Assembly (NCBI RefSeq): GCF_005887615.1
Contig: NZ_VANS01000002.1
Location: forward strand, 620,001-684,000
DNA: 64,000 nucleotides
DNA from: Sulfitobacter sabulilitoris
Lineage (GTDB): Bacteria; Pseudomonadota; Alphaproteobacteria; Rhodobacterales; Rhodobacteraceae
Direction of reading: 5' to 3'
In this document: positions 1 to 64,000 of the stretch, piece by piece
How positions within the stretch are numbered: position 1 is the stretch's first letter
How the letters are laid out: each line of letters starts with the position of its first letter
Notes under the pieces: generated by a model
Seen by the model: the letters and a program-made list of their open reading frames with translations, nothing else
Database searches by the model: none
What the model was told of the DNA's origin: nothing
Program-made: the position numbers and the translations under genes

Positions 1-171
1 GGGTCGCCCCTGCTGCTGCAAAGCAGGGCGCATGACAGCACAGGCTATGTGCAGCCGACCAAGGACATGCTGCGCAAGATCCGTGGCGAGAATTCGATCT
101 ACCACAACAACGGCATCCAGACATGGGCCATCAACGCGGAAGGGATCGCGGAAAATGTCGAGATTTCTTAA
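1..171 (+). CDS. soxC: SoxC C-terminus (sulfane dehydrogenase molybdopterin subunit), partial
   Basis: An open frame runs from base 1 to a TAA at 169-171 and encodes about 56 residues that end a larger protein. Segments such as STGYVQPTK and YHNNGIQTWAI, together with the overlapping soxD, fit the C-terminal dimerisation domain of SoxC. SoxC is the periplasmic Mo-cofactor subunit of Sox(CD)2, which oxidises the sulfane sulfur carried on SoxYZ. Its stop lies 17 bases inside soxD, so the two genes should be translationally coupled. The catalytic domain lies outside the window, so the call rests on context and these short segments. Confidence 0.85.
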   Translation, partial: GSPLLLQSRAHDSTGYVQPTKDMLRKIRGENSIYHNNGIQTWAINAEGIAENVEIS

Positions 172-1186
172 AGCCGCGCTTTTTGCGACACTCGCCGCCG
201 GCACCGCGCAGGCCGGGCCGCTGGGTCTTGGCCGCGAGGCCCTGCCCGAAGAGATCGCGGTCTGGGACATAGACGTGCGCCCGGACGGTCTGGGCCTGCC
301 CGAAGGGTCGGGCGACGTGGCCACCGGCGAGTTGCTCTTTGCCGACAATTGCGCGGTGTGCCACGGTGATTTCGGCGAGGCGGTGGGTCGTTGGCCGGTG
401 CTTGCGGGTGGCGAAGGCAGCCTGACCAACGATCGCCCGGTCAAGACTGTCGGCTCCTACTGGCCCTATCTTTCGACGGTCTATGACTACGTGAACCGCG
501 CGATGCCATTCGGCTATGCCCAGTCGCTGGAGGCCGACGAGGTCTATGCGATCACGGCCTACTTGCTTTACCTCAACTACATCGTGGACGAGGATTTCGA
601 GCTGAGCCGCGACACGTTCACCCAAGTGGAAATGCCCAATGAGGGCGGGTTCTTCATGGATGACCGGGCGGAGGTCGAATTGACCCAGTTTAGCGCCGAG
701 CCCTGCATGAGCGGTTGCAAGACCGAGGTGAAGATCACGGCGCGCGCCGCGGTGATCGATGTCACGCCCGAGGAAACCGCCGCCAAGGCCGCCGAGCAGG
801 CCGCCACGCAAGCGGATGCCGCCGCCGCGCCCGAGACCGAACCCGAGACCGAGGTCGCCGCCGTGGATCCGGCGTTGATCGAAGCCGGAGAGAAGGTGTT
901 CCGCAAGTGCAAGGCCTGCCACCAGGTCGGTGAGGAGGCCGAGAACGGCGTCGGCCCGCACCTCAACGGCGTGATCGGCCGCGCGGCCGGGGCGGTCGAT
1001 GATTTCCGCTATTCCAAACCTTTGACGGAAATGGCCGGGCAGGGGCTGGTCTGGACGTCTGACACGATGTCGGAATTCCTGCTGGCTCCAAGGTCCTACA
1101 TCAAGGGCACCAAGATGGGTTTTGCGGGTCTGAAAAAAGAGAACGACCGCGCGGCGGTGGCGGCCTATCTCGCCACATTCGACTGA
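155..1186 (+). CDS. soxD: SoxD, diheme cytochrome c subunit of sulfane dehydrogenase
   Basis: A 343-residue exported diheme cytochrome. Residues 1-20 form a signal peptide ending AQA. Heme site 1 is CAVCH at 66-70 and heme site 2 is CKACH at 252-256, with a probable axial Met321 in GTKMGFAGL. An Ala/Glu/Thr-rich linker at about 205-238 joins the two cytochrome domains. SoxD accepts electrons from SoxC in the periplasm and passes them to the c-type cytochrome pool. The start at 155 overlaps soxC by 17 bases and gives a clean signal peptide; the longer open frame upstream does not. The second domain closely resembles the CycM-type cytochrome at 50947-51456. The family call is secure. Confidence 0.95.
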   Translation: MSRFLKAALFATLAAGTAQAGPLGLGREALPEEIAVWDIDVRPDGLGLPEGSGDVATGELLFADNCAVCHGDFGEAVGRWPVLAGGEGSLTNDRPVKTVGSYWPYLSTVYDYVNRAMPFGYAQSLEADEVYAITAYLLYLNYIVDEDFELSRDTFTQVEMPNEGGFFMDDRAEVELTQFSAEPCMSGCKTEVKITARAAVIDVTPEETAAKAAEQAATQADAAAAPETEPETEVAAVDPALIEAGEKVFRKCKACHQVGEEAENGVGPHLNGVIGRAAGAVDDFRYSKPLTEMAGQGLVWTSDTMSEFLLAPRSYIKGTKMGFAGLKKENDRAAVAAYLATFD

Positions 1187-1195
1187 ACGACAGTT

Positions 1196-1221
1196 GCCCG
1201 GGCCCAAGCGCCCGGGCTTTT
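1196..1221 (+). terminator. Hairpin terminator after soxD
   Basis: A perfect 8-bp stem, GCCCGGGC at 1196-1203 and again at 1210-1217, with a six-base loop, is followed by TTTT and then CATTT. It lies ten bases past the soxD stop and should end or weaken transcription of the sox operon before the next two genes. Confidence 0.75.
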
Positions 1222-1240
1222 CATTTCCGGGAGGATTTCA

Positions 1241-1684
1241 ATGACTGCACTCTTCAATCGACTGGCGGTTGCGATCGTGGCACTGACGCTGGCGACGGCG
1301 GCGATGGCCCAGGATGGCATGCACCGCCTCGCGCTTCAGATCAGCGACAACGATCCGCAAAAGATGAACACCGTGCTGAACGTGGCGGCGAACGTGGCGC
1401 GCCACTATTCCGATCTTGGCGAGGAGGTGGAGATCAGGATCGTGGCCTTCAACGCCGGGCTTCACATGCTGCGCGAGGATACATCGCCGGTGCTGGAGCG
1501 TTTGAAATCCTTCGATCAATCCATGCACAACGTCAGCTTTGCGGCCTGCGACAACACCGTGGCGGCAATGGCCCGCAAGGAGGGCAAGGAGATCCCGGTC
1601 GTGGCGATGGCCGAACATGTGCCTGCCGGAGTGGTCGATCTGATCACGCTGGACGAAGCGGGATGGACGATCGTGCGGCCATGA
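1241..1684 (+). CDS. DsrE-family exported protein
   Basis: A 147-residue protein with a signal peptide (about residues 1-23, ending AMAQ) and a DsrE/DsrF-like fold. That family contains small sulfur-relay proteins. The single cysteine, Cys103 in AACDNTV, lies where a sulfur-carrying Cys could sit. A clear ribosome-binding site (GGGAGGA) precedes the ATG. It follows soxD across a terminator and comes just before a DUF302 gene, so a role in handling periplasmic sulfur intermediates is likely, although this is inferred from context. The exact substrate cannot be read from sequence. Confidence 0.8.
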   Translation: MTALFNRLAVAIVALTLATAAMAQDGMHRLALQISDNDPQKMNTVLNVAANVARHYSDLGEEVEIRIVAFNAGLHMLREDTSPVLERLKSFDQSMHNVSFAACDNTVAAMARKEGKEIPVVAMAEHVPAGVVDLITLDEAGWTIVRP

Positions 1685-1741
1685 TGCCGTTGCAGGGCCG
1701 CGTGATCCACGTTGCCCCATTTTGAGGAAGGAGACACTGTG

Positions 1742-2176
1742 ATGAAACGTTCTTTGCTTTCTTTTGCCCTTGTCGCGGGTCTGGCAGTGCCTGCCGCAGC
1801 CGAGGATCAGGCTGTCAGCTATCCATTCGAAGGCTCGTTCGAGGACGCGACCTTTGCCGTGGAAAGCGCGATTGTCGGGCGCGGGCTGGTGATCGACTAC
1901 GTAAGCCACGTCGGCGATATGCTGAACCGGACAGCCGCGGATGTGGGCTCGGACGTCGAGCTGTTTACGCAGGCCGACGTCTTCCTGTTCTGCTCGGCTC
2001 AGGTGTCGCGTGCGGTGATGGAGGCGGACCCGATGAACATCGCCCATTGCCCCTATGGCGTCTTCGTCGCCGATCGGGGGGGCGAGGTGATGATCGGCTA
2101 TCGCACCTATCCAGACGGGGCCATGCAAGAGGTTCAGTCCCTTCTGGATGACATCGCCATGGAAGCGCTGGAGTAA
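1742..2176 (+). CDS. DUF302 family exported protein
   Basis: A 144-residue protein with a signal peptide (cut after about AAA at residue 20) and a DUF302 domain over most of the mature chain. It has two cysteines, Cys84 and Cys103, which could form a disulfide. AAGGAG upstream supports the ATG at 1742 and not the in-frame ATG 30 bases earlier. The gene follows the DsrE-family gene by 57 bases and is probably co-transcribed with it. DUF302 proteins often sit in sulfur-oxidation and redox clusters, but no biochemical role is established for this one. Confidence 0.8.
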   Translation: MKRSLLSFALVAGLAVPAAAEDQAVSYPFEGSFEDATFAVESAIVGRGLVIDYVSHVGDMLNRTAADVGSDVELFTQADVFLFCSAQVSRAVMEADPMNIAHCPYGVFVADRGGEVMIGYRTYPDGAMQEVQSLLDDIAMEALE

Positions 2177-2189
2177 CCGGCGCGGCCGG

Positions 2190-3119
2190 CTAGAGCGCCG
2201 GGACGAACCGGTAGGCATCGCCCGACCGTTCCACCCGGCCGATCCCGCCATCGGGCAGATGAAATCCGATGAGCATGGTCTGATCCTGTGCGAGCATGTC
2301 CAGCAGCCGCAGGCGCGTGGCGGCGCCCATGTCGCGGTCCTGATCGGCCCCGCTGCGCCAGTCGGGGCGGGCAAAGGCCACGTGGTGATTGCCGATGGCA
2401 TCGCCCGCGACCAGCACCGCTTCGGACCCCTGTCGGATCTCGAATCCCATGTGCCCGGGTGTATGGCCGAAAGTGGCATGCGCCATGACGCCCGGCAGCA
2501 GTTCCTCCGCATCGCCGAAAAAGGTGCAGTGTTCGGCTATCGCCTCCAGCCTCCGGGCCGCGCCCACGGCAAAGGCGGCACGCTCGGGTCCGATGCTGTC
2601 CACGGTGTCCGGATCGGACCAGTAGTCGAATTCGCGCTGGCCCATCAGGTAACTGGCGTTGGCAAACATCGGGTCGTCGAAATCATCCAGAACACCCCAA
2701 AGATGGTCGGGATGACCGTGGGTCAACACGACGTCGGTGACATCCTCTGGCATGATTCCGATCGCGCCCAGTGCGTCGCGCAGGCGTCCCGCGCTTGGCA
2801 TGAACCCGTCGCCGGAGCCCGCGTCGAACAAGACGGTCCGACCCCGCGCGCGCATCAGCGTCACGTTGCACGGTGGCTGCACCGCGTCCCGCGAAACGCC
2901 GTGCTGCGACAGGATCGAATCCAGTTCGTCCTCGGGCAGGTCGGGAAACAGGAACTGACCCGGCAGCACCAGATGACCGTCGCTGACTGTGGTCACTTCG
3001 ATATCGCCAAGGCTCAGGGTCTGGCGCGCCAGCAGCCGCGTCGGGCCCGCGACCAGCACCCCGGCGCCAAGGCCGCCCAAAAGCATGCGTCGGGTGATCT
3101 GCATTTTGCGGCGCCCCAT
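2190..3119 (-). CDS. soxH: SoxH-like Tat-exported MBL-fold metallohydrolase
   Basis: A 309-residue metallo-beta-lactamase-fold protein. The N-terminus carries a Tat motif, ITRRMLLGG, with Arg10-Arg11 and a hydrophobic stretch to about residue 31. The zinc motif THGHPDH is at 133-139, with further ligands likely in HTPGH and the Asp of AGDAIGNHH. It converges with the DUF302 gene and leaves only 13 bases between stops. Metallohydrolases of this type (SoxH) end the sox locus in Paracoccus, so the symbol rests on fold, export signal and position. A Met five codons downstream (3104) is an alternative start. The substrate is unknown. Confidence 0.7.
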   Translation of the reverse strand: MGRRKMQITRRMLLGGLGAGVLVAGPTRLLARQTLSLGDIEVTTVSDGHLVLPGQFLFPDLPEDELDSILSQHGVSRDAVQPPCNVTLMRARGRTVLFDAGSGDGFMPSAGRLRDALGAIGIMPEDVTDVVLTHGHPDHLWGVLDDFDDPMFANASYLMGQREFDYWSDPDTVDSIGPERAAFAVGAARRLEAIAEHCTFFGDAEELLPGVMAHATFGHTPGHMGFEIRQGSEAVLVAGDAIGNHHVAFARPDWRSGADQDRDMGAATRLRLLDMLAQDQTMLIGFHLPDGGIGRVERSGDAYRFVPAL

Positions 3120-3228
3120 AAATTCACTTATGAGAATATGATGCCGTAACGCGACCGCTCATGCAAGCGCACAGTGCGGCCGGTAACAAGTCAGAAAGGG
3201 TACGGAATATGTACGGATTGGGTCGGTT

Positions 3229-3304
3229 TGGTGGAGCCTAGCGGGATCGAACCGCTGACCTCCTGCATGCCATGCAGGCGCTCTCCCAGCTGAGCTAAGG
3301 CCCC
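3229..3304 (-). tRNA. tRNA-Ala (anticodon GGC)
   Basis: Read on the minus strand, a full cloverleaf of 76 bases begins GGGGCCTTAGCTCAG and ends in an encoded CCA. The anticodon arm has a 5-bp CCTGC/GCAGG stem around the loop ATGGCAT, which gives anticodon GGC for alanine codons. The T-loop GTTCGATCC is present and the acceptor stem has one G-T pair. Confidence 0.97.
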
Positions 3305-3357
3305 AAACCGAAGGGCCCTGGGCCCCGCGAGGATCATTGCCTGATCCGGTGCGCCGG

Positions 3358-3386
3358 TGTCTAGGCGCATCCATAGGCAGGATCAA
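3358..3386 (-). promoter_or_regulatory. Sigma-70 promoter for tRNA-Ala
   Basis: On the minus strand, TTGATC (3381-3386) and TAGACA (3358-3363) are separated by exactly 17 bases. Transcription would start near 3351 and give a leader of about 47 bases before the tRNA. This is a prediction from spacing and match only. Confidence 0.5.
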
Positions 3387-3420
3387 GTCAAAAAAACCCG
3401 GTCCTGCCGATATTCAGTTT

Positions 3421-3750
3421 TTAGTCGTCGTCGTCCGAGGCGACATCGGCGATCTCGTCAAGCGACACGTCGTCGTCGTCCTCTTCGTCGTCGTCGAGGA
3501 TATCGTCGCCCAGATCGACATCGACATCTTCGTCATCGTCGTCCAGGACCACGTCTTCGGCTTCTTCGGACTTCTTCGCCTTGGCTGTCGCCGCGTCTTC
3601 GGCATCCGCCGCGATCATGCGCGACTTGGAGTTGTCGACCACGACCTCTTCGCCGGTGTAAGGGCTGATGATCGGCGTCTTGTTGAGGTCATAGAACCGT
3701 TTGCCGGTTGTGGGGCAGAGGCGCTTCGTTCCCCATTCTTCCTTGGGCAT
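3421..3750 (-). CDS. FYDLN-acid domain protein (TIGR02300 family)
   Basis: A 109-residue cytoplasmic protein with a conserved N-terminus that reads KRLCPTTGKRFYDLN (FYDLN at 19-23). From about residue 60 to the end it is an extremely acidic tail of Asp/Glu runs. This is the usual build of the alphaproteobacterial FYDLN-acid family, whose function is unknown. The GTC/GTCGTC-looking low-complexity DNA at 3425-3545 is simply the coding sequence of this tail. It lies directly upstream of tRNA-Ala on the same strand and is divergent from the YgjP-type peptidase gene. Confidence 0.92.
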   Translation of the reverse strand: MPKEEWGTKRLCPTTGKRFYDLNKTPIISPYTGEEVVVDNSKSRMIAADAEDAATAKAKKSEEAEDVVLDDDDEDVDVDLGDDILDDDEEDDDDVSLDEIADVASDDDD

Positions 3751-3862
3751 GAAAAACCCCCTTTTCGAATTGCTGTTGCGTGTAGATGATTCAGGCCAAG
3801 TGCCATATGAGGTGAGTGCTGTAAAGGCCTGACCCCATGTGGCGGCTGATCAAGAGGGCCCG

Positions 3863-4555
3863 ATGAGCGATCACTTTCTGCCCGGCGCACCGCCGATTCC
3901 GCTGATCCTGCGCCGCAGTCCCAGAGCGCGGCGCATTTCACTGCGAATCTCGCAATTGGACGGGCGTGTCACCCTGACCCTTCCGCGCGGCGTGCGCGAT
4001 GCCGAAGCCTTGCGTTTCGCCGCACAGAAAGAAGAGTGGATTCGCGGCCATCTGGACGCACGCGGCGCGGATGTGGTGGTGCGGCACGGGGCGCATGTGC
4101 CGATTGGCGGGACACCGCACCATGTGGTGCCGGGCGTCGGGCGGCGGATCGAGATCGCGGCGGGTCGAATCGCCGTGCCCGGCGCCGCGCAGGACGTGGG
4201 GCCGCGGTTGGCCGGGCACCTCAAGCAACTGGCGCGCAATCGGCTGGCCGAAGCATCGGATCATTTCGCCGCGCGTCTGGGGGTGCGCTATGACCGGATC
4301 ACGCTGCGCGATACGCGGTCGCGCTGGGGGTCTTGTACGGCGGATGGCGGGTTGATGTATTCGTGGCGGCTGATCCTGGCTCCGCCCGAGGTCTTGAGCT
4401 ATGTCGCGGCGCATGAGGTCGCGCATCTGGTCGAGATGAACCATTCGCCCGCCTTTTGGGCGCGTGTGACAGACGCCTATGGCGACTACAGCCGCCCGCG
4501 CGGATGGTTGCGCGGTCAAGGCGGCGATCTGCACCGTTATCGGTTCGCGCCCTAG
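3863..4555 (+). CDS. YgjP/DUF45-type M48-like metallopeptidase
   Basis: A 230-residue protein with the zinc motif HEVAH in AAHEVAHLVEMNHSPAFW, near residues 184-200, and the family signature DTRSRWGSCT shortly before it. Both are typical of the YgjP-like (DUF45/SprT-related) metal-dependent hydrolases. No signal peptide is seen, so it should be cytoplasmic. The start at 3863 has AGAGGG just upstream; an in-frame start 24 bases earlier is less well placed. Physiological substrates of this family are not known. It is followed after 43 bases by a GntR gene. Confidence 0.9.
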   Translation: MSDHFLPGAPPIPLILRRSPRARRISLRISQLDGRVTLTLPRGVRDAEALRFAAQKEEWIRGHLDARGADVVVRHGAHVPIGGTPHHVVPGVGRRIEIAAGRIAVPGAAQDVGPRLAGHLKQLARNRLAEASDHFAARLGVRYDRITLRDTRSRWGSCTADGGLMYSWRLILAPPEVLSYVAAHEVAHLVEMNHSPAFWARVTDAYGDYSRPRGWLRGQGGDLHRYRFAP

Positions 4556-4578
4556 GTGCCGCTTGACCCCGGCGGCGG

Positions 4579-4590
4579 TTGTGATCACAA
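4579..4590. promoter_or_regulatory. Perfect palindrome, likely GntR/FadR-type operator
   Basis: TTGTGATCACAA is a perfect 12-bp palindrome ending eight bases before the GntR start codon. It fits the FadR-subfamily pattern TnGT-spacer-ACnA. Its position suggests autoregulation of the gene that follows; this is inferred, not shown. Confidence 0.6.
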
Positions 4591-4598
4591 GTTCACCC

Positions 4599-5249
4599 AT
4601 GAACCTCAGCCCGCGCCCCGTCGATGCCGCCCCCGTCGCCCATGACCGCGTGTACCGCCGTCTGCGGACGCGGATCATGCATGGCGACATCCCCCCGGGT
4701 CAGGCGCTGACCCTGCGCGGTATCGGTCGCGAATTCGAGGTGTCGATGACGCCGGTGCGCGAAGCCGTGCGCAGGCTGGCCGCCGAAGGGGCGCTGACCA
4801 TGTCCGTGTCGGGGCGCATTTCCACGCCCGAACTCAGCAACGAGCGGATCGAGGAATTGGCGGCGCTGCGTGCGCTGATCGAGGTCGAGTTGGCCAGCCG
4901 CGCGTTGCCGCGTGCGCACATGGCGCTGATCGAACGGCTGCAAACGATCAATACTTCGGTATCCGAGGCGATCGCCCATCGCGATGCGGTCAGCTATATC
5001 CGTGCCAACCTGGAGTTTCATCGCACGCTTTACCTGCGGGCGCAGGCGCCTGCGATGCTGGCGATGGCGGAAACGGTGTGGTTGCAGATGGGCCCGACGA
5101 TGCGCGCGCTCTATGGGCGGCTGCGACGGACCGAAGCGCCGCAGTTTCACAAGCTCATCATCGCGGCCCTGCGGGCGGGCGACGAGCCGGGGCTGCGGTT
5201 GGCCGTGCGATCGGACGTTACGCAGGGCTTGCGGATGCTGGCGAGCTAG
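4599..5249 (+). CDS. GntR-family (FadR/FCD) transcriptional regulator
   Basis: A 216-residue regulator. The N-terminal winged helix-turn-helix (about residues 18-80) contains the typical GQALTLRGIGREFEVSMTPVREAVRRL segment, split here only by description. The C-terminal all-helical FCD ligand-binding domain spans about 90-210 and includes NLEFHRTLY, whose His is a likely metal ligand. Members of this group sense small carboxylates or fatty-acyl compounds. The gene converges with accA but nothing in the sequence shows that accA is its target. The palindrome just upstream is the best candidate operator. Confidence 0.92.
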   Translation: MNLSPRPVDAAPVAHDRVYRRLRTRIMHGDIPPGQALTLRGIGREFEVSMTPVREAVRRLAAEGALTMSVSGRISTPELSNERIEELAALRALIEVELASRALPRAHMALIERLQTINTSVSEAIAHRDAVSYIRANLEFHRTLYLRAQAPAMLAMAETVWLQMGPTMRALYGRLRRTEAPQFHKLIIAALRAGDEPGLRLAVRSDVTQGLRMLAS

Positions 5250-5261
5250 CCGCGCGGCGCG

Positions 5262-5298
5262 CCGGAATGTTCGAAATTTCCGGTCCGTTTTCCATGCA
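5262..5298 (+). terminator. CCGGAA/TTCCGG hairpin with T-rich tail (copy A)
   Basis: CCGGAA (5262-5267) pairs with TTCCGG (5278-5283), and the tail TCCGTTTTCCATGCA follows. It sits between the convergent GntR and accA genes. Nearly the same sequence recurs at 10986-11021 in the same setting, so this is a repeated terminator-like element. Confidence 0.6.
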
Positions 5299-5318
5299 CC
5301 AAATCGGTCACTGGGACA

Positions 5319-6281
5319 TCAGGCGGCAAGACCCTTGGACCCGAGGTCGAGAAATTTCTGGCGCCGATCATCGATCAGTTCGCTGCGGCTTTTGCCGGAA
5401 AGCTCCTTGAGCATCGCCTGGATGGATTTGCCGACCGCTTCGATGGCTTTGGCGGGATCGCGGTGCGCACCCCCCAGCGGTTCGTCGATCACGCGGTCCG
5501 TCACGCCCAATTGGCGCAGGTCCTGCGCGGTCAGGCGCAGTGCTTCGGCCGCTTCGCGCATCTTCTCCGCGTCTTTCCACAGGATCGATGCGCAGCCTTC
5601 CGGGCTGATCACCGAATAGACCGAATGTTCCAGCATGGCGACGCGATTCGCGGTGGCAAAGGCGACGGCACCGCCCGATCCGCCTTCGCCGATCACCACG
5701 GCGATCAGCGGCACGCCGATCTGCAGACATTTTTCGGTTGCACGCGCGATCGCCTCCGACTGCCCGCGCTCCTCGGCGCCCTTGCCGGGATAGGCGCCCG
5801 GGGTATCGACCAGCGTGATGACCGGCAGGCCAAAGCGGTTTGCTAGATCCATCAGGCGGATCGCCTTGCGGTAGCCTTCGGGCCGCGCCATTCCGAAATT
5901 CCGCTCGATCCGCGACTTGGTATCGTTGCCTTTCTCGTGGCCGATCACCATGACCGGGGTATCGCCCAGCCGTGCCAGTCCGCCCATCACCGCGTGGTCG
6001 TCGGCGAAATTGCGATCGCCGGCCAGCGGAGTGTATTCGTCGAACAACGCTTCGATGTAGTCCTTGCAATGCGGTCGCTCGGGGTGGCGCGCGACCTGGC
6101 ACTTGCGCCAAGGGGTCAGCGATTTGTACAGGTCGATCATCATCGCTTTGGCCTTTGCGTCCAACGCCGCGGCTTCCGATGTGACGTCCATGTCTTCATT
6201 GTTGCGGGCCAGCGCGCGCAATTCCTCGGCCTTGCCTTCGATCTCGGCGAGGGGTTTTTCGAAATCCATATACTGTGTCAT
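5319..6281 (-). CDS. accA: Acetyl-CoA carboxylase carboxyltransferase subunit alpha
   Basis: A 320-residue AccA, the usual length. It pairs with AccD to move the carboxyl group from carboxybiotin-BCCP to acetyl-CoA, giving malonyl-CoA for fatty-acid synthesis. Conserved segments include [13 protein letters not shown] at the N-terminus, [19 protein letters not shown] in the middle and the oxyanion-forming GEGGSGGA. The start at 6281 matches the family N-terminus; the open frame extends far upstream but without family similarity. It stands alone and converges with the GntR gene. Confidence 0.97.
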
Positions 6282-6572
6282 TCGCTGGCTCCGCTTGGGG
6301 TTGCAGTTGTATGCCGGGCCTTGCGCGCATTTGCAACGCTTCGCAAGCGGGTGGGCCGGCTGGCCTGGATCATCGTCCACAGCGGGACGCCGGGGCCCCG
6401 GCAGAGCGTTGCCGATTGTTTCGCATCTCCGGTCAATCGCCCGGCATCGACGCGACAGGCACCATGACAGAGCGGAAAACAGATTGTTTCCTCGCGATTC
6501 CTTGTGCCGTGGCCGGTTTTTGTTAGCTCTGGCGTGAAATAAGGCGAAATCTGGGCGAAATCGAGGCCAATC

Positions 6573-6734
6573 ATGACGCTGGTGAATTACATGCTGTCGG
6601 GCATTCTTGGGGCTGTTGCGGCACTTTATCTGTATCTCGATCGCGTCAGTCTGAGCTTTGAGATGATCGATGCGCCCGGCTGGACATCCGAGGCGCACCA
6701 GTGCGCGGCCCATGACAAAAAGACCTCTGTCTGA
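6573..6734 (+). CDS. Small single-span membrane protein, hypothetical
   Basis: A 53-residue open frame, [20 protein letters not shown] at its start, with one hydrophobic segment at about residues 4-21 and a polar tail ending HDKKTSV. A GAGG ribosome-binding site lies six bases before the ATG. It occupies the space between divergent accA and the 3' side of mcl1, and no other gene covers it. No family is recognised. Topology and binding site suggest a real gene, but it is short enough to be chance. Confidence 0.45.
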
Positions 6735-6829
6735 CGGAACCGTATCGGCGCATGGCGACGGGGCTGATTGTCCGGCCGCGCCTGTCAAGAACGGCCCGCG
6801 CGGCGGCGCAGGCCGTGTCGCGGTCGGCG

Positions 6830-7786
6830 TCAGCCCTTGATCATCTCGGACTGGCGGACGATGACCTCGGCCTGCTTGATGCTGGCGATATCCACCAGGC
6901 GCCCCTTGTAGACCGCGGCGCCTTCGCCCTTGGCGGTGGCTTTCTCCATCGCCTCGAGAATGGCGCGCGCCTCGGCGACGGCCTCGTCCGAGGGGGTGAA
7001 GACCTCGTTCGACAGGGCGACCTGTTTGGGATGGATCGCCCATTTGCCGACCATGCCCAGGGTCGCGGAGCGGCGCGCCTGCGCGCGGAAGCCCTCGTCA
7101 TCGGAAAAATCGCCAAAGGGGCCATCGACCGGCAGAACGCCGTGGGTCCGGCAGGCGGCCACGATCGCCGCCTGCGCCCAGTGCCACGGGTCGGAGTAAT
7201 GCCGCTGTCCATCGTGGTGCATGTAGTAGTTGTCCTGGGTTCCGCCGATGCCGGTGGTCTGCATTCCCATCGACGCGGCGAAATCCGCGGCGCCGAGGCT
7301 CATCGCCTGCAACCGGGGGGAACTGGCGGCGATCTCCTCGACATGGGCAATGCCCGCGGCGCTTTCGATGATGACCTCGAAGTTGATCTTTTTCGTGCGG
7401 CCCTTGGCGGTTTCGACCGCCGTGGCCAGCGCGTCGACGGCATAGACATCCGCCGCGCAGCCCACCTTGGGGATCATGATCTGATCCAAACGGTCGCCCG
7501 CCTGTTCCAGCAGGTCGATCACATCGCGATACCAGTAGGGCGTGTCGAGACTGTTAATCCGCACCGACAGCGTTTTCGTGCCCCAGTCGATGTCGGAAAT
7601 GGCCGCGATGACGTTGGCGCGCGCGCTGTCCTTGTCGGACGGGGCCACGCTGTCTTCGAGGTCGAGGTTGATCACGTCGGCGTCGCTTGCCGCCATTTTC
7701 TCGAAGATGGCCGGGCGCGATCCGGGTCCGAACAACTGGCAGCGGTTGGGGCGTGCGGGGGCTGTGGGCTGAATACGGAAGCTCAT
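6830..7786 (-). CDS. mcl1: L-malyl-CoA / beta-methylmalyl-CoA lyase
   Basis: A 318-residue CitE-like TIM-barrel lyase, the same length as Rhodobacter Mcl1. It reversibly cleaves L-malyl-CoA to acetyl-CoA and glyoxylate, and beta-methylmalyl-CoA to propionyl-CoA and glyoxylate, in the ethylmalonyl-CoA pathway of acetate assimilation. Mg-binding and active-site segments are visible: [21 protein letters not shown] and [18 protein letters not shown]. The start at 7786 has GAAAGG upstream and gives the family N-terminus MSFRIQP. The rest of the pathway is not in this window. An AT-rich stretch at 7800-7850 probably holds its promoter. Confidence 0.93.
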
Positions 7787-8052
7787 GGGGCACCTTTCGA
7801 GTAATATTATTGCGGTTGCATTGGTCGGTCTGGTATTAAATTGCGCGACCGCCCGCAAGCCGATTTTGCAGGTGCAGCATGATCCGGTCGCTGCGGGCAG
7901 GGTCGGCTGTGCCGCTGAACGCTATCAACCGGCGCGAAAACCGGCGCCGGGCGCAGAATTGTGCAACTAACCGGCGGCATGGGATGGAAAAGCACGGTCA
8001 TTGCGCGATATATCGGCCAGGCTGCAGCAATCGCGCATAAGGAGCCTGAGCC

Positions 8053-9054
8053 ATGATCGAAACCCCGTACCTTCTTTTTCTGGGCGACGCGCCGGATCAA
8101 CTGGCCGCGAAAGTGGCGCAGGGCATCAAGGACTGGCGGCCCGAAAACGCCGTCGGCCAGTTCCGGATGGATGGGTGTCAGGCCGATGTGCGCCTGCCCG
8201 ACATGACGCTGGAGGAGGCGAAGGCCGCCGGCGCCCGGACGCTGGTGATCGGCGTGGCGAATCGCGGCGGCAAGATCAGCGCCGCCTGGCGCGAGGTGCT
8301 GGTCGCGGCGCTCGAGGCGGGCTTTGACCTGGCGAGCGGATTGCACAACCTGTTGCGCGACGTGCCGGAACTGGCCGCGGCGGCGCAGGCGAACGGGCGG
8401 TCGCTGCACGACGTGCGCGTGCCGTCGGTGGAGTATCCGATTGCCAATGGCGTCAGGCGGCGTGGCAAGCGCGTGCTGGCGGTCGGCACCGATTGTTCGG
8501 TGGGCAAGATGTACACCGGGCTGGCGCTGGACGCCGCGATGAAGGCGCGGGGCATGAAGAGTTCCTTCCGCGCCACCGGGCAGACCGGGATCCTGATCAC
8601 CGGAGAAGGCATTCCGCTGGACGCGGTGATCGCGGATTTCATGGCTGGATCGGTGGAATGGCTGACCCCCGACAATGACGAGGATCACTGGGACATCATC
8701 GAGGGGCAGGGCAGCCTGTTCCACGTGTCCTATTCCGGCGTCACGATGGCGCTGATCCACGGCGGGCAGCCCGACGCGCTGATCCTGAGCCACGAGCCGA
8801 CACGCAAGACGATGCGCGGCCTGCCGGATTACGCGCTTCCGTCGCTGGAGGCGCTGCGCGAGACGGCGTTGACGATGGCGCGGGTGGCCAACCCCGCCTG
8901 CGAGGTGATTGGCGTGTCGGTGAACACGCAGGCCTTGGGCGAGGATGAGGCGTTGGCCTATCTGGCGCAGGTCGAGCGTGAGACGGGGCTGCCAACGGTC
9001 GATCCGTTCCGACAGGGGGCGGCGCGTTTGGCGGACGCGCTGGAACGCCTGTGA
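8053..9054 (+). CDS. dgcN: D-glutamate N-acetyltransferase DgcN (DUF1611)
   Basis: A 333-residue DUF1611-family protein. The N-terminal Rossmann-like part is followed by a P-loop-like motif, GTDCSVGK at 145-152, and a C-terminal half containing EGQGSLFHVSYSGV. The family includes DgcN, which acetylates D-glutamate in a marine proteobacterial D-Glu catabolic route. AAGGAG lies just before the ATG. The next gene is the matching racemase dgcA, and a D-amino-acid aminotransferase follows, so the three form one transcription unit. The call rests on family plus the dgcN-dgcA pairing. Confidence 0.85.
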   Translation: MIETPYLLFLGDAPDQLAAKVAQGIKDWRPENAVGQFRMDGCQADVRLPDMTLEEAKAAGARTLVIGVANRGGKISAAWREVLVAALEAGFDLASGLHNLLRDVPELAAAAQANGRSLHDVRVPSVEYPIANGVRRRGKRVLAVGTDCSVGKMYTGLALDAAMKARGMKSSFRATGQTGILITGEGIPLDAVIADFMAGSVEWLTPDNDEDHWDIIEGQGSLFHVSYSGVTMALIHGGQPDALILSHEPTRKTMRGLPDYALPSLEALRETALTMARVANPACEVIGVSVNTQALGEDEALAYLAQVERETGLPTVDPFRQGAARLADALERL

Positions 9055-9072
9055 GGCCCGCACTTGCGGCCA

Positions 9073-9117
9073 CCGCCGGAGCCTCCGGCGGGAGTATTTT
9101 GGACCCAAAGAAGAGGA
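9073..9117 (+). repeat. GCCTCCGGCGG element, copy 1
   Basis: CCGCCGG (9073-9079) and CCGGCGG (9085-9091) form a 7-bp stem with a five-base loop, followed by GAGTATTTT and a purine-rich CAAAGAAGAGG. It lies just after the dgcN stop. Its purine end (AAGAGG) serves as the ribosome-binding site of dgcA. Related copies are at 14837, 36759, 36930 (inverted) and 41328. Confidence 0.7.
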
Positions 9118-9121
9118 TGTG

Positions 9122-10087
9122 ATGCGCATTGAGGTAAGCCGGGATATCTTTCCGCTGGCGCAGGTGTTCACGATCAGCCGTGGATCCCGGTCTGAGGCGC
9201 AGGTGCTGACGGTTCGAATCGGTGAGGGCGATTTGACCGGTTGGGGCGAATGCGTGCCCTACGCGCGCTACGACGAGACGCTGGATACTGTGGCGGCGCA
9301 GATCGAGGCGCTGCCGGGCGATGTGACGCGTGCGGCGCTTTACGATCTGTTGCCGGCGGGGGCCGCGCGCAACGCGGTGGATTGCGCGCTGTGGGATCTT
9401 GAGGCCAAGCGCGCGGGCAGGCGGGTCTGGGAGCTGGCCGGGCTGCCCGAACCGGGGCCGGAGATCACGGCATATACCCTGTCGTTGGACAGCCCGGAGA
9501 AGATGCAGGCGCAGGCCGCGCGAAACGCGCATCGGCCACTGCTGAAGATCAAGCTGGGCACACCCGACGACATGCCGCGGCTGGAGGCGGTGCGCGCCGG
9601 TGCGCCGGCCTCGCGGATCATCATCGACGCCAACGAGGGCTGGTCGGCGGAGGTCTATGCGGACCTGGCGCCGCACCTGCTGCGCCTGGGCGTCGACCTG
9701 GTCGAGCAGCCCTTGCCCGCGGGCGATGACGAGGCGTTGATCGGGATGGACCGGCCGGTGCCTGTCTGTGCGGATGAAAGTTGTCACGACCGCGGGTCGT
9801 TGGCCGGGCTGAAGGGCAAATACGATGTGATCAACATCAAGCTGGACAAGACCGGCGGTCTGACAGAGGCGCTGGCGCTGCGGGCAGAGGGCATTGCGCA
9901 GGGGTATGGCGTGATGGTCGGCTGCATGGTCGGGTCGAGCCTGGCGATGGCGCCCGCGACGCTGGTGGCGCAGGGGGCGACGATCACCGACCTTGACGGG
10001 CCACTGTTGTTGGCCGAAGACCGTGAGATGGCCTTGAAGTTTGACGCCCGCGGGGTGCATCCGCCCAGCGCGGCCCTCTGGGGATAG
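9122..10087 (+). CDS. dgcA: N-acetyl-D-glutamate racemase DgcA (enolase superfamily)
   Basis: A 321-residue enolase-superfamily enzyme of the dipeptide-epimerase type. The capping domain spans about residues 1-110 and the barrel follows. Expected catalytic groups are present: KIK at 142-144, metal ligands Asp169, Glu195 and Asp218, and the second Lys near 240 (NIKLDKTGG). DgcA converts N-acetyl-D-Glu made by DgcN to the L form. The start at 9122 follows AAGAGG inside the repeat element. Adjacent muconate/dipeptide epimerase functions are possible by family alone; the dgcN neighbour favours DgcA. Confidence 0.85.
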   Translation: MRIEVSRDIFPLAQVFTISRGSRSEAQVLTVRIGEGDLTGWGECVPYARYDETLDTVAAQIEALPGDVTRAALYDLLPAGAARNAVDCALWDLEAKRAGRRVWELAGLPEPGPEITAYTLSLDSPEKMQAQAARNAHRPLLKIKLGTPDDMPRLEAVRAGAPASRIIIDANEGWSAEVYADLAPHLLRLGVDLVEQPLPAGDDEALIGMDRPVPVCADESCHDRGSLAGLKGKYDVINIKLDKTGGLTEALALRAEGIAQGYGVMVGCMVGSSLAMAPATLVAQGATITDLDGPLLLAEDREMALKFDARGVHPPSAALWG

Positions 10088-10095
10088 GAGAGACG

Positions 10096-10959
10096 ATGAT
10101 GCGCACGGTATATGTGAATGGCGAGTACCTGCCCGAGACTGAGGCGAAGGTGTCGATCTTTGATCGCGGGTTCTTGATGGCCGACGGCGTCTACGAGGTG
10201 ACGTCGGTGCTGGATGGGAAGCTGATAGATTTCGAAGGTCATGCCCTGCGGTTGCAGCGGTCACTGGACGAGTTGGACATGCGCAACCCGATCTCGAGCG
10301 AGGATCTGCTGGAGGTTCATCGGGAGTTGGTGCGCCTCAACGGGATCGACGAGGGGATGATCTATCTGCAGATCACGCGCGGTGCGCCGGGCGACAGGGA
10401 TTTCGTTTTTCCCGATCCCGAAACGACCGATCCGACGATCGTTCTGTTTACTCAGAACAAGCCAGGACTGGCCGACAATCCGGCGGCGAAACAGGGGATC
10501 AAGGTCATCAGCATCGAAGACATCCGCTGGGGGCGGCGCGATATCAAGACGGTGCAACTGCTCTATCCCAGCATGGGCAAGATGATGGCGAAAAAGGCGG
10601 GCGCCGACGACGCATGGATGGTCGAGGACGGCGTGGTGACCGAGGGCACAAGCAACAACGCCTATATCGTCAAGGGCAACCGGATCATCACCCGCAGCCT
10701 GTCGCAGTCCATTCTGCACGGTATCACGCGTGCCGCCGTGCTGCGCTTTGCCCGCGAAGCGCAGATGGAGGTCGAGGAGCGTGATTTCACCATCGCCGAG
10801 GCGCAGGAGGCCGATGAGGCCTTTGTCACCTCGGCCAGCACTTTCGTGATGCCTGTGGTCGAGATCGACGGGGTCGCGCTTGGCGGCGGTGTGCCGGGAC
10901 GGGTCGCGCCACGCCTGCGCGAGATCTATCTGGACGAGAGCCGCAAGGCCGCGATCTGA
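10096..10959 (+). CDS. dat: D-amino-acid aminotransferase (PLP fold type IV)
   Basis: A 287-residue class-IV aminotransferase, the family's normal length. The PLP-binding lysine is Lys151 in RRDIKTVQLL, and the phosphate-binding and substrate loop GVVTEGTSNNAYI follows. It interconverts D-alanine or other D-amino acids with D-glutamate. It begins eight bases after dgcA and is surely in the same operon, so it may feed or drain the D-Glu pool used by DgcN and DgcA. Branched-chain aminotransferase relatives share the fold, but D-AAT features and context favour this call. Confidence 0.88.
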   Translation: MMRTVYVNGEYLPETEAKVSIFDRGFLMADGVYEVTSVLDGKLIDFEGHALRLQRSLDELDMRNPISSEDLLEVHRELVRLNGIDEGMIYLQITRGAPGDRDFVFPDPETTDPTIVLFTQNKPGLADNPAAKQGIKVISIEDIRWGRRDIKTVQLLYPSMGKMMAKKAGADDAWMVEDGVVTEGTSNNAYIVKGNRIITRSLSQSILHGITRAAVLRFAREAQMEVEERDFTIAEAQEADEAFVTSASTFVMPVVEIDGVALGGGVPGRVAPRLREIYLDESRKAAI

Positions 10960-10985
10960 CATCTGCGGCGGCTTGCGGTCCCTGC

Positions 10986-11021
10986 CCGGAATTCTGAAAG
11001 TTCCGGTCCGTTTCCCTTGCA
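10986..11021 (+). terminator. CCGGAA/TTCCGG hairpin with T-rich tail (copy B)
   Basis: CCGGAA (10986-10991) pairs with TTCCGG (11001-11006) and is followed by TCCGTTTCCCTTGCA. It ends the dgcN-dgcA-dat operon, facing the convergent DUF1244 gene. Stem and 15-base tail are almost identical to the element at 5262-5298. Confidence 0.6.
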
Positions 11022-11044
11022 AGACGACGGGCGGTGCGGTCGGG

Positions 11045-11371
11045 TCAGGATTTCCTTTCGACGTTTTCGGTGAAAGCGGTCTTGAAGGCATCCTGTTGCG
11101 TTCCGCTGGCCTCGGTCTGGTAGGTGGCCTTCCACTCGTCCATCGTCATGCCGTAGAACAGTTCGCGCGCCTCGTCCTTGGTCATCTCCATGCCGCGTTC
11201 CGCCGCTGCTTCCTGATACCAGCGGGACAGGCAGTTGCGGCAAAACCCCGCCAGGTTCATCAAGTCGATGTTCTGCACATCGGTGCGGTCCTGCATCAGG
11301 TGCTGCTGCAGGCGCCGGTAGGCCGCGGCCTGCAGTTCGATTTCGGTCTGGGTCGGGGTGGCATCGGGCAT
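11045..11371 (-). CDS. DUF1244 family protein
   Basis: A 108-residue soluble protein with the DUF1244 signature GFCRNCLSRWYQEAA (two cysteines) followed by YGMTMDEWKATYQ. AGGAG lies ten bases before the start at 11371; the slightly longer frame to 11398 would run into the next gene. It follows the N-formylglutamate amidohydrolase gene on the same strand by 23 bases, so both are probably one transcript. The function of the family is unknown. Confidence 0.9.
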   Translation of the reverse strand: MPDATPTQTEIELQAAAYRRLQQHLMQDRTDVQNIDLMNLAGFCRNCLSRWYQEAAAERGMEMTKDEARELFYGMTMDEWKATYQTEASGTQQDAFKTAFTENVERKS

Positions 11372-11394
11372 GTCGGAAGCTCCTGTTGGGTCAG

Positions 11395-12132
11395 TCAAAG
11401 ATCGGTCCGGGCCAGAACCGTTTCAAGTATCGGCGCCATCCGGTCGGCCCAGGCGGTCTGGCCGTAGTCCTCTGCGATCAGGTCGTTGCGCAGTTCGATC
11501 AGCACGTGCGGCCGGCCGTGGCGCAGGGCGTGGCGGTCCATCGTGTCGCCGCGCATTCGGCCGGTGTAGGGTTCGTTATCGCCCAGGGTCAGGTCCGGCT
11601 CTGCTGCCAGATGCGCCATCAACGGGTCGGCGAACCGCCGGTCGTCGGCATACAGGACGCCGATCTGCCATGGCCGGGGCGGTCGCCCGCGCAACTGCGG
11701 CGTAAAGCTGTGAACCGACACGATGACCGTGCCCGGACGCGCGGCCAGATCGGCCAGCGCGGCATGGTAGGGCCGGTAGCACAGATCGAGCCTGCGTTCG
11801 CGTTCTGCCGCGTCGGCGTGGCGGTTGCCGGGGATCAACGTACCGTCGTAGAGCTTCATCAGAAGCGTCGGGTCGTCTTCGCCGCGGTTCGGGTCAACGA
11901 CAAGCCGCGAGAAATTGGACAGGATCACCGGGCTGTCGAGCCGCTGCGCCAGCGCACGGCTGACCCCGGCGGCGCCGATGTCGAACGCGATATGCCGGTC
12001 CATGTCCGCGGGCAACAGGCCCAGGTCACCGCCTGCGACCGCCGGCGGAACCAGGTTCGACGCGTGGTCGCATACGACAAGCCAGCGCCCTGGTCGGTCG
12101 AGGCCATCGCTAAAAAAAGGAGTGTATGTCAT
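11395..12132 (-). CDS. N-formylglutamate amidohydrolase-family enzyme
   Basis: A 245-residue protein of the N-formylglutamate amidohydrolase (HutG/FGase) family. Likely zinc-binding segments are CDHASN near the N-terminus and VSVHSFTP in the middle; HVLIELRNDLI is typical of the C-terminal part. The family hydrolyses N-acylated glutamate or related acyl groups. No hut genes are nearby. It lies convergent to the D-glutamate cluster, which makes N-acetyl-L-Glu, so a deacylase role in that route is conceivable but unproven. It is divergent from pyk. Confidence 0.88.
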   Translation of the reverse strand: MTYTPFFSDGLDRPGRWLVVCDHASNLVPPAVAGGDLGLLPADMDRHIAFDIGAAGVSRALAQRLDSPVILSNFSRLVVDPNRGEDDPTLLMKLYDGTLIPGNRHADAAERERRLDLCYRPYHAALADLAARPGTVIVSVHSFTPQLRGRPPRPWQIGVLYADDRRFADPLMAHLAAEPDLTLGDNEPYTGRMRGDTMDRHALRHGRPHVLIELRNDLIAEDYGQTAWADRMAPILETVLARTDL

Positions 12133-12208
12133 TTACCTTACACCTTAGTCATCGCACTGTTAGGGCAGTTGCCTGAAAATGAAAACCGGGTGATAAGCCC
12201 TGGGCGTC

Positions 12209-12220
12209 GTTAGCGATAAC
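12209..12220. promoter_or_regulatory. LacI-type operator-like palindrome upstream of pyk
   Basis: GTTAGCGATAAC has GTTA/TAAC arms around a CG-containing centre, the usual form of LacI-family operators. It lies about 50 bases before the pyk start, in the divergent region with the amidohydrolase gene. In Rhodobacter a LacI-type regulator (CceR) controls central carbon genes, which makes it a candidate binder; the exact consensus was not checked. Confidence 0.45.
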
Positions 12221-12269
12221 ATCGCAATGATTTGGGCGCGCCACGACAGAAAAAAGGATGCATGATAGG

Positions 12270-13715
12270 ATGAGACGGCTTCGCAATGTCAAGATCGTGG
12301 CGACCCTCGGTCCGGCGTCGGACACTTACGACATGATCCACGCGCTGCATGTGGCCGGCGCGGATGTCTTCCGTTTGAACATGAGCCACGGAAGCCATGA
12401 CGAGATTCGCGAAAAGCACCGGATCATTCGGCAGATCGAACAGGATACCGGATCGACGATCGGTATCCTCGCGGACCTTCAGGGGCCGAAATTGCGCGTC
12501 GGTGTCTTTGCACAGGAAAGCGAGCAGCTTGACGAAGGCGATGCATTTCGGCTCGATCTGGACAACGCCGAAGGCGACCGGACCCGGGTCTGCCTGCCGC
12601 ACCCCGAGATTTTCGCGGCGCTCGAACCGGGGGCCAGCCTGTTGGTCAACGATGGCAAGATCCGCCTCAGGGTCGAGAGGTGCGGCGACGACTACGCCGA
12701 CTGCACGGTGGTCGCGGGCGGTGTGATCTCCAATCGAAAGGGCGTGAACGTGCCCGACGTCATGCTGCCGTTGGCCGCGCTCAGCGACAAGGACCGCGCC
12801 GATCTGGAATTCGTGTGCGCGCTCGGCGTGGATTGGCTTGCCCTGTCCTTTGTCCAGCGGGCCGAAGACGTCGTCGAGGCGCGCGATCTGGCCAAGGGCC
12901 GGGCCGCGATCTTGTCGAAAATCGAAAAACCCTCTGCGGTGACGCATTTCGAGGCGATCCTCGCCGCCAGCGACGGGATAATGGTGGCGCGCGGGGATCT
13001 GGGCGTTGAATTGCCCGTCCAGAATGTGCCGCCGATCCAGAAGCGACTGGTCCGCAAATGCCGTACGGCGGCAAAGCCCGTTATCGTGGCGACCCAGATG
13101 CTCGAGAGCATGATCGAAAGCCCGATGCCGACCCGTGCCGAGGTGTCGGACGTGGCAACCGCGATCTATGAGGGGGCCGACGCAGTGATGCTGTCGGCGG
13201 AATCGGCGGCGGGCAGCTATCCGGTCGAGGCCGTGACGACGATGAACAATGTCGCCATCGAGGTCGAACAGGATCCGACCTATACCCAGATCATCGAAGC
13301 CTCGCGTATCACCGAAGGCAAGTCGATCGCCGATGGCATCGTGTCGGCCGCGCGCGAGATCGCCGAGACTACCGACATCAAGGCGATCTGCTGCTTCACC
13401 CAAAGCGGGACGACAGCGCTCTTGACGGCGCGCGAACGCCCCCGCGTTCCGATCATCGCGATGACGCCGCTTGTCGGCACGGCGCGGCGCCTGGCGCTAA
13501 GCTGGGGGACGAACTGCGTACTGACCGAAACGCTGGACAGGTTCAAGATGGCTGTGGTTGCCGCGGCACGCGCGGCGCGTTCCGAAGGGTTTGCCGGACC
13601 GCAGGATCAGATCGTCGTCACCGCCGGGGTGCCGTTCAACGTGCCGGGCAGCACGAACATCCTGCGGGTCGCGCCCTGCGACGAACGTTTGATTTTCAGC
13701 ACCGATCCGGAGTAG
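12270..13715 (+). CDS. pyk: Pyruvate kinase
   Basis: A 481-residue pyruvate kinase, converting PEP and ADP to pyruvate and ATP in lower glycolysis or the Entner-Doudoroff route. The N-terminal barrel begins RRLRNVKIVATLGPAS. Active-site segments include RLNMSHG, ILSKIEKPSAV with the catalytic Lys, GIMVARGDLGVE and the peptide MLESMIESPMPTRAEVSD. The C-terminal allosteric domain starts near residue 345. The start at 12270 is spaced about ten bases from AAAAAGG; an in-frame ATG at 12258 lies too close to it. Expressed alone or with the small gene that follows. Confidence 0.97.
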   Translation: MRRLRNVKIVATLGPASDTYDMIHALHVAGADVFRLNMSHGSHDEIREKHRIIRQIEQDTGSTIGILADLQGPKLRVGVFAQESEQLDEGDAFRLDLDNAEGDRTRVCLPHPEIFAALEPGASLLVNDGKIRLRVERCGDDYADCTVVAGGVISNRKGVNVPDVMLPLAALSDKDRADLEFVCALGVDWLALSFVQRAEDVVEARDLAKGRAAILSKIEKPSAVTHFEAILAASDGIMVARGDLGVELPVQNVPPIQKRLVRKCRTAAKPVIVATQMLESMIESPMPTRAEVSDVATAIYEGADAVMLSAESAAGSYPVEAVTTMNNVAIEVEQDPTYTQIIEASRITEGKSIADGIVSAAREIAETTDIKAICCFTQSGTTALLTARERPRVPIIAMTPLVGTARRLALSWGTNCVLTETLDRFKMAVVAAARAARSEGFAGPQDQIVVTAGVPFNVPGSTNILRVAPCDERLIFSTDPE

Positions 13716-13747
13716 CGTGACGCCACGTAAATAGTGGAGTACCCGTC

Positions 13748-13972
13748 ATGGACCCCGATCTCGCCTTGGTGTTGGGCATTATTGTTGCGGCTTTCTCGGT
13801 TCCATCGATCCTTTCGGCGATCAGCGACGGGCGCGCGCCGCGGGCATCTGCCCTCACGATACTGATTGCGGGGGGGTTGGTTCTCTATGCGATCCAGTAC
13901 ACTCCGGGCGGGTACGCGTTGGAGGAGGTGCCGGACATCTTTGTGCGTGTCGTGGGGCGGTACATGCCCTGA
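13748..13972 (+). CDS. Small two-span membrane protein, hypothetical
   Basis: A 74-residue protein with two hydrophobic segments, about residues 5-24 (LALVLGIIVAAFSVPSIL) and 33-50 (ASALTILIAGGLVLYAIQYT), joined by a basic loop. The C-terminus ends RVVGRYMP. It lies 32 bases after pyk on the same strand and is followed by the rpmI promoter, so it probably shares the pyk transcript. No characterised family is recognised. The clean length, membrane pattern and placement support a real gene. Confidence 0.7.
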   Translation: MDPDLALVLGIIVAAFSVPSILSAISDGRAPRASALTILIAGGLVLYAIQYTPGGYALEEVPDIFVRVVGRYMP

Positions 13973-14004
13973 GGCCATGTTGGGTCCGGGCGGTCCGACC
14001 CCTC

Positions 14005-14033
14005 TTGCATGTCCTGCGATTGCCGCCTATACG
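14005..14033 (+). promoter_or_regulatory. Sigma-70 promoter for rpmI-rplT
   Basis: TTGCAT (14005-14010) and TATACG (14028-14033) are 17 bases apart. Transcription would begin near 14040 and leave a leader of about 70 bases before rpmI. infC is not adjacent, so the two ribosomal genes depend on their own promoter. Confidence 0.6.
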
Positions 14034-14112
14034 GCGCACTTCGATCCGCGGGACCGGCCAATGTGGCATGCCGAGTCGCGCGCAATACCGACCCGAACCA
14101 TAGGAGACGGAA

Positions 14113-14313
14113 ATGCCCAAGATGAAGACGAAATCAAGCGCCAAGAAGCGCTTCAAGGTGACCTCCACTGGCAAGGTCATCGGCGGCCAGGCCGGCAAAC
14201 GGCATGGCATGATCAAGCGGACCAAGAAATTCATCCGCGACGCACGGGGTACGACGGTATTGTCCGCGCCCGACGCCAAGATCATCAAGGGCTTCATGCC
14301 CTACGACCGCTAA
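14113..14313 (+). CDS. rpmI: 50S ribosomal protein L35
   Basis: A 66-residue L35, the normal length, beginning [17 protein letters not shown] and containing [18 protein letters not shown]. It is a basic late-assembling protein of the large subunit. ATAGGAGACGG upstream gives a strong binding site. rplT follows after 18 bases, the standard rpmI-rplT pair. Confidence 0.98.
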
Positions 14314-14331
14314 GCCAGAAGGAATACAGAC

Positions 14332-14697
14332 ATGTCCCGAGTCAAAGGTGGAACAGTCACCCACGCCCGCCACAAGAAGGTCATCAAGGCCGCCAAAGGT
14401 TACTACGGTCGCCGCAAGAGCACTTTTAAGGTCGCGCGTCAGGCCGTCGACAAGGCCAACCAATACGCAACCCGTGACCGTAAGAACCGCAAGCGCAACT
14501 TCCGTGCGCTTTGGATCCAGCGGATCAACGCCGCCGTGCGCAGCCATGACGAGGCGCTGACATACTCGCGCTTCATCAACGGCTTGTCGCTGGCCGGTAT
14601 CGAAGTGGACCGCAAGGTCCTGGCCGATCTGGCCGTGCACGAACCCGACGCCTTTGGTGCGATCGTGAAGCAGGCGCAGGACGCACTGGCCGCATAA
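14332..14697 (+). CDS. rplT: 50S ribosomal protein L20
   Basis: A 121-residue L20 with the family start [19 protein letters not shown] and the core [17 protein letters not shown]20 binds 23S rRNA early in assembly and in some bacteria represses its own operon; no L20-binding leader could be recognised here. It is the second gene of the rpmI-rplT unit and is followed at once by a strong terminator. Confidence 0.98.
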
Positions 14698-14721
14698 GCG
14701 CCGCTGTCAAAACGGTATCCA

Positions 14722-14754
14722 AAGCGCCGCTTCATGCCGAAGCGGCGCTTTTTT
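14722..14754 (+). terminator. Rho-independent terminator of rpmI-rplT
   Basis: AAGCGCCGCTTC pairs with GAAGCGGCGCTT around the loop ATGCC, followed by a run of T. This is the clearest intrinsic terminator in the window. Confidence 0.92.
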
Positions 14755-14801
14755 CATGTCCGACGCTGTCTTGATGTGCGGCTTGCGCCGCGCGACATGT
14801 T

Positions 14802-14831
14802 TCGCGGATCTTTTTTACAAAAGATCCGCGA
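14802..14831. repeat. 13-bp perfect inverted repeat with TTAC loop
   Basis: Left arm TCGCGGATCTTTT (14802-14814) and right arm AAAAGATCCGCGA (14819-14831) are fully complementary, with a four-base loop. It carries T-runs on both strands and so could end transcription from either side. It lies in the convergent region between rplT and the GFA gene. Confidence 0.75.
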
Positions 14832-14836
14832 TCGGT

Positions 14837-14894
14837 GCCTCCGGCGGGGATATTTAGAAAACAAAAGAAGTAGGCTGTCTTTCGCTTCTTTTGT
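14837..14894 (+). repeat. GCCTCCGGCGG element, copy 2, with adjoining hairpin
   Basis: GCCTCCGGCGGGGATATTT begins at 14837 and its end ACAAAAGAAG (14861-14870) is also the left arm of a 10-bp hairpin with CTTCTTTTGT (14885-14894). On the minus strand this hairpin would face the end of the GFA gene. It follows two other terminator-like hairpins. Confidence 0.65.
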
Positions 14895-14955
14895 GTCTGA
14901 ATGCCCCGGGAACTGGGGCCGAGCCCCGACCGCGGTAGAACCGGGCGAACGGGCA

Positions 14956-15363
14956 TTACCTTTTCGGCAATCGCTCGAACTGCGGCAGGCCGTCCTTGAT
15001 CTGGTGAAAGGGTTGTCGGTCGAGGGTGTGGATCGCCATCGCCGGTTGGTCATAGGCCGCGGGGGTGTCCAAAGTGCCGACCTTGAGGATGACGGAGGCC
15101 AACCCGGGGCGCCGCGTCGCGATGTGGGTGCCGCAGTCGGTGCAGAATTCCCGCGTCACCGGTGTGTCCAGATCGCTTCGGGCAAAAAACCTTGGGCTGC
15201 CCTTGGTGTATTCGAACCCGTCTTGCGGCATCAGCATGAAGAAATTCGGCCCGCCGCCGGATATGTATTGGCATTCGCGGCAATGGCATTGCGCCTTGAA
15301 CGTGGGCGCGCCCTGCGCGCTGTAGCGCAGCGCGCCGCAGTAGCATCCGCCTGTCAGTGTCAT
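14956..15363 (-). CDS. GFA (CENP-V/GFA domain) family protein
   Basis: A 135-residue protein of the GFA family (glutathione-dependent formaldehyde-activating enzyme-like). Zinc-binding cysteines appear in the expected pattern: [19 protein letters not shown] and FCTDCGTH. Many members are annotated as formaldehyde-activating but most have no proven activity, so only the fold is claimed. It is divergent from pheS, sharing the region 15364-15507, and converges with rplT. Confidence 0.9.
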
Positions 15364-15507
15364 CCGCTGTCTCCTTCTTGCCGGGCGTGTCCAGTGTGGG
15401 GCGGACGCGGCCCCGCGGCAAGAGGGATGCGCGAAACCGGGTGCGGCGGCTTGTATTCAGGCGCGGTTCTGGTAGCACGTCTGCGACATAAAGCAGGCGG
15501 AGCGGTC

Positions 15508-16581
15508 ATGGACGATCTCAAGCGCAAATATCTGGGGCAGATTGCCGAGGCGACCGACGAGGCCGCTCTTGAGGTGATCCGCCTTGCCGCCGTGGGCAAA
15601 AAGGGCGAAGTCGCGCTGAAGATGCGCGAGCTTGGCAAGATGACGCCGGAAGAGCGTCAGGCCGCGGGTCCGGCGCTGAATGCCCTCAAGGACGAGATCA
15701 ATTCGGCGCTGAGCGCCAAGAAGGCCGGCCTTGCCGATGCGGCGCTGGACGAGCGGTTGCGGTCGGAATGGCTGGACGTGACATTGCCCGTCCGCCCGCG
15801 GCGCGAAGGCACGATCCACCCGATCAGCCAGGTCAGCGAGGAAGTCGCCGCGATCTTTGCCGAGTTGGGGTTTTCCGTGGCAGAGGGCCCGCGCATCGAT
15901 ACCGATTGGTACAATTTCGACGCGCTGAACATTCCCGGCCACCACCCCGCGCGCGCCGAGATGGACACGTTTTACATGCACCGCGCCGAGGGCGACAACC
16001 GTCCGCCACACGTGTTGCGCACCCACACCAGCCCGGTGCAGATCCGCACGATGGAGGCGCAGGGCGCGCCGTTGCGCATCATCTGTCCCGGTGGCGTCTA
16101 CCGCGCGGACTATGACCAGACGCATACACCGATGTTCCACCAAGTCGAGGGGCTGGCCATTGACCGCGACATATCGATGGCAAACCTGAAGTGGACGCTG
16201 GAGGAATTCTTCAGCGCTTTCTTTGAAATCGACGGCATCAAGACGCGGTTTCGCGCCTCCCATTTCCCCTTCACCGAACCGTCGGCGGAGGTGGACATTC
16301 AGTGCTCATGGGTTGACGGTCAATTGCGCATCGGCGAGGGCGACGGCTGGATGGAAGTTCTCGGCTCGGGCATGGTGCACCCCAAGGTGCTGGCCGCGGG
16401 CGGGATCGACCCCGACAAGTGGCAGGGCTTTGCCTTTGGCATGGGAATCGACCGGATCGCGATGCTGAAATACGGCATCCCGGATTTGCGGGCGTTCTTT
16501 GACAGCGATTTGCGGTGGTTGCGGCATTATGGTTTCGCGTCACTGGACCAGCCAACGCTGCATGGCGGGCTGTCGCGGTAA
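15508..16581 (+). CDS. pheS: Phenylalanine-tRNA ligase alpha subunit
   Basis: A 357-residue PheS. The N-terminal coiled-coil arm (about residues 1-90) binds tRNA. The class-II catalytic core follows, with motif 2 [18 protein letters not shown] and motif 3 [18 protein letters not shown]. It acts with PheT as an alpha2-beta2 enzyme charging tRNA-Phe. The start MDDLKRKY at 15508 has GCGGAG upstream. pheT follows after 62 bases. The long upstream open extension contains other genes and is not coding. Confidence 0.97.
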
Positions 16582-16643
16582 CTCGCGGCTACGGCTTTAC
16601 GACCTGACAAGGCCATTTCGCGGCCACACACGGGAAGACACAG

Positions 16644-19043
16644 ATGAAATTCACACTCTCCTGGCTCAAAGATCATCTTGAGACCACCGCCACGCTGGAC
16701 GAGATCACCTATGCGCTCACCGATCTCGGGCTTGAGGTCGAGGGGGTCGAGGATCGTGGTGCCGCCCTGCGGGGTTTCACGCTGGGCTATGTGGAAAGCG
16801 CGGAAAAGCACCCCGACGCGGACCGTTTGCGGGTCTGCCAGGTGCAGACCGACGAGGGCGTCAAGCAGATCATCTGCGGCGCACCCAACGCGCGCGAGGG
16901 GATCACGGTCGTTGTGGCCAAGCCGGGCGTCTACGTGCCTGGCATCGACACCACGATCGGCGTGGGCAACATCCGCGGCATCGACAGCTACGGCATGATG
17001 GCCTCGGAACGCGAGCTGGAGCTGAGCGAAGAGCACGACGGCATCATCGAGCTGCCCGCGGGCAACGTCGGTGACAGTTTCGTCGACTGGCTTGCCGAAC
17101 ATGACCCCGCCAAGGTCGATCCGGTGATCGAGATCGCGATCACACCGAACCGGCCCGACGCGCTGGGCGTGCGCGGCATTGCGCGCGATCTGGCCGCGCG
17201 CGGCCTGGGCAAGCTGAAAAAGCGCGAAGTCGATGCGGTGCCGGGTGAATTTGCCTGCCCCGTCAAGGTCAGCATCGACGCCGACACGCTGGAACAGGCG
17301 CCGGTGTTCTTTGGCCGGATGATCCGGGGCGTCACGAACGGCCCCAGCCCGCAGTGGTTGCAGGATCGTCTGCGCGCCATCGGATTGCGCCCGATCTCGT
17401 TCCTTGTCGATGTGACCAATTTCTTCACCTACGATCGCAATCGTCCGCTGCATGTCTTTGATGCCGACAAGATCGCGGGCGATACCCTGCGCGTGCATCG
17501 CGCCAAAGGCGGCGAGACGTTGATGGGGCTGGACGAAAAGGAATACACCTTCGACGAAGGCATGACGCTGATTTCGGACGACAATGGCGTGGAAAGCATC
17601 GCGGGCGTGATGGGCGGGCTGCGCACCGGTTGCACCGAAGAGACCGTGAGCGTGTTTCTCGAGGCGGCCTATTTCGACCCGGTCCGCACCGCCTACACGG
17701 GCCGCGCGCTCAAGATCAACTCGGACGCGCGGTATCGCTTCGAACGCGGGATCGACCCGGAATGGACGCCCTACGGGATCGAGCATGCGACGCGGATGAT
17801 CCTGGACCATGCGGGCGGTGAAGCGTCCGAGGTGATCGTGGCGGGCAAGATCCCGGACACGCGCCGCGCCTACAAGCTGGACGCCGCGCGCGTTCAATCG
17901 CTCGTGGGCATGGACATTCCCGAAAGCGAGCAGCGCCAGACGCTGACGGCGCTGGGTTTCATCCTCGAGGGGACATTGGCGCATGTGCCAAGCTGGCGGC
18001 CCGACGTTCAGGGCGAGGCCGACCTGGTCGAGGAGGTCGCGCGCATCGCGTCGCTGACCAAACTCGAGGGGCGGCCGCTGCCGCGTCTGACGCCGGGGGT
18101 GCCGCGCCCGATCTTATCGCCGATGCAGCGCCGCGAAGGTATCGCGCGGCGTACGGCGGCGGCGCTGGGCTACAACGAATGTGTCACCTACAGCTTTATC
18201 GACGAAGCGTCGGCCAAGCTGTTCGGCGGCGGCGACGACGCGACCCGGCTTGAAAACCCGATCAGCAGCGAGATGAGCCATATGCGCCCTGCGCTGTTGC
18301 CCGGATTGTTGCAGGCGGCGGCCCGCAACCAGGCGCGCGGCTTTGCCGACATGGCGCTGTTCGAGGTCGGCCCCGCATTTCACGGGGGCGAGCCTGGCGA
18401 GCAGCATCTGCTGGTCACGGGGCTGCTGGTCGGGCGCACCGGGCCCAAGGATGTGCATGGCGCCGCGCGCGCGGTCGATGTGTTTGACGTCAAGGCCGAT
18501 GCCGAGGCGGTTCTTGCCGCGATGGGCGCACCCGCCAAGTCGCAGATTCTGCGCGGGGCGGCGGATTGGTGGCACCCCGGCCGGCACGGGATGATCTGCC
18601 TTGGTCCGAAAAAGGTGCTGGGCGTGTTCGGAGAGGTACACCCCCGCGTCCTGGAGGCGATGGATGTCAAAGGGCCGGCGATGGCCTTTACCCTCTGGCC
18701 CGCCGAGGTGCCGATCCCGCGCAAGACGGGCGCCACCCGGCCCGCGTTGCAGGTCAGCGATCTGCAGGCGGTGGAGCGCGATTTCGCCTTTGTCGTGGAT
18801 GCCGAGGTCGAGGCGCAGGCGCTGATCAACGCCGCGATGGGGGCGGACAAGGCGATCGTTCAGGAAGTCCGGGTCTTTGACGAATTCATCGGTGGGTCGT
18901 TGGGCGAGGGCAAGAAATCGCTCGCGCTGACGGTGCGGATGCAGCCCACCGACAAGACGTTCAAGGACAAGGATATCGAAGCCGTGGGCGCCAAGGTGAT
19001 CGAAAAGGTGACCAAGGCCACCGGCGGCGTGCTGCGCGGCTGA
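16644..19043 (+). CDS. pheT: Phenylalanine-tRNA ligase beta subunit
   Basis: A 799-residue PheT of full bacterial length. Domains in order are an EMAP-like tRNA-binding domain (about 39-150), the B3/B4 region with editing site (about 200-390), B5 (about 400-470), a degenerate catalytic-like core, and a C-terminal FDX-ACB anticodon-binding domain (about 705-799). It partners PheS and edits mischarged Tyr-tRNA-Phe. It begins MKFTLSWLKDHL, the family start, and is followed after 24 bases by ytoQ. Confidence 0.97.
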   Translation: MKFTLSWLKDHLETTATLDEITYALTDLGLEVEGVEDRGAALRGFTLGYVESAEKHPDADRLRVCQVQTDEGVKQIICGAPNAREGITVVVAKPGVYVPGIDTTIGVGNIRGIDSYGMMASERELELSEEHDGIIELPAGNVGDSFVDWLAEHDPAKVDPVIEIAITPNRPDALGVRGIARDLAARGLGKLKKREVDAVPGEFACPVKVSIDADTLEQAPVFFGRMIRGVTNGPSPQWLQDRLRAIGLRPISFLVDVTNFFTYDRNRPLHVFDADKIAGDTLRVHRAKGGETLMGLDEKEYTFDEGMTLISDDNGVESIAGVMGGLRTGCTEETVSVFLEAAYFDPVRTAYTGRALKINSDARYRFERGIDPEWTPYGIEHATRMILDHAGGEASEVIVAGKIPDTRRAYKLDAARVQSLVGMDIPESEQRQTLTALGFILEGTLAHVPSWRPDVQGEADLVEEVARIASLTKLEGRPLPRLTPGVPRPILSPMQRREGIARRTAAALGYNECVTYSFIDEASAKLFGGGDDATRLENPISSEMSHMRPALLPGLLQAAARNQARGFADMALFEVGPAFHGGEPGEQHLLVTGLLVGRTGPKDVHGAARAVDVFDVKADAEAVLAAMGAPAKSQILRGAADWWHPGRHGMICLGPKKVLGVFGEVHPRVLEAMDVKGPAMAFTLWPAEVPIPRKTGATRPALQVSDLQAVERDFAFVVDAEVEAQALINAAMGADKAIVQEVRVFDEFIGGSLGEGKKSLALTVRMQPTDKTFKDKDIEAVGAKVIEKVTKATGGVLRG

Positions 19044-19067
19044 AAGTCAGATCGAAGGAGTTAAGCG

Positions 19068-19517
19068 ATGACGCTGAAGGTTTATCTGTCGGGTGAAATC
19101 CACACCGACTGGCGCGAGCAGATCACGACCGGTGCACACGGGCTCGATGTGGTCTTTGGCAGCCCGGTGACCGATCACGCCGCCAGCGACGATTGCGGCG
19201 TGGCGATCTTGGGCGGCGAGGACAGGAAATACTGGCACGACCACAAGGGGGCGATGGTCAATGCGATCCGCACCCGCAAGGGGATCGCCGAGGCCGATGT
19301 CGTCGTCGTGCGGTTCGGCGACCAGTACAAGCAGTGGAACGCGGCGTTCGACGCGGGCTATGCCGCGGCACTGGGCAAGTCGCTGATCATCCTGCATGGG
19401 CCGGATCATGCCCATGCGTTGAAAGAGGTGGACGCCGCGGCCCTCGCCGTGGCCGAAGACCCGGCGCAGGTCGTACAGATCCTGCGTTATGTGCTGACGG
19501 GGGCGCTGCCCGGCTAA
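19068..19517 (+). CDS. ytoQ: YtoQ family protein
   Basis: A 149-residue soluble protein beginning MTLKVYLSGEIHTDWREQI, which is the YtoQ family signature. The family is related in fold to nucleoside 2-deoxyribosyltransferases (conserved YLSGEIH and an Asp/Glu-rich middle), but no activity is established. AAGGAG precedes the start. It follows pheT closely and is likely in the pheST transcript. Confidence 0.88.
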   Translation: MTLKVYLSGEIHTDWREQITTGAHGLDVVFGSPVTDHAASDDCGVAILGGEDRKYWHDHKGAMVNAIRTRKGIAEADVVVVRFGDQYKQWNAAFDAGYAAALGKSLIILHGPDHAHALKEVDAAALAVAEDPAQVVQILRYVLTGALPG

Positions 19518-19576
19518 TCCATTTGCCAGCCGCCCCCCGGCCCCACTACGATAGCGGGAAGCAGGGGGGCGGCTTT

Positions 19577-21187
19577 ATGGAATTCGACTACGTGATCGTC
19601 GGCGGTGGTTCTGCCGGATGCGTGCTGGCCGCGCGGCTGAGCGAGAACGCAAAGGCGAAGGTCTGCCTGATCGAGGCGGGCGGGGAGGGGCGCGACATTT
19701 TTGTCCGTGCGCCCGCGCTGGTGGCCGCGATGGTGTCGGGCCGCCCCAGGATCAACAACTGGGCGTTTCACACCGAACCGCAAAAGGGCCTGAACGGACG
19801 CCGCGGGTTCCAGCCGCGCGGCAAGGGGCTGGGCGGGTCATCCGCGATCAATGCGATGCTGTATGCCCGCGGTCACGCGCGTGACTATGACGAATGGGCC
19901 GACATGGGATGCGCGGGCTGGGATTGGGACAGCGTTCTGCCCTATTTCAAGAAGGCCGAAGGCAATGTGCGCGGCGCGGATGCCTATCATGGTGCCGACG
20001 GCCCCCTGCAGGTTGCCGAACAATCGGAGCCGCGCGCGATAACCCATGCCTTTGTCGAGGCGGCGGCCTGTCAACAGGTGCGCCAGACCGACGATTTCAA
20101 CGGCCCCCGGCAGGAAGGAGCCGGGCTTTACCAGGTGACGCAATTCCACGCTGGGCCGCACCGGGGCGAGCGGTGTTCGGCGGCGGCGGCGTATCTGTCC
20201 CCGACCGTGCGGCAACGGCCGAACCTGGCCATTCTGACAAAGACCATCGCGATGAAGGTGGTGATCGAGGGCGGTCGCGCCACCGGCGTCGTGATCGACC
20301 GCGCCGGCCGGCGAGAGGTGGTCGAGGCACGACGCGAAGTCGTTCTGTCCGGCGGCGCGTTCGGGTCGCCGCAGGTCCTGCTTTTGTCCGGCATCGGGCC
20401 GCGCGACGAGCTGGCCCGCCACGGGATCGAGGTGGAGCACGAATTGCCGGGCGTGGGCCGGAACCTTCAGGACCACCTGGATTACGTTCTGAGCTATCGG
20501 TCGAAGCGCGACGACGTGGTCGGGCTTGGCCCAAAGGGGCTGATGCAACTGGCCGCGGCCGGCCTGCGTTGGCGGCGTGACGGAACGGGGATGTTCGCCT
20601 CGCCCTTTGCCGAAGGCGGTGCGTTTCTGCGATCGACGCCGGACGTGGACCGACCCGATCTGCAACTGCATTTCGTGGTCGGTATCGTCGATCAGCACAT
20701 GCGCAAGATCCACTTTCGCTATGGGTTTTCGTGCCATGTCTGCGTGCTGCGCCCGTTCAGCAGGGGGCACGTGGGTCTGCAGTCGACCAATCCGCGCAAG
20801 CCCCCGCGGATCGATCCGAACTATCTGGACGATCCGCGCGACCTTGAACTGCTCAAGCTGGGCGCGCGCAAGATGCAAGCGATCCTGACCGCGCCGCCGC
20901 TGGATCCGTGGCGCGATGCGCAGCTTTACCCGCATGACGGATCTGATGCCGCGCTCGAGGCGGACATCCGCAACCGCGCCGATACGATCTATCACCCCGT
21001 CGGCACGGCCAAGATGGGCACGGACGACATGGCGGTGGTGGATCCGTCGTGCCGTGTCCACGGGCTCAAGGGGTTGCGGGTGGTGGACGCGTCGGTGATG
21101 CCGCGACTGATCGGCGGCAACACCAATGCGCCCACGATCATGATCGCCGAAAAAGCCGCCGCGATGATCCGCGCGGCGGCGTCGTGA
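19577..21187 (+). CDS. GMC-family FAD oxidoreductase (choline dehydrogenase-like) 1
   Basis: A 536-residue GMC flavoprotein. The FAD dinucleotide motif VIVGGGSAGCVLAARLSE is at the N-terminus, the GMC signature GSSAINAMLYARGHARDYDEW near 85-110, and the C-terminal catalytic block HPVGTAKMG followed by VVDASVMPRLIGGNTNAPTI (split motif). The His of YHPVGT and Asn of GGNTNAP are the usual catalytic pair. The alcohol substrate is not predictable; choline, alkanols and PEG-type alcohols are all known in the family. It converges with a GST gene. A second, related GMC gene is at 24702. Confidence 0.93.
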   Translation: MEFDYVIVGGGSAGCVLAARLSENAKAKVCLIEAGGEGRDIFVRAPALVAAMVSGRPRINNWAFHTEPQKGLNGRRGFQPRGKGLGGSSAINAMLYARGHARDYDEWADMGCAGWDWDSVLPYFKKAEGNVRGADAYHGADGPLQVAEQSEPRAITHAFVEAAACQQVRQTDDFNGPRQEGAGLYQVTQFHAGPHRGERCSAAAAYLSPTVRQRPNLAILTKTIAMKVVIEGGRATGVVIDRAGRREVVEARREVVLSGGAFGSPQVLLLSGIGPRDELARHGIEVEHELPGVGRNLQDHLDYVLSYRSKRDDVVGLGPKGLMQLAAAGLRWRRDGTGMFASPFAEGGAFLRSTPDVDRPDLQLHFVVGIVDQHMRKIHFRYGFSCHVCVLRPFSRGHVGLQSTNPRKPPRIDPNYLDDPRDLELLKLGARKMQAILTAPPLDPWRDAQLYPHDGSDAALEADIRNRADTIYHPVGTAKMGTDDMAVVDPSCRVHGLKGLRVVDASVMPRLIGGNTNAPTIMIAEKAAAMIRAAAS

Positions 21188-21191
21188 TCCC

Positions 21192-21899
21192 TTAGGCGGC
21201 AACCTCGCGCGGCGGAATCTGGCGCCCCTTGATCACGGCGGGCCGCGCCAGAAAACGGTCAAGATAGGCCACGGCGTTCGGATGATCCGACCAGCCGACT
21301 GCGTCCTGGGTGCCGTAGAATTCAAGCGCGGCAAGCCATGGCGCAATCGCGATGTCCGCGATCGAATAGTCGCCCGCGATCCATTCCTTGCCCGCCAGTT
21401 CCCGTTCCAACACCGCCAGCAGGCGCTTGCTTTCGTCGATGTAGCGTTGCTGCGGGCGCTTGTCGTCCCATTCGGACCCGGCGAATTTGCTGAAAAATCC
21501 CATCTGTCCGAACATCGGTCCAAGGCCGCCCATCTGAAACATCAGCCACTGCGTGACATGCGCCTTGTCGGCGGCGGTCCGGCCGATCAGCCGCCCGGAT
21601 TTCTGCGCCAGGTACAGCAGGATCGCACCGCTTTCGAACAGCGTCACGGGTGTGCCGTCGGGGCCGTTCGGATCGATGATCGCGGGGATCTTGTTGTTGG
21701 GATTGAGCGACAGGAACTCGGGGCTTTTCACGTCCTTGTCCGACAGGGTCACGGTATGCGCCTCGTAGGGGATGCCCATTTCCTCGAGCGCGATGGACAC
21801 TTTGACGCCGTTCGGGGTGGGAAAGGAATAAAGCTGCAGAATTTCGGGATTCTGCGGCGGCCATTTCTTGGTGATCGGATAAACAGACAGGTCAGCCAT
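21192..21899 (-). CDS. Glutathione S-transferase family protein (YfcG/YghU-like)
   Basis: A 235-residue GST-fold protein. The N-terminal thioredoxin-like domain has the LYSFPTPNGVKVSIALEE segment typical of the Nu-class/YghU-YfcG disulfide-bond oxidoreductases, where Thr/Asn of TPNG contact glutathione. VTLFESGAILLYLA binds the gamma-Glu part. The C-terminal helical domain ends near residue 225. It overlaps nothing and its stop lies four bases from the GMC gene stop. Detoxification or disulfide reduction are both possible. Confidence 0.9.
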   Translation of the reverse strand: MADLSVYPITKKWPPQNPEILQLYSFPTPNGVKVSIALEEMGIPYEAHTVTLSDKDVKSPEFLSLNPNNKIPAIIDPNGPDGTPVTLFESGAILLYLAQKSGRLIGRTAADKAHVTQWLMFQMGGLGPMFGQMGFFSKFAGSEWDDKRPQQRYIDESKRLLAVLERELAGKEWIAGDYSIADIAIAPWLAALEFYGTQDAVGWSDHPNAVAYLDRFLARPAVIKGRQIPPREVAA

Positions 21900-22050
21900 G
21901 GGGCACCTCTTTGAGAAAAATGTACGACATCAGCTAATCATGCCGGGCGACAAAAACACTGCGTAGAATGCGCGGGGCTGTGTTAATCAGTGCACAGTCG
22001 ACCATAATCAACACCGCCCCAAAAGAGGGCACTGCGTGCGAGGGAACTTT

Positions 22051-22485
22051 ATGATCAATGAATTCAAGGACTTCATTGCCAAGGGCAATGTGATGGATTT
22101 GGCGGTGGGCATCATCATCGGTGCCGCTTTCACCGCTATCGTGTCGTCGCTGGTGGGCGATCTGATCAACCCGATCATCGGCCTGATCCTGGGCGGTGTC
22201 GATTTCACAAGCATGTATGTCGTATTGTCGGGCAATGTGCCCGCCGGTGTTGGCCTTGACGCGGCCCGCGAAAGCGGTGCGGCAATATTTGCCTACGGTG
22301 CATTCGTCACGGCCTGCATCAATTTCCTGATCATCGCGTTCGTGGTCTTCATGCTGGTCAAGGCGGTCAACAAGCTGAAGTCGGCGGCGGAAAAGCCGGA
22401 CGACGTTGCGCCAGAGGTAAAGACGGGCCCGTCCGAACTGGATGTTCTGCTGGAGATCCGCGACCAGTTGGCCAAGGGCCGCTGA
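22051..22485 (+). CDS. mscL: Large-conductance mechanosensitive channel
   Basis: A 144-residue MscL. The N-terminus [26 protein letters not shown] holds the amphipathic helix and first gating helix (TM1 about 18-42), a periplasmic loop follows, and TM2 spans about 82-104. The C-terminal bundle helix ends [12 protein letters not shown]. It opens as a pentamer in the inner membrane on osmotic downshock. GAGGG lies before the ATG at 22051; an in-frame GTG 15 bases earlier is less likely. Confidence 0.97.
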
Positions 22486-22504
22486 ACACGCGCCCTCGCA
22501 AAGA

Positions 22505-22536
22505 TCCGGCCCGCCGATATCAACCGGCGGGCCGGA
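22505..22536. terminator. 12-bp hairpin between mscL and ald
   Basis: TCCGGCCCGCCG (22505-22516) and CGGCGGGCCGGA (22525-22536) are fully complementary around an eight-base loop. It lies between convergent genes. No T-run follows on either strand, so it may act as a weak or bidirectional stop. Confidence 0.6.
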
Positions 22537-22548
22537 CGGGACAAGCGC

Positions 22549-23667
22549 CTAATGCTTGACGGCGATGCTGGGTGACATCACGTCGATCCCTAGCGCCTTG
22601 CCGACCGCGTAATAGGTCAGATGGCCGGCATGTACGTTCAGCCCGTCCATCAGGTGCGGATCGTCGAGGCAGGCCTGCTTCCAGCCTTTGTCGGCCAGCG
22701 CCAGCATGAACGGCATCGTGGCGTTGCCAAGCGCGATGGTCGAAGTGCGCGCGACCGCGCCGGGCATGTTGGCCACGCAGTAATGCATGATCCCATCGAC
22801 GTCATAGATCGGATCCTGATGCGTCGTGGCCTTTGACGTCTCGAAACAGCCACCCTGATCGATCGCCACGTCCACAAGGGCCGCGCCAGGCTTCAGTTCG
22901 GACAGTTGCGCGCGGGTGATCAGCTTGGGCGCTTCTGCGCCGGGGATCAGAACCGCGCCGATGATCATGTCGGCCATGCGGGCAAGTTCGATGGTATTGC
23001 CGGCGCTGGCGTAGCTGGTCTTGAAGGTGCCGCCAAAGACATCGTCAAGATAGCGCAGCCGTGGCAGCGACCGGTCGAGCACCGTGACATCCGCGCCCAT
23101 GCCCGCGGCGATGCGCGCCGCATGGGTGCCCACGACGCCGCCGCCGATCACCATCACTCGCGCAGGGCCAACACCGGGCACGCCGCCCATCAGTACGCCG
23201 CGCCCACCATTGGCCTTTTGCAGGGTCCACGCGCCGACCTGCGGCGCAAGGCGCCCGGCCACCTCGGACATCGGCGCCAGAAGCGGCAGGCCACCGTTGC
23301 GATCGGTTACCGTCTCATAGGCGATGGCGGTGCAGCCGCTGGCCAGAAGATCCTTGGTCTGCGCGGGGTCGGGCGCCAGATGCAGGTAGGTGAACAGCAA
23401 CTGGCCCTCGCGCAGCATCTTGCGCTCGCCCGCCTGCGGCTCCTTGACCTTGACGATCATGTCGGCCTTGGCAAACACATCCTCGGCCGTTGCGATGATC
23501 TCGGCTCCGGCGGCGATATAGTCGGCGTCCTCGAACCCGGCACCGATCCCGGCGCCGGACTGGATAAGGACGGTATGGCCGTGGTTGACCGCTTCCTGCG
23601 CCGCGTTGGGTGTCAGGCCCACGCGGAATTCCTGTGGTTTGATCTCTGTCGGGCAGCCGATTTTCAT
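22549..23667 (-). CDS. ald: Alanine dehydrogenase
   Basis: A 372-residue alanine dehydrogenase, reversibly converting L-alanine and NAD+ to pyruvate, ammonia and NADH. The N-terminal half has the active-site segments VKVKEP (Lys near 75) and TYLHLA (His near 96); the Rossmann motif MVIGGGVVGTHAARIAAGMGA is near 170-190. The start at 23667 gives the family N-terminus MKIGCPTEIK. It is divergent from an Lrp-type gene, the usual ald-aldR arrangement, so alanine-dependent activation by that regulator is expected. Confidence 0.97.
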   Translation of the reverse strand: MKIGCPTEIKPQEFRVGLTPNAAQEAVNHGHTVLIQSGAGIGAGFEDADYIAAGAEIIATAEDVFAKADMIVKVKEPQAGERKMLREGQLLFTYLHLAPDPAQTKDLLASGCTAIAYETVTDRNGGLPLLAPMSEVAGRLAPQVGAWTLQKANGGRGVLMGGVPGVGPARVMVIGGGVVGTHAARIAAGMGADVTVLDRSLPRLRYLDDVFGGTFKTSYASAGNTIELARMADMIIGAVLIPGAEAPKLITRAQLSELKPGAALVDVAIDQGGCFETSKATTHQDPIYDVDGIMHYCVANMPGAVARTSTIALGNATMPFMLALADKGWKQACLDDPHLMDGLNVHAGHLTYYAVGKALGIDVMSPSIAVKH

Positions 23668-23809
23668 GGATCCATCCTCCGTAAGTGCTGTTTGTCGCGG
23701 ATCATAAAGCGACGCCAATGCAATTGCGCAGCGAATGTGGGTCGCCAAAGCGCCTGTTTGTCGAATAACCTGCGGTCAAAGGGTCACAAGTTCGAAGGTT
23801 CGTGCGCCA
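23668..23809. promoter_or_regulatory. Divergent ald/aldR control region
   Basis: This 142-bp region holds the direct repeat CTGTTTGTCG at 23688-23697 and 23754-23763 (66 bases apart) and a near-palindrome ATTGCGCAGCGAAT around 23723-23736. Lrp-type regulators bind several spaced degenerate sites, so these are candidate contacts. The assignment is inferred from position. Confidence 0.4.
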
Positions 23810-24268
23810 ATGCCGTTAGACGCCACAGATCGCCGTATCCTGACCGCGCTGCAACGCAGGGGGCGGATGTCGAACGCCGAGCTGTCGGAGGCGGTTAATT
23901 TGTCGCCATCCGCGTGCCATCGCAGGGTGCAGCGATTGGAGCAGGAAGGATACATCCGCGACTATGTGGCGCTTCTGGATGCGCGCAAGCTCGGCGTGGC
24001 CACGACGGTCTTCGTCGAAATCACGCTGCAGGGGCAGGCGGATGAGGTGCTGGACGCCTTCGAGCGCGCGGTGCGGCTCATTCCCGATGTTCTGGAATGT
24101 CACCTGATGGCGGGATCGGCGGACTATCTTCTCAAGGTCGTGGCCGAAAACACCGAGGATTTCGCGCGCATCCACCGTCAGTACCTCGCGCGGTTGCCGG
24201 GGGTCGGGCAGATGCAGTCGTCATTCGCGTTGCGCACGGTCTTCAAGACCACGGCGTTGCCGGTATGA
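23810..24268 (+). CDS. Lrp/AsnC-family regulator, likely AldR
   Basis: A 152-residue Lrp/AsnC protein. The N-terminal helix-turn-helix (about residues 5-50) contains LQRRGRMSNAELSEAVNLSP and SACHRRVQRLEQEGYI. The C-terminal RAM domain (about 68-145) has the GSADYLLKVV ligand-binding segment. Its gene is divergent from ald, and AldR-type proteins activate ald in the presence of alanine, so that is the expected role. The start at 23810 fits the family N-terminus DATDRRIL; there is no strong binding site. Confidence 0.9.
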   Translation: MPLDATDRRILTALQRRGRMSNAELSEAVNLSPSACHRRVQRLEQEGYIRDYVALLDARKLGVATTVFVEITLQGQADEVLDAFERAVRLIPDVLECHLMAGSADYLLKVVAENTEDFARIHRQYLARLPGVGQMQSSFALRTVFKTTALPV

Positions 24269-24296
24269 TGGAACCGCAGCAAAGGGAGGAGCGGCA

Positions 24297-24668
24297 GTGG
24301 TATTGGCAATGATTTCACGGGCGGGGCAGGCGGCGATCTTGTCACTGGCGCTGGCGGCCTGCACGATGACCCCGCCGACGACGCAGGATGCGCCGGCGGA
24401 AAACGCGCGCGGCTTTTTGCAGGTGGTCGCGAACCAGCCCTGCGGGCCGGCAGGATTTGGCGGGCGCTATCTGCAGCTGCGCAATGCGCATCCCGACCGC
24501 AGGATTTCCGTGACCTACCGTGTCGACTGGACCTATCAGAACCAAAGGCGCAGCCGCGAACGGACCGGAACATGGTCGCCCGGGCGGTCCAACCCTCTTG
24601 GCTGTACGGTGCCGGGGCCCACGGTGCAGCGGTTCAACTATACGATTGTATCTGCACGCTTTCTGTAG
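24297..24668 (+). CDS. Small lipoprotein, hypothetical
   Basis: A 123-residue protein with a lipoprotein signal: a hydrophobic stretch and lipobox LALAAC with Cys22. The mature part has two more cysteines (QPCGPAG and LGCTVPG), which could form a disulfide, and a beta-rich look (ISVTYRVDWTYQNQ). GGGAGGAG is spaced well for the GTG at 24297; an ATG at 24309 is too far. It lies between aldR and a GMC gene on the same strand. No family is recognised. Confidence 0.7.
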   Translation: MVLAMISRAGQAAILSLALAACTMTPPTTQDAPAENARGFLQVVANQPCGPAGFGGRYLQLRNAHPDRRISVTYRVDWTYQNQRRSRERTGTWSPGRSNPLGCTVPGPTVQRFNYTIVSARFL

Positions 24669-24701
24669 AGACTGGGGCCACGTGACCGCAGGAGCATCGG
24701 C

Positions 24702-26285
24702 TTGACTTGGGATTACATCATCGTCGGCGCGGGCAGCGCGGGCTGCGTGCTGGCCAAACGGCTGAGCGAGGCAGGCAACCGCGTGCTGCTGCTGGAAGCC
24801 GGCGGAAAGGACAACTATCATTGGGTGCATATCCCGATGGGGTATCTTTATTGCATCGGAAATCCGCGCACCGACTGGATGTACCGCACCGCCGCCGAGC
24901 CGGGCCTGGGCGGGCGGTCTTTGCTGTATCCGCGCGGCAAGGTCCTGGGCGGGTGCAGTTCGATCAACGGAATGTTGTATCTGCGCGGGCAGGCGGCGGA
25001 TTACGATGGATGGCGGCAGACGGGTCTGACCGGATGGGGCTGGGACGATGTGCTGCCGTATTTCAAACGGTCCGAGGATTACGTCGAGGGCGCCAGCGAT
25101 CTGCATGGCGCGGGGGGCGAATGGCGGGTGGAAAACCAGCGCCTGCATTGGGACGTGCTGGATCACTGGCGCGATGCCGCTGTGGCCTGGGGGCTGCCGG
25201 CGGTCACGGATTTCAACACCGGTGACAACGAAGGTGTGGGGTATTTCCGCGTCAACCAGCGTGGCGGCTGGCGGATGAACACCGCAAAGGCATTCCTGCG
25301 CACCACCGGCGGGCCGGGGTTGAAGGTGCTGACCCAGGCGCACACCCGCCGCATCGTGATAGAGGGCGGCCGCGCCGTCGGCGTGGAATATGACCATGGC
25401 GGCACTGCTCATGTCGTGCGCGCCGAGGCCGAAGTGATCCTGTCCGCGGGGGCGGTGAACAGCCCGCAGATCCTGCAACTCTCCGGTCTGGGGCCGGGCG
25501 GCGTGTTGCGTGATCACGGCATCGACGTCGTTCGCGACGTGCCGCAGATCGGTGAAAACCTGCAAGACCATCTGCAACTGCGCTGCGCGTGGCGGCTGAC
25601 CGGGGCCAAAACGCTGAACACGATGGCGAATTCGCTTTGGGGCAAGGCGCGGATCGGGTTGGAATACCTGATCAACCGCTCGGGCCCGATGTCGATGTCG
25701 CCCAGCCAGCTTGGCGCTTTTTCCCGCTCGCGCGAGGGGCTTGCGACGCCCGATCTGGAATATCACGTACAGCCCCTGTCGCTCGAGGCGTTCGGCCAGC
25801 CGCTGCATGATTTTCCGGCCCTGACCGCCAGCGTGTGCAACCTGCGCCCCGAAAGCCGGGGCACAATCAGGATCGCAAGCGCCGATCCGCATGACGCGCC
25901 CGTCATCGCGCCGAACTACCTGAGCACGCCGGGCGACCGGCGCGTGGCGGTCGATGCCATCCGGCAGGCGCGCAGCATCATGGCGCAATCCCCGATGGCC
26001 CGCTATGCCCCGCAAGAGATCAGCCCCGGCATGTCATCCGACAACGAGGAGGCGCTGATGGAGGCGGCGGGGCGTATCGGCACGACGATCTTTCACCCGA
26101 CCTGCACCGTGCGGATGGGCAACGACGCGGCTGCCCCTTTGGACGGTCAGATGCGCCTGCGCGGGGTGGAAGGATTGCGAGTGGTCGACGCCAGCGCCAT
26201 GCCGAGCATCCCCAGCGGCAACACCAACGCGCCGACGATCATGATGGCGGAAAAGGCGAGCGACATGATCCTGGGGCGGGATTGA
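24702..26285 (+). CDS. GMC-family FAD oxidoreductase (choline dehydrogenase-like) 2
   Basis: A 527-residue GMC flavoprotein. FAD motif DYIIVGAGSAGCVLAKRLSE is at residues 4-23 in overlapping pieces, the GMC signature GGCSSINGMLYLRGQAADYD near 80-100, and the C-terminal block IFHPTCTVRMG with His and SGNTNAPTIMMAEK with Asn. It appears to start at a TTG (24702), with AGGAG seven bases upstream and no better in-frame start. It resembles the enzyme at 19577 but is not a recent duplicate. The substrate alcohol is unknown. Confidence 0.92.
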   Translation: MTWDYIIVGAGSAGCVLAKRLSEAGNRVLLLEAGGKDNYHWVHIPMGYLYCIGNPRTDWMYRTAAEPGLGGRSLLYPRGKVLGGCSSINGMLYLRGQAADYDGWRQTGLTGWGWDDVLPYFKRSEDYVEGASDLHGAGGEWRVENQRLHWDVLDHWRDAAVAWGLPAVTDFNTGDNEGVGYFRVNQRGGWRMNTAKAFLRTTGGPGLKVLTQAHTRRIVIEGGRAVGVEYDHGGTAHVVRAEAEVILSAGAVNSPQILQLSGLGPGGVLRDHGIDVVRDVPQIGENLQDHLQLRCAWRLTGAKTLNTMANSLWGKARIGLEYLINRSGPMSMSPSQLGAFSRSREGLATPDLEYHVQPLSLEAFGQPLHDFPALTASVCNLRPESRGTIRIASADPHDAPVIAPNYLSTPGDRRVAVDAIRQARSIMAQSPMARYAPQEISPGMSSDNEEALMEAAGRIGTTIFHPTCTVRMGNDAAAPLDGQMRLRGVEGLRVVDASAMPSIPSGNTNAPTIMMAEKASDMILGRD

Positions 26286-26538
26286 CCCGGATCATGTGCC
26301 ACGCACCCGAGGGCTCGTGCGGCCTTGCCCTGTCGGATCATGCCGCCCAGGCCGCAGATGTCGGCAAAGGTGCTGCCGCGACGGCGGATCATCCGGTTCT
26401 GGGCTGGATTCGCCCATTCGACGCATGATCGAACGCGATCGCCGCAGGGCCGTTCATGGGGATCGGGTTGCGCCGCGACGCGGAATTGGCCCGTATGGCA
26501 TCGGGCGGTATCATTTGGCCCGGAACCGGGAGGCAGGT

Positions 26539-28098
26539 ATGGACGCACGCATCGTTGGCATGAACCCGGCTGAATGGCTGCGCCGTACCGCGCGTCGGTC
26601 GCCCAAGGCGCCTGCACTGCTCACCGGGACCCGGCTGGATGCGACCTATTCGGAATTTGCCGGGCGGTCCGCAGCCGTCGCAGGGGCGCTTGCCGCGAGA
26701 GGTGTCGAAAAGGGTGACCGCGTCGCGCTGTTTCTGAGCAATTGCACCGCCTACCTCGAGGCGCTTTATGCGATCTGGTGGATCGGCGCGGTTGCGGTGC
26801 CGATCAACGCCAAGCTGCATGCCCGCGAAGCGGCCTGGATCATCGGAACCTCGGGCGCATGCCTGGTATTCGGCGATGACAAAACAACCGCCGGCTTGAA
26901 AGGCCTCACGCCAAAGGGGGTTCAGGTCGTCTCGGTCGGGCGCGGGGATTTTGACGCGATGCGGCATGGCGCACCTGCCGCGGCACCGGCGGCCTGCAGC
27001 GCCGATGATGTCCTCTGGCTGTTCTATACCTCCGGAACGACGGGCCGACCCAAGGGCGTGATGATCACCGCCGGAAATATTGCCGCGATGACCATGTGCT
27101 ACTTTGTGGATGTGGACGATGTCCGCGCGGAGGATGCGATCCTTTACGCCGCACCGATGAGCCATGGCGCGGGGCTCTACAATTTCATGCATGTCCTGCG
27201 CGGGGCACGCCACGTCGTTCCCGCAAGTGGCGGATTCGACGCGCGGGAGATCCTCCAACTGGCACCCGGGATCGGCCCGGTGTCCATGTTCGCCGCGCCG
27301 ACCATGGTGCGCCGTCTTGTCGATGTCGCGAAAACGACAGGCAGCACCGGCGACGGGCTGCGTACGGTCGTCTATGCGGGCGGACCGATGTACGAGGCTG
27401 ATATCCTGGAGGCGGTGGATGTCATGGGTCCCCGGTTCGTCCAGATTTACGGTCAGGGCGAATGCCCCATGGGCATCACCGCGCTGACCCGGCATGACGT
27501 GGCCGACCGCAATCATCGGCGCTGGCGCGAGCGGCTCAATTCGGTCGGCACGGCGCAGAGCCTGGTCGATGTCGCGATCCTTGGCGAGGATGGTAAGGAA
27601 CTACCGCACGGCGCGATCGGCGAAATCGCGGTCCGGGGGGCCACCGTGATGGCGGGGTATTGGCAAGATCCCGGGGCCACCGCGAAAACGCTGCGCGGCG
27701 ATTGGCTGTGGACCGGTGACATGGGCCGGATGGATGCCGACGGCTATGTCACCATGCACGACAGGTCCAAGGACATGATCATCTCGGGCGGGTCCAACAT
27801 CTATCCGAGAGAGGTGGAGGACGTCCTGCTGAGCCATCCGGGGGTGCACGAGGTCGCGGTGGTGGGGCAGGCCGATCCCGAATGGGGAGAGGTCGTGGTG
27901 GCCTTTGTGGTGGGCCACGAGGGACAGACTGTCGATACCGCTGCGCTCGATGCGTTGTGCCTTGCGCGGATCGCCCGCTTCAAGCGGCCCAAGGCATATC
28001 ATTTTGTCGCGGCCCTGCCGAAGAACAACTACGGAAAGGTGCTCAAGACCGACCTGCGCGCCAGACTGCACGAGGACGCCGACGGATCGGCGCCCTGA
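26539..28098 (+). CDS. AMP-dependent acyl-CoA synthetase/ligase
   Basis: A 519-residue ANL-superfamily adenylating enzyme. The P-loop YTSGTTGRPKGV lies near residue 165, the adenine-binding region YGQGECPMG near 310, the hinge WLWTGDMGRMDADGY near 395, and the C-terminal catalytic Lys in LPKNNYGKVLK near 500. It forms acyl-AMP and then acyl-CoA; chain-length or aromatic preference cannot be read. GGGAGG precedes the start at 26539. It stands alone after a 253-base gap that shows nothing recognisable. Confidence 0.92.
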   Translation: MDARIVGMNPAEWLRRTARRSPKAPALLTGTRLDATYSEFAGRSAAVAGALAARGVEKGDRVALFLSNCTAYLEALYAIWWIGAVAVPINAKLHAREAAWIIGTSGACLVFGDDKTTAGLKGLTPKGVQVVSVGRGDFDAMRHGAPAAAPAACSADDVLWLFYTSGTTGRPKGVMITAGNIAAMTMCYFVDVDDVRAEDAILYAAPMSHGAGLYNFMHVLRGARHVVPASGGFDAREILQLAPGIGPVSMFAAPTMVRRLVDVAKTTGSTGDGLRTVVYAGGPMYEADILEAVDVMGPRFVQIYGQGECPMGITALTRHDVADRNHRRWRERLNSVGTAQSLVDVAILGEDGKELPHGAIGEIAVRGATVMAGYWQDPGATAKTLRGDWLWTGDMGRMDADGYVTMHDRSKDMIISGGSNIYPREVEDVLLSHPGVHEVAVVGQADPEWGEVVVAFVVGHEGQTVDTAALDALCLARIARFKRPKAYHFVAALPKNNYGKVLKTDLRARLHEDADGSAP

Positions 28099-28201
28099 AG
28101 GGACAGGCCGTGCTGCCCGCGGTCTTTTTGGCCCTTTCGCGGCGGGCCGACGTATCCGGTGCCCGACCGGCCGGCGCCCGGGCTTGTCGGGCCGCGACCG
28201 G

Positions 28202-28633
28202 TCACAGAACGGTCAGGACGGGGCAGGTCGCATGCGCGGTCAGCTTTTGCGAGACGCTGCCCATCAGCAGCCCGCGCAGCGTGCCCAGCCCTCGACGCCC
28301 GGCAACGATCAGATCGGCGCCCGTGTCCGTGGCATGGTGCAGAATGGCCTCGGCGGGACTGCCTTGCAGAACCTGCGTCGTGGCGTCGTGGCCCGATTGC
28401 CGCGCGATGTCCGCTGCCCGCGCCAGCACGTCGTCGGCGGCCTGGCGCACCTTCTCTTCGTTCACGGGGATCACGACGGCGCTTGCGCCCACTGCGATGG
28501 CGGTCGTCTGGAGTTCGGGAACATGGACGATTTCAAGGCTCCCTTGGTACTTTTCCGCAAGATCGGCAGCGACGCGCAACGCCGATTCGGCGTGGTCGGA
28601 GCCGTCGAATGAAACCAGAATTTTCTTGAACAT
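28202..28633 (-). CDS. uspA: Universal stress protein (UspA family)
   Basis: A 143-residue single-domain UspA. It begins MFKKILVSFDGSDHAESALR and has the ATP-binding motif GRRGLGTLRGLLMGSVSQKL near 112-131 (G-2x-G-9x-GS pattern). AAAGG lies six bases before the ATG at 28633. A perfect FNR box at 28691-28704 sits at about -42 from a possible start site with CATAGT as the -10, so anaerobic induction by FnrL is likely. It follows DUF2189 on the same strand. Confidence 0.93.
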   Translation of the reverse strand: MFKKILVSFDGSDHAESALRVAADLAEKYQGSLEIVHVPELQTTAIAVGASAVVIPVNEEKVRQAADDVLARAADIARQSGHDATTQVLQGSPAEAILHHATDTGADLIVAGRRGLGTLRGLLMGSVSQKLTAHATCPVLTVL

Positions 28634-28690
28634 CACGTGCCTTTCGTTTTGGTGCGGTCAAACTATGCGATACCGGGCGGCGGTGAATCC

Positions 28691-28704
28691 TTGATTGAAA
28701 TCAA
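28691..28704. promoter_or_regulatory. Perfect FNR/FnrL box upstream of uspA
   Basis: TTGATTGAAATCAA matches the FNR consensus TTGAT-N4-ATCAA exactly. It lies 58 bases before the uspA start. Its centre is about 42 bases from a start site predicted from CATAGT (minus strand, 28662-28667), the geometry of a class II activated promoter. Confidence 0.85.
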
Positions 28705-28742
28705 GGTGCACGAAGTGCAGGCCGTTGCGCAGCCTTGAGGTT

Positions 28743-29555
28743 TCAAGCCGGGTCCGCGGGAAGGATCGACAGGTCGTAGAAGTGCCAGGTCGCGTGGCCG
28801 AGGATCGGGAAAACGACAAGAAGCCCGAGAAAGAATGGCGCAAGCGACGCCAGTGTCGCGACCGCGACAAAGGCGGCCCACCCCAACATCACCATGGGGT
28901 AGGACATGACGTGGCTGAAACTGGCAATCATCGCGGTCATGACATCGACTTCGCGGTCCAGCAGCATCGGCAATGCCACCACGGTGATACTGTACAGCAA
29001 AAGCGCAAAAAGTGCGCCGACCGCCGTCCCCACCGCGAGCATCGTCACCCCATTCGGCGTCAGGAAGACGGCAAACGAGCTTGAGATGTTGGTCATCCGG
29101 GACAGGCCGAGGAACAGGGCAAAGATCATATGCCCGATGAAAAACCAGAACAGGAATATGAAGATGATCGCGGCCCCGATCAGCGGCAGTTGCCGTTCGC
29201 GTTGTTGCAGCACCACGCCGATCACGCCGGACCAGTCGAGCGGCTGACCGGTCTGCAACCTGCGCGACACCTCGTACAGCCCAACGGCGGCAAATGGTCC
29301 AAAGAGGGGAAACCCGAAAGCGGCGAGGACAAGCCAGTACGTGTTTCCCGTCTGTGCCGTGATCCACGCCATCAGCCAACCGAAAAGCACGTAGAACCCC
29401 GATATCATCAGGCCAAAGCGCGGCGCGCGCCGCAGATCGGACCAGCCGAGCGCCAAGGCCTGCACAAGCAACGAAAGCGTCGGCGCCCTGAAGCGGGGCG
29501 CACCGGATAACGCCTGACGTGCGGCGCGATGGGGCTGTGGGTCAGTTGCTTGCAC
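28743..29555 (-). CDS. DUF2189 integral membrane protein
   Basis: A 270-residue polytopic membrane protein with six or so hydrophobic helices (for example [18 protein letters not shown] near 48-65 and [21 protein letters not shown] near 130-150). The pattern matches DUF2189. The reading begins at a GTG; no strong binding site helps decide the start. It lies upstream of uspA, and FNR boxes stand on both sides of it (28691 and 29693). DUF2189 genes are often seen near respiratory and low-oxygen genes, but the function is unknown. Confidence 0.88.
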
Positions 29556-29601
29556 GGTGGTCTGGTCTGCCTTGCGGGGGCGTGATGCGCCGCCGTTGTC
29601 T

Positions 29602-29624
29602 TCACTGAACGGGGTGTTCAGTGA
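29602..29624. promoter_or_regulatory. 9-bp inverted repeat upstream of DUF2189
   Basis: TCACTGAAC (29602-29610) and GTTCAGTGA (29616-29624) are perfectly complementary with a GGGGT spacer. It ends 47 bases before the DUF2189 start. It may be an operator for an unidentified regulator or a hairpin in the leader. Confidence 0.55.
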
Positions 29625-29692
29625 TGTCGTGGTGACAAGGCCGGACCCCTGCCACCCCTGACACCAGGGACCATGGGCCGCACGAAGTATCC

Positions 29693-29706
29693 TTGATGTG
29701 GATCAA
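29693..29706. promoter_or_regulatory. Perfect FNR/FnrL box upstream of DUF2189
   Basis: TTGATGTGGATCAA matches TTGAT-N4-ATCAA exactly. It lies 138 bases before the DUF2189 start; no AT-rich -10 is obvious at the right distance on that strand, so the start site is uncertain. With the box at 28691 it marks this pair as oxygen-regulated. Confidence 0.8.
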
Positions 29707-29899
29707 GATGCGCGCGCAGTACGCGCGGATCGCCCGCTTTTCGGGGCATGCAACACGGGCCGGACCTGCAAAAGCCGCCGTGCGATCAGATGCCGTTGCC
29801 TGGCGAACCCTCGCCGCGACAGCAGGGGCGGGGGGGTATGTTCGACCGTTCAAAGCGGCCGGAAAATGTCCGGGCAGACGGGCTGCCCGGACATGTGGT

Positions 29900-32200
<2,301 letters not shown>

Positions 32201-33118
32201 ATGATGAACCTGACGATCAAGCAACTGCGATACTTCGATGCGCTGGCCCGTCATCAGCATTTCGGGCGCGCCGCCGAGGCATGTTCGATCTCGCAGCCGG
32301 CCCTGTCCTTGCAGGTCAAGGAGTTGGAGGGGATGTTCGGCACGCCGCTGGTCGAGCGCAATGCCCGAAAGATCCGTCTGACATCGACCGGTGAGGATTT
32401 CATCAGGAAGGGCCGCGAAATCCTGCTTGCAGTGGAAGAGCTCGAGGATCTCGTGCGGGCGTCCAACACACCGCTGGCAGGCCGGCTGCGACTGGGAATC
32501 ATCCCGACCGTCGCGCCGTACATACTGCCGGAAATCATTACCGCGCTGTCTCAGCGGTTCCTCGGGCTCGAGCTGGAACTTCGCGAATCGGTGACGCGAT
32601 CCTTGATCGACGACCTGTTGGAAGCGCGGCTTGACCTTGCGGTCGTAGCATTGCCGATGTCTGAGCCCACGTTGCGGGAATTCGCGCTTTTCGAAGAGGA
32701 TTTCGTTTTGGTGCGCCCGTCCGAAGACGCGGGCAAACCCGTTCCGAGCCCCAAAATGCTGCAATCGATGCGCCTGTTGCTGCTGGAGGAGGGGCATTGC
32801 TTTCGCGATCAGGCCTTGTCGTTCTGCCAGTTCGCCAAGACCAAGCCGCGCCAGTTGATGGAGGGGAATTCGCTTTCGACGCTGGTGCAAATGGTCAGCG
32901 CGGGCATGGGCGTGACGCTTATTCCGGAAATCGCGCTGTCGCTCGAAACACGGTCTGCTGACGTCTCCATCGCGCGGTTTCCCCAATCGCGACCGTCGCG
33001 GACCATCGGAATGGTCTGGAGAAAGACGAACCCGTTGTCGGACCAGCTGATGACGATCGGGGCGATCATCCGCGAAGTCGGGCAGAAAAAGCGTGATAGC
33101 CGCGCACAAGGGCAATAG
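32201..33118 (+). CDS. oxyR: Peroxide-sensing LysR-type regulator OxyR
   Basis: A 305-residue LysR-family protein. The N-terminal helix-turn-helix spans about residues 4-62 (TIKQLRYFDALARHQHFGRA). The redox-sensing pair lies in EEGHCFRDQALSFC; counted from the second Met (32204) these are Cys199 and Cys208, the E. coli positions. The gene is divergent from katG, its expected target. Neither of the two adjacent ATG codons has a clear binding site. Confidence 0.95.
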   Translation: MMNLTIKQLRYFDALARHQHFGRAAEACSISQPALSLQVKELEGMFGTPLVERNARKIRLTSTGEDFIRKGREILLAVEELEDLVRASNTPLAGRLRLGIIPTVAPYILPEIITALSQRFLGLELELRESVTRSLIDDLLEARLDLAVVALPMSEPTLREFALFEEDFVLVRPSEDAGKPVPSPKMLQSMRLLLLEEGHCFRDQALSFCQFAKTKPRQLMEGNSLSTLVQMVSAGMGVTLIPEIALSLETRSADVSIARFPQSRPSRTIGMVWRKTNPLSDQLMTIGAIIREVGQKKRDSRAQGQ

Positions 33119-33291
33119 CCGTTTCGCACCACAGTATGGGGGAGTCGCGGGATGTGTCCGCGTTTTCGTCATGACGCGTCGGCGGAACGACAGGGGGTGA
33201 TCCGGTCTGCTCGGACGTCGGTCAGGATTGGGCAGGGTCGGCTTCGCGTAGCATCCTCGCCGCCTGACCGGTACGGCACCTAATCCGCCGA

Positions 33292-33332
33292 CCCCACAAA
33301 CACAAACCCCCGCGGGCGGGTGCCTGCGGGGG
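33292..33332 (-). terminator. Terminator of rpsU
   Basis: On the minus strand a 7-bp stem pairs CCCCCGC with GCGGGGG around a 12-base loop and is followed by TTTGTGTTTGTG. It begins 35 bases past the rpsU stop. Confidence 0.7.
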
Positions 33333-33366
33333 GTCGTTGTCTCTGTCGCAAAATGCGAGGGATGAC

Positions 33367-33573
33367 TTACATCATGCCTTCGCGTTGTGCTTTCTTGCGT
33401 GCCAGCTTGCGGGCACGGCGGATCGCTTCAGCTTTCTCGCGCGCGCGTTTCTCGCTGGGCTTCTCGAAATGTTGCTTGAGCTTCATCTCGCGGAAGACAC
33501 CTTCGCGCTGCAGCTTTTTCTTCAGGGCACGAAGCGCCTGATCGACGTTGTTGTCGCGAACACTAACCTGCAT
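33367..33573 (-). CDS. rpsU: 30S ribosomal protein S21
   Basis: A 68-residue S21, beginning [20 protein letters not shown] and ending in an arginine/lysine-rich helix. S21 is the last small-subunit protein to assemble and contacts the anti-Shine-Dalgarno end of 16S rRNA. GAAAGGTGG lies before the ATG. The gene is alone, with its own promoter and terminator, and is divergent from coq9. Confidence 0.97.
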
Positions 33574-33625
33574 GTGGTTTTCACCACCTTTCTAAGTTGA
33601 GTTGCAAGGAATTGCAGGAAGTGGG

Positions 33626-33654
33626 CATATAGCAAGCATGCCCTAGTTTGTCCA
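33626..33654 (-). promoter_or_regulatory. Sigma-70 promoter for rpsU
   Basis: On the minus strand TGGACA (33649-33654) and TATATG (33626-33631) are 17 bases apart, giving a leader of about 45 bases. The match is better than for most genes here, as expected for a ribosomal gene. Confidence 0.65.
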
Positions 33655-33700
33655 GTCCAAGGATGCCTGCGCGAACCACCGGCGCAAAAGGAGCGAAGCG

Positions 33701-34411
33701 ATGACCGTAGCCTACGAAAAAGCCAAGAACGACCTGCTGGATGCCGCGCTCAAGCATGTCGCCTTTGAGGGCTGGTCGCCCGCGACCTTCGAGGACGCGG
33801 TGCGCGATACCGGTATAGATGCCGGCGTTGCACGGGCGGTCTGTCCGCGTGGGGCGCTGGACCTTGCGGTGGCCTATCACAAGCGCGGCGATGCGCAGAT
33901 GGTGCAGCGGATCAGGGATGCCAGTTTTGACGGCATGAAGTTTCGCGACAAGATCGCCGCTGCGGTCCGAATCCGGCTCGATCTGATTGCCGACAAGGAA
34001 TTGGCGCGGCGCGGGTCCACGCTTTTTGCGTTGCCGCATCACGCCGCCGAAGGCAGCGCGCTGATCTGGGGAACGGCCGATGCCATCTGGACGGCGCTTG
34101 GCGACACGTCGGACGATGTGAACTGGTACACCAAACGTGCGACGCTCAGCGCGGTCTATAGCGCCACATTGCTCTATTGGCTGGGTGACAGCAGCACGGA
34201 CAACGAGGCGACATGGGCCTTTCTGGATCGTCGGATCGACAATGTGATGCAGATCGAAAAGCTGAAAGCGCATGTGCGCGACAGCCCGACCCTGTCGCGG
34301 CTGATGGCCGGGCCGAACTGGCTTTTGGGGCACATCAAGGCCCCGTCGAAAGCCAGCCGGTCGGGATTGCCGGGGCGCTGGGCAGACCCACGCGAAAGCC
34401 GGGATCACTAG
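33701..34411 (+). CDS. coq9: COQ9 family protein (ubiquinone biosynthesis)
   Basis: A 236-residue COQ9-family protein with a TetR-like helical fold (TFEDAVRDTGIDAGVARAVCPRG near 30-50) and a C-terminal lipid-binding region, LIWGTADAIWTALGDTSDDVNWYTKR near 118-144 in overlapping pieces. COQ9 binds ubiquinone precursors and helps the COQ7 hydroxylase. It should not be read as a TetR regulator. AAAGGAG precedes the start. It stands alone between rpsU and a 308-base gap. Confidence 0.92.
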   Translation: MTVAYEKAKNDLLDAALKHVAFEGWSPATFEDAVRDTGIDAGVARAVCPRGALDLAVAYHKRGDAQMVQRIRDASFDGMKFRDKIAAAVRIRLDLIADKELARRGSTLFALPHHAAEGSALIWGTADAIWTALGDTSDDVNWYTKRATLSAVYSATLLYWLGDSSTDNEATWAFLDRRIDNVMQIEKLKAHVRDSPTLSRLMAGPNWLLGHIKAPSKASRSGLPGRWADPRESRDH

Positions 34412-34719
34412 CCGACAAGCCGCGTTGCGGTCTGCAGGCCACCACCGCCGGATCCGGCGATCGCCACCGCATGGCGCGCAGCGTCATGAGCGTGTAGCGG
34501 TTAAGCACCGGACAGAGCCCGAGACTCATCGTGCCGCAGAGCCGCAGCCATGGCAAAGGTGACAAGAGCACTGGCAGGCTGCGACACGACGATCATCGTG
34601 CGAGCGCAGGGCGAGAGAAACAGGGTGAGAGAAAAATGTGCGTCCAGCCGTGATTGCGCCCGGCCCTGCGATGCGCGATGCTGGTCGCGACACATTGACC
34701 ACAGATCAGGAAACAGCAG
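34412..34719. other. 308-base intergenic region before the first quinone oxidoreductase gene
   Basis: No gene is supported. Minus-strand frames at 34335-34571 and 34501-34596 lack binding sites. A five-codon frame, MCVQP, after GGTGAGAG at about 34635 could be a leader but is too short to judge. The region has CCGCCGGATCCGGCG near 34448, a small palindrome just after coq9 that may be its terminator. Confidence 0.4.
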
Positions 34720-35703
34720 ATGACCGACCAGATGCGCGCCGTTGAAATCACCAAACCGGGCGGGCCGGAGGTGTTGCAACTCACCCAAAGGCCCGTGCCC
34801 GAGCCCGCGCACGGCCAGGTCGTGATCAAGGTGGCATATGCGGGGGTCAACCGGCCCGATGCGCTGCAACGCGCGGGCATGTACGCGCCGCCCCCGACCG
34901 CGAGCGATCTGCCGGGGCTGGAAGCCTCGGGCGAGGTGGTCGCGCTGGGCGACGGCGTCACCGATCTGGCCATCGGCGACAAGGTCTGCGCGTTGCTGCC
35001 GGGCGGCGGTTATGCCGAATATGTGGCGACCCCCGCGGCGCATTGCCTGCCAATCCCCGACGGACTCAGCCTCGGGCAGGCGGCCTGCCTGCCCGAAACA
35101 TTCTTTACCGTATGGTCCAACGTCTTCACCCGTGGAGGATTGCAGGCGGGCGAGCGGTTCCTGGTGCATGGCGGATCGTCTGGCATCGGCACGACCGCGA
35201 TCCAGCTTGCGCATGCCTTTGGTGCGCGCGTCTTCGTCACCGCCGGCTCGGACGAGAAATGCTCTGCCTGCATCGACCTGGGGGCGGAAGAGGCAATCAA
35301 TTACCGCACGTCCGATTTCGTCGAGGTGATGAAGGCGCAAGGCGGGGCGAACCTGATCCTCGACATGGTGGGCGGCGAATATATCCCGCGCAATCTTGAG
35401 GCGCTGGCGATGGACGGGCGGCTGGTTCAGATCGCGTTCCTGCAGGGGCCCAAGGTCGAAGTCAATTTCGCGCCGTTGATGATGCGGCGGCTGACGATGA
35501 CCGGCAGCACCCTGCGCCCGCAAAGCGACCTGGCCAAGGCACGGATCGCGCAGGATCTGGCGGAGGCGGTCTGGCCGCTGCTGGCGGCGGGCAAGGTGGC
35601 GCCCGTGATGGACCAGGAATTTGCACTGGCCGACGCGGCGCAGGCCCATGCGCGCATGGAAAGCAGCGCGCATATTGGCAAGATCGTTTTGAAAGTCGCT
35701 TGA
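34720..35703 (+). CDS. NAD(P)H-quinone oxidoreductase, PIG3 family
   Basis: A 327-residue zinc-free medium-chain dehydrogenase. The N-terminal GroES-like domain carries AYAGVNRPDALQRAGMYAPPP, the PIG3-type signature, and the NADPH-binding Rossmann part has VHGGSSGIGTTAIQLA near 150. It would reduce quinones, probably one electron at a time, using NADPH. AGGAAA precedes the start. A second quinone oxidoreductase follows after 61 bases on the same strand, so both are likely co-transcribed. Confidence 0.92.
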   Translation: MTDQMRAVEITKPGGPEVLQLTQRPVPEPAHGQVVIKVAYAGVNRPDALQRAGMYAPPPTASDLPGLEASGEVVALGDGVTDLAIGDKVCALLPGGGYAEYVATPAAHCLPIPDGLSLGQAACLPETFFTVWSNVFTRGGLQAGERFLVHGGSSGIGTTAIQLAHAFGARVFVTAGSDEKCSACIDLGAEEAINYRTSDFVEVMKAQGGANLILDMVGGEYIPRNLEALAMDGRLVQIAFLQGPKVEVNFAPLMMRRLTMTGSTLRPQSDLAKARIAQDLAEAVWPLLAAGKVAPVMDQEFALADAAQAHARMESSAHIGKIVLKVA

Positions 35704-35764
35704 TCCGGATTCCGCCGGCGACAGGTATTTTGCGGGCAAGCCCCGCGCAGCGAAAGGACACGAC

Positions 35765-36739
35765 ATGGCGAAAACAGTTATGATAGAGGCGTTTGGCGGA
35801 CCGGAGGTGATGCAGGTCGTGGACCGCCCGGTGGGCGAACCGGGACCTGGCGAGATCCGCATTGCCCACAAAGCCTGCGGGCTGAACTTCATCGACGTCT
35901 ACCAGCGCACCGGGCTTTATCCGCTCGAACTGCCGCATCCGCTCGGGATGGAGGCGTCCGGTGTGATCGAAGCCGTGGGCGAGGGCGTCACGCACCTCAA
36001 GGCGGGCGACCGCGCCGCCTATGCCTCGATGCCACCGGGCGCCTATGCACAGGCCCGCGTGATGCCGGCGGCACAGGTTTGCCCGCTGCCTGACGATATT
36101 TCCTTCGATGACGGTGCCGCGATGATGCTCAAGGGGCTAACGGTCGTCTACCTCTTTCACCGCACGACACCGCTCAAGCGCGGCGACACGGTCCTGTTTC
36201 ACGCGGCAGCGGGCGGCGTTGGCCTGATCGCCTGCCAGTGGGCGCGCTCCGAAGGGATCACCCTGATCGGGACGGCGGGCACGGATGACAAATGCCAACT
36301 GGCGCTGGATCACGGCGCCAGCCACTGCATCAACTACCGGACACAGGATTGGGTTGCGCAGGTCAAGAAGCTGACCGACGGCAAGGGTGTTGATGTCGTG
36401 ATGGATGCCGTGGGGGCCGACACCTTTGACGGTTCGCTCAATTCGCTCAAACCGCTGGGAATGATGATCAGTTTCGGCAATGCCTCTGGCCCGGTGCCGC
36501 CATTTTCGGTCGGTATTCTGGGGCAGAAGGGATCGCTCAAGATCACGCGTCCGACGTTGTTCACGCATATCGCGGATCATCACGCCTGTCAGGAGATGGC
36601 ATCACAGCTTTTCGGCAAGGTGCGGTCGGGCGACGTCAAGATCAAGATCGATCAGCGGTTCCCGCTGGAGGACGTCGCTGCCGCGCATCAGGCGCTTGAG
36701 GCGCGCAAGACCACCGGCAGCACGATCCTGACGGTTTAG
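35765..36739 (+). CDS. Quinone oxidoreductase (Qor family, zeta-crystallin-like)
   Basis: A 324-residue zinc-free medium-chain dehydrogenase of the QOR group: GLNFIDVYQRTGLYPLELP near 38-56, the Qor signature, and the cofactor motif HAAAGGVGLIACQWAR near 144-159. It shares the fold with the preceding gene but belongs to a different subfamily (PIG3 versus Qor), so the pair is not a simple tandem duplication. The substrate is an NADPH-dependent quinone or enone. GAAAGGA precedes the ATG. A GCCTCCGGCGG element lies just past the stop. Confidence 0.93.
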   Translation: MAKTVMIEAFGGPEVMQVVDRPVGEPGPGEIRIAHKACGLNFIDVYQRTGLYPLELPHPLGMEASGVIEAVGEGVTHLKAGDRAAYASMPPGAYAQARVMPAAQVCPLPDDISFDDGAAMMLKGLTVVYLFHRTTPLKRGDTVLFHAAAGGVGLIACQWARSEGITLIGTAGTDDKCQLALDHGASHCINYRTQDWVAQVKKLTDGKGVDVVMDAVGADTFDGSLNSLKPLGMMISFGNASGPVPPFSVGILGQKGSLKITRPTLFTHIADHHACQEMASQLFGKVRSGDVKIKIDQRFPLEDVAAAHQALEARKTTGSTILTV

Positions 36740-36758
36740 GTAAAACGGACGGTGCCCG

Positions 36759-36796
36759 CTGCCTCCGGCGGAGGTGTTTATCGCCAAAAGAAGCGG
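36759..36796 (+). repeat. GCCTCCGGCGG element, copy 3
   Basis: Contains GCCTCCGGCGGAGGTGTTTA and then CCAAAAGAAGCGG, 20 bases past the qor stop. It is the mirror partner of the copy at 36930-36969; the two are about 130 bases apart and agree at about 30 of 38 positions. Confidence 0.7.
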
Positions 36797-36929
36797 TTTG
36801 CCCGCGCGCTGCCACGTCGGGGCAACGCGTGGGCAGGAACAACGCGCTGTCGCCAAAGGGGCGTCTTCTGGCACGGTCATCGGCTCCTCAGCCTGTTCCG
36901 TGGCAGCAGGCCGTCCCGCCGTGGTTACA

Positions 36930-36969
36930 TACCGTTTCTTTTGGCCTGAGATACCTCGGCCGGAGGCAG
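36930..36969 (-). repeat. GCCTCCGGCGG element, copy 4 (inverted)
   Basis: Read on the minus strand it gives GCCTCCGGCCGAGGTATCT and then GGCCAAAAGAAACGG. It lies just past the 3' end of the minus-strand RNase T2 gene, again in the sense direction of the gene it follows. Confidence 0.7.
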
Positions 36970-36997
36970 GATCGTTCTTGGTACGGCGTGCAATGCG

Positions 36998-37627
36998 TCA
37001 GCGGACAGGGGTGAAAAGCGCGTCCGTCAGAGCGCAATCGCGCACGACGTCCTGCCCGCAGGGCACCGGCGCAAGGTCGCGCGACAGGCAGATGCGGGCC
37101 TCCTGGATGTGGCCCGCCTTGCAGGTGATCGTCACGCCGTCGGCTTCCATGTCGGGGTTCGCTTTCATGAAGGCTTCTTCGACCACCCGCGCGGGCAGGC
37201 GGACCGCTCGGTCGAGTTTGCGAAAGACCTCCGGGCGCAGCACGCTGTCATAGGCGGCGCGCGACAGGGCGAAGTACGCCTGTGCCGACAACCCGCTGCA
37301 CCGGCCGTGCTTTTTCCATTGATGCCAGGCCAGTCCGCTGGTGCCCATGATGTCGGCCATCGCTTCGGTCATGGTGCGCGACGGGCCGCGCTGCGATGTG
37401 GTGCAATAGCTGGGATAGCCGCGATGGTATTGCGGCCAGAGCCCGTGCAGTATCCAGCCGTGATCGTGCCGGGCGTCGCATTGCTCGGACCCGCGGGCGT
37501 CACCCTCGAGCGCGCACCAGTTGGGCGACCAGCTCAAGGATAGCACGTAATAGTCGAACGCGCCGGCGCGCTCGCCTTCGGCGGCCAGCGGCAGGGCCAT
37601 CATCAGCCAGATCACGAGGGTACGCAT
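36998..37627 (-). CDS. Ribonuclease T2 family protein
   Basis: A 209-residue exported RNase T2-type protein with a signal peptide ending about LAAEG. Active-site segment 1 is WILHGLWPQ with His61; segment 2 is WHQWKKHGRC with Lys106 and His107. In most RNase T2 proteins segment 2 reads HEW, whose Glu assists catalysis; here it is HQW. Six or more cysteines suggest disulfides. It would degrade RNA in the periplasm or outside. It is divergent from trcR. Confidence 0.92.
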   Translation of the reverse strand: MRTLVIWLMMALPLAAEGERAGAFDYYVLSLSWSPNWCALEGDARGSEQCDARHDHGWILHGLWPQYHRGYPSYCTTSQRGPSRTMTEAMADIMGTSGLAWHQWKKHGRCSGLSAQAYFALSRAAYDSVLRPEVFRKLDRAVRLPARVVEEAFMKANPDMEADGVTITCKAGHIQEARICLSRDLAPVPCGQDVVRDCALTDALFTPVR

Positions 37628-37755
37628 TGAGGGGCTTTCTTTATTCGCTGTGTCTTACTATATAGGCCCCAAGTTCCCCCACAATGGAAACCGTTCCGGC
37701 CACCGGGACAGCCACTTCAGGCGACGGGGAAGGTATGCTTAGAGGAGCGACAGAC

Positions 37756-38538
37756 ATGGCACTACCGATCATGGCCAAGGCGACAGCCGTCTGGCTGGTG
37801 GACAACACAACGATCAGTTTCAAGCAGATCGCCGATTTCGTCGGCATGCACGAACTGGAAGTGCAGGGCATTGCGGACGGCGATGTGGCGCAGGGGGTCA
37901 AGGGCTTTGATCCCATCGCCAACAACCAGTTGACGCAGGACGAAATCGACGCCGCGCAGGCCGATCCGGCGCACAAGCTGCAACTGAAATTCAACGCCGC
38001 CGCACAGGGCGAGCAAGCCCGCCGGGGCCCGCGCTATACACCTTTGTCAAAGCGTCAGGACCGGCCGGCGTCGATCCTGTGGCTGGTGAAATTCCACCCC
38101 GAACTGACCGATGGCCAGATCAGCAAGCTCGTCGGCACGACCAAGCCGACCATCCAGGCGATTCGCGAGCGGACACATTGGAACATCGCGAACATCCAGC
38201 CGATCGATCCGGTTGCCCTGGGTCTGTGCAAGCAGTCCGAACTGGACGCCGCGGTGCAAAAGGCCGCCGCCAAGAAGGCTGCCGATGCACCCGTGATGAG
38301 CGACGACGAGCGCCGCAAGCTGGTCAGCACCGAGCAGAGCCTTGGCATGGAGGCAGAGCCCCGGATGCCCACGGCGATCGAAGGTCTGGAGACTTTCACC
38401 CTGTCTGGTGACGACGCGCAGGACGACGAGGAAGAGACCGCCGACAAGGGCGACTACTCGGATGCCGACAGCTTCTTCAAGCTGCCCGAAGGCAACGGCG
38501 AGGATGAAGAGGACGACGACGACGCGCCCAGCCGCTGA
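37756..38538 (+). CDS. trcR: TrcR / DUF1013 cell-cycle transcriptional regulator
   Basis: A 260-residue DUF1013 protein, found almost only in alphaproteobacteria. The N-terminal part ALPIMAKATAVWLVDNTTIS and a second block PASILWLVKFHPELTDGQISKLVGTTKPTI (in pieces, about 115-145) resemble two helix-turn-helix units. The C-terminus is a long acidic tail (DDAQDDEEET through DEEDDDDAPSR). GAGGAG precedes the start at 37756. TrcR proteins associate with RNA polymerase and are cell-cycle linked in Sinorhizobium and Caulobacter. A terminator follows. Confidence 0.85.
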   Translation: MALPIMAKATAVWLVDNTTISFKQIADFVGMHELEVQGIADGDVAQGVKGFDPIANNQLTQDEIDAAQADPAHKLQLKFNAAAQGEQARRGPRYTPLSKRQDRPASILWLVKFHPELTDGQISKLVGTTKPTIQAIRERTHWNIANIQPIDPVALGLCKQSELDAAVQKAAAKKAADAPVMSDDERRKLVSTEQSLGMEAEPRMPTAIEGLETFTLSGDDAQDDEEETADKGDYSDADSFFKLPEGNGEDEEDDDDAPSR

Positions 38539-38567
38539 TATCGTCTTGGCCACGACCAGTCGTTTGA

Positions 38568-38603
38568 ACACCCGGTGCAGCGATGCGCCGGGTGTCATTG
38601 TTC
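38568..38603 (+). terminator. Terminator of trcR
   Basis: ACACCCGG (38568-38575) pairs with CCGGGTGT (38588-38595) around a 12-base loop, followed by CATTGTT. It lies 30 bases past the trcR stop. Confidence 0.7.
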
Positions 38604-38684
38604 CAGGCAGCCCGCGTCGCGCGAACGACCGCCATCAACCCCCCGAGGGATTGCCCCTGCCCCCAGTCGCGGCAGGCCGTTCGG

Positions 38685-39452
38685 TCAACCGGCGAGGTTC
38701 AGGGCGCGGTAGCGCGCCGCGAGATCGTTCATCGCCGCGGCATAGGACGCGGGCCCGAAGCTGATCCGCGAGACGCCGGCCTGCGTTGCTGCCCCGATCG
38801 TCAGATCGCCGGTCATCATCACGTTCACCGGCGTTTCGATGTCCCGGCACAAGGCGCCGATCAGGTCAGCATCGGTCAGCCCCGGTACAAAAAGACCATC
38901 CGCGCCCGCAGCGGCATAGGCGGCAGCCCGCGTTTTCGCTTCCTCGATCAATGCGGCGGGTTTGCCATCCGGACGGGCCTCAAGAAACAGGTCGGTCCGG
39001 GCATTGATGAAAAGCGGGACGCCCTCGCGGTCGGCGGCGTGACGCAATGCCGTGATCCGCGCCTCCTGGTCGGCCAGCGGGTAAAGACCCGATCCGCCGA
39101 TCACGCGGTCTTCGAAATTGATCCCGATGGCGCCCGCGCGGACAAGCTGGCGCAGATTGTCCTGGAGCTTGTCGGTATCCTCGGCATACCCGCCTTCGAA
39201 ATCGACACTGACGGGCAGATCGACGGCGGCTGCCATTCGACTGACGATGCCGAGCAGCAAGGCGAAGGGGATCGCCTGACCGTCCTCGAAGCCCTGCGCC
39301 GCGGCCACCGACCAGCTTGCCGTCGCGATGGCGGGCGCGCCGGCCCTGGCAATCGCTTCGGCGCCGCCTGCGTCCCAGACGTTGTAGAGGACCAGGGGAT
39401 CGCCGGGCCTGTGCAGAGCCCGGAAATCGCGGGCCTTTTCAATCTGGGTCAT
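38685..39452 (-). CDS. Isocitrate lyase/PEP mutase-family protein
   Basis: A 255-residue TIM-barrel protein of the isocitrate lyase/PEP mutase superfamily. Conserved parts are YNVWDAGGAEAIARAGAPAIATASWSVA (in pieces, near 24-50), the metal-site segment VSVDFEGGYAED and INARTDLFLEA. It lacks the KKCGH motif of isocitrate lyase, so C-C lyase or phosphonate-type activities are more likely; the substrate is unknown. The start at 39452 overlaps the end of ada by 14 bases, so it should be translated with ada. Confidence 0.88.
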   Translation of the reverse strand: MTQIEKARDFRALHRPGDPLVLYNVWDAGGAEAIARAGAPAIATASWSVAAAQGFEDGQAIPFALLLGIVSRMAAAVDLPVSVDFEGGYAEDTDKLQDNLRQLVRAGAIGINFEDRVIGGSGLYPLADQEARITALRHAADREGVPLFINARTDLFLEARPDGKPAALIEEAKTRAAAYAAAGADGLFVPGLTDADLIGALCRDIETPVNVMMTGDLTIGAATQAGVSRISFGPASYAAAMNDLAARYRALNLAG

Positions 39453-40530
39453 GGTGTCCATCCCTGGGGTCAGCCGCTTTGTACTGACGTTCGATTTCAA
39501 GCAGCCGCTGCTTGCGCCAGAGACCGCCGCCGTAGCCGGTCAATGCGCCATCCGCGCCGATCACCCGATGGCATGGAATGACCAGCGCGATCTGGTTGGC
39601 GCCGTTCGCCCGCGCCACGGCGCGGATGGCCGAGGGTCGGCCGATGCGCCGCGCGATGTCCGAATAGCTTTGAGTGGTGCCCGGAGAGATCCGCCGCAGT
39701 TCGGCCCAGACCTGTCGCGAAAAGGCGGTGCCCTGCAGCGCAAGCGGGGTTGCGAAGCTGGCCGATTGCCCCGCGAAAAAGGCGGCAAGCTCGGACCGGA
39801 TCATTTCCGTCGGGGAATGGGATCCGATGCCCAGATTGCCCTTGGCCTGTTGTGACAGGACGGCGATTTCGCGTGGCAGGGCCTTGCGGTCGATGAATTC
39901 CAGCAGATGCAGATGGGTGGCGCTGCTGATGGCGATCATGTCCCCCAGCGGCGTTTCGATCCAGTCGGCCAGCAACAGCGCCTGCGCCGTCAGGCTGCCC
40001 GGTGCGCGCCCCAGCAACTTGGCAAAAGCGGCGCGAAAGGCGCTGGGCGAAGCAAAGCCCGCATCGATCTGTGCCTCGATCACCTTGGCGCCCTGCGACA
40101 GCGCCGTGAACCCTTCGCGCAGGCGACGCTGACGCGCCATGTCGAGAAAGGTCATTCCGAAATGACGCTTGAAGCTTCGCCGCACCGTGGAGGGATCGAG
40201 GGTCATTCGCGCGATGTCCGTTTCGGTCCAGCGGTGCTCCGGTCTGGCCTCCAACGCGGCAAGCAGCCTGGCGATCACGGGGTCCGCCTGCGCGATCGGC
40301 TGCAGGGGGTGGCACCGCTTGCAGGCGCGAAATCCGGCGGAGATGCAGTCGCCGACGGATGGGTAGAAGCGGCAGTTTTCGGATTTCGGTTTGCGCGCCG
40401 GGCAGGTCAGGCGACAGAACACGCCGGTCGAGGAAACGCCGACATAGGCCTGCCCGTCATAGCGTGCATCACGGTCGAGAAGCGCACGGTAAAGCGTGGT
40501 GTGGTCAGGGAGATCAAAAAGCATGACCAT
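39439..40530 (-). CDS. ada: Bifunctional Ada: methyl-DNA repair and transcriptional regulator
   Basis: A 363-residue Ada of full length. The N-terminal zinc/methyl-phosphotriester domain has Cys39, Cys43, Cys70 and Cys73 (GVFCRLTC and ACKRCH). An AraC-type helix-turn-helix follows (about 83-180), and the C-terminal O6-methylguanine methyltransferase carries the acceptor Cys320 in IPCHRV. It repairs alkylated DNA and activates alkylation-response genes. The adjoining PEP-mutase-like gene is translationally coupled, an unusual partner. Confidence 0.96.
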   Translation of the reverse strand: MVMLFDLPDHTTLYRALLDRDARYDGQAYVGVSSTGVFCRLTCPARKPKSENCRFYPSVGDCISAGFRACKRCHPLQPIAQADPVIARLLAALEARPEHRWTETDIARMTLDPSTVRRSFKRHFGMTFLDMARQRRLREGFTALSQGAKVIEAQIDAGFASPSAFRAAFAKLLGRAPGSLTAQALLLADWIETPLGDMIAISSATHLHLLEFIDRKALPREIAVLSQQAKGNLGIGSHSPTEMIRSELAAFFAGQSASFATPLALQGTAFSRQVWAELRRISPGTTQSYSDIARRIGRPSAIRAVARANGANQIALVIPCHRVIGADGALTGYGGGLWRKQRLLEIERQYKAADPRDGHHDPD

Positions 40531-40698
40531 TGATAGCCGATTACGTATCGCGGTGCCGCCGGAAATCGGGCGCGTATTTCAAATAGGCGGAATTTCTTGC
40601 AGACCTCTGACCGCCCGGCGAGGGGCGCGGATAATTCGATTCATCCACGCCGTTCGCTTTCAAGGAGACTCGTTACGGGTGCCGCGCGACCGAGCGGT

Positions 40699-41292
40699 TC
40701 AGAGCGCTTTACGGGCCCGCATGGCGGCGGTGATCGTTCCGTCATCGAGATAGTCCAGCTCGCCCCCGATGGGGACGCCCTGAGCGAGGGAGGTCAGGCG
40801 GGCCCGCCCCTCCAGTTGGTCGGCGATGTAATGCGCCGTCGTTTGCCCGTCGATCGTCGCGTTGAGCGCGAGGATCACTTCGTCGATCCCCTCGGAGGCC
40901 ACGCGGTCGACCAGACGGGGAATGCGCAGGTCTTCGGGGCCCACTGCATCCAGCGCGGACAGCGTCCCGCCCAGGACGTGGTAGCGCCCCTTGAACACGC
41001 CCGATCGTTCCATCGCCCACAGATCCGCCACGTCCTCGACCACGCAAAGTTCGCCATTGGCGCGTTTTTCCGACGTGCAGATATCGCAGATATCGGTGGT
41101 GCCCACGTTGCCGCAGTTGAGGCATTCGCGGGCCGTGGCGGCCACGATCTGCATGACATCGGCCAAAGGCGTGAGCAGCAGGCTGCGCTTGCGGATGAGG
41201 TGCAAGACCGCGCGCCGCGCCGATCTGGGGCCAAGGCCCGGAAGCTTGGCCATCAGCTCGATCAGGGCGTCGATGTCCCTGGTGCTGCTCAC
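40699..41292 (-). CDS. recR: Recombination protein RecR
   Basis: A 197-residue RecR. The helix-hairpin-helix [17 protein letters not shown] is at about 17-33, the zinc finger has Cys57, Cys60, Cys69 and Cys72, and the Toprim domain follows ([17 protein letters not shown] onward). With RecO it loads RecA at gaps. It is third in dnaX-ybaB-recR on the minus strand, the usual bacterial order, with a 76-base gap after ybaB that contains a GCCTCCGGCGG element. Confidence 0.97.
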
Positions 41293-41327
41293 GACGCTGG
41301 CCGGTGGCGCAGGGCGCGCCGAAAGAG

Positions 41328-41367
41328 AAATATGCCTCCGGCGGCGGTATTTATGTCCATTTGGAAG
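41328..41367. repeat. GCCTCCGGCGG element, copy 5 (palindromic form)
   Basis: GCCTCCGGCGGCGG is flanked by AAATAT on the left and GTATTTA on the right, so on both strands a GC core is followed by TATTT. It lies between ybaB and recR, unlike the other copies, which follow the last gene of a unit or sit before a new start. Confidence 0.65.
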
Positions 41368-41368
41368 G

Positions 41369-41713
41369 TCAGAACGGCAGCTTCATGTCGGCGGGCAGAC
41401 CCATGCCTTCGGTCAGTTTCGACATTTCCTTTTGCGCGCGTTCGGTGGCCTTGCCCTGGGCGTCCTTGATCGCGGCGAGGATCAGGTCCTCGACGACTTC
41501 CTTGTCGTCGCCGTTGAAGATCGAGGGGTCGATGTCGAGCGACTTCAGCTCGCCCTTGGCGGTGCAGGTCGCCTTGACCAGTCCCGCGCCGGCTTCGCCT
41601 TCGACCATGATGCTGTGCATGTCTTCCTGCAACTGGGCCATCTTGCCCTGCATTTCCTGCGCGGCCTTCATCATCTTGCCCATGTCACCCATGGCTCCTA
41701 GTCCTTTGAGCAT
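41369..41713 (-). CDS. ybaB: YbaB/EbfC family nucleoid-associated protein
   Basis: A 114-residue YbaB/EbfC protein. It starts [19 protein letters not shown], and has the central [20 protein letters not shown] segment. These small dimeric proteins bind DNA and are nearly always encoded between dnaX and recR, as here. Methionine-rich helices at both ends are usual for the family. Confidence 0.95.
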
Positions 41714-41784
41714 CTGTCTCTCCTGTTGGTTTGGCTACGTCTTTATATGTGGGCCTGATCCCTGTCGGGCAAGAGCCGCTGCGC

Positions 41785-43548
41785 TCAGTTGTCCTCGAAG
41801 GGATCCCATTCGTCTTCGACTTCCGGCAGGGCCTCCTCGACGGCTGCGGCGGCGATCTGGTCGGGGGTGCGGATGGCCGTTATGCGGGCGTTGGGAAACT
41901 GGGTGAGCACTGCCTGCATCAGCGGGTGACCGGTTGCTTCCGCCTCAAGCGCGTATTGCTTGGCGTTCCGGACCTCGTCGATGGTCTTGCCGCCGCCGGA
42001 ACCGACCACGGTCACGGCCCAGCGGTTGCCGGTCCACATCTGCAACTGTTGTCCGAGGCGTTGCGCGAGATCACGGGGCGCGCGATCGGTGGGTTCGAAT
42101 TCGATGCGGCCCGGCCGGTACGAGACAAGCCGGACATCGGTTTCGACATCCGCCAGCAGTTTCCCGTTGCGATTGATGCGGATCAGTTCGACCACATGTT
42201 CGAACGTCGGAAAGCGCGCCAGCGCGGCGTCGGCGTCTATGGCAAGGGCCGCGGAGGGACCGCCCGAACCGCCGGAGACGGCGCCGGTGTCGCGCCGATA
42301 CTGTGTCGGTGCCGGGGCGGTGGTCTGTGCCGCGGCGCCGGTGCCACCCGCCTGGCCGCCACCGGGGGGTGCGGGCGGCGGGGTCTGGCCGTTGAGCTTG
42401 CGCACCAGTTCTTCGGGGGAGGGGAGATCCGCGACATGCGTCAGCCGGATGATCGCCATCTCGGCGGCCATCATCGCGTTCGGGGCGCTTGCGACCTCAT
42501 CCAGCGCCTTCAGGAGCATCTGCCACAGGCGCGTCAGCACGCGCATCGGAAGGGTTTCGGCCATCTGCAGTCCGCGGGCGCGTTCGTCCGGCGATACGGT
42601 GGGGTCCTCGGCGGCTTCGGGCGTGATCTTGACCACAGAGACCCAGTGGGTGATTTCCGCCAGATCGCGCAGCACCGCCATGGGGTCGGCGCCGTCGGCA
42701 TACTGCCCGCTGAGTTCGGTCAGGGCACCCGCCGCGTCGCCGCGCAGGATCATGTCGAACAGATCGAGCACGCGGCCCCGGTCGGCCAGCCCCAGCATTG
42801 CGCGGACCTGCGCCGCGGTGGTTTCACCCGCACCGTGGCTGATCGCCTGATCCAGGAGCGATGTCGCGTCACGCGCCGACCCTTCGGCGGCGCGGGTGAT
42901 GAGCGCCATTGCGTCCTCGGCGATGTCGGCCTGCTCTGCGGTGGCGATCTTTTTCAGCAGCGCGATCATCACTTCCGGTTCGATCCGGCGGAGGTCGAAT
43001 CGCTGGCAGCGCGACAGCACCGTGACCGGCACCTTGCGGATCTCGGTCGTGGCAAAGATGAACTTTACATGCGCGGGGGGCTCTTCCAGTGTTTTCAAAA
43101 GCGCGTTGAAGGCCGAGGTGCTGAGCATGTGCACCTCGTCGATGATGTAGATCTTGTACCGGGCGCTGGCCGCGCGGTAATGCACGCTGTCGATGATCTC
43201 GCGGATGTCGCCCACGCCGGTCCGCGAGGCCGCGTCCATCTCCATGACATCGACATGGCGGCCTTCCATGATGGCGACGCAGTGTTCGCATTGACCGCAG
43301 GGGTTTGTCGTGGGCCCGCCCGTACCATCCGGCCCGATGCAATTCATGCCCTTAGCGATGATCCGGGCCGTGGTGGTTTTGCCGGTGCCGCGGATGCCCG
43401 TCATGATGAAGGCCTGCGCGATGCGGTCGGCGGCAAATGCGTTCTTGAGGGTGCGCACCATTGCGTCCTGGCCCACCAGATCGGCAAAGGTTTCAGGCCG
43501 GTATTTGCGGGCCAGAACCTGATAGGCGGTTTGCGGGGCGTCGGTCAT
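41785..43548 (-). CDS. dnaX: DNA polymerase III subunit gamma/tau
   Basis: A 587-residue DnaX. The AAA+ module has Walker A GIRGTGKTTTARI near 46-58, the zinc site (CGQCEHC), Walker B DEVHML and the SRC motif LSRCQRFDLRR. A Pro/Gly/Ala-rich linker at about 375-415 joins the C-terminal tau-like domain. It is the motor of the clamp loader. No clear slippery sequence for a shortened gamma product was seen. It leads the dnaX-ybaB-recR unit. Confidence 0.96.
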   Translation of the reverse strand: MTDAPQTAYQVLARKYRPETFADLVGQDAMVRTLKNAFAADRIAQAFIMTGIRGTGKTTTARIIAKGMNCIGPDGTGGPTTNPCGQCEHCVAIMEGRHVDVMEMDAASRTGVGDIREIIDSVHYRAASARYKIYIIDEVHMLSTSAFNALLKTLEEPPAHVKFIFATTEIRKVPVTVLSRCQRFDLRRIEPEVMIALLKKIATAEQADIAEDAMALITRAAEGSARDATSLLDQAISHGAGETTAAQVRAMLGLADRGRVLDLFDMILRGDAAGALTELSGQYADGADPMAVLRDLAEITHWVSVVKITPEAAEDPTVSPDERARGLQMAETLPMRVLTRLWQMLLKALDEVASAPNAMMAAEMAIIRLTHVADLPSPEELVRKLNGQTPPPAPPGGGQAGGTGAAAQTTAPAPTQYRRDTGAVSGGSGGPSAALAIDADAALARFPTFEHVVELIRINRNGKLLADVETDVRLVSYRPGRIEFEPTDRAPRDLAQRLGQQLQMWTGNRWAVTVVGSGGGKTIDEVRNAKQYALEAEATGHPLMQAVLTQFPNARITAIRTPDQIAAAAVEEALPEVEDEWDPFEDN

Positions 43549-43617
43549 GGGCAGCCTTGTTCAGGGGGGATTCGCGAGGGTCGCGGCCAAACTATGACGC
43601 CCGCGCGCCAAGGTCCA

Positions 43618-43921
43618 CTAGAGCCACCAAAGAATGGCCCCGGTCGCCAATGCCGCGTGCGACAGAACGATGCTCGCCAGGGTCACGTGTCGGGTGGGTC
43701 GAGCCTTGGCCTCGTGCTGGTTGAGGCGGTCCACAGTGGCCCAGGCCTGTCTGCGCGCGGCCCGGAAGATCAGCAACGCCGCCATGACGAGGATTTCCGC
43801 GCCCCCCGATCCAGGCCATTCCGGTGCGGATCCACCCGGCAAAGGTCCGCTCGTTGGCGAGTAAGCGGCGGTCGTTGGCCCGGTCCGTGCGATCTTTGGC
43901 CAGTTCGGTGCCGTTTGTCAT
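43618..43921 (-). pseudogene. DUF202 membrane protein, frameshifted and shortened
   Basis: Two minus-strand frames carry one protein. The first (43921 downward) has the DUF202 start TELAKDRTDRANDRRLLANE then RTFAGWIRTGMAW. The second (to 43618) has the hydrophobic end ILVMAALLIFRAARRQ and ALATGAILWWL. A six-C run at 43802-43807 lies at the junction; one base less would join them. Even joined, the product (about 100 residues) lacks the segment between the first helix and the rest that family members have. It may be decaying, or the run may be a sequencing error. DnaX lies upstream on the same strand's other side. Confidence 0.7.
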
Positions 43922-43984
43922 GTCCCTATTGTGGTTCGGAAACTTTCGCTGGCAATATGGAATGACCAGGTCAGGAGGAAAACC

Positions 43985-44827
43985 ATGCGGCTCAAGGGTA
44001 TTCGGCGCAGTCGGAATGTCGAGGTGCGGCGCGGATCCGGCGGCGGGCGCGGGCGCGCGGGCGGGTTGGGCCTGGTCGGGGTTCTGGCGGTTCTGGCGAT
44101 CGGATATTTCACCGGAATCGACGTGACGCCGCTGCTGACTGGCGGCGGAGGCGGCGCCCCGGTGCAGAGCCGGCCGGTGTCAGCGCAGGACGATGGCGCG
44201 ACGCAATTCGTCAGCCAGGTTCTGGCCACGACCGAGGACGTCTGGGCGCAGGTGTTCGAACAACAGTTGGGCGGCCCCTACACGCCACCGCAACTGGTGG
44301 TGTTTTCCGGCGTCACGCGCAGTGCCTGTGGCGGTGCGTCGGGGGCGACGGGGCCGTTTTACTGTCCGGCGGATCAAAAGGCCTATCTGGATACAGAATT
44401 TTTCGACCTGCTGGCGCAGCGCATGGGCGCGGGCGGCGATTTTGCCGCGGCCTACGTGATCGCGCATGAGGTCGCGCATCACGTGCAGAACCAGATCGGC
44501 GTTCTGGGGCAGGTCAACGAGGCGCGCCAAGGTGCCAGCAGGACCGAGGCCAATGCCCTGACGGTACGGCTGGAACTGATGGCCGATTGCCTTTCGGGGA
44601 TCTGGGCCATGAACGTGAAGGGGTTGATGGAGCGGGGCGATCTGGAAGAGGCGCTGAACGCGGCGCGCAAGATCGGTGACGACTACCTGCAACGGCAGGC
44701 CGGTCAGGTGCCGCAGCCGCATACCTTTACCCACGGCACGTCAGAGCAGCGCGCGCGCTGGTTCAGGCAGGGGTTCGACACCGGCGACGTGCGCCAATGC
44801 GATACCTTCGCCGCGCGCACCCTGTAG
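43985..44827 (+). CDS. ypfJ: YpfJ-type neutral zinc metallopeptidase
   Basis: A 280-residue protein of the YpfJ/KPN_02809 family. A basic Gly/Arg-rich N-terminus is followed by one membrane helix (about residues 27-44, GLGLVGVLAVLAIGYFTG), then a large domain outside the cytoplasm with zinc motif HEVAHH near 160 and conserved ELMADCLSGIW. The start at 43985 follows GGAGG. The family is predicted to be a protease but its substrates are unknown. It converges with the TetR gene, leaving only five bases. Confidence 0.93.
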   Translation: MRLKGIRRSRNVEVRRGSGGGRGRAGGLGLVGVLAVLAIGYFTGIDVTPLLTGGGGGAPVQSRPVSAQDDGATQFVSQVLATTEDVWAQVFEQQLGGPYTPPQLVVFSGVTRSACGGASGATGPFYCPADQKAYLDTEFFDLLAQRMGAGGDFAAAYVIAHEVAHHVQNQIGVLGQVNEARQGASRTEANALTVRLELMADCLSGIWAMNVKGLMERGDLEEALNAARKIGDDYLQRQAGQVPQPHTFTHGTSEQRARWFRQGFDTGDVRQCDTFAARTL

Positions 44828-44832
44828 CGAGA

Positions 44833-45405
44833 TCAGGCTTCGGCGATGAGATCGGGCAGCGCCCGCAGTACGTCCGAGGACCGGCGCGCGCGGGCCAGAA
44901 GCCAGCCGCCCTGGATCAGAACGAACAGGTGTCGCGCCTGGTGGTCGGCGATGTCCGGAGCAAGGCCGAAACGGTCGGCGTGATCGTGCACTTCGGCGAT
45001 CCACCCGTCATAGAGCCGCTGGGCACAGGCGCGGAAATCGGCGTTGTCGGGCCCCTCGAACAGCGTCGCTGCTATTGGGCAGCCATCCCATTTGCCGGAC
45101 AGGTCAAAGAGCTTGGCAAGCTTGTGACACAGTGTGGTTGCGCCCGATTTGAACGTCGGCGCATCGGCGAAGCTGACGGCGATCAGGCGCAGCATTTCAT
45201 CCGAGGCCCATGTGGCGGCGGCCAGGGCCAGGTCGGACTTGCCGTTCGGAAAATGATGATAGAGCGATCCCTTGGGCGCCTTTGCATCCGCCAGCAGGTC
45301 GTTCAGCCCGACGCCATGATATCCGCGCGTCCGAAACAACGTCGCCGCCGAGCGGATCAAACGGTCCTTGGTCGAAAGCGCGAGCGAAGGGGAGCGGGTG
45401 TTCAT
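44833..45405 (-). CDS. TetR-family regulator (YxaF/LmrA-like)
   Basis: A 190-residue TetR protein. The helix-turn-helix (about residues 12-58) includes RGYHGVGLNDLLADAKAPKG and SLYHHFPNGKSDLALAA, the hallmark of the YxaF/LmrA subgroup. The ligand domain follows and has three cysteines. Members respond to flavonoids, quinones or drugs. A palindrome 19 bases before the start is a likely self-operator. The regulated target may be only this gene or the region with SRP RNA behind it. Confidence 0.92.
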   Translation of the reverse strand: MNTRSPSLALSTKDRLIRSAATLFRTRGYHGVGLNDLLADAKAPKGSLYHHFPNGKSDLALAAATWASDEMLRLIAVSFADAPTFKSGATTLCHKLAKLFDLSGKWDGCPIAATLFEGPDNADFRACAQRLYDGWIAEVHDHADRFGLAPDIADHQARHLFVLIQGGWLLARARRSSDVLRALPDLIAEA

Positions 45406-45423
45406 CGCGGCATTCTGGCAGAG

Positions 45424-45441
45424 CTGGACCGGACGGTCCAG
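45424..45441. promoter_or_regulatory. Palindrome, likely TetR operator
   Basis: CTGGACC and GGTCCAG form 7-bp arms around GGAC, 19 bases before the TetR start. The GACC...GGTC core is like the operator type of the LmrA/YxaF group. Role inferred from place and symmetry. Confidence 0.6.
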
Positions 45442-45501
45442 TCACACCATCCGGGCGGTGCCGGACCGCATCAGGGCCCGACAGAAGAGGGGGAGGGGAG
45501 G

Positions 45502-45599
45502 GTGAGAGGCTGGACAACGACCCAAGCGGGGCTCGTTACGGCTGCTTCCTTCCGGATCTGACCGGGTTGGCGAGGCGCCTGCCCGCGCCAACCTCTCAT
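45502..45599 (-). ncRNA. ffs: Signal recognition particle 4.5S RNA
   Basis: The minus strand carries the conserved SRP RNA tip: GGTCAGATCCGGAAGGAAGC and AGCC shortly after. Closing arms GAGAGG and CCTCTC pair at the two ends (45592-45597 with 45504-45509), giving about 98 bases. It binds Ffh and directs inner-membrane protein targeting. Its promoter is at 45605-45633. Confidence 0.95.
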
Positions 45600-45604
45600 G
45601 GCTG

Positions 45605-45633
45605 CATATAGGCAAGGCGCGCGCCCGGTGCAA
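45605..45633 (-). promoter_or_regulatory. Sigma-70 promoter for ffs
   Basis: On the minus strand TTGCAC (45628-45633) and TATATG (45605-45610) are 17 bases apart, and the predicted start falls within two bases of the SRP RNA 5' end. Confidence 0.75.
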
Positions 45634-45648
45634 GCCCCGCGGCAGACA

Positions 45649-47478
45649 TCACAGCGACAGGCGCAGACGCAAGAACCCGTCTTCGGTCTTGCCGAGGGGG
45701 GTTGGTGCCAGATCGGCGATATCGGCAAGGTGGGTGATCGCGTCAGGGTGGGTGTGCAGCACGGCCTGAACGCCGAGACCCGGTTTGAACCGCCAGGGCG
45801 GCGCGCCGCGTACGGCGGCGCAGTCGGGGGTTCTGAGATACGCGACCAGCGCATCGCGCAGGGTTGTCTGGCCCCGGATCATCAGCGCGTCGTCGTCAAA
45901 GACATGATACCCGCCGCCGCCCGCCGCACGGAATTGCGTGGTGGCCACCAGAAAGGTCTGACCGGGCCGCACCGGCCTGCCTTGATAGGATACACCGCTG
46001 ATCCGGTCGTGCGGGCGGGTCGGGTCGATGGTGTAATCAAGACCATAGAGCGTATCGAACCGAAAACCCGGCACGGTGGGATCGGTCAGCGGTTGATCGG
46101 GATCGCCGGCGCGCAGATGCGCAAAGAATCGCGCCGCGTGTTCCAGCCAGTTGATGACCTGTGCGCCGGTTGCCCGCACCGCCCAGACGTAGTTCGGATA
46201 GGGGCACAGGCCCGCGATATCGCGTTGCGCAACCGCGCCGCCGCGCAGGTGGATAAAGTGATCGGGCCCCGCATGACCGCCGGACAGGGCCGCATCCGCC
46301 GACGCGAGCACAGGCAGATCGGCATCCGGCCCCCCCGCCACCGCATCGCGGAGGACGGCCATTTTCGCCTGTGCGATCAACGCGGTGATCGGGCCGGGGC
46401 GGGCGCGCGCGAAATAGCTGTGCATCGTGGCCTTCAGGCTTCCGATCGGGGCGGCCAGGGCCTGCCGGGTCGCACTGTGGGCCGGGGTCAGCACGCCGAC
46501 AAGATCCGCATCCTGCGGCCCGTCGCGCGGCGACGGTCGCAACTGCGTCTTGTGGGCGCGCGCACGCCACCGCCCCCCCTCGTGCACCAGATCCAGATCG
46601 ATCACCGCCAGATCACGGCCAAAGGCGCCGGGCATTGCGGCGGGGGTTCCGTTCAGGGTGCCGTTGGACGGATCCGCGCCGGCGACACCCAAGTGATCCG
46701 GCCCCGGGAACCGGCGATGCGTATGCCCGGCGATGACCGCGTCGACACCGTCCAGCGCCGCGATGGCTTCGGCGGCGTTTTCGCTGCCCGGTCCGCTTGC
46801 GGGGCCGCCTATGCCAAGATGCGCCAGCACCATCACCAGATCGGCCCCGTCCGCGCGCAGCGCCGGAACGGCCGTGGCCAGTGCCTCGATCGGGGGCCGG
46901 GTGGCCGCTTTCTCGCCGATGTGGTGGCGGTTCCACTGCGTTGTCTGGGGCGGCAACACCGACAGAACGCCGATGCGCAGCGGCGGCGCGCCCGGGGCCG
47001 TCGTGCGCGCCATGTCGCGGGTCACGATGACGCCGGCCTGCAGGCGCGGCAAATCGCGGCATGCCAGGTTCGTGCTGATCGCCGGCATCCGCAAGTGCTG
47101 CATCATCTGCGCCAGATATGGCAACCCGTGGTCGAAGTCATGGTTGCCCAACCCGATCGCGTCATAGCCAAGATGATTGAGGCAGGCGGAAACCGGATTC
47201 GGCGGATCGGTGGGGGTCGCGGACAGGTGATCGCCCAAAGGCGTGCCTTGCAGCAGGTCGCCGTTGTCGAACAGGACGCATGCGGCACCTTCGTCATGCG
47301 CTTCGGCACGAGCGGTGGCGATCAGGGGGGCAAGCCGCGCCAGACCGCCGGTCGCCAGCGCACGGTCGGTGACATAGTCGTGCCCAAGCAGGGCCATATG
47401 AATATCCGTGGTCGCCAGCAGCCGCAGACGCCCGCCGACTGTGCCGGTTCGCGATTGGGAATTCGGCATCCCTACCAC
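45649..47478 (-). CDS. CpdB-like 2',3'-cyclic-nucleotide phosphodiesterase/3'-nucleotidase
   Basis: A 609-residue protein with an N-terminal metallophosphatase domain (RLLATTDIHM, NGDLLQGTPLGD, GLGNHDFDHG, VIAGHTHRRF) and a C-terminal 5'-nucleotidase domain (ADAALSGG and GGYHVFDDD). The domain order and motifs match CpdB/YfkN-type enzymes, which split 2',3'-cyclic nucleotides and 3'-nucleotides. Family members are normally exported; no signal peptide is seen here before RLRLLATTD. Either the enzyme is cytoplasmic, or the start is wrong. It is divergent from nudC. Confidence 0.88.
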   Translation of the reverse strand: MVGMPNSQSRTGTVGGRLRLLATTDIHMALLGHDYVTDRALATGGLARLAPLIATARAEAHDEGAACVLFDNGDLLQGTPLGDHLSATPTDPPNPVSACLNHLGYDAIGLGNHDFDHGLPYLAQMMQHLRMPAISTNLACRDLPRLQAGVIVTRDMARTTAPGAPPLRIGVLSVLPPQTTQWNRHHIGEKAATRPPIEALATAVPALRADGADLVMVLAHLGIGGPASGPGSENAAEAIAALDGVDAVIAGHTHRRFPGPDHLGVAGADPSNGTLNGTPAAMPGAFGRDLAVIDLDLVHEGGRWRARAHKTQLRPSPRDGPQDADLVGVLTPAHSATRQALAAPIGSLKATMHSYFARARPGPITALIAQAKMAVLRDAVAGGPDADLPVLASADAALSGGHAGPDHFIHLRGGAVAQRDIAGLCPYPNYVWAVRATGAQVINWLEHAARFFAHLRAGDPDQPLTDPTVPGFRFDTLYGLDYTIDPTRPHDRISGVSYQGRPVRPGQTFLVATTQFRAAGGGGYHVFDDDALMIRGQTTLRDALVAYLRTPDCAAVRGAPPWRFKPGLGVQAVLHTHPDAITHLADIADLAPTPLGKTEDGFLRLRLSL

Positions 47479-47585
47479 CCCTAATCAGAGATTTTCCGCC
47501 CCTCGAGACAACCTTAGCCTGTGTTGTGAACCTACAGAACGCAGCATGGGGTGCAAGGGCCGTTTCACGCGAACGCCGTCGGGGC

Positions 47586-47611
47586 GATTGCACGAGGGGA
47601 TTGCACGAGCC
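47586..47611. repeat. Tandem 13-base direct repeat between cpdB-like gene and nudC
   Basis: GATTGCACGAG occurs at 47586-47596 and again at 47599-47609, giving a period of 13 bases. It lies in the 200-base divergent region, about 70 bases before nudC. It may be a regulator site; nothing else in the region is recognisable. Confidence 0.5.
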
Positions 47612-47678
47612 AACCTTGCGTGCCACTCGTTGTGCCCGACAGCGCGGATACAGTAACGATCAACACGGACACAATCAG

Positions 47679-48647
47679 ATGCGACACGCGGAAACAGTGA
47701 CATTTGGCGGCTCCGCCTTTGACCGGGCGGGCGAAATCCGGGCAGATGACGCGGCGGTGGCGGCGGCCCGTTCACAGCCGGATGCGCGGGCGATCCTGTT
47801 CTGGCGGGGCAAGCCGCTGATCGCGCCGCAAAACCCGGCCGAGCTGGTGCGCCTGCCGTTGGATCATGCGGTGCTGGCCGGTGCGGCGGGTGACGTCATT
47901 CTGCTGGGTCGCGAAGACGGCGCGCCGCGGTTCGCATTCGATCTGGCGCATTGGGTGCCCGAGGGCGCGGACATGGCCACGCTCGGGGCGTTCCATGATC
48001 CGAGCGAACAGCGCCACCCGGCCCTGCCCGACACGATGGCCTTTGCCGAATTGCGCCGGGTCATGTCATGGCTCAGCCCGCGCGACGCCGAACTTGCCGC
48101 AACGGCCAAGGCAATATTGGGCTGGCACGAGGCACATCGGTTCTGTTCACGCTGCGGCGCGCCCAGCGATGTCCAGCAGGCAGGATGGAACCGCAGATGC
48201 CCGGCCTGCGGAACCTCGCATTTTCCACGCACCGATCCGGTGGTCATCATGCTGATCACGCGGGGCAATTCGGTGCTGATGGGGCGGTCGCCGGGGTGGC
48301 CGCAGGGCATGTATTCGCTGCTCGCGGGTTTTGTGGAGCCGGGCGAAACCCTGGAGGCCGCTGTCCGCCGGGAGGTGTTCGAGGAAACCGGGGTCGAGGT
48401 GGGCGCGGTCGATTACCTGGCCAGCCAGCCCTGGCCGTTCCCGGCGTCACTGATGTTTGGCTGCGCGGGCGAGGCGGTCAGCGAAAAGATCACCATCGAC
48501 CCTGTCGAGATCGAGGATGCGATGTGGGTGCCGCGCGAGGAGATGATGCAGGCTTTTGCCGGTGACCACCCCACGATGCTGCCTGCGCGCAAGGGCGCGA
48601 TCGCGCATTTCTTGCTGGAGAACTGGCTTGCGGACACACTGGATTAA
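47679..48647 (+). CDS. nudC: NAD(+)/NADH pyrophosphatase NudC
   Basis: A 322-residue Nudix hydrolase of the NudC type. The N-terminal domain is followed by a zinc ribbon with Cys156, Cys159, Cys174 and Cys177, then the Nudix box GFVEPGETLEAAVRREVFEE starting near 217, and the NADH-specific SQPWPFP motif at 249-255. It splits NADH into NMNH and AMP and can remove NAD caps from RNA. The start at 47679 gives MRHAETVTFGG; the frame is open further upstream without family similarity. Confidence 0.95.
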   Translation: MRHAETVTFGGSAFDRAGEIRADDAAVAAARSQPDARAILFWRGKPLIAPQNPAELVRLPLDHAVLAGAAGDVILLGREDGAPRFAFDLAHWVPEGADMATLGAFHDPSEQRHPALPDTMAFAELRRVMSWLSPRDAELAATAKAILGWHEAHRFCSRCGAPSDVQQAGWNRRCPACGTSHFPRTDPVVIMLITRGNSVLMGRSPGWPQGMYSLLAGFVEPGETLEAAVRREVFEETGVEVGAVDYLASQPWPFPASLMFGCAGEAVSEKITIDPVEIEDAMWVPREEMMQAFAGDHPTMLPARKGAIAHFLLENWLADTLD

Positions 48648-48688
48648 CGCAACTATAGCGTTAACCAACATTAAGAAACGAGCAGGCG

Positions 48689-49171
48689 ATGAAATTTTCC
48701 ACGAAAGAAGATATTGAAGCGCCGATTGATGCCGTGTTCGCGATGCTCTGCGATTTCGAAGGCTTCGAGCGGTCGGCGATGCGCCGGGGCGCCGAGGTGC
48801 AGCGCGTCGATACGCTGCGCAAACCAAGCGTCGGCATGATGTGGGACGCCGCCTTTGCCTTGCGCGGCAAGCAGCGTCAGGTTCGTATCGAGATGATCAA
48901 GTTCGATCACCCCAGCGAGATGGAGCTGCTGAGCACATCGACAGGGCTGTCGGGCACGATGCGGCTTGAGCTGATGGCGTTGGCGCGCAATCGGACCCGG
49001 GTGCTGGTCGATTTCGGGCTGGTGCCGCACAATCTGTCGGCGCGGCTTCTCGTCCAATCGCTGAAGCTGGCCAAGTCGTCCCTGACCAAGCGCTACAAAC
49101 TGCGCGTCGCGGAATACGCCAAGTCGCTGGAAGATCGCTACACCTCGGGTACGGCACCGCAAAAGCCTTGA
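48689..49171 (+). CDS. SRPBCC family protein
   Basis: A 160-residue soluble protein with the SRPBCC (START-like) fold: KFSTKEDIEAPIDAVFAMLC at the start, a beta-rich middle and a C-terminal long helix (LVQSLKLAKSSLTKRY). Such proteins bind hydrophobic ligands in a cavity. GCAGGCG precedes the ATG. It lies between nudC and two small unknown genes on the same strand. The ligand is unknown. Confidence 0.85.
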   Translation: MKFSTKEDIEAPIDAVFAMLCDFEGFERSAMRRGAEVQRVDTLRKPSVGMMWDAAFALRGKQRQVRIEMIKFDHPSEMELLSTSTGLSGTMRLELMALARNRTRVLVDFGLVPHNLSARLLVQSLKLAKSSLTKRYKLRVAEYAKSLEDRYTSGTAPQKP

Positions 49172-49226
49172 CCGGTCGTATGCCAGCGGACATGTTTTTC
49201 CTATATTTTGATCGAGGGAGAGGCAG

Positions 49227-49535
49227 ATGATTACATCTCGCAGTATGTTCGACGATTATTGTACGTCCGAAGGCTTTGACCGGTCGCCGTTGAAAAAGCT
49301 GGACCCGGCCGATCTGGCGTTCTTCCGGCAATCCTTGGATTTCGACGAAGCGGGCGGGCTGAGCAGGATCTATTTCGGCGATCTGGATCAGAAATGCGGA
49401 TGCAGCGAAGCCGAACTGGCCCAGGTGGCGGCGCTGTTCGGGATCGACGAAAAGCGGTTCAAGCGGACCTACCATCATTTTGGCGACGGTCAGGGAAATT
49501 GCCTGCGCAGGGATTTCTGGTGGTGCCCGTACTGA
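49227..49535 (+). CDS. Hypothetical Cys-containing small protein
   Basis: A 102-residue protein without a signal peptide. It has five cysteines in CTSEGF, KCGCSEAEL, GNCL and WCPY; the last four could form a metal site or disulfides. GGGAGAGG is well placed before the ATG. The stop TGA shares its last base with the ATG of the next gene, so the two are translationally coupled. No family is recognised. Confidence 0.75.
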   Translation: MITSRSMFDDYCTSEGFDRSPLKKLDPADLAFFRQSLDFDEAGGLSRIYFGDLDQKCGCSEAELAQVAALFGIDEKRFKRTYHHFGDGQGNCLRRDFWWCPY

Positions 49536-49963
49536 TGCTTGCGCGGGCGGGCGCGATGTCGCTGCTGCTGTTCGCCGCGTCCGGACTTGCGGCAGGAGGA
49601 GAAAGCGCGTTGCCTACCTATGGTTCATGGTCGGCCGAACACCAGGGCCGTCCGTTCGACTATATCTTTCGCCATGGCACCGACCGGCGGCTTGCGGTCG
49701 TGTGGTTTCAGGTCGATCGGCCCTCGGCCGGCGGCGGATGGAACGCCAACAGCGGCGAAGGCTACCGCGAATTTTCCGGCGCCGGGCGTGTCGGGTTCGC
49801 GATGACGCAAGACGGCGCCGCGATCGAGGTCGCAGGCACGCAGTTTGATCTGAGCGCGCCGCAGGTCATCGTCGTGCGCCACGGCGGGGCCGGTTTCGTC
49901 GCCTCTGCCCGACTGCTGACGCCCTCCGACATCGATGTCTTCGGGCTGCCATCGCACGGATAG
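49535..49963 (+). CDS. Hypothetical exported protein coupled to the gene before
   Basis: A 142-residue protein with a signal peptide (MLARAGAMSLLLFAASGLAA) and a beta-rich mature part with no Cys in it (DYIFRHGTDRRLAVVWFQVD, FDLSAPQVIVVRHGG). It starts on the last base of the upstream stop (TGATG), so translation should depend on the preceding gene. It converges with pheA. No family is recognised. Confidence 0.75.
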   Translation: MLARAGAMSLLLFAASGLAAGGESALPTYGSWSAEHQGRPFDYIFRHGTDRRLAVVWFQVDRPSAGGGWNANSGEGYREFSGAGRVGFAMTQDGAAIEVAGTQFDLSAPQVIVVRHGGAGFVASARLLTPSDIDVFGLPSHG

Positions 49964-49977
49964 CGGCGCGCGCGGGG

Positions 49978-50823
49978 TCAGTTGCGGTCGCGGTGCGCGG
50001 GATAGACGCCGAGGATTTCGATCATGTTGGTGAAGTAATCCAATTCCTCCAGTGCGCGGCGCACCGGCGGGTCCTCGGGGTGGCCTTCGATATCGGCGTA
50101 GAACTGCGTCGCGGTGAAAGATCCGCCGACCATGTAGCTTTCGAGCTTGGTCATGTTCACGCCGTTCGTGGCAAAGCCGCCCATCGCCTTGTACAGCGCG
50201 GCGGGTATGTTGCGGACCTCGAAGACGAAGCTGGTGATCATGCCGTGTGCGCCGCGTCGGGTATGGTCGGCCTGCGGCGACATCAACAGGAACCGCGTGG
50301 TGTTGTTGCCCTGATCCTCGATATGGCGGGCAAGAACGTCGAGGCCATAGATTTCGCCTGCCAGTTCGCTGGCCAGTGCCGCCATCGAGGGATCGCCAAG
50401 GGCCGCCACATCCTTGGCCGACCCGGCCGTATCCGCCCCGGTCACCCGCTTGATACCGTGCCCGGCCAGGAACGATTTGCACTGTCCCAGCAGAACGGTA
50501 TGGCTCATCGCGGATTTCACGTCCGCGATCGCCGTTCCGGGCAGGGCCAGCAGATTGATATGCACCCGAACAAAGGCTTCCTCGATGATGTGCAAGCCCG
50601 ATTGCGGCAAAAGCGAATGGATGTCGGCGACCCGGCCATAGGTCGAATTTTCCACCGGCAGCATCGCCAGTTCCGCGTCGCCGCGCCGCACGGCATCGAT
50701 CGCATCCTCGAACGTGGCGCAGGGCACGGGCGACATGTCGGGCCGCGCGGTGCGGCAGGCCTCGTGGCTATAGGCGCCCAATTCTCCCTGAAAGGCGATG
50801 CGGGCGGGGGTCTGTGCGCTCAT
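49978..50823 (-). CDS. pheA: Prephenate dehydratase
   Basis: A 281-residue monofunctional prephenate dehydratase (no chorismate mutase domain). The catalytic domain (about 1-185) has IAFQGELGAYSHEAC, LPVENSTYGRV and the NTTRFLL motif; the C-terminal ACT domain (about 197-270) has NMTKLESYMVGG, the phenylalanine-binding ESR-type segment. It makes phenylpyruvate for phenylalanine. It is divergent from cycM and shares a structured promoter region with it. Confidence 0.96.
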   Translation of the reverse strand: MSAQTPARIAFQGELGAYSHEACRTARPDMSPVPCATFEDAIDAVRRGDAELAMLPVENSTYGRVADIHSLLPQSGLHIIEEAFVRVHINLLALPGTAIADVKSAMSHTVLLGQCKSFLAGHGIKRVTGADTAGSAKDVAALGDPSMAALASELAGEIYGLDVLARHIEDQGNNTTRFLLMSPQADHTRRGAHGMITSFVFEVRNIPAALYKAMGGFATNGVNMTKLESYMVGGSFTATQFYADIEGHPEDPPVRRALEELDYFTNMIEILGVYPAHRDRN

Positions 50824-50860
50824 GTTCGGGGCTTTCTTGCGTCTTGAAAGGGCAGGCAGG

Positions 50861-50925
50861 GCGTTTGGTCGCGGTAACTACACCTTGCCAGCGCCAAGGT
50901 GAAGCAATAGATACCGCCCAAACGC
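50861..50925. promoter_or_regulatory. Nested inverted repeat between pheA and cycM
   Basis: Outer arms GCGTTTGG (50861-50868) and CCAAACGC (50918-50925), middle arms GCGGTA (50871-50876) and TACCGC (50912-50917), and inner arms CACCTTG (50881-50887) and CAAGGTG (50895-50901) are all perfect. The 65-base block lies entirely between the two divergent start codons. It may be a shared operator or a leader structure. Confidence 0.7.
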
Positions 50926-50946
50926 ATAGCAATGGACCTGACACCA

Positions 50947-51456
50947 ATGTTTGACACGATGACCTTTACCAAAGTTGCAAGCGGCCTGTGCGGCGCCTTG
51001 CTCGTCTTCCTGCTGGGCAAGTGGGCCGCGGAGGAGATGTACCATGTGGAGGCGCATGGCGAAGCGTCCTACGTGATCGAAGTGGCCGAAGCCGAAAGCA
51101 CCGAAGAGGTCGCGGGCGGACCGAGCTTTGACGAGGTTCTGGCAACCGCCGACATCGACAAGGGCGCCAACGTGTTCCGCAAGTGCAGCGCCTGCCATAA
51201 GCTGGAAGAGGGCGCCAATGGTGTCGGTCCTTACCTTTATGGTGTCGTGGGCCGCGATATTGCGGGCGCCGACGGCTATACCTCCTACTCCGGCGCATTG
51301 TCCGAAAAAGAAGGCGAATGGAGCCCTGAGAACCTGAACGGCTTTCTCGAAAAGCCGAGCGATTGGGCACCGGGTACGTCGATGGGCTTTGCCGGTCTGA
51401 GGAAGGTCGAAGACCGCGCCAACCTGATCGCCTATCTCGACAGCCTCGACAACTGA
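50947..51456 (+). CDS. cycM: Membrane-anchored cytochrome c (CycM/c552 type)
   Basis: A 169-residue cytochrome c with an N-terminal uncleaved helix (about residues 8-28, TKVASGLCGALLVFLLGKWAA) and an acidic linker. Heme motif CSACH is at 80-84 and the axial Met146 lies in GTSMGFAGL. It links the bc1 complex to the terminal oxidase, as in Paracoccus. The start MFDTMTF matches the family; an ATG five codons earlier (50932) has no better site. Its C-terminal part resembles the second domain of SoxD. Confidence 0.93.
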   Translation: MFDTMTFTKVASGLCGALLVFLLGKWAAEEMYHVEAHGEASYVIEVAEAESTEEVAGGPSFDEVLATADIDKGANVFRKCSACHKLEEGANGVGPYLYGVVGRDIAGADGYTSYSGALSEKEGEWSPENLNGFLEKPSDWAPGTSMGFAGLRKVEDRANLIAYLDSLDN

Positions 51457-51477
51457 TCCGGATCGTAACGACCGACA

Positions 51478-51510
51478 GGGGCCGCTTGCTGGGATGCAGG
51501 CGGCCTTTTT
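51478..51510 (+). terminator. Terminator of cycM
   Basis: GGGCCGCTTGC pairs with GCAGGCGGCC (one mismatch) around TGGGAT and is followed by TTTTT. It lies 22 bases past the cycM stop. Confidence 0.88.
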
Positions 51511-51641
51511 CGTGGGCAGGCGACGCGCGGCGGCCCCAAGATCACATTTTCGCAACTTGTAACTTGGCGCGTTGCCCCGTTAGCTTACATCCAATCACCA
51601 CGCGCCCACAGATCCGGGCCCCCCACAGGAGACCGCGCCAG

Positions 51642-53579
51642 ATGATACGATCCGCCCGCCCCGCGATGACCCGCAGCCCAAGCCTGACAGGGTCGCTTGT
51701 CGGGGCCGTGCTGATCTGGGCGCTCGCCGCTTTGGTCTGGGCCTCTGCCGCGCGCGCGCAAGACGGTGAAATGATCGTCAGCCATGGGTATTCGTTCTAC
51801 GGCGATCTGAGCTATCCGCCGGATTTTCCGCATTTCGACTACGTGAACCCCAATGCCCCCAAGGGCGGCGAGATCGCGTTTTCCGCGCTGGGCACGTTTG
51901 ATTCGATGAACCCCTACAGCCGCAAGGGGCGTGCCGGCACCTTGTCGTGGATGATCTACGAAAGCCTGCTGGGCGAAATGCCGGCCGAGGGCGGATCGGC
52001 TCCTGCGGATGCGTACGGCGAAGCATACGGTCTGCTGGCCGAGCGGGTGGAATATCCGGCGTCGAAGGAATGGGTGATTTTCCACATGCGCCCCGAAGCG
52101 CGGTTTTCCGACGGCACGCCCGTGACCGCGCATGACGTGCTGTTCAGCCATAACCTTTTGCTGGATGAGGGCCTGAAATCCTATGGTGACGCGGTGCGCA
52201 AACGCATCCCCAATGCCGAAGTGATCGACGACCATACGATCAAGTTCTTTTTTGCCGAAGGCATCTCCAGGCGCAGCCTGATCGACCAGGTCGGCGGCGT
52301 GCCGGTCTATTCCAAGGCGTGGTATGAAAAGACCGGTTATGGTCTCGATGAAAGCCGGCTCGATGTCTCGCCGGGGTCGGGGCCCTACATGATCGACAGC
52401 GTCGATGTGAACCGGCGGATCGTCTACAAGCGCAACCCGGACTATTGGGCCAGGGATCTGCCGATCAACGTGGGCCGCCACAATTTCGATACGATCCGGG
52501 TGGAATATTTCGGCGATGAAAATGCCGCCTTCGAAGCGTTCAAGGCGGGGGAATACACCTTTCGCACTGAAGGCAATTCGCGCCAATGGGCCACAGCCTA
52601 TGATTTTCCCAAGGTCAACGAGGGGCTGATCGTCAAGAAGGAACTGCCCGACGGATCGCCGCCCACGCCCTCGGGCATCGTTTTCAACCTTGGTCGCGAG
52701 GTGCTGCGGGACAAGCGGGTGCGGCAGGCCGTTGCGCTGGGCTTCAACTTTGAATGGACCAACGAGAGTTTGCAATTCGGCCTGTTCAAGCCGCGTGCGT
52801 CGTTCACGCAGGACACCAAGCTGATGGCGGAGGGCGTCCCGCAGGGCGCCGAGCTTGCGTTCCTGAAGTCGCTCGGTGACGTGGTTCCGGCCGAGATGCT
52901 GACCGAACCGGCGGTCGTGCCGCATGAATCGAACGCGGATCGTCTGCTTGATCGTCGCAACCTGCGCCGCGCGATGAAACTGCTGGACGAGGCGGGCTGG
53001 CCGGTGGGCGATGACGGGCTGCGCCGCGATGCGCAGGGTCAACCGCTGCGCTTGACGTTCCTGCTCAATTCCGCCGGGTCGTCCACGCTGCGCGCGGTGG
53101 TCGAAAACTTCCTGTCCAACCTCGAGGCGATGGGGATACAGGTCACGCTGGAGGCGGTGGACGCCAGCCAGTACACCAGCCGCGAACGCGACCGGGATTA
53201 CGACATGGTCTATGATTCCTACGCGGCGTTTCTGGGCACAGGCACGGGCCTTGCGCAGCGCTACGGGTCCGAGGCCGCGGAATACAGCTTGTTCAATCCG
53301 GCGGGCCTGGCCTCACCGATGGTCGATGCGATCATCGAAGCCTCGCTGCTGGCGCAAAGCGCCGAGGAAGAGGACACCACCCTGCGCGCGCTGGACCGGG
53401 CGCTGCGCTACGAATTCTTCATGATCCCCACGTGGTATAACGACAGTTTCTGGGTGGCCTATTACGACCAGTACGAGCACCCGCAGGTGCTGCCGCCCTA
53501 TGCTTTGGGGTTCCTTGATTTCTGGTGGTACAATCAGGACAAGGCCGAGGCCCTGCGCGCCGCCGGCGCACTGAGGTAG
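51642..53579 (+). CDS. yejA: Peptide ABC transporter substrate-binding protein YejA
   Basis: A 645-residue family-5 extracellular solute-binding protein with a signal peptide (about residues 1-39, ending SAARAQ). The body is typical of Yej[21 protein letters not shown] at the start of the mature chain and later [19 protein letters not shown]. It delivers oligopeptides to the permease. The start at 51642 has AGGAG upstream. yejB follows after four bases, and yejE and yejF after it, forming one operon. Confidence 0.94.
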
Positions 53580-53583
53580 ACGC

Positions 53584-54672
53584 GTGGGCGCCTATATTCT
53601 TCGACGGTTGCTGCTGATCATCCCGACGCTGGTGGGGATCATGCTGATCAATTTCGCGCTGGTGCAATTCGTGCCTGGCGGCCCGGTGGAACAGGCGATC
53701 GCCCGTATTCAGGGCGGCGGCGACGTGTTCGAAGGTTTTGCCGGGTCGGGGGCGGACGCGGGCAATTCGGATCTGTCGAGCAACGACAGCCAATATGTCG
53801 GCGCGCGCGGCCTGCCGCCGGAATTCATCGCCGAGCTTGAGCGTGAATTTGGCTTTGACAAGCCGCCGGTTGAGCGGTTCCTGAACATGATGTGGAACTA
53901 CATGCGGCTGGATTTCGGCGACAGCTATTTCCGGTCGATCTCGGTGATCGAACTGGTCAAGGAGAAGTTGCCGGTGTCCATCACGCTGGGCCTGTGGTCC
54001 ACGCTGATCGCGTATCTGGTGTCGATTCCCCTGGGCATCCGCAAGGCGGTCAGGGACGGCAGCAGTTTCGACACCTGGACCAGCGGCGCGATCATCGCGG
54101 CCTATGCGATTCCTGGGTTCCTGTTCGCGATCCTGCTGCTGGTGCTCTTTGCGGGCGGGTCCTATTGGCAAATATTTCCGTTGCGCGGGCTGACGTCCGA
54201 CAACTTCGAAGAGCTTAGCCTGCTGGGCAAGATCGGGGATTATTTCTGGCACATCACGCTGCCGGTTCTGGCCTCCACGATCTCGGCCTTTGCCACGCTC
54301 ACGCTGCTGACCAAGAACAGCTTTCTCGACGAGATCAAGAAACACTACGTGATGACCGCCCGCGCCAAGGGCCTGTCTGAGCGCGCGGTGCTGTATGGCC
54401 ATGTGTTCCGCAATGCGATGCTGATCGTGATCGCGGGCTTTCCGGCGGTGTTCATCGGTGTGTTCTTTGGCGGGTCGCTGATCATCGAGACGATCTTTTC
54501 GCTCGATGGCCTTGGCCGTCTGGGGTTCGAGGCGGCAGTCGCGCGCGACTATCCGATCGTGTTCGGCACGCTGTTCATCTTTGGCCTGATCGGCCTTGTG
54601 GTGGGGCTGCTGTCGGATTTGATGTATGTGCTGGTCGATCCGCGCATCGACTTCGAGCGGCGGGAGGGCTGA
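53584..54672 (+). CDS. yejB: Peptide ABC transporter permease YejB
   Basis: A 362-residue DppB-type permease with six helices, the first at about 8-28 ([21 protein letters not shown]). The binding-protein-dependent EAA loop is in [20 protein letters not shown] long outer loop at about 45-95 is typical of YejB. The gene begins at a GTG (53584) just four bases after yejA, with no other good start. It pairs with YejE in the inner membrane. Confidence 0.95.
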
Positions 54673-54675
54673 GCC

Positions 54676-55860
54676 ATGGCGCAGATCGATCCCCTGCCGC
54701 AGAACGCCCCCGGCCAGGACGCACCGCCCCCCGTCACACAACAGCCCAAGCGCGGGTTCCTGTCGCCCCTGAACCAACGCCGCTGGCGCAACTTCAAGCG
54801 CAACCGCCGCGCGTTCTGGTCGCTGTGCATCTTTGCGGTGCTGTTCGGGATTTCGCTGATGGCGGAATTCGTGGCCTACGACAAGCCGATCCTGGTGCAA
54901 TATCGCGGTCAGCTCTATACGCCGATCTGGAATTTCTATCCCGAGACCGAGTTCGGCGGCGATTTCCAGACCGAAGCGGTGTACCGCGACCCGGAGGTGA
55001 AATGCCTGATCGAGACCGGCGGGCTGGACCTGTGTTTCGACGATCCGGAAGGGTACATCGCCGATGCGCAGGATGGCGTGATCGCGGGAGAGACGATCGA
55101 CAAGGGCTGGGCCATCTGGCCGCTGATCCCCTATTCCTTTGACACGGCGGTGGATCGGCCCGGCGCCGCGCCCCTGCCGCCAAATCGCCAGAACCTGCTG
55201 GGCACCGACGGGACCAAGCGCGACGTGCTGGCGCGGGTGGTGCATGGCTTCCGGCTGTCGATCTTCTTCACGCTGATTGTCACCGGGGCCGCCAGCCTGA
55301 TCGGCATCTTCGCCGGCGCGCTTCAGGGTTTCTTTGGCGGCTGGCTCGATCTGATCTTTCAGCGGGTGATCGAAATCTGGTCCTCCACGCCATCGCTTTA
55401 CGTGATCATCATCATGTTCGCGATCCTGGGGCGCAGTTTCTGGCTGCTGGTGTTCCTGCTGGTGCTGTTCTCGTGGACCTCTCTGGTAGGGGTCGTGCGG
55501 GCCGAATTCCTGCGTGCGCGAAATCTCGAGTACGTGCGGGCGGCGCGGGCACTGGGCGTCAGCAACCTGACGATCATGTTCCGGCACATGCTGCCCAACG
55601 CGATGGTGGCGACGCTGACCATGCTGCCCTTCATCATCACCTCGACGATCTCGACGCTGGCGATTCTCGATTTTCTCGGCTTCGGCCTGCCGTCTTCGGC
55701 ACCCAGCCTGGGGGAGTTGACCTTGCAGGCCAAACAGAACCTGCAGGCGCCGTGGCTTGCCTTCACGGCCTTCTTCACCTTTGCCATCATGCTGTCGCTG
55801 CTCGTCTTCATCTTCGAGGGCATCCGCGACGCGTTCGACCCCAGAAAGACCTTTGAATGA
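54676..55860 (+). CDS. yejE: Peptide ABC transporter permease YejE
   Basis: A 394-residue DppC-type permease with an extended N-terminus (Pro/Gln-rich, about 1-35, then LNQRRWRNFKRNRRAFWSL) before the first helix. A large periplasmic insert at about 70-165 is typical of YejE. The permease EAA loop is in RAARALGVSNLTIMFRHMLP. It forms the channel with YejB. Its last codon overlaps yejF by ATGA. Confidence 0.95.
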   Translation: MAQIDPLPQNAPGQDAPPPVTQQPKRGFLSPLNQRRWRNFKRNRRAFWSLCIFAVLFGISLMAEFVAYDKPILVQYRGQLYTPIWNFYPETEFGGDFQTEAVYRDPEVKCLIETGGLDLCFDDPEGYIADAQDGVIAGETIDKGWAIWPLIPYSFDTAVDRPGAAPLPPNRQNLLGTDGTKRDVLARVVHGFRLSIFFTLIVTGAASLIGIFAGALQGFFGGWLDLIFQRVIEIWSSTPSLYVIIIMFAILGRSFWLLVFLLVLFSWTSLVGVVRAEFLRARNLEYVRAARALGVSNLTIMFRHMLPNAMVATLTMLPFIITSTISTLAILDFLGFGLPSSAPSLGELTLQAKQNLQAPWLAFTAFFTFAIMLSLLVFIFEGIRDAFDPRKTFE

Positions 55861-57437
55861 CCGCTCTACTGGATGTTCGCGATCTACACGTGCGGTTTCG
55901 GCAGGACGGCGCCGTGACCCATGCCGTGCGCGGGGTCAGTTTTTCCCTCGAACGAGGCGAGACGGTCGCGATCGTGGGAGAGAGCGGTTCCGGCAAATCC
56001 GTCTCGGCGCTGTCCACCGTGTCCTTGCTGGGCGACAGCGCCGAGGTCACCGGTTCCGTCACCTATGACGGTCAGCAGATGATCGGCGCGGACGAAGCGC
56101 GCCTGCGCAAGGTGCGCGGCAACGACATCAGCTTCATCTTTCAAGAGCCGATGACCTCGCTCAATCCGCTGCACACGATCGAAAGGCAGTTGGGCGAAAG
56201 CCTCGCGCTGCATCAGGGCGTGGCGGGGCCGCAGGCGCGGGCGCGTATCCTGGAGCTGATGGAGCAGGTGGGCATTCGCGACGCCGAAAGCCGGCTGACC
56301 GCCTATCCGCACCAGTTGTCGGGCGGGCAGCGGCAGCGCGTGATGATCGCCATGGCGCTGGCGAATACGCCTGACGTGCTGATCGCGGACGAGCCGACGA
56401 CCGCGCTCGACGTCACGATACAGGCGCAGATCCTGGACCTGCTCAAGGATCTCAAGGACCGGCTGGGCATGGGGCTTTTGTTCATCACGCATGATCTGGG
56501 CATCGTGCGGCGGATCGCCGACCGCGTCTGTGTGATGAAGGACGGTGAAATCGTCGAAAGCGGGCCCACGACCGAGATTTTCGCCAATCCGCAGCATCCC
56601 TATACGCTCAAGCTGTTGAGCGCGGAACCTGCGGGACAGCCCGAACCGGTGCCGCAGGACGCGCCGACGGTCGTGGAAACGGAACACCTGAAAATCTGGT
56701 TCCCGATCCAGACCGGGCTGCTGCGGCGAACCACCGGATACGTCAAGGCGGTGAATGACGCGACCCTGCAGGTGCGCGCGGGCGAGACGCTGGGCATCGT
56801 TGGCGAAAGCGGGTCGGGCAAGACGACGATGGCGCTGGCGATCATGCGGCTGATCGCGTCCGAAGGCGCAATCAGCTACAAGGGCGAGGATGTGCGCGCC
56901 TGGTCGACGCGCGATCTGCGGCGGCTGCGCAAGGATATGCAGATCGTGTTTCAGGACCCCTTCGGCAGCCTGAGCCCGCGCATGACCTGTGCGCAGATCA
57001 TCGCCGAGGGGTTGACGGTGCACAAGGTGGACCCGGACCGCGACCAGCGCGATCTCGTGCGCGAGGTGATGGTCGAGGTGGGTCTCGACCCGGCGACGAT
57101 GGACCGTTACCCGCACGAATTTTCCGGCGGACAGCGTCAGCGCATCGCGATCGCGCGCGCCATGGTGCTGCGTCCCAGCCTGCTGGTGCTGGACGAGCCG
57201 ACAAGCGCGCTCGACATGACGGTCCAGGTCCAAATCGTGGATCTGCTGCGCGACCTTCAGGCCAAGTACGGGCTGGCCTACCTGTTCATCAGTCACGACC
57301 TCAAGGTCGTGCGCGCGATGTCTCATCAGGTCATCGTGATGAAGGAAGGCAACGTGGTGGAGCAGGGCCGCTCGGACGATCTGTTCGAAAACCCGCAGAC
57401 CGACTACACCCGCACCTTGCTGCAGGCCACGCACTGA
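55857..57437 (+). CDS. yejF: Peptide ABC transporter ATPase YejF (two domains)
   Basis: A 526-residue protein with two ABC cassettes in tandem. Cassette 1 has Walker [14 protein letters not shown], signature LSGGQRQRV and Walker [13 protein letters not shown]; cassette 2 has [23 protein letters not shown] and [12 protein letters not shown]. Both seem fully competent. It powers the YejABE importer, whose known substrates include short peptides and, in E. coli, microcin C. It ends the operon. Confidence 0.96.
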
Positions 57438-57459
57438 CGCGGCCTGCGGTATCGCGGTC

Positions 57460-58002
57460 TCAGTCGAGGTCGGCAGCCATCACCACCTTGCCATAGGACA
57501 TGGACAGCGGCGCCATGAACGCGGCCTGAACCTGTTCGGCGGTCAGCTTGGTGTCGCCGTAGGCGATCGATTTCGCGCCGCACGCGTCGGCGACGAGCGT
57601 CACCTCGTAGCCCAAATCGCGCGCCGCGCGTGCGGTGGCGTCGATGCACATCTGGGTCATCGCGCCCACGATCGTGACTTTGGTGACACCCGCCGCCTGC
57701 AGACGCGCGTGCAGGTCGGTGTCGTGAAAGCTGTTGGGGCGATGTTTCAGCACCGTGGCCTCGCCGTCTTGCGGGGCGACGCTGGAGTGAATGTCCGCCC
57801 CTTGCGTGCCGGGGCGGAAAAACGGGGCGGTCTCGCTGCCGGCCTCGTGGTGGACATGGATCACCAGATCGCCGGCGGCGCGGGCGCGGTCCAGCACGGC
57901 GGCGGCGGTCTGGGCGACCTGCGCCATCTGGTCAACCGGCCAAAGGCCGCCGTCGAAATAGTCGTTCTGAATGTCCACCAGGATAAGCGCGCGATCTGTC
58001 AT
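57460..58002 (-). CDS. Isochorismatase-family cysteine hydrolase
   Basis: A 180-residue isochorismatase-fold hydrolase with the catalytic triad Asp10 (LVDIQNDYF), Lys86 (LKHRPNSF) and Cys119 (AMTQMCIDAT), preceded by the cis-peptide Gly-Ala. Such enzymes are amidases or carbamate-type hydrolases (for instance nicotinamidase-like). The substrate is unknown. It lies downstream of a small ORF and of a divergent LysR gene, which may control it. Confidence 0.92.
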   Translation of the reverse strand: MTDRALILVDIQNDYFDGGLWPVDQMAQVAQTAAAVLDRARAAGDLVIHVHHEAGSETAPFFRPGTQGADIHSSVAPQDGEATVLKHRPNSFHDTDLHARLQAAGVTKVTIVGAMTQMCIDATARAARDLGYEVTLVADACGAKSIAYGDTKLTAEQVQAAFMAPLSMSYGKVVMAADLD

Positions 58003-58032
58003 TGGGTCGTCTCCTAAAAAGTTTCGCGAAGG

Positions 58033-58182
58033 TTAGAACTTCGCCCGGTCAGTGCAACCTGTCTTTGCGCCGCGCAACCAGCGGCGCTCGGGCTTTGTTG
58101 CCTTGGCGGGAGGTGCATCGCGCAACGCGACGCTGCCGGTGCGGGTGGCGGTCATCAGGATTCTTGCATAAATTCCTAACAT
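58033..58182 (-). CDS. Small basic protein, hypothetical
   Basis: A 49-residue open frame beginning MLGIYARILMTATRTG and ending CTDRAKF. It is basic (many Arg and Lys) with a short hydrophobic start. GAAAGGA lies about six bases before the ATG. It is placed directly upstream of the isochorismatase gene and divergent from the LysR gene. No family is recognised, and its shortness leaves chance as an option. Confidence 0.45.
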   Translation of the reverse strand: MLGIYARILMTATRTGSVALRDAPPAKATKPERRWLRGAKTGCTDRAKF

Positions 58183-58215
58183 GGTCTGTCCTTTCGGTTA
58201 TGTGTTTGTGCTTTC

Positions 58216-58227
58216 GCATATTGATGC
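58216..58227. promoter_or_regulatory. Dyad in the LysR/small-ORF divergent region
   Basis: GCATATTGATGC has GCAT/ATGC arms around ATTG, 56 bases before the LysR start. LysR-type regulators often bind dyads in such a region. Nearby CATGCGACTCATGC gives a further direct repeat of CATGC. Confidence 0.4.
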
Positions 58228-58282
58228 AAAAGTGGATTCATGCGACTCATGCTTTGTTGTCGAATGTAAGGAAAAATAACAT

Positions 58283-59185
58283 ATGGATTGGCGCAGCCTG
58301 CCACCTTTGTCCGCGTTGCGGGCCTTTGCCGCTTTTGCCGAAGCGGGAAATGTGGTGGATGCGGGCGTGGCGCTGGGGGTCAGTCATGCCGCGATCAGCC
58401 AGCAATTGCGTACGCTCGAGACACATCTGGACGTGGCGTTGCTGGACCGCACCGGGCGCGCACTGCGCCTGACAGCGGCGGGCGATCAGCTTGCCAATGC
58501 ATTGCGCGCCGGGTTCGCAGCGATGATCCAGGCGGCGCAGGAGGCCACGGGCGCACGCGATGCGCGGGCGCTGCAGATTTCGGCCACGCCGACCTTTGCG
58601 GCCAGTTGGCTGATGCCGCGCCTGCCCAGGTTCCGCGCGTTGCATCCCGACATCGATTTGATGCTGAACCCGACGCCGCAGATCGTCACACTCAGCGCCG
58701 ATGGCATCGACGTGGCGATCCGCTATGGGGCGGGGCCCTTCGCCGGGCTCGAGGCGGAGCCCTTGCTGCAATCGCCGATGGTCGTGGTCGCGGCCCCGTC
58801 CCTGGTGGGCGATGCGCCGATCACGTCGCCCGAAGACCTGCGCGCCTTTCCGTGGCTGGAAGAATTCGGCACGACGGAAAGCAGCAACTGGCTGCGTCGT
58901 CAGGGCGTGGGGGGCGGTATCGCGAAGGGGTTGATGCAGGTGCCCGGCAATCTGCTGCTGGATGGTGCGCGCGACGGGCAGGGCATCGCCGTCACGATCC
59001 GCGCCTTTGTGGAGCCGGATCTGCAGGCGGGGCGGCTAAAACTTCTGTTCACCGAGGACAGGCCCGATGCGGGCTATCACATCGTCACGCGGTCGGGCGT
59101 TCCGCGCCAGGCGCTGCGCGATTTCCTGCGCTGGTTGCGCAGGGAGCGGGACGCCGATGGCGGAGCAGACGCGGCCCGCGCCTGA
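58283..59185 (+). CDS. LysR-family transcriptional regulator (GcvA-like)
   Basis: A 300-residue LysR regulator of the GcvA/AmpR-like group. The helix-turn-helix is at about 7-66 (PPLSALRAFAAFAEAGNVVD and AISQQLRTLETHLDVALLDR). The effector domain (about 92-285) follows. It is divergent from the 49-residue ORF and the isochorismatase-family gene, which are the natural targets. The ligand is unknown. It converges with the carboxypeptidase gene. Confidence 0.92.
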   Translation: MDWRSLPPLSALRAFAAFAEAGNVVDAGVALGVSHAAISQQLRTLETHLDVALLDRTGRALRLTAAGDQLANALRAGFAAMIQAAQEATGARDARALQISATPTFAASWLMPRLPRFRALHPDIDLMLNPTPQIVTLSADGIDVAIRYGAGPFAGLEAEPLLQSPMVVVAAPSLVGDAPITSPEDLRAFPWLEEFGTTESSNWLRRQGVGGGIAKGLMQVPGNLLLDGARDGQGIAVTIRAFVEPDLQAGRLKLLFTEDRPDAGYHIVTRSGVPRQALRDFLRWLRRERDADGGADAARA

Positions 59186-59200
59186 TCGGGCAATGTCAGA

Positions 59201-60625
59201 TCAGGAGGGCGGACCGATCATGAAGCAGCTGATATTGCGCGCCTGAAGCCTGCGGCAGGCCAGATCGGCGCTGTCGCGGGTCATGCCGAGGAAATTCGCG
59301 TCGAACCCCTGCGGGCGACGCACGACCTTGCGCAGGCTTCCATCCAGCGATGCCATTTCGGTCAGTGCCGTGGTCAGCAGAACGCGCTCGGCCTTGTACT
59401 TGCTGGGATAGCGACCGACGTTGATGCCCCAGTGCCGTCCGCCGGACGTTGACAGCCGCGTGACCACTTCGGGTTCCAGCGTTTTTTCGGCCGGGGCGCT
59501 GGCCATGACCAGGCTCGCCGGGCGCACTTCGGGGCGGATCGAGGTTGCCGCAACTGCCAGTGCCGTTTGCGTGTCTTCGGCGGCAGTCGTCTGTTGCGCC
59601 TCGACCAGAGCGGTCGTGATGTCTTCGGGCAGGACGGTCGTGGTGGGAACGACGGCTGCCATCAGCACCGGGGCGGTGCCGGGGCGCAGCACGGGGCGCT
59701 TGCTGGATTTGACCGCCGTCATGAGGCGGATCGTCTTGCCGGCCGCGCCGTCGTCGACGTTCGCATAGACCGGGGCGTCTGGTTTGTTGATCGGCGCCCG
59801 GCTTGGCGCGCGCCGAAAGCCCATGTCCAGAAGCTCGGCCACGCGGGCGTTGCGCGCGGTTGTCGATGTGCCGCCAAAGACCGTCGCGATGACGCGTTCG
59901 TGGCCCCGCTCGGCCGAAGCCACGAGGTTGAAGCCCGCCGCGCGGGTGTAGCCCGTCTTGATCCCGTCCGCGCCCTTGTAGGCGGCCAGCAGGCGGCGAT
60001 TGGTGTTGGACACCTGCCGCACGCCCGCATCGGTCGAAGTGCGCGAGAACAGGTTGTAGTACTGGGGATAATCGTAAAGCAGGTGCCGCCCGAGTTCGGT
60101 CATGTCGCGCGCGGTGGACATGTGCCCGCTTTCGGTCAGCCCGTGCATGTTCTTGAAGGTGGTGCGGGTCATTCCCAGCGCCTTTGCCGTGCGGTTCATG
60201 CGCCGCGCAAACGCCGCCTCGGACCCTTCGATCGCCTCTCCGATGGCGGTGGCGGCATCGTTGGCCGATTTCACCGCGGCGGCGCGGATCAGGTAACGGA
60301 ACGCGATGGTCTGCCCGGATCGCAGGCCGAGCTTGGAGGGCGGCTCCGACGCGGCGTTTCTTGAGATCTTGACCTTGGTGTCGAGCGAAATTTCACCCCG
60401 CTGCACCGCCTCGAACGCGATATAGAGCGTCATCATCTTGGTCAGCGAGGCCGGATGCAGCCGGGTATCGGCATTGCGCGAATGAAGCACTTCGCCGGTG
60501 CGCGCGTCGATCACATGCGCGGCATAGGGTGCCGCTGCCGCGCTGAGCGGGACAATCACCAACATCCAGACTGCAAGGAAAATGAATAGCCCTAGACGAG
60601 CCGGCCGCGCGTGCCGCACCTGCAT
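59201..60625 (-). CDS. D-alanyl-D-alanine carboxypeptidase with SPOR domain
   Basis: A 474-residue S11-family penicillin-binding protein. A signal sequence (about residues 10-32) precedes the catalytic domain with Ser60-x-x-Lys63 (SLTK), Ser120-Ala-Asn122 and Lys223-Thr-Gly225. A Pro/Thr/Val-rich linker at about 290-390 leads to a C-terminal SPOR domain (about 395-474, WGINVGRYPSKYKAERVL) that binds denuded glycan at the septum. It trims peptide side chains of new peptidoglycan. The start at 60625 gives a good signal; the frame is open further up. Confidence 0.94.
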   Translation of the reverse strand: MQVRHARPARLGLFIFLAVWMLVIVPLSAAAAPYAAHVIDARTGEVLHSRNADTRLHPASLTKMMTLYIAFEAVQRGEISLDTKVKISRNAASEPPSKLGLRSGQTIAFRYLIRAAAVKSANDAATAIGEAIEGSEAAFARRMNRTAKALGMTRTTFKNMHGLTESGHMSTARDMTELGRHLLYDYPQYYNLFSRTSTDAGVRQVSNTNRRLLAAYKGADGIKTGYTRAAGFNLVASAERGHERVIATVFGGTSTTARNARVAELLDMGFRRAPSRAPINKPDAPVYANVDDGAAGKTIRLMTAVKSSKRPVLRPGTAPVLMAAVVPTTTVLPEDITTALVEAQQTTAAEDTQTALAVAATSIRPEVRPASLVMASAPAEKTLEPEVVTRLSTSGGRHWGINVGRYPSKYKAERVLLTTALTEMASLDGSLRKVVRRPQGFDANFLGMTRDSADLACRRLQARNISCFMIGPPS

Positions 60626-60862
60626 GATAACCTGCCTTTTTTCTCTGCCTCGTGCCGCCGATTTTCTCGGCTGACCAAATTTATTGAGAAAACCGTAGCA
60701 CAGGATGCGATCTCGATAAAGCCTGTGATTGCAAGGATTTCGGAGCGATTTTAAACCCGTTGGTCCAACATCTAGCGGGTGGTTCCTGCGCACCCCCTAA
60801 ACCCGCGAATGTGGCGGGAATATGGCGGATGCGGGCTCATTTTTGCCGCATTTGTCTGGGTG

Positions 60863-61564
60863 CTAACCAAGCGCGCGTACCAGCCCCGGAAGGTCGGCAA
60901 GGCTGTCGATTTCGGCATAACGGCTGCGGTCTTGCGGGGGCGGCGCATGTTCGATGTCCCATGTGGCCCCATGTGGGATGAATACGCCCCAACCGCCCAC
61001 GTCGATCATCGGGCGCACGTCCGATCGCATGGAGTTGCCGACCATCAGCCCGCGCGCGGGGCCGTCGCCATGTTGTGCAAAGATCCGTTCATAGACCTGG
61101 GGCGTCTTGTCCGACACGATTTCGACGGCGTCGAACAGATCGTCCAGCCCCGACTGCGCCAGCTTGCGCTCCTGGTCCAGCAGGTCGCCCTTGGTCACCA
61201 GAACGACGCGGTGCGTCGCCTTGAGGGTCGTCACCGCCGCATGCGCGTGGGGCAATAGTTCGACGGGATGGCGCAGCATTTCGCGGCCCGCCTGCAGCAA
61301 TTCGGCGATGACGCTGGCGGGCACGCGGCCCTCCGTCACCTCGATCGCGGTCTCGATCATCGACAGCACGAAGCCCTTGATGCCGAACCCGTAGTGCCCC
61401 AGGTTGCGCTTCTCGGCTTCCAGCAGCCGTGCCATCAGCCTGTCCTGGTCGGTGTAGTCGCGCAGCAGGTCGGCAAAGCGCGCCTGCGTCAATTGAAAGA
61501 AGCGTTCGTTGTGCCACAGCGTGTCGTCGGCATCGAACCCTATACACGTGACCGATCGGCGCAT
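60863..61564 (-). CDS. HAD-superfamily hydrolase
   Basis: A 233-residue HAD hydrolase. Motif I is GFDADDTLW with the nucleophile Asp11 and Asp13, motif II is LVTKGD and motif III/IV lies in GNSMRSDVRPM. A helical cap follows motif I. It resembles YjjG-type phosphatases; the physiological phosphate ester is not known. GGGGAG precedes the ATG. It is divergent from clpS and stands apart from the carboxypeptidase gene by about 240 bases that show no gene. Confidence 0.92.
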   Translation of the reverse strand: MRRSVTCIGFDADDTLWHNERFFQLTQARFADLLRDYTDQDRLMARLLEAEKRNLGHYGFGIKGFVLSMIETAIEVTEGRVPASVIAELLQAGREMLRHPVELLPHAHAAVTTLKATHRVVLVTKGDLLDQERKLAQSGLDDLFDAVEIVSDKTPQVYERIFAQHGDGPARGLMVGNSMRSDVRPMIDVGGWGVFIPHGATWDIEHAPPPQDRSRYAEIDSLADLPGLVRALG

Positions 61565-61578
61565 CGTCGGGCTCCCCT

Positions 61579-61600
61579 CTTTTCTAAGTGGTCAGAAAAG
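61579..61600. promoter_or_regulatory. 7-bp inverted repeat upstream of clpS
   Basis: CTTTTCT (61579-61585) and AGAAAAG (61594-61600) are complementary around an eight-base spacer. It lies just before TTATATACAC, a likely -10 region for clpS, so it could be an operator. No regulator is known. Confidence 0.45.
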
Positions 61601-61650
61601 TTATATACACTGCCAACAGACTCACCACCATGATCCAGACCGGAGCAGAA

Positions 61651-61992
61651 ATGCACCTTGACCCGCATACGATGTCGGACCGATCAGATGACGACAACGA
61701 CACGTCGCTTCTGACCGCGACCAAGCCCAAGACCAAGCGCCCGCCGCTCTACAAGGTCTTGCTCTTGAACGACGACTTTACGCCGATGGAATTCGTCGTG
61801 CATGTGCTGGAGCGGTTCTTCGGGCTCAATCATGCCCAGGCGTTCGAAATCATGCTGACGGTTCACAAGAAAGGGCTGGCCGTCGTGGGCGTGTTCAGTC
61901 ACGAGATCGCAGAGACGAAGGTGGCGCAGGTGATGGATTTCGCGCGCCGCCATCAGCACCCGCTGCAGTGCACCATGGAAAAAGAAGAATAA
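61651..61992 (+). CDS. clpS: ATP-dependent Clp protease adaptor ClpS
   Basis: A 113-residue ClpS. The conserved core is [20 protein letters not shown] with the N-degron pocket Asp-Asp, and later [20 protein letters not shown]. It hands N-end-rule substrates to ClpAP. GGAGCAGAA precedes the ATG at 61651; ATGs further up have no site. A rather polar N-terminal tail is normal in this order. No clpA gene follows; an rsmC-like gene is next after six bases. Confidence 0.95.
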
Positions 61993-61998
61993 CACACA

Positions 61999-63000
61999 AT
62001 GTTGGCGCAGCGTTTGTCCCTGGCCCTGGGTACGGGCGGTCTGGCGCTGCCTGATGGCGGGATCATCGTCGTGTTGCATCCCGGTGGACAGGCCGATCTG
62101 TCCGCCCTGCCGCGCGACCGCGTGGTCGTCGTGGCGCCGTTGAAACCCGACTTCGATCATTTCACCGCGCAGGGCTACAACTGCGTGGTCGATGCCGCCG
62201 AAGCGGGCGCGCCCTGTGCGGCGGTGCTGGTGTGCCTGCCGCGCGCCAAGGCGCTGGCGCAGACGCTGATCGCGCGCGCGGCGGCGCTGGCGCCGCAGGT
62301 GCTGATCATCGACGGGCAGAAGACCGACGGGGTCGATTCGATGCTCAAGGCGGTGCGCGGCCGCCTGGCGGTTCAGGGCCCCATCGCAAAGGCGCACGGC
62401 AAGATGTTCTGGGTCCGCGACCCCGCGGCCGACGCGGTGGCGGATTGGGCCGCCGGGCCGTCGCTGACCGCCGGTGGGTTCTGGACGGCGCCGGGCGTCT
62501 TTTCGGCGGATGCCGTCGATCCGGCCTCGGCGATGCTGGTGGACAATCTGCCGCCCAAACTGGGACGGTCCGTGGCGGACCTTGGCGCGGGGTGGGGATT
62601 CCTGGCGGCGCATGTCCTGACCCGAACGGATGTCGAGGTCGTGCACCTGGTCGAGGCCGACCACATGGCGCTCGAGTGCGCGCGGCGAAACGTGACCGAT
62701 CCGCGCGCGTCGTTCCATTGGGCGGACGCAACCCTCTGGCAGCCCCCGCACAAGATGGACGGCGTGGTGATGAACCCGCCGTTTCACACGGGCCGCGCCG
62801 CCGATCCATCGTTGGGGCAGGCCTTTGTGGCGTCGGCGGCGCGGATCTTGGCGCCGCAGGGACAGCTTTGGATGGTGGCGAACCGTCATTTGCCGTATGA
62901 AACCACGCTAGAGGCGCATTTTGCGAAGGTCAGCGAACTGGGCGGCGACGCCCGGTTCAAGGTGCTGCACGCCGCGCGACCCGCGCGCAAACGGGGCTGA
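61999..63000 (+). CDS. RsmC-like class I SAM methyltransferase
   Basis: A 333-residue methyltransferase with the two-domain build of RsmC/RlmG: a degenerate N-terminal half (about 1-155) and a SAM-binding half with ADLGAGWGFLAAHVL near 193-207 and the base-methylation motif VVMNPPFHTG near 253-262. NPPF indicates an N2-guanine methyltransferase, probably of rRNA (16S G1207 in E. coli RsmC). It starts six bases after clpS, so both are co-transcribed. Confidence 0.92.
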   Translation: MLAQRLSLALGTGGLALPDGGIIVVLHPGGQADLSALPRDRVVVVAPLKPDFDHFTAQGYNCVVDAAEAGAPCAAVLVCLPRAKALAQTLIARAAALAPQVLIIDGQKTDGVDSMLKAVRGRLAVQGPIAKAHGKMFWVRDPAADAVADWAAGPSLTAGGFWTAPGVFSADAVDPASAMLVDNLPPKLGRSVADLGAGWGFLAAHVLTRTDVEVVHLVEADHMALECARRNVTDPRASFHWADATLWQPPHKMDGVVMNPPFHTGRAADPSLGQAFVASAARILAPQGQLWMVANRHLPYETTLEAHFAKVSELGGDARFKVLHAARPARKRG

Positions 63001-63036
63001 CGCGCGTTTCGCGCCGCCACAGACAAAGGAAAACCC

Positions 63037-63837
63037 ATGTCTTTTTCAATCTCAGGCAAGACCGCCATCGTCACGGGGGCCGCGAACGGCATCGGCCTTG
63101 CGATCGCGCGTCAGTTCGCGGACCGGGGGGCCAACGTGATGTGCGCGGACATGGACGAGAAAAAGCTGAACGAAGAATGGGGCGATCAGCTTGACGAAGG
63201 CAACGTGCGCTATTTCGCGGGGGATCTGCGCCAGCGTCTGACCATCGCCAACCTGGTGTCCGCGACCATCGACGCGTTCGAACAAGTGGATATTCTGGTC
63301 AATGGCTCGCGGCAGGTGATGCCGACCGATGCTCTGGATGTGGATGACAATTCGGTCCAGGTGCTTCTGGAGCAGAACCTGATGACGGCGCTTCAACTGA
63401 CGCAGCAGGTCGCGCGCCGCATGATCAAGCAAAGCGAGGATCAAACGGAGGGGCAGGTGGGGTCGATCATCAACCTCAGCTCCATCGCGGCGCGCCACAC
63501 CCGGCCCGAGCTGATGGGCTATTCCATCGCCGCCGCAGCGCTGGAACAGATGACCCGCTCGATGGCGCTTGCGCTGGCGCCGCACCGGATCCGGGTGAAT
63601 GCCGTCGCTTTCGGGTCCGTGATGAGCGCGTCGCTCAAGACCTCGATGATCGAGCATTCGGAGTTCCGCGAGGATATTCGCACACACACGCCGCTTGGCC
63701 GGATCGCGCCGCCCTCGGAACTGGTCGAGGCGGTGCAGTTCCTGGCGGCGGAAAGTTCCGGCTTCATGACGGGCGAGGTGATGACGGTGGACGGTGGCCG
63801 CAGCCTTCTGGACGTGGTCGCGGCGCCGGTGCACTGA
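63037..63837 (+). CDS. SDR-family protein lacking the catalytic lysine
   Basis: A 266-residue short-chain dehydrogenase/reductase. The cofactor motif TGAANGIG is at 13-20, Ser148/149 and Tyr162 are present, but the YxxxK motif reads YSIAA, so the Lys is Ala166. The NNAG motif is also changed to NGSR (89-92). The C-terminal segment EVMTVDGGRSLLD is normal. It may bind a cofactor without ordinary dehydrogenase activity. AAAGGAAAA precedes the start. It lies between rsmC-like and hemF on the same strand. Confidence 0.88.
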   Translation: MSFSISGKTAIVTGAANGIGLAIARQFADRGANVMCADMDEKKLNEEWGDQLDEGNVRYFAGDLRQRLTIANLVSATIDAFEQVDILVNGSRQVMPTDALDVDDNSVQVLLEQNLMTALQLTQQVARRMIKQSEDQTEGQVGSIINLSSIAARHTRPELMGYSIAAAALEQMTRSMALALAPHRIRVNAVAFGSVMSASLKTSMIEHSEFREDIRTHTPLGRIAPPSELVEAVQFLAAESSGFMTGEVMTVDGGRSLLDVVAAPVH

Positions 63838-63839
63838 GC

Positions 63840-63857
63840 GCGGGCACTGCCCGCTTT
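63840..63857 (+). terminator. Short hairpin after the SDR gene
   Basis: GCGGGC (63840-63845) pairs with GCCCGC (63849-63854) around ACT, followed by TTTG. It is small but well placed between the SDR and hemF. Confidence 0.5.
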
Positions 63858-63921
63858 GCGCCGCTCCGAAAACCGGTCTAGAAGGGTGATCTGCACGAGT
63901 GACACAGGAGACCTGCCCCCG

Positions 63922-64000
63922 ATGAGCGATGATTTCGAGGCCCAGAAAACCCGCGCGGCGGCGTGGTTTCGCGATTTGCGCGACCAGATCGTCACGGCCT
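63922..64000 (+). CDS. hemF: Coproporphyrinogen III oxidase (oxygen-dependent) N-terminus, partial
   Basis: The frame starts at an ATG with GGAG upstream and runs off the window end, giving 26 residues: MSDDFEAQKTRAAAWFRDLR and then DQIVTA. A start of this type (WFRxLRDxIV) is typical of HemF, which converts coproporphyrinogen III to protoporphyrinogen IX with oxygen. Only this much is visible, so the call rests on the short N-terminus. Confidence 0.75.
   Translation, partial: MSDDFEAQKTRAAAWFRDLRDQIVTA

Follow-up and report, generated by a model that had tools for sequence, protein, structure and literature searches.

The locus raises the question of whether three adjacent genes, dgcN, dgcA, and dat, form a pathway for D-amino acids, and of which enzyme then disposes of the N-acetyl-L-glutamate that they would produce. 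The window, the whole stretch of 64,000 nucleotides of Sulfitobacter sabulilitoris DNA analysed here, also carries a gene of the N-formylglutamate amidohydrolase (FGase) family, convergent with dat, and an earlier note on this DNA proposed that its product removes the acetyl group. We consider it fairly probable that dgcN, dgcA, and dat form a D-amino-acid salvage operon, that the FGase gene is a neighbour only, and that N-acetyl-L-glutamate passes to enzymes of arginine metabolism.

The four genes named in the earlier note are all present as open frames at or within the positions it gave, and their families are assigned by profile scores. The first gene, dgcN (8053..9054, plus strand), encodes a predicted D-glutamate N-acetyltransferase of 333 residues with the N- and C-terminal DUF1611 domains (PF07755 and PF17396 in a Pfam search). 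DgcN scores 556.3 bits against the equivalog profile NF041892 (cut-off, 480), aligns with PDB 7xrj over residues 1–331 with 576 bits, and is the single match in its own genome. The second gene, dgcA (9122..10087, plus strand), encodes a predicted N-acetyl-D-glutamate racemase of the enolase superfamily with 321 residues, which scores 500.9 bits against the equivalog NF042940 (cut-off, 400). Both proteins pass curated equivalog cut-offs. Therefore, we equate the operon core with the published DgcN–DgcA pathway, in agreement with the earlier note. DgcR is the regulator of this pathway. The pathway itself reportedly serves D-glutamate catabolism and is said to have been described by Yu et al. in 2023 (ISME J 17:537). 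The locus shares with it both enzymes, encoded side by side, and may differ from it in that dat directly follows dgcNA. Catabolism of D-alanine in Pseudoalteromonas CF6-2 reportedly proceeds through D-alanine aminotransferase (said to be in Yu et al. 2022, AEM 88:e02219-21). The proposed first step there is reportedly likewise from D-Ala to D-Glu; in contrast, the aminotransferase here is linked to dgcNA, which would replace glutamate racemase at the second step. Judged by sequence, the D-glutamate gene set is of a kind already known. The accessible parts of PMC3605383 and PMC12017989 contain nothing bearing on the dgcNA locus.

The pairing of dgcN with dgcA is conserved. In a family panel of 120 genomes, dgcN lies within 3 kb of dgcA in 90 of the 94 genomes that carry it, where a match in G035 with 33 percent identity is left out as a paralog and one of two dgcN pieces in G108 is counted; here and below, orthologs are told from paralogs on the basis of sequence identity rather than a tree. 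In a class panel of 142 genomes, DgcN is found at E ≤ 1e-80 in 38, of which 36 are outside the family. The dgcA gene adjoins dgcN in 34 of these 36 loci, and in the two remaining loci the contig ends within 1.6 kb of dgcN on the dgcA side. Genes in loci outside the family come from a scan for open reading frames of at least 90 residues followed by blastp, which misses short genes and genes cut by a contig end.

By open reading frame coordinates, the gap between dgcN and dgcA on their common strand is 67 bp. It contains a putative terminator-like hairpin (9073..9091, plus strand), so co-transcription of the two genes is not certain. The hairpin comes from a pattern scan only and may be due to chance, because the scan finds 5 such sites, near the 2.6 ± 1.7 found in shuffled sequences. 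Of 47 closer relatives, 4 have the element GGAG[TA]ATTT in the dgcN–dgcA gap, as against none of 94 others.

The third gene, dat (10096..10959, plus strand), starts 8 bp after dgcA and encodes a predicted class IV D-amino-acid aminotransferase of 287 residues. Dat matches PF01063, scores 371.3 against the D-amino-acid transaminase subfamily NF005209 (cut-off, 320), and falls below the D_amino_aminoT equivalog TIGR01121 (230.8 versus 277.45). According to the accessible part of PMC10003956, residues Y31, R98, and H100 form the carboxylate trap of the canonical enzyme. Dat retains the equivalents of Lys145, Tyr31, and Arg98, but all 76 sequences compared have Phe in place of His100, leaving the canonical RxH trap without its histidine. 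The substrates of Dat are uncertain, because the trap histidine is absent and the protein scores below the D_amino_aminoT equivalog.

The link of a D-amino-acid aminotransferase to dgcNA, proposed in the earlier note, is borne out by gene order. In 102 of the 105 dgcA-bearing genomes of the family, dat lies within 6 kb of dgcA, on the same strand in 101. Among the matches listed, the order dgcN–dgcA–dat is also found in four gammaproteobacterial loci, from Vibrio plantisponsor, V. ruber, an uncultured Vibrio, and Psychromonas, and these four contain no accA, HpcH, DUF1244, FGase, or pyk match. Only 1 of the 36 class-panel loci from outside the family has dat close to dgcNA. The corresponding number is 21 for 80 named loci among the matches listed; the 80 are the best of a longer list, biased to relatives of the query, and at least one of them (L340) repeats the sequence of a class-panel locus (L179).

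A dat match is also present in 11 of the 15 family genomes that lack both dgcN and dgcA, indicating that dat has a role of its own. Since transamination is reversible, Dat could in principle work in the supply direction, making D-Glu or D-Ala for the cell wall while DgcN and DgcA drain excess D-Glu, with no catabolic route for D-Ala. We regard this as quite improbable. The 8-bp spacing of dgcA and dat, and the recurrence of the three genes together in Vibrio and Psychromonas, point to a common pathway. In addition, the accessible part of PMC11747546 describes growth on D-Glu and D-Ala by a member of the Rhodobacteraceae that has genes for D-amino acid transaminase, EC 2.3.1.312, and EC 5.1.1.25.

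The fold of DgcA raises the further question of whether the enzyme is a racemase or a dipeptide epimerase. Residues K144 and K240 of DgcA align with K162 and K268 of B. subtilis YkfB, the catalytic lysine pair of that enzyme (PMC5808125). The C-terminal DxD of DgcA (D290 and D292) coincides in the alignment with a DxD in both the E. coli and the B. subtilis epimerase, and the lysine pair, the metal-ligand positions, and the DxD are invariant in 28 aligned sequences. We take the metal-ligand positions to be the metal ligands of the enolase superfamily, and the DxD of the epimerases presumably binds the amino group of the dipeptide. Among the structures nearest to the DgcA model, 4gfi (Z 48.6), the title of which names homology to dipeptide epimerase, and the E. 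coli L-Ala-D/L-Glu epimerase 1jpd (Z 41.0) stand out. Below 1jpd, the list is tied among other dipeptide epimerases (Z 37–39), muconate cycloisomerase (38.3), N-succinyl Arg/Lys racemase (37.9), and N-acylamino acid racemases (34–35). Thus, DgcA is like the L-Ala-D/L-Glu epimerases YcjG and YkfB in fold and in the aligned lysine pair, metal-ligand positions, and DxD, but it falls under the E. coli-type equivalog NF011708 (307.8 versus 343) and its gene is paired with dgcN.

In 11 of the 120 family genomes, dgcA and dat are present with no dgcN match. The catalytic and metal positions are kept in all 11 of these orphan DgcA proteins, which diverge faster than expected (mean, −5.5 identity points, with 90 of the 94 paired genomes in the comparison). 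Completeness is only 82–84 percent for G008 and G118, which are among the 11. A substitute acetyltransferase was sought at the dgcN site of the dgcN-less genomes. In the closest one (G055, locus L050), where a genome search gives no DgcN match at E ≤ 1e-30, nothing fills the site, because the HpcH and dgcA matches are only 191 bp apart.

On one reading of these data, DgcA epimerises L-Ala-D/L-Glu dipeptides, either instead of or in addition to racemising N-acetyl-D-Glu; the operon would then recycle peptides of peptidoglycan, and DgcN would be a branch added to it. The two outstanding structures, the invariant DxD, and the intact orphan enzymes would fit this reading, which we nevertheless consider unlikely: outside the family dgcA keeps beside dgcN, the E. 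coli-type cut-off is missed, the activity of 4gfi is apparently unproven and the structure list below 1jpd is tied, the fast divergence of the orphans could mean decay, and two of the 11 genomes are incomplete. Faster divergence with intact catalytic residues is hinting at a second substrate. A tentative possibility is that DgcA is bifunctional, acting as both N-acetyl-D-Glu racemase and L-Ala-D/L-Glu epimerase, and that lineages losing dgcN keep dgcA and dat as a salvage pair for murein dipeptides and D-Ala.

The FGase gene (11395..12132, minus strand; 245 residues) forms a minus-strand pair, with 23 bp between, with a DUF1244 gene (11045..11371; PF06844, 122 bits). The pair is divergent from the pyruvate kinase gene pyk (12258..13715, plus strand; NF004886, 679 bits, cut-off 623), at 125 bp from start to start, and convergent with dat. 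Therefore, FGase is not transcribed in the direction of dgcNA–dat. The DUF1244 gene, which lies between dat and the FGase gene and outside the D-Glu pathway, had been overlooked in the earlier note. Three Ruegeria loci (L333, L338, and L345) contain the block in full.

FGase matches PF05013 with 157.3 bits (gathering threshold, 28.9). Its model shares the fold of 2odf (Atu2144; Z 31.1, 34 percent identity); after two FGases, the next similarities are to poly-gamma-glutamate hydrolases (Z 12.5 and 12.2), muramoyl-alanine amidases (12.0), and aminoacylase 3 (10.3), so the protein may hydrolyse acyl amino acids. Across 25 sequences, numerous His, Glu, Asp, and Arg residues do not vary, with candidate catalytic residues among them. 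Within its family, FGase differs from HutG and Atu2144 in falling far under the HutG N-formylglutamate deformylase equivalog TIGR02017 (24.5 versus 278.75) and in being tied to DUF1244 and pyk.

These likenesses, and the presence of FGase no more than 12 kb from dgcN in 50 of the 94 dgcN genomes, would suit an enzyme that deacetylates N-acetyl-L-glutamate and completes the route. However, we attribute the proximity to the link with pyk. Of 100 family genomes, 98 have FGase next to pyk, in all 98 divergent from it; ten further genomes of the 110 with a match are left out for having a weak paralog only (at least three at 39–43 percent). In 31 genomes dgcN and pyk are separated; FGase adjoins pyk in 29 of these and is near dgcN in none. 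Eighteen of the separations are between contigs and may be assembly breaks rather than rearrangements; the same-contig cases are free of that, and there FGase goes with pyk in 11 of 11. The FGase ortholog is missing in 13 of the 94 dgcN genomes and kept in 19 of the 26 without dgcN, so that the presence of the two genes is not associated (81/94 versus 19/26, Fisher p = 0.14). FGase of the window type is found in none of the 36 dgcN loci outside the family; the nearest case noticed there is G422, with the two genes about 14 kb apart on one contig, beyond the locus examined. Conservation of the amidohydrolase gene near dgcNA had been set beforehand as a test of its part in the pathway, and the gene order rules FGase out as a dgcNA partner. 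The genomic ground for FGase as the deacylase is gone, which bears on gene order, not on chemistry, and we now hold that role to be very unlikely. Of the earlier reading, the DgcN–DgcA assignment with its aminotransferase link stands and the pathway deacylase falls.

DUF1244 is found in 14 of the 24 FGase loci studied outside the family (the best-scoring but one, from 64 matching genomes there). The FGase gene is a neighbour belonging to an FGase–DUF1244–pyk block, and probably not a pathway member. A literature search gave no match joining any two of N-formylglutamate amidohydrolase, pyruvate kinase, and DUF1244.

Across the 36 dgcN loci outside the family, no general conserved hydrolase is found beside dgcNA; the recurrent neighbours are gamma-glutamyltranspeptidase (8), a hexapeptide-repeat protein (6), a MATE transporter (5), and an FGase of a HutG-like subfamily (3). 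A member of that subfamily is encoded elsewhere in the genome (G000:C12:11573-12268) and would be another candidate deacylase. In the three loci, the HutG-like gene is downstream of and convergent to dgcA, as it is in 8 of the 80 named loci among the matches listed, with Thalassospira accounting for six of the 8 (one record is in both sets), and two Nitratireductor loci have a more remote member upstream of dgcN. However, the same acetyltransferase-like gene follows in six loci examined and a response-regulator gene stands beside in two, so the linkage may be to these genes; the genome's own paralog is about 616 kb from dgcN, and none of the four members scanned comes anywhere near the HutG cut-off (105.7–114.5 versus 278.75). 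We judge this candidate highly improbable. The operon itself encodes no dedicated deacylase. The genome has two proteins over the ArgE cut-off (350.5 and 380.0 versus 297.7 bits; nine of its twelve M20 matches scanned) and one ArgJ match. These could dispose of N-acetyl-L-glutamate, although nothing ties ArgE or ArgJ to the pathway directly.

In the salvage operon that we favour, Dat would transfer the amino group of D-Ala, or of another D-amino acid, to 2-oxoglutarate to give D-Glu. DgcN, by its equivalog family, would acetylate D-Glu, and DgcA, assigned in the same way, would racemise N-acetyl-D-glutamate to N-acetyl-L-glutamate, which would most likely be consumed by housekeeping ArgJ plus ArgE, or by ArgE directly. 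The route from D-Ala through D-Glu to N-acetyl-L-glutamate is plausible on this predicted gene content.

The gene-order test shows where not to seek the missing deacylase. The genomes with dgcA and no dgcN are ready material on the function of DgcA without DgcN and, if the bifunctional reading is true, would be a natural loss series showing an enolase-superfamily enzyme shifting between two substrates. Peptidoglycan D-Glu and D-Ala reportedly belong to the marine organic matter that is difficult to use, and with the operon a single bacterium would be able to channel both into L-Glu.

The genes for D-Glu catabolism lie on the forward strand of the window, which belongs to contig C12 of the 3.94 Mb genome, with dgcN at 8053-9054, dgcA at 9122-10087, and the D-amino-acid aminotransferase gene dat at 10096-10959. 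In accordance with the earlier note, all are present, and DgcN and DgcA score well above their NCBIfam equivalog cut-offs (556.3 versus 480 and 500.9 versus 400, respectively). In profile searches, Dat passes the D-amino-acid transaminase subfamily NF005209 and falls below the stricter TIGR01121 cut-off. The N-formylglutamate amidohydrolase-family gene (FGase; 11395-12132, reverse strand) passes Pfam PF05013, and the pyruvate kinase gene (pyk) follows at 12258-13715 on the forward strand. The earlier note had these first four genes right but overlooked a DUF1244 gene (11045-11371, reverse strand) between dat and FGase. Divergent upstream of dgcN are accA (5319-6275) and an HpcH/CitE-type lyase gene (6830-7786), both on the reverse strand and present in 30 and 34 of 60 family loci, respectively; we know of no link of either to D-Glu.

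Each protein was searched in 120 genomes of the family, Rhodobacteraceae, and gene positions were compared. Matches to dgcN (one paralog left out), dgcA, and dat are found in 94, 105, and 116 genomes, respectively. The distance between dgcN and dgcA is at most 3 kb in 90 of the 94 genomes with dgcN. The gene dat lies within 6 kb of dgcA in 102 of the 105 genomes with dgcA (on other contigs in the remaining three) and on the same strand in 101. The trio also occurs, among the named loci listed, in Vibrio plantisponsor, Vibrio ruber, an uncultured Vibrio, and Psychromonas sp. SA13A, four loci without a match to accA, HpcH, DUF1244, FGase, or pyk. The proposed link between the aminotransferase and dgcNA is thus borne out. 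However, dat is near dgcN in just 1 of 36 dgcN loci from other families of the class, occurs in 21 of the best 80 named loci, and has a match in 11 of the 15 family genomes that lack dgcN as well as dgcA, which counts against the linkage as a general rule.

In 50 of the 94 family genomes with dgcN, FGase is no more than 12 kb away from that gene, the closeness that led the earlier note to propose it as a possible deacylase of N-acetyl-L-Glu. When neighborhoods are compared, FGase goes with pyk instead: it is at most 3 kb from pyk in 98 of 100 family genomes (ten with weak paralogs alone left out) and divergent from it in all 98. As a control, we took the 31 genomes that have all of dgcN, pyk, and FGase but in which dgcN and pyk are separated, either by over 20 kb or by lying on different contigs. 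There, FGase adjoins pyk in 29, is near neither in two, and is near dgcN in none; where all three share a contig, it is with pyk in 11 of 11. Of the 94 family genomes with dgcN, 81 have FGase, as do 19 of the 26 that lack dgcN (Fisher p = 0.14). Outside the family, 24 of the 64 genomes with an FGase match supplied one FGase locus each; of these 24 loci, 14 contain DUF1244, 12 contain pyk, and none contains dgcN. Conversely, window-type FGase is found in none of the 36 dgcN loci outside the family, and in 8 of the best 80 named loci, always accompanied by pyk. Therefore, FGase and DUF1244 form a recurrent block with pyk (11045-13715 in the window; loci L189-L212), in other families of the class as well, and FGase is not a linked partner of dgcNA.

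The window FGase scores far below the HutG profile cut-off (24.5 versus 278.75). Its structure model (mean pLDDT 89.7) matches Atu2144 (2odf; Z 31.1) and the annotated N-formylglutamate amidohydrolase 2q7s (Z 21.7), followed by poly-gamma-glutamate hydrolases, muramoyl-alanine amidases, and carboxypeptidases (Z 10-12.5); aminoacylase 3 gives Z 10.3. A fold does not prove a function, and the model is compatible with acyl-amino-acid hydrolysis as one possible reaction among several. The genome holds one ArgJ match and twelve M20-domain matches; nine of the latter were scanned, and two score 350.5 and 380.0, above the 297.7 required for acetylornithine deacetylase. ArgJ can acetylate ornithine at the expense of N-acetyl-L-Glu, and the acetyl group can also be released by ArgE. 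From these established arginine enzymes, we infer that a dedicated deacylase would be unnecessary. A second, HutG-like FGase is encoded at 11573-12268 of contig C12. It belongs to a subfamily whose genes face dgcA in convergent orientation in Thalassospira and in a few further lineages. In those lineages, the subfamily gene is followed by the same GNAT acetyltransferase-like gene in six of six loci examined (family confirmed in four) and adjoins a response regulator gene in two of the six (confirmed in both), so that its linkage to dgcA may be incidental too.

Eleven of the 120 family genomes carry dgcA and dat but give no match to DgcN at E <= 1e-30. In ten of them, dgcA and dat lie close together, and in one (G008) on different contigs. 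In G008 and G118, 82-84 percent complete, the absence of dgcN is weak. The nearest relative without dgcN, G055, is listed as one contig and 100 percent complete, and its loss looks recent, since other members of its genus carry dgcN. All 11 orphan DgcA proteins are uninterrupted by stops within the matched region and retain the Lys pair, metal-ligand positions, and DxD; in that of G012, Ser replaces Cys at one further position that was checked. With Dat and Pyk from each genome as the yardstick, orphan DgcA has diverged more than paired DgcA (mean residual -5.5 identity points; 10 of 11 negative; 11 versus 90, Mann-Whitney p = 8e-5). This p value is too small, given that the species are related, although the trend is clear. 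Both decay and a substrate change would account for it. The latter is plausible, since two solved structures stand out against the DgcA model, namely 4gfi, which by its title resembles dipeptide epimerases, and the L-Ala-D/L-Glu epimerase of E. coli, with dipeptide epimerases, muconate cycloisomerases, and N-succinylamino acid racemase tied below. L-Ala-D/L-Glu epimerases are regarded as enzymes of murein recycling (PMC5808125). In G077, where neither dgcN nor dgcA is matched, a short match to DgcA residues 261-321 only (L065:8062-8244) adjoins dat and is probably a remnant of a lost operon.

Across 76 aligned Dat sequences, three residues of the Bacillus enzyme, Lys145, Tyr31, and Arg98, are invariant, but His100 is always replaced by Phe. 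Canonical enzymes carry an RxH motif, in place of which non-canonical ones have other residues (PMC10003956). This Dat fits neither pattern fully, so any assignment of its preferred D-amino acids would be tentative.

Outside the family, 8 of 36 loci (L156, L157, L162, L163, L169, L174, L178, and L179; family confirmed in three) have a gamma-glutamyltranspeptidase gene divergent from dgcN, at most about 1.3 kb away in seven; five of them have a MATE transporter as well. The transpeptidase could liberate D-Glu from gamma-glutamyl compounds. In six of the 36 (L155, L175, L177, L184, L185, and L186; two scanned), a hexapeptide-repeat gene is directly upstream of dgcN, with a product similar to PaaY and gamma carbonic anhydrase that scores under the cut-off of each. 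In Chelativorans and Nitratireductor (L313, L315, L325, and L344), dgcN at ~70 percent identity has no dgcA match within 8 kb, and another racemase may take the role of DgcA.

Use of D-Ala via an aminotransferase was reportedly described by Yu et al. in 2022, and the same DgcN-DgcA pathway as in the window, reportedly, in 2023; PMC12363236 cites both works. In the literature, dgcN is described as the key gene for a pathway of irreversible racemisation (PMC12363236), the DgcN-DgcA pathway is named in Shewanella (PMC10845958), and a Rhodobacteraceae strain with D-amino acid transaminase, EC 2.3.1.312, and EC 5.1.1.25 grows on D-Glu and D-Ala (PMC11747546). From the 2023 pathway and these three sources, the D-Glu pathway of the window is already known in kind; our analysis adds the counted linkage of dat, the finding that FGase is not a linked partner of dgcNA, and the genomes that carry dgcA without dgcN.
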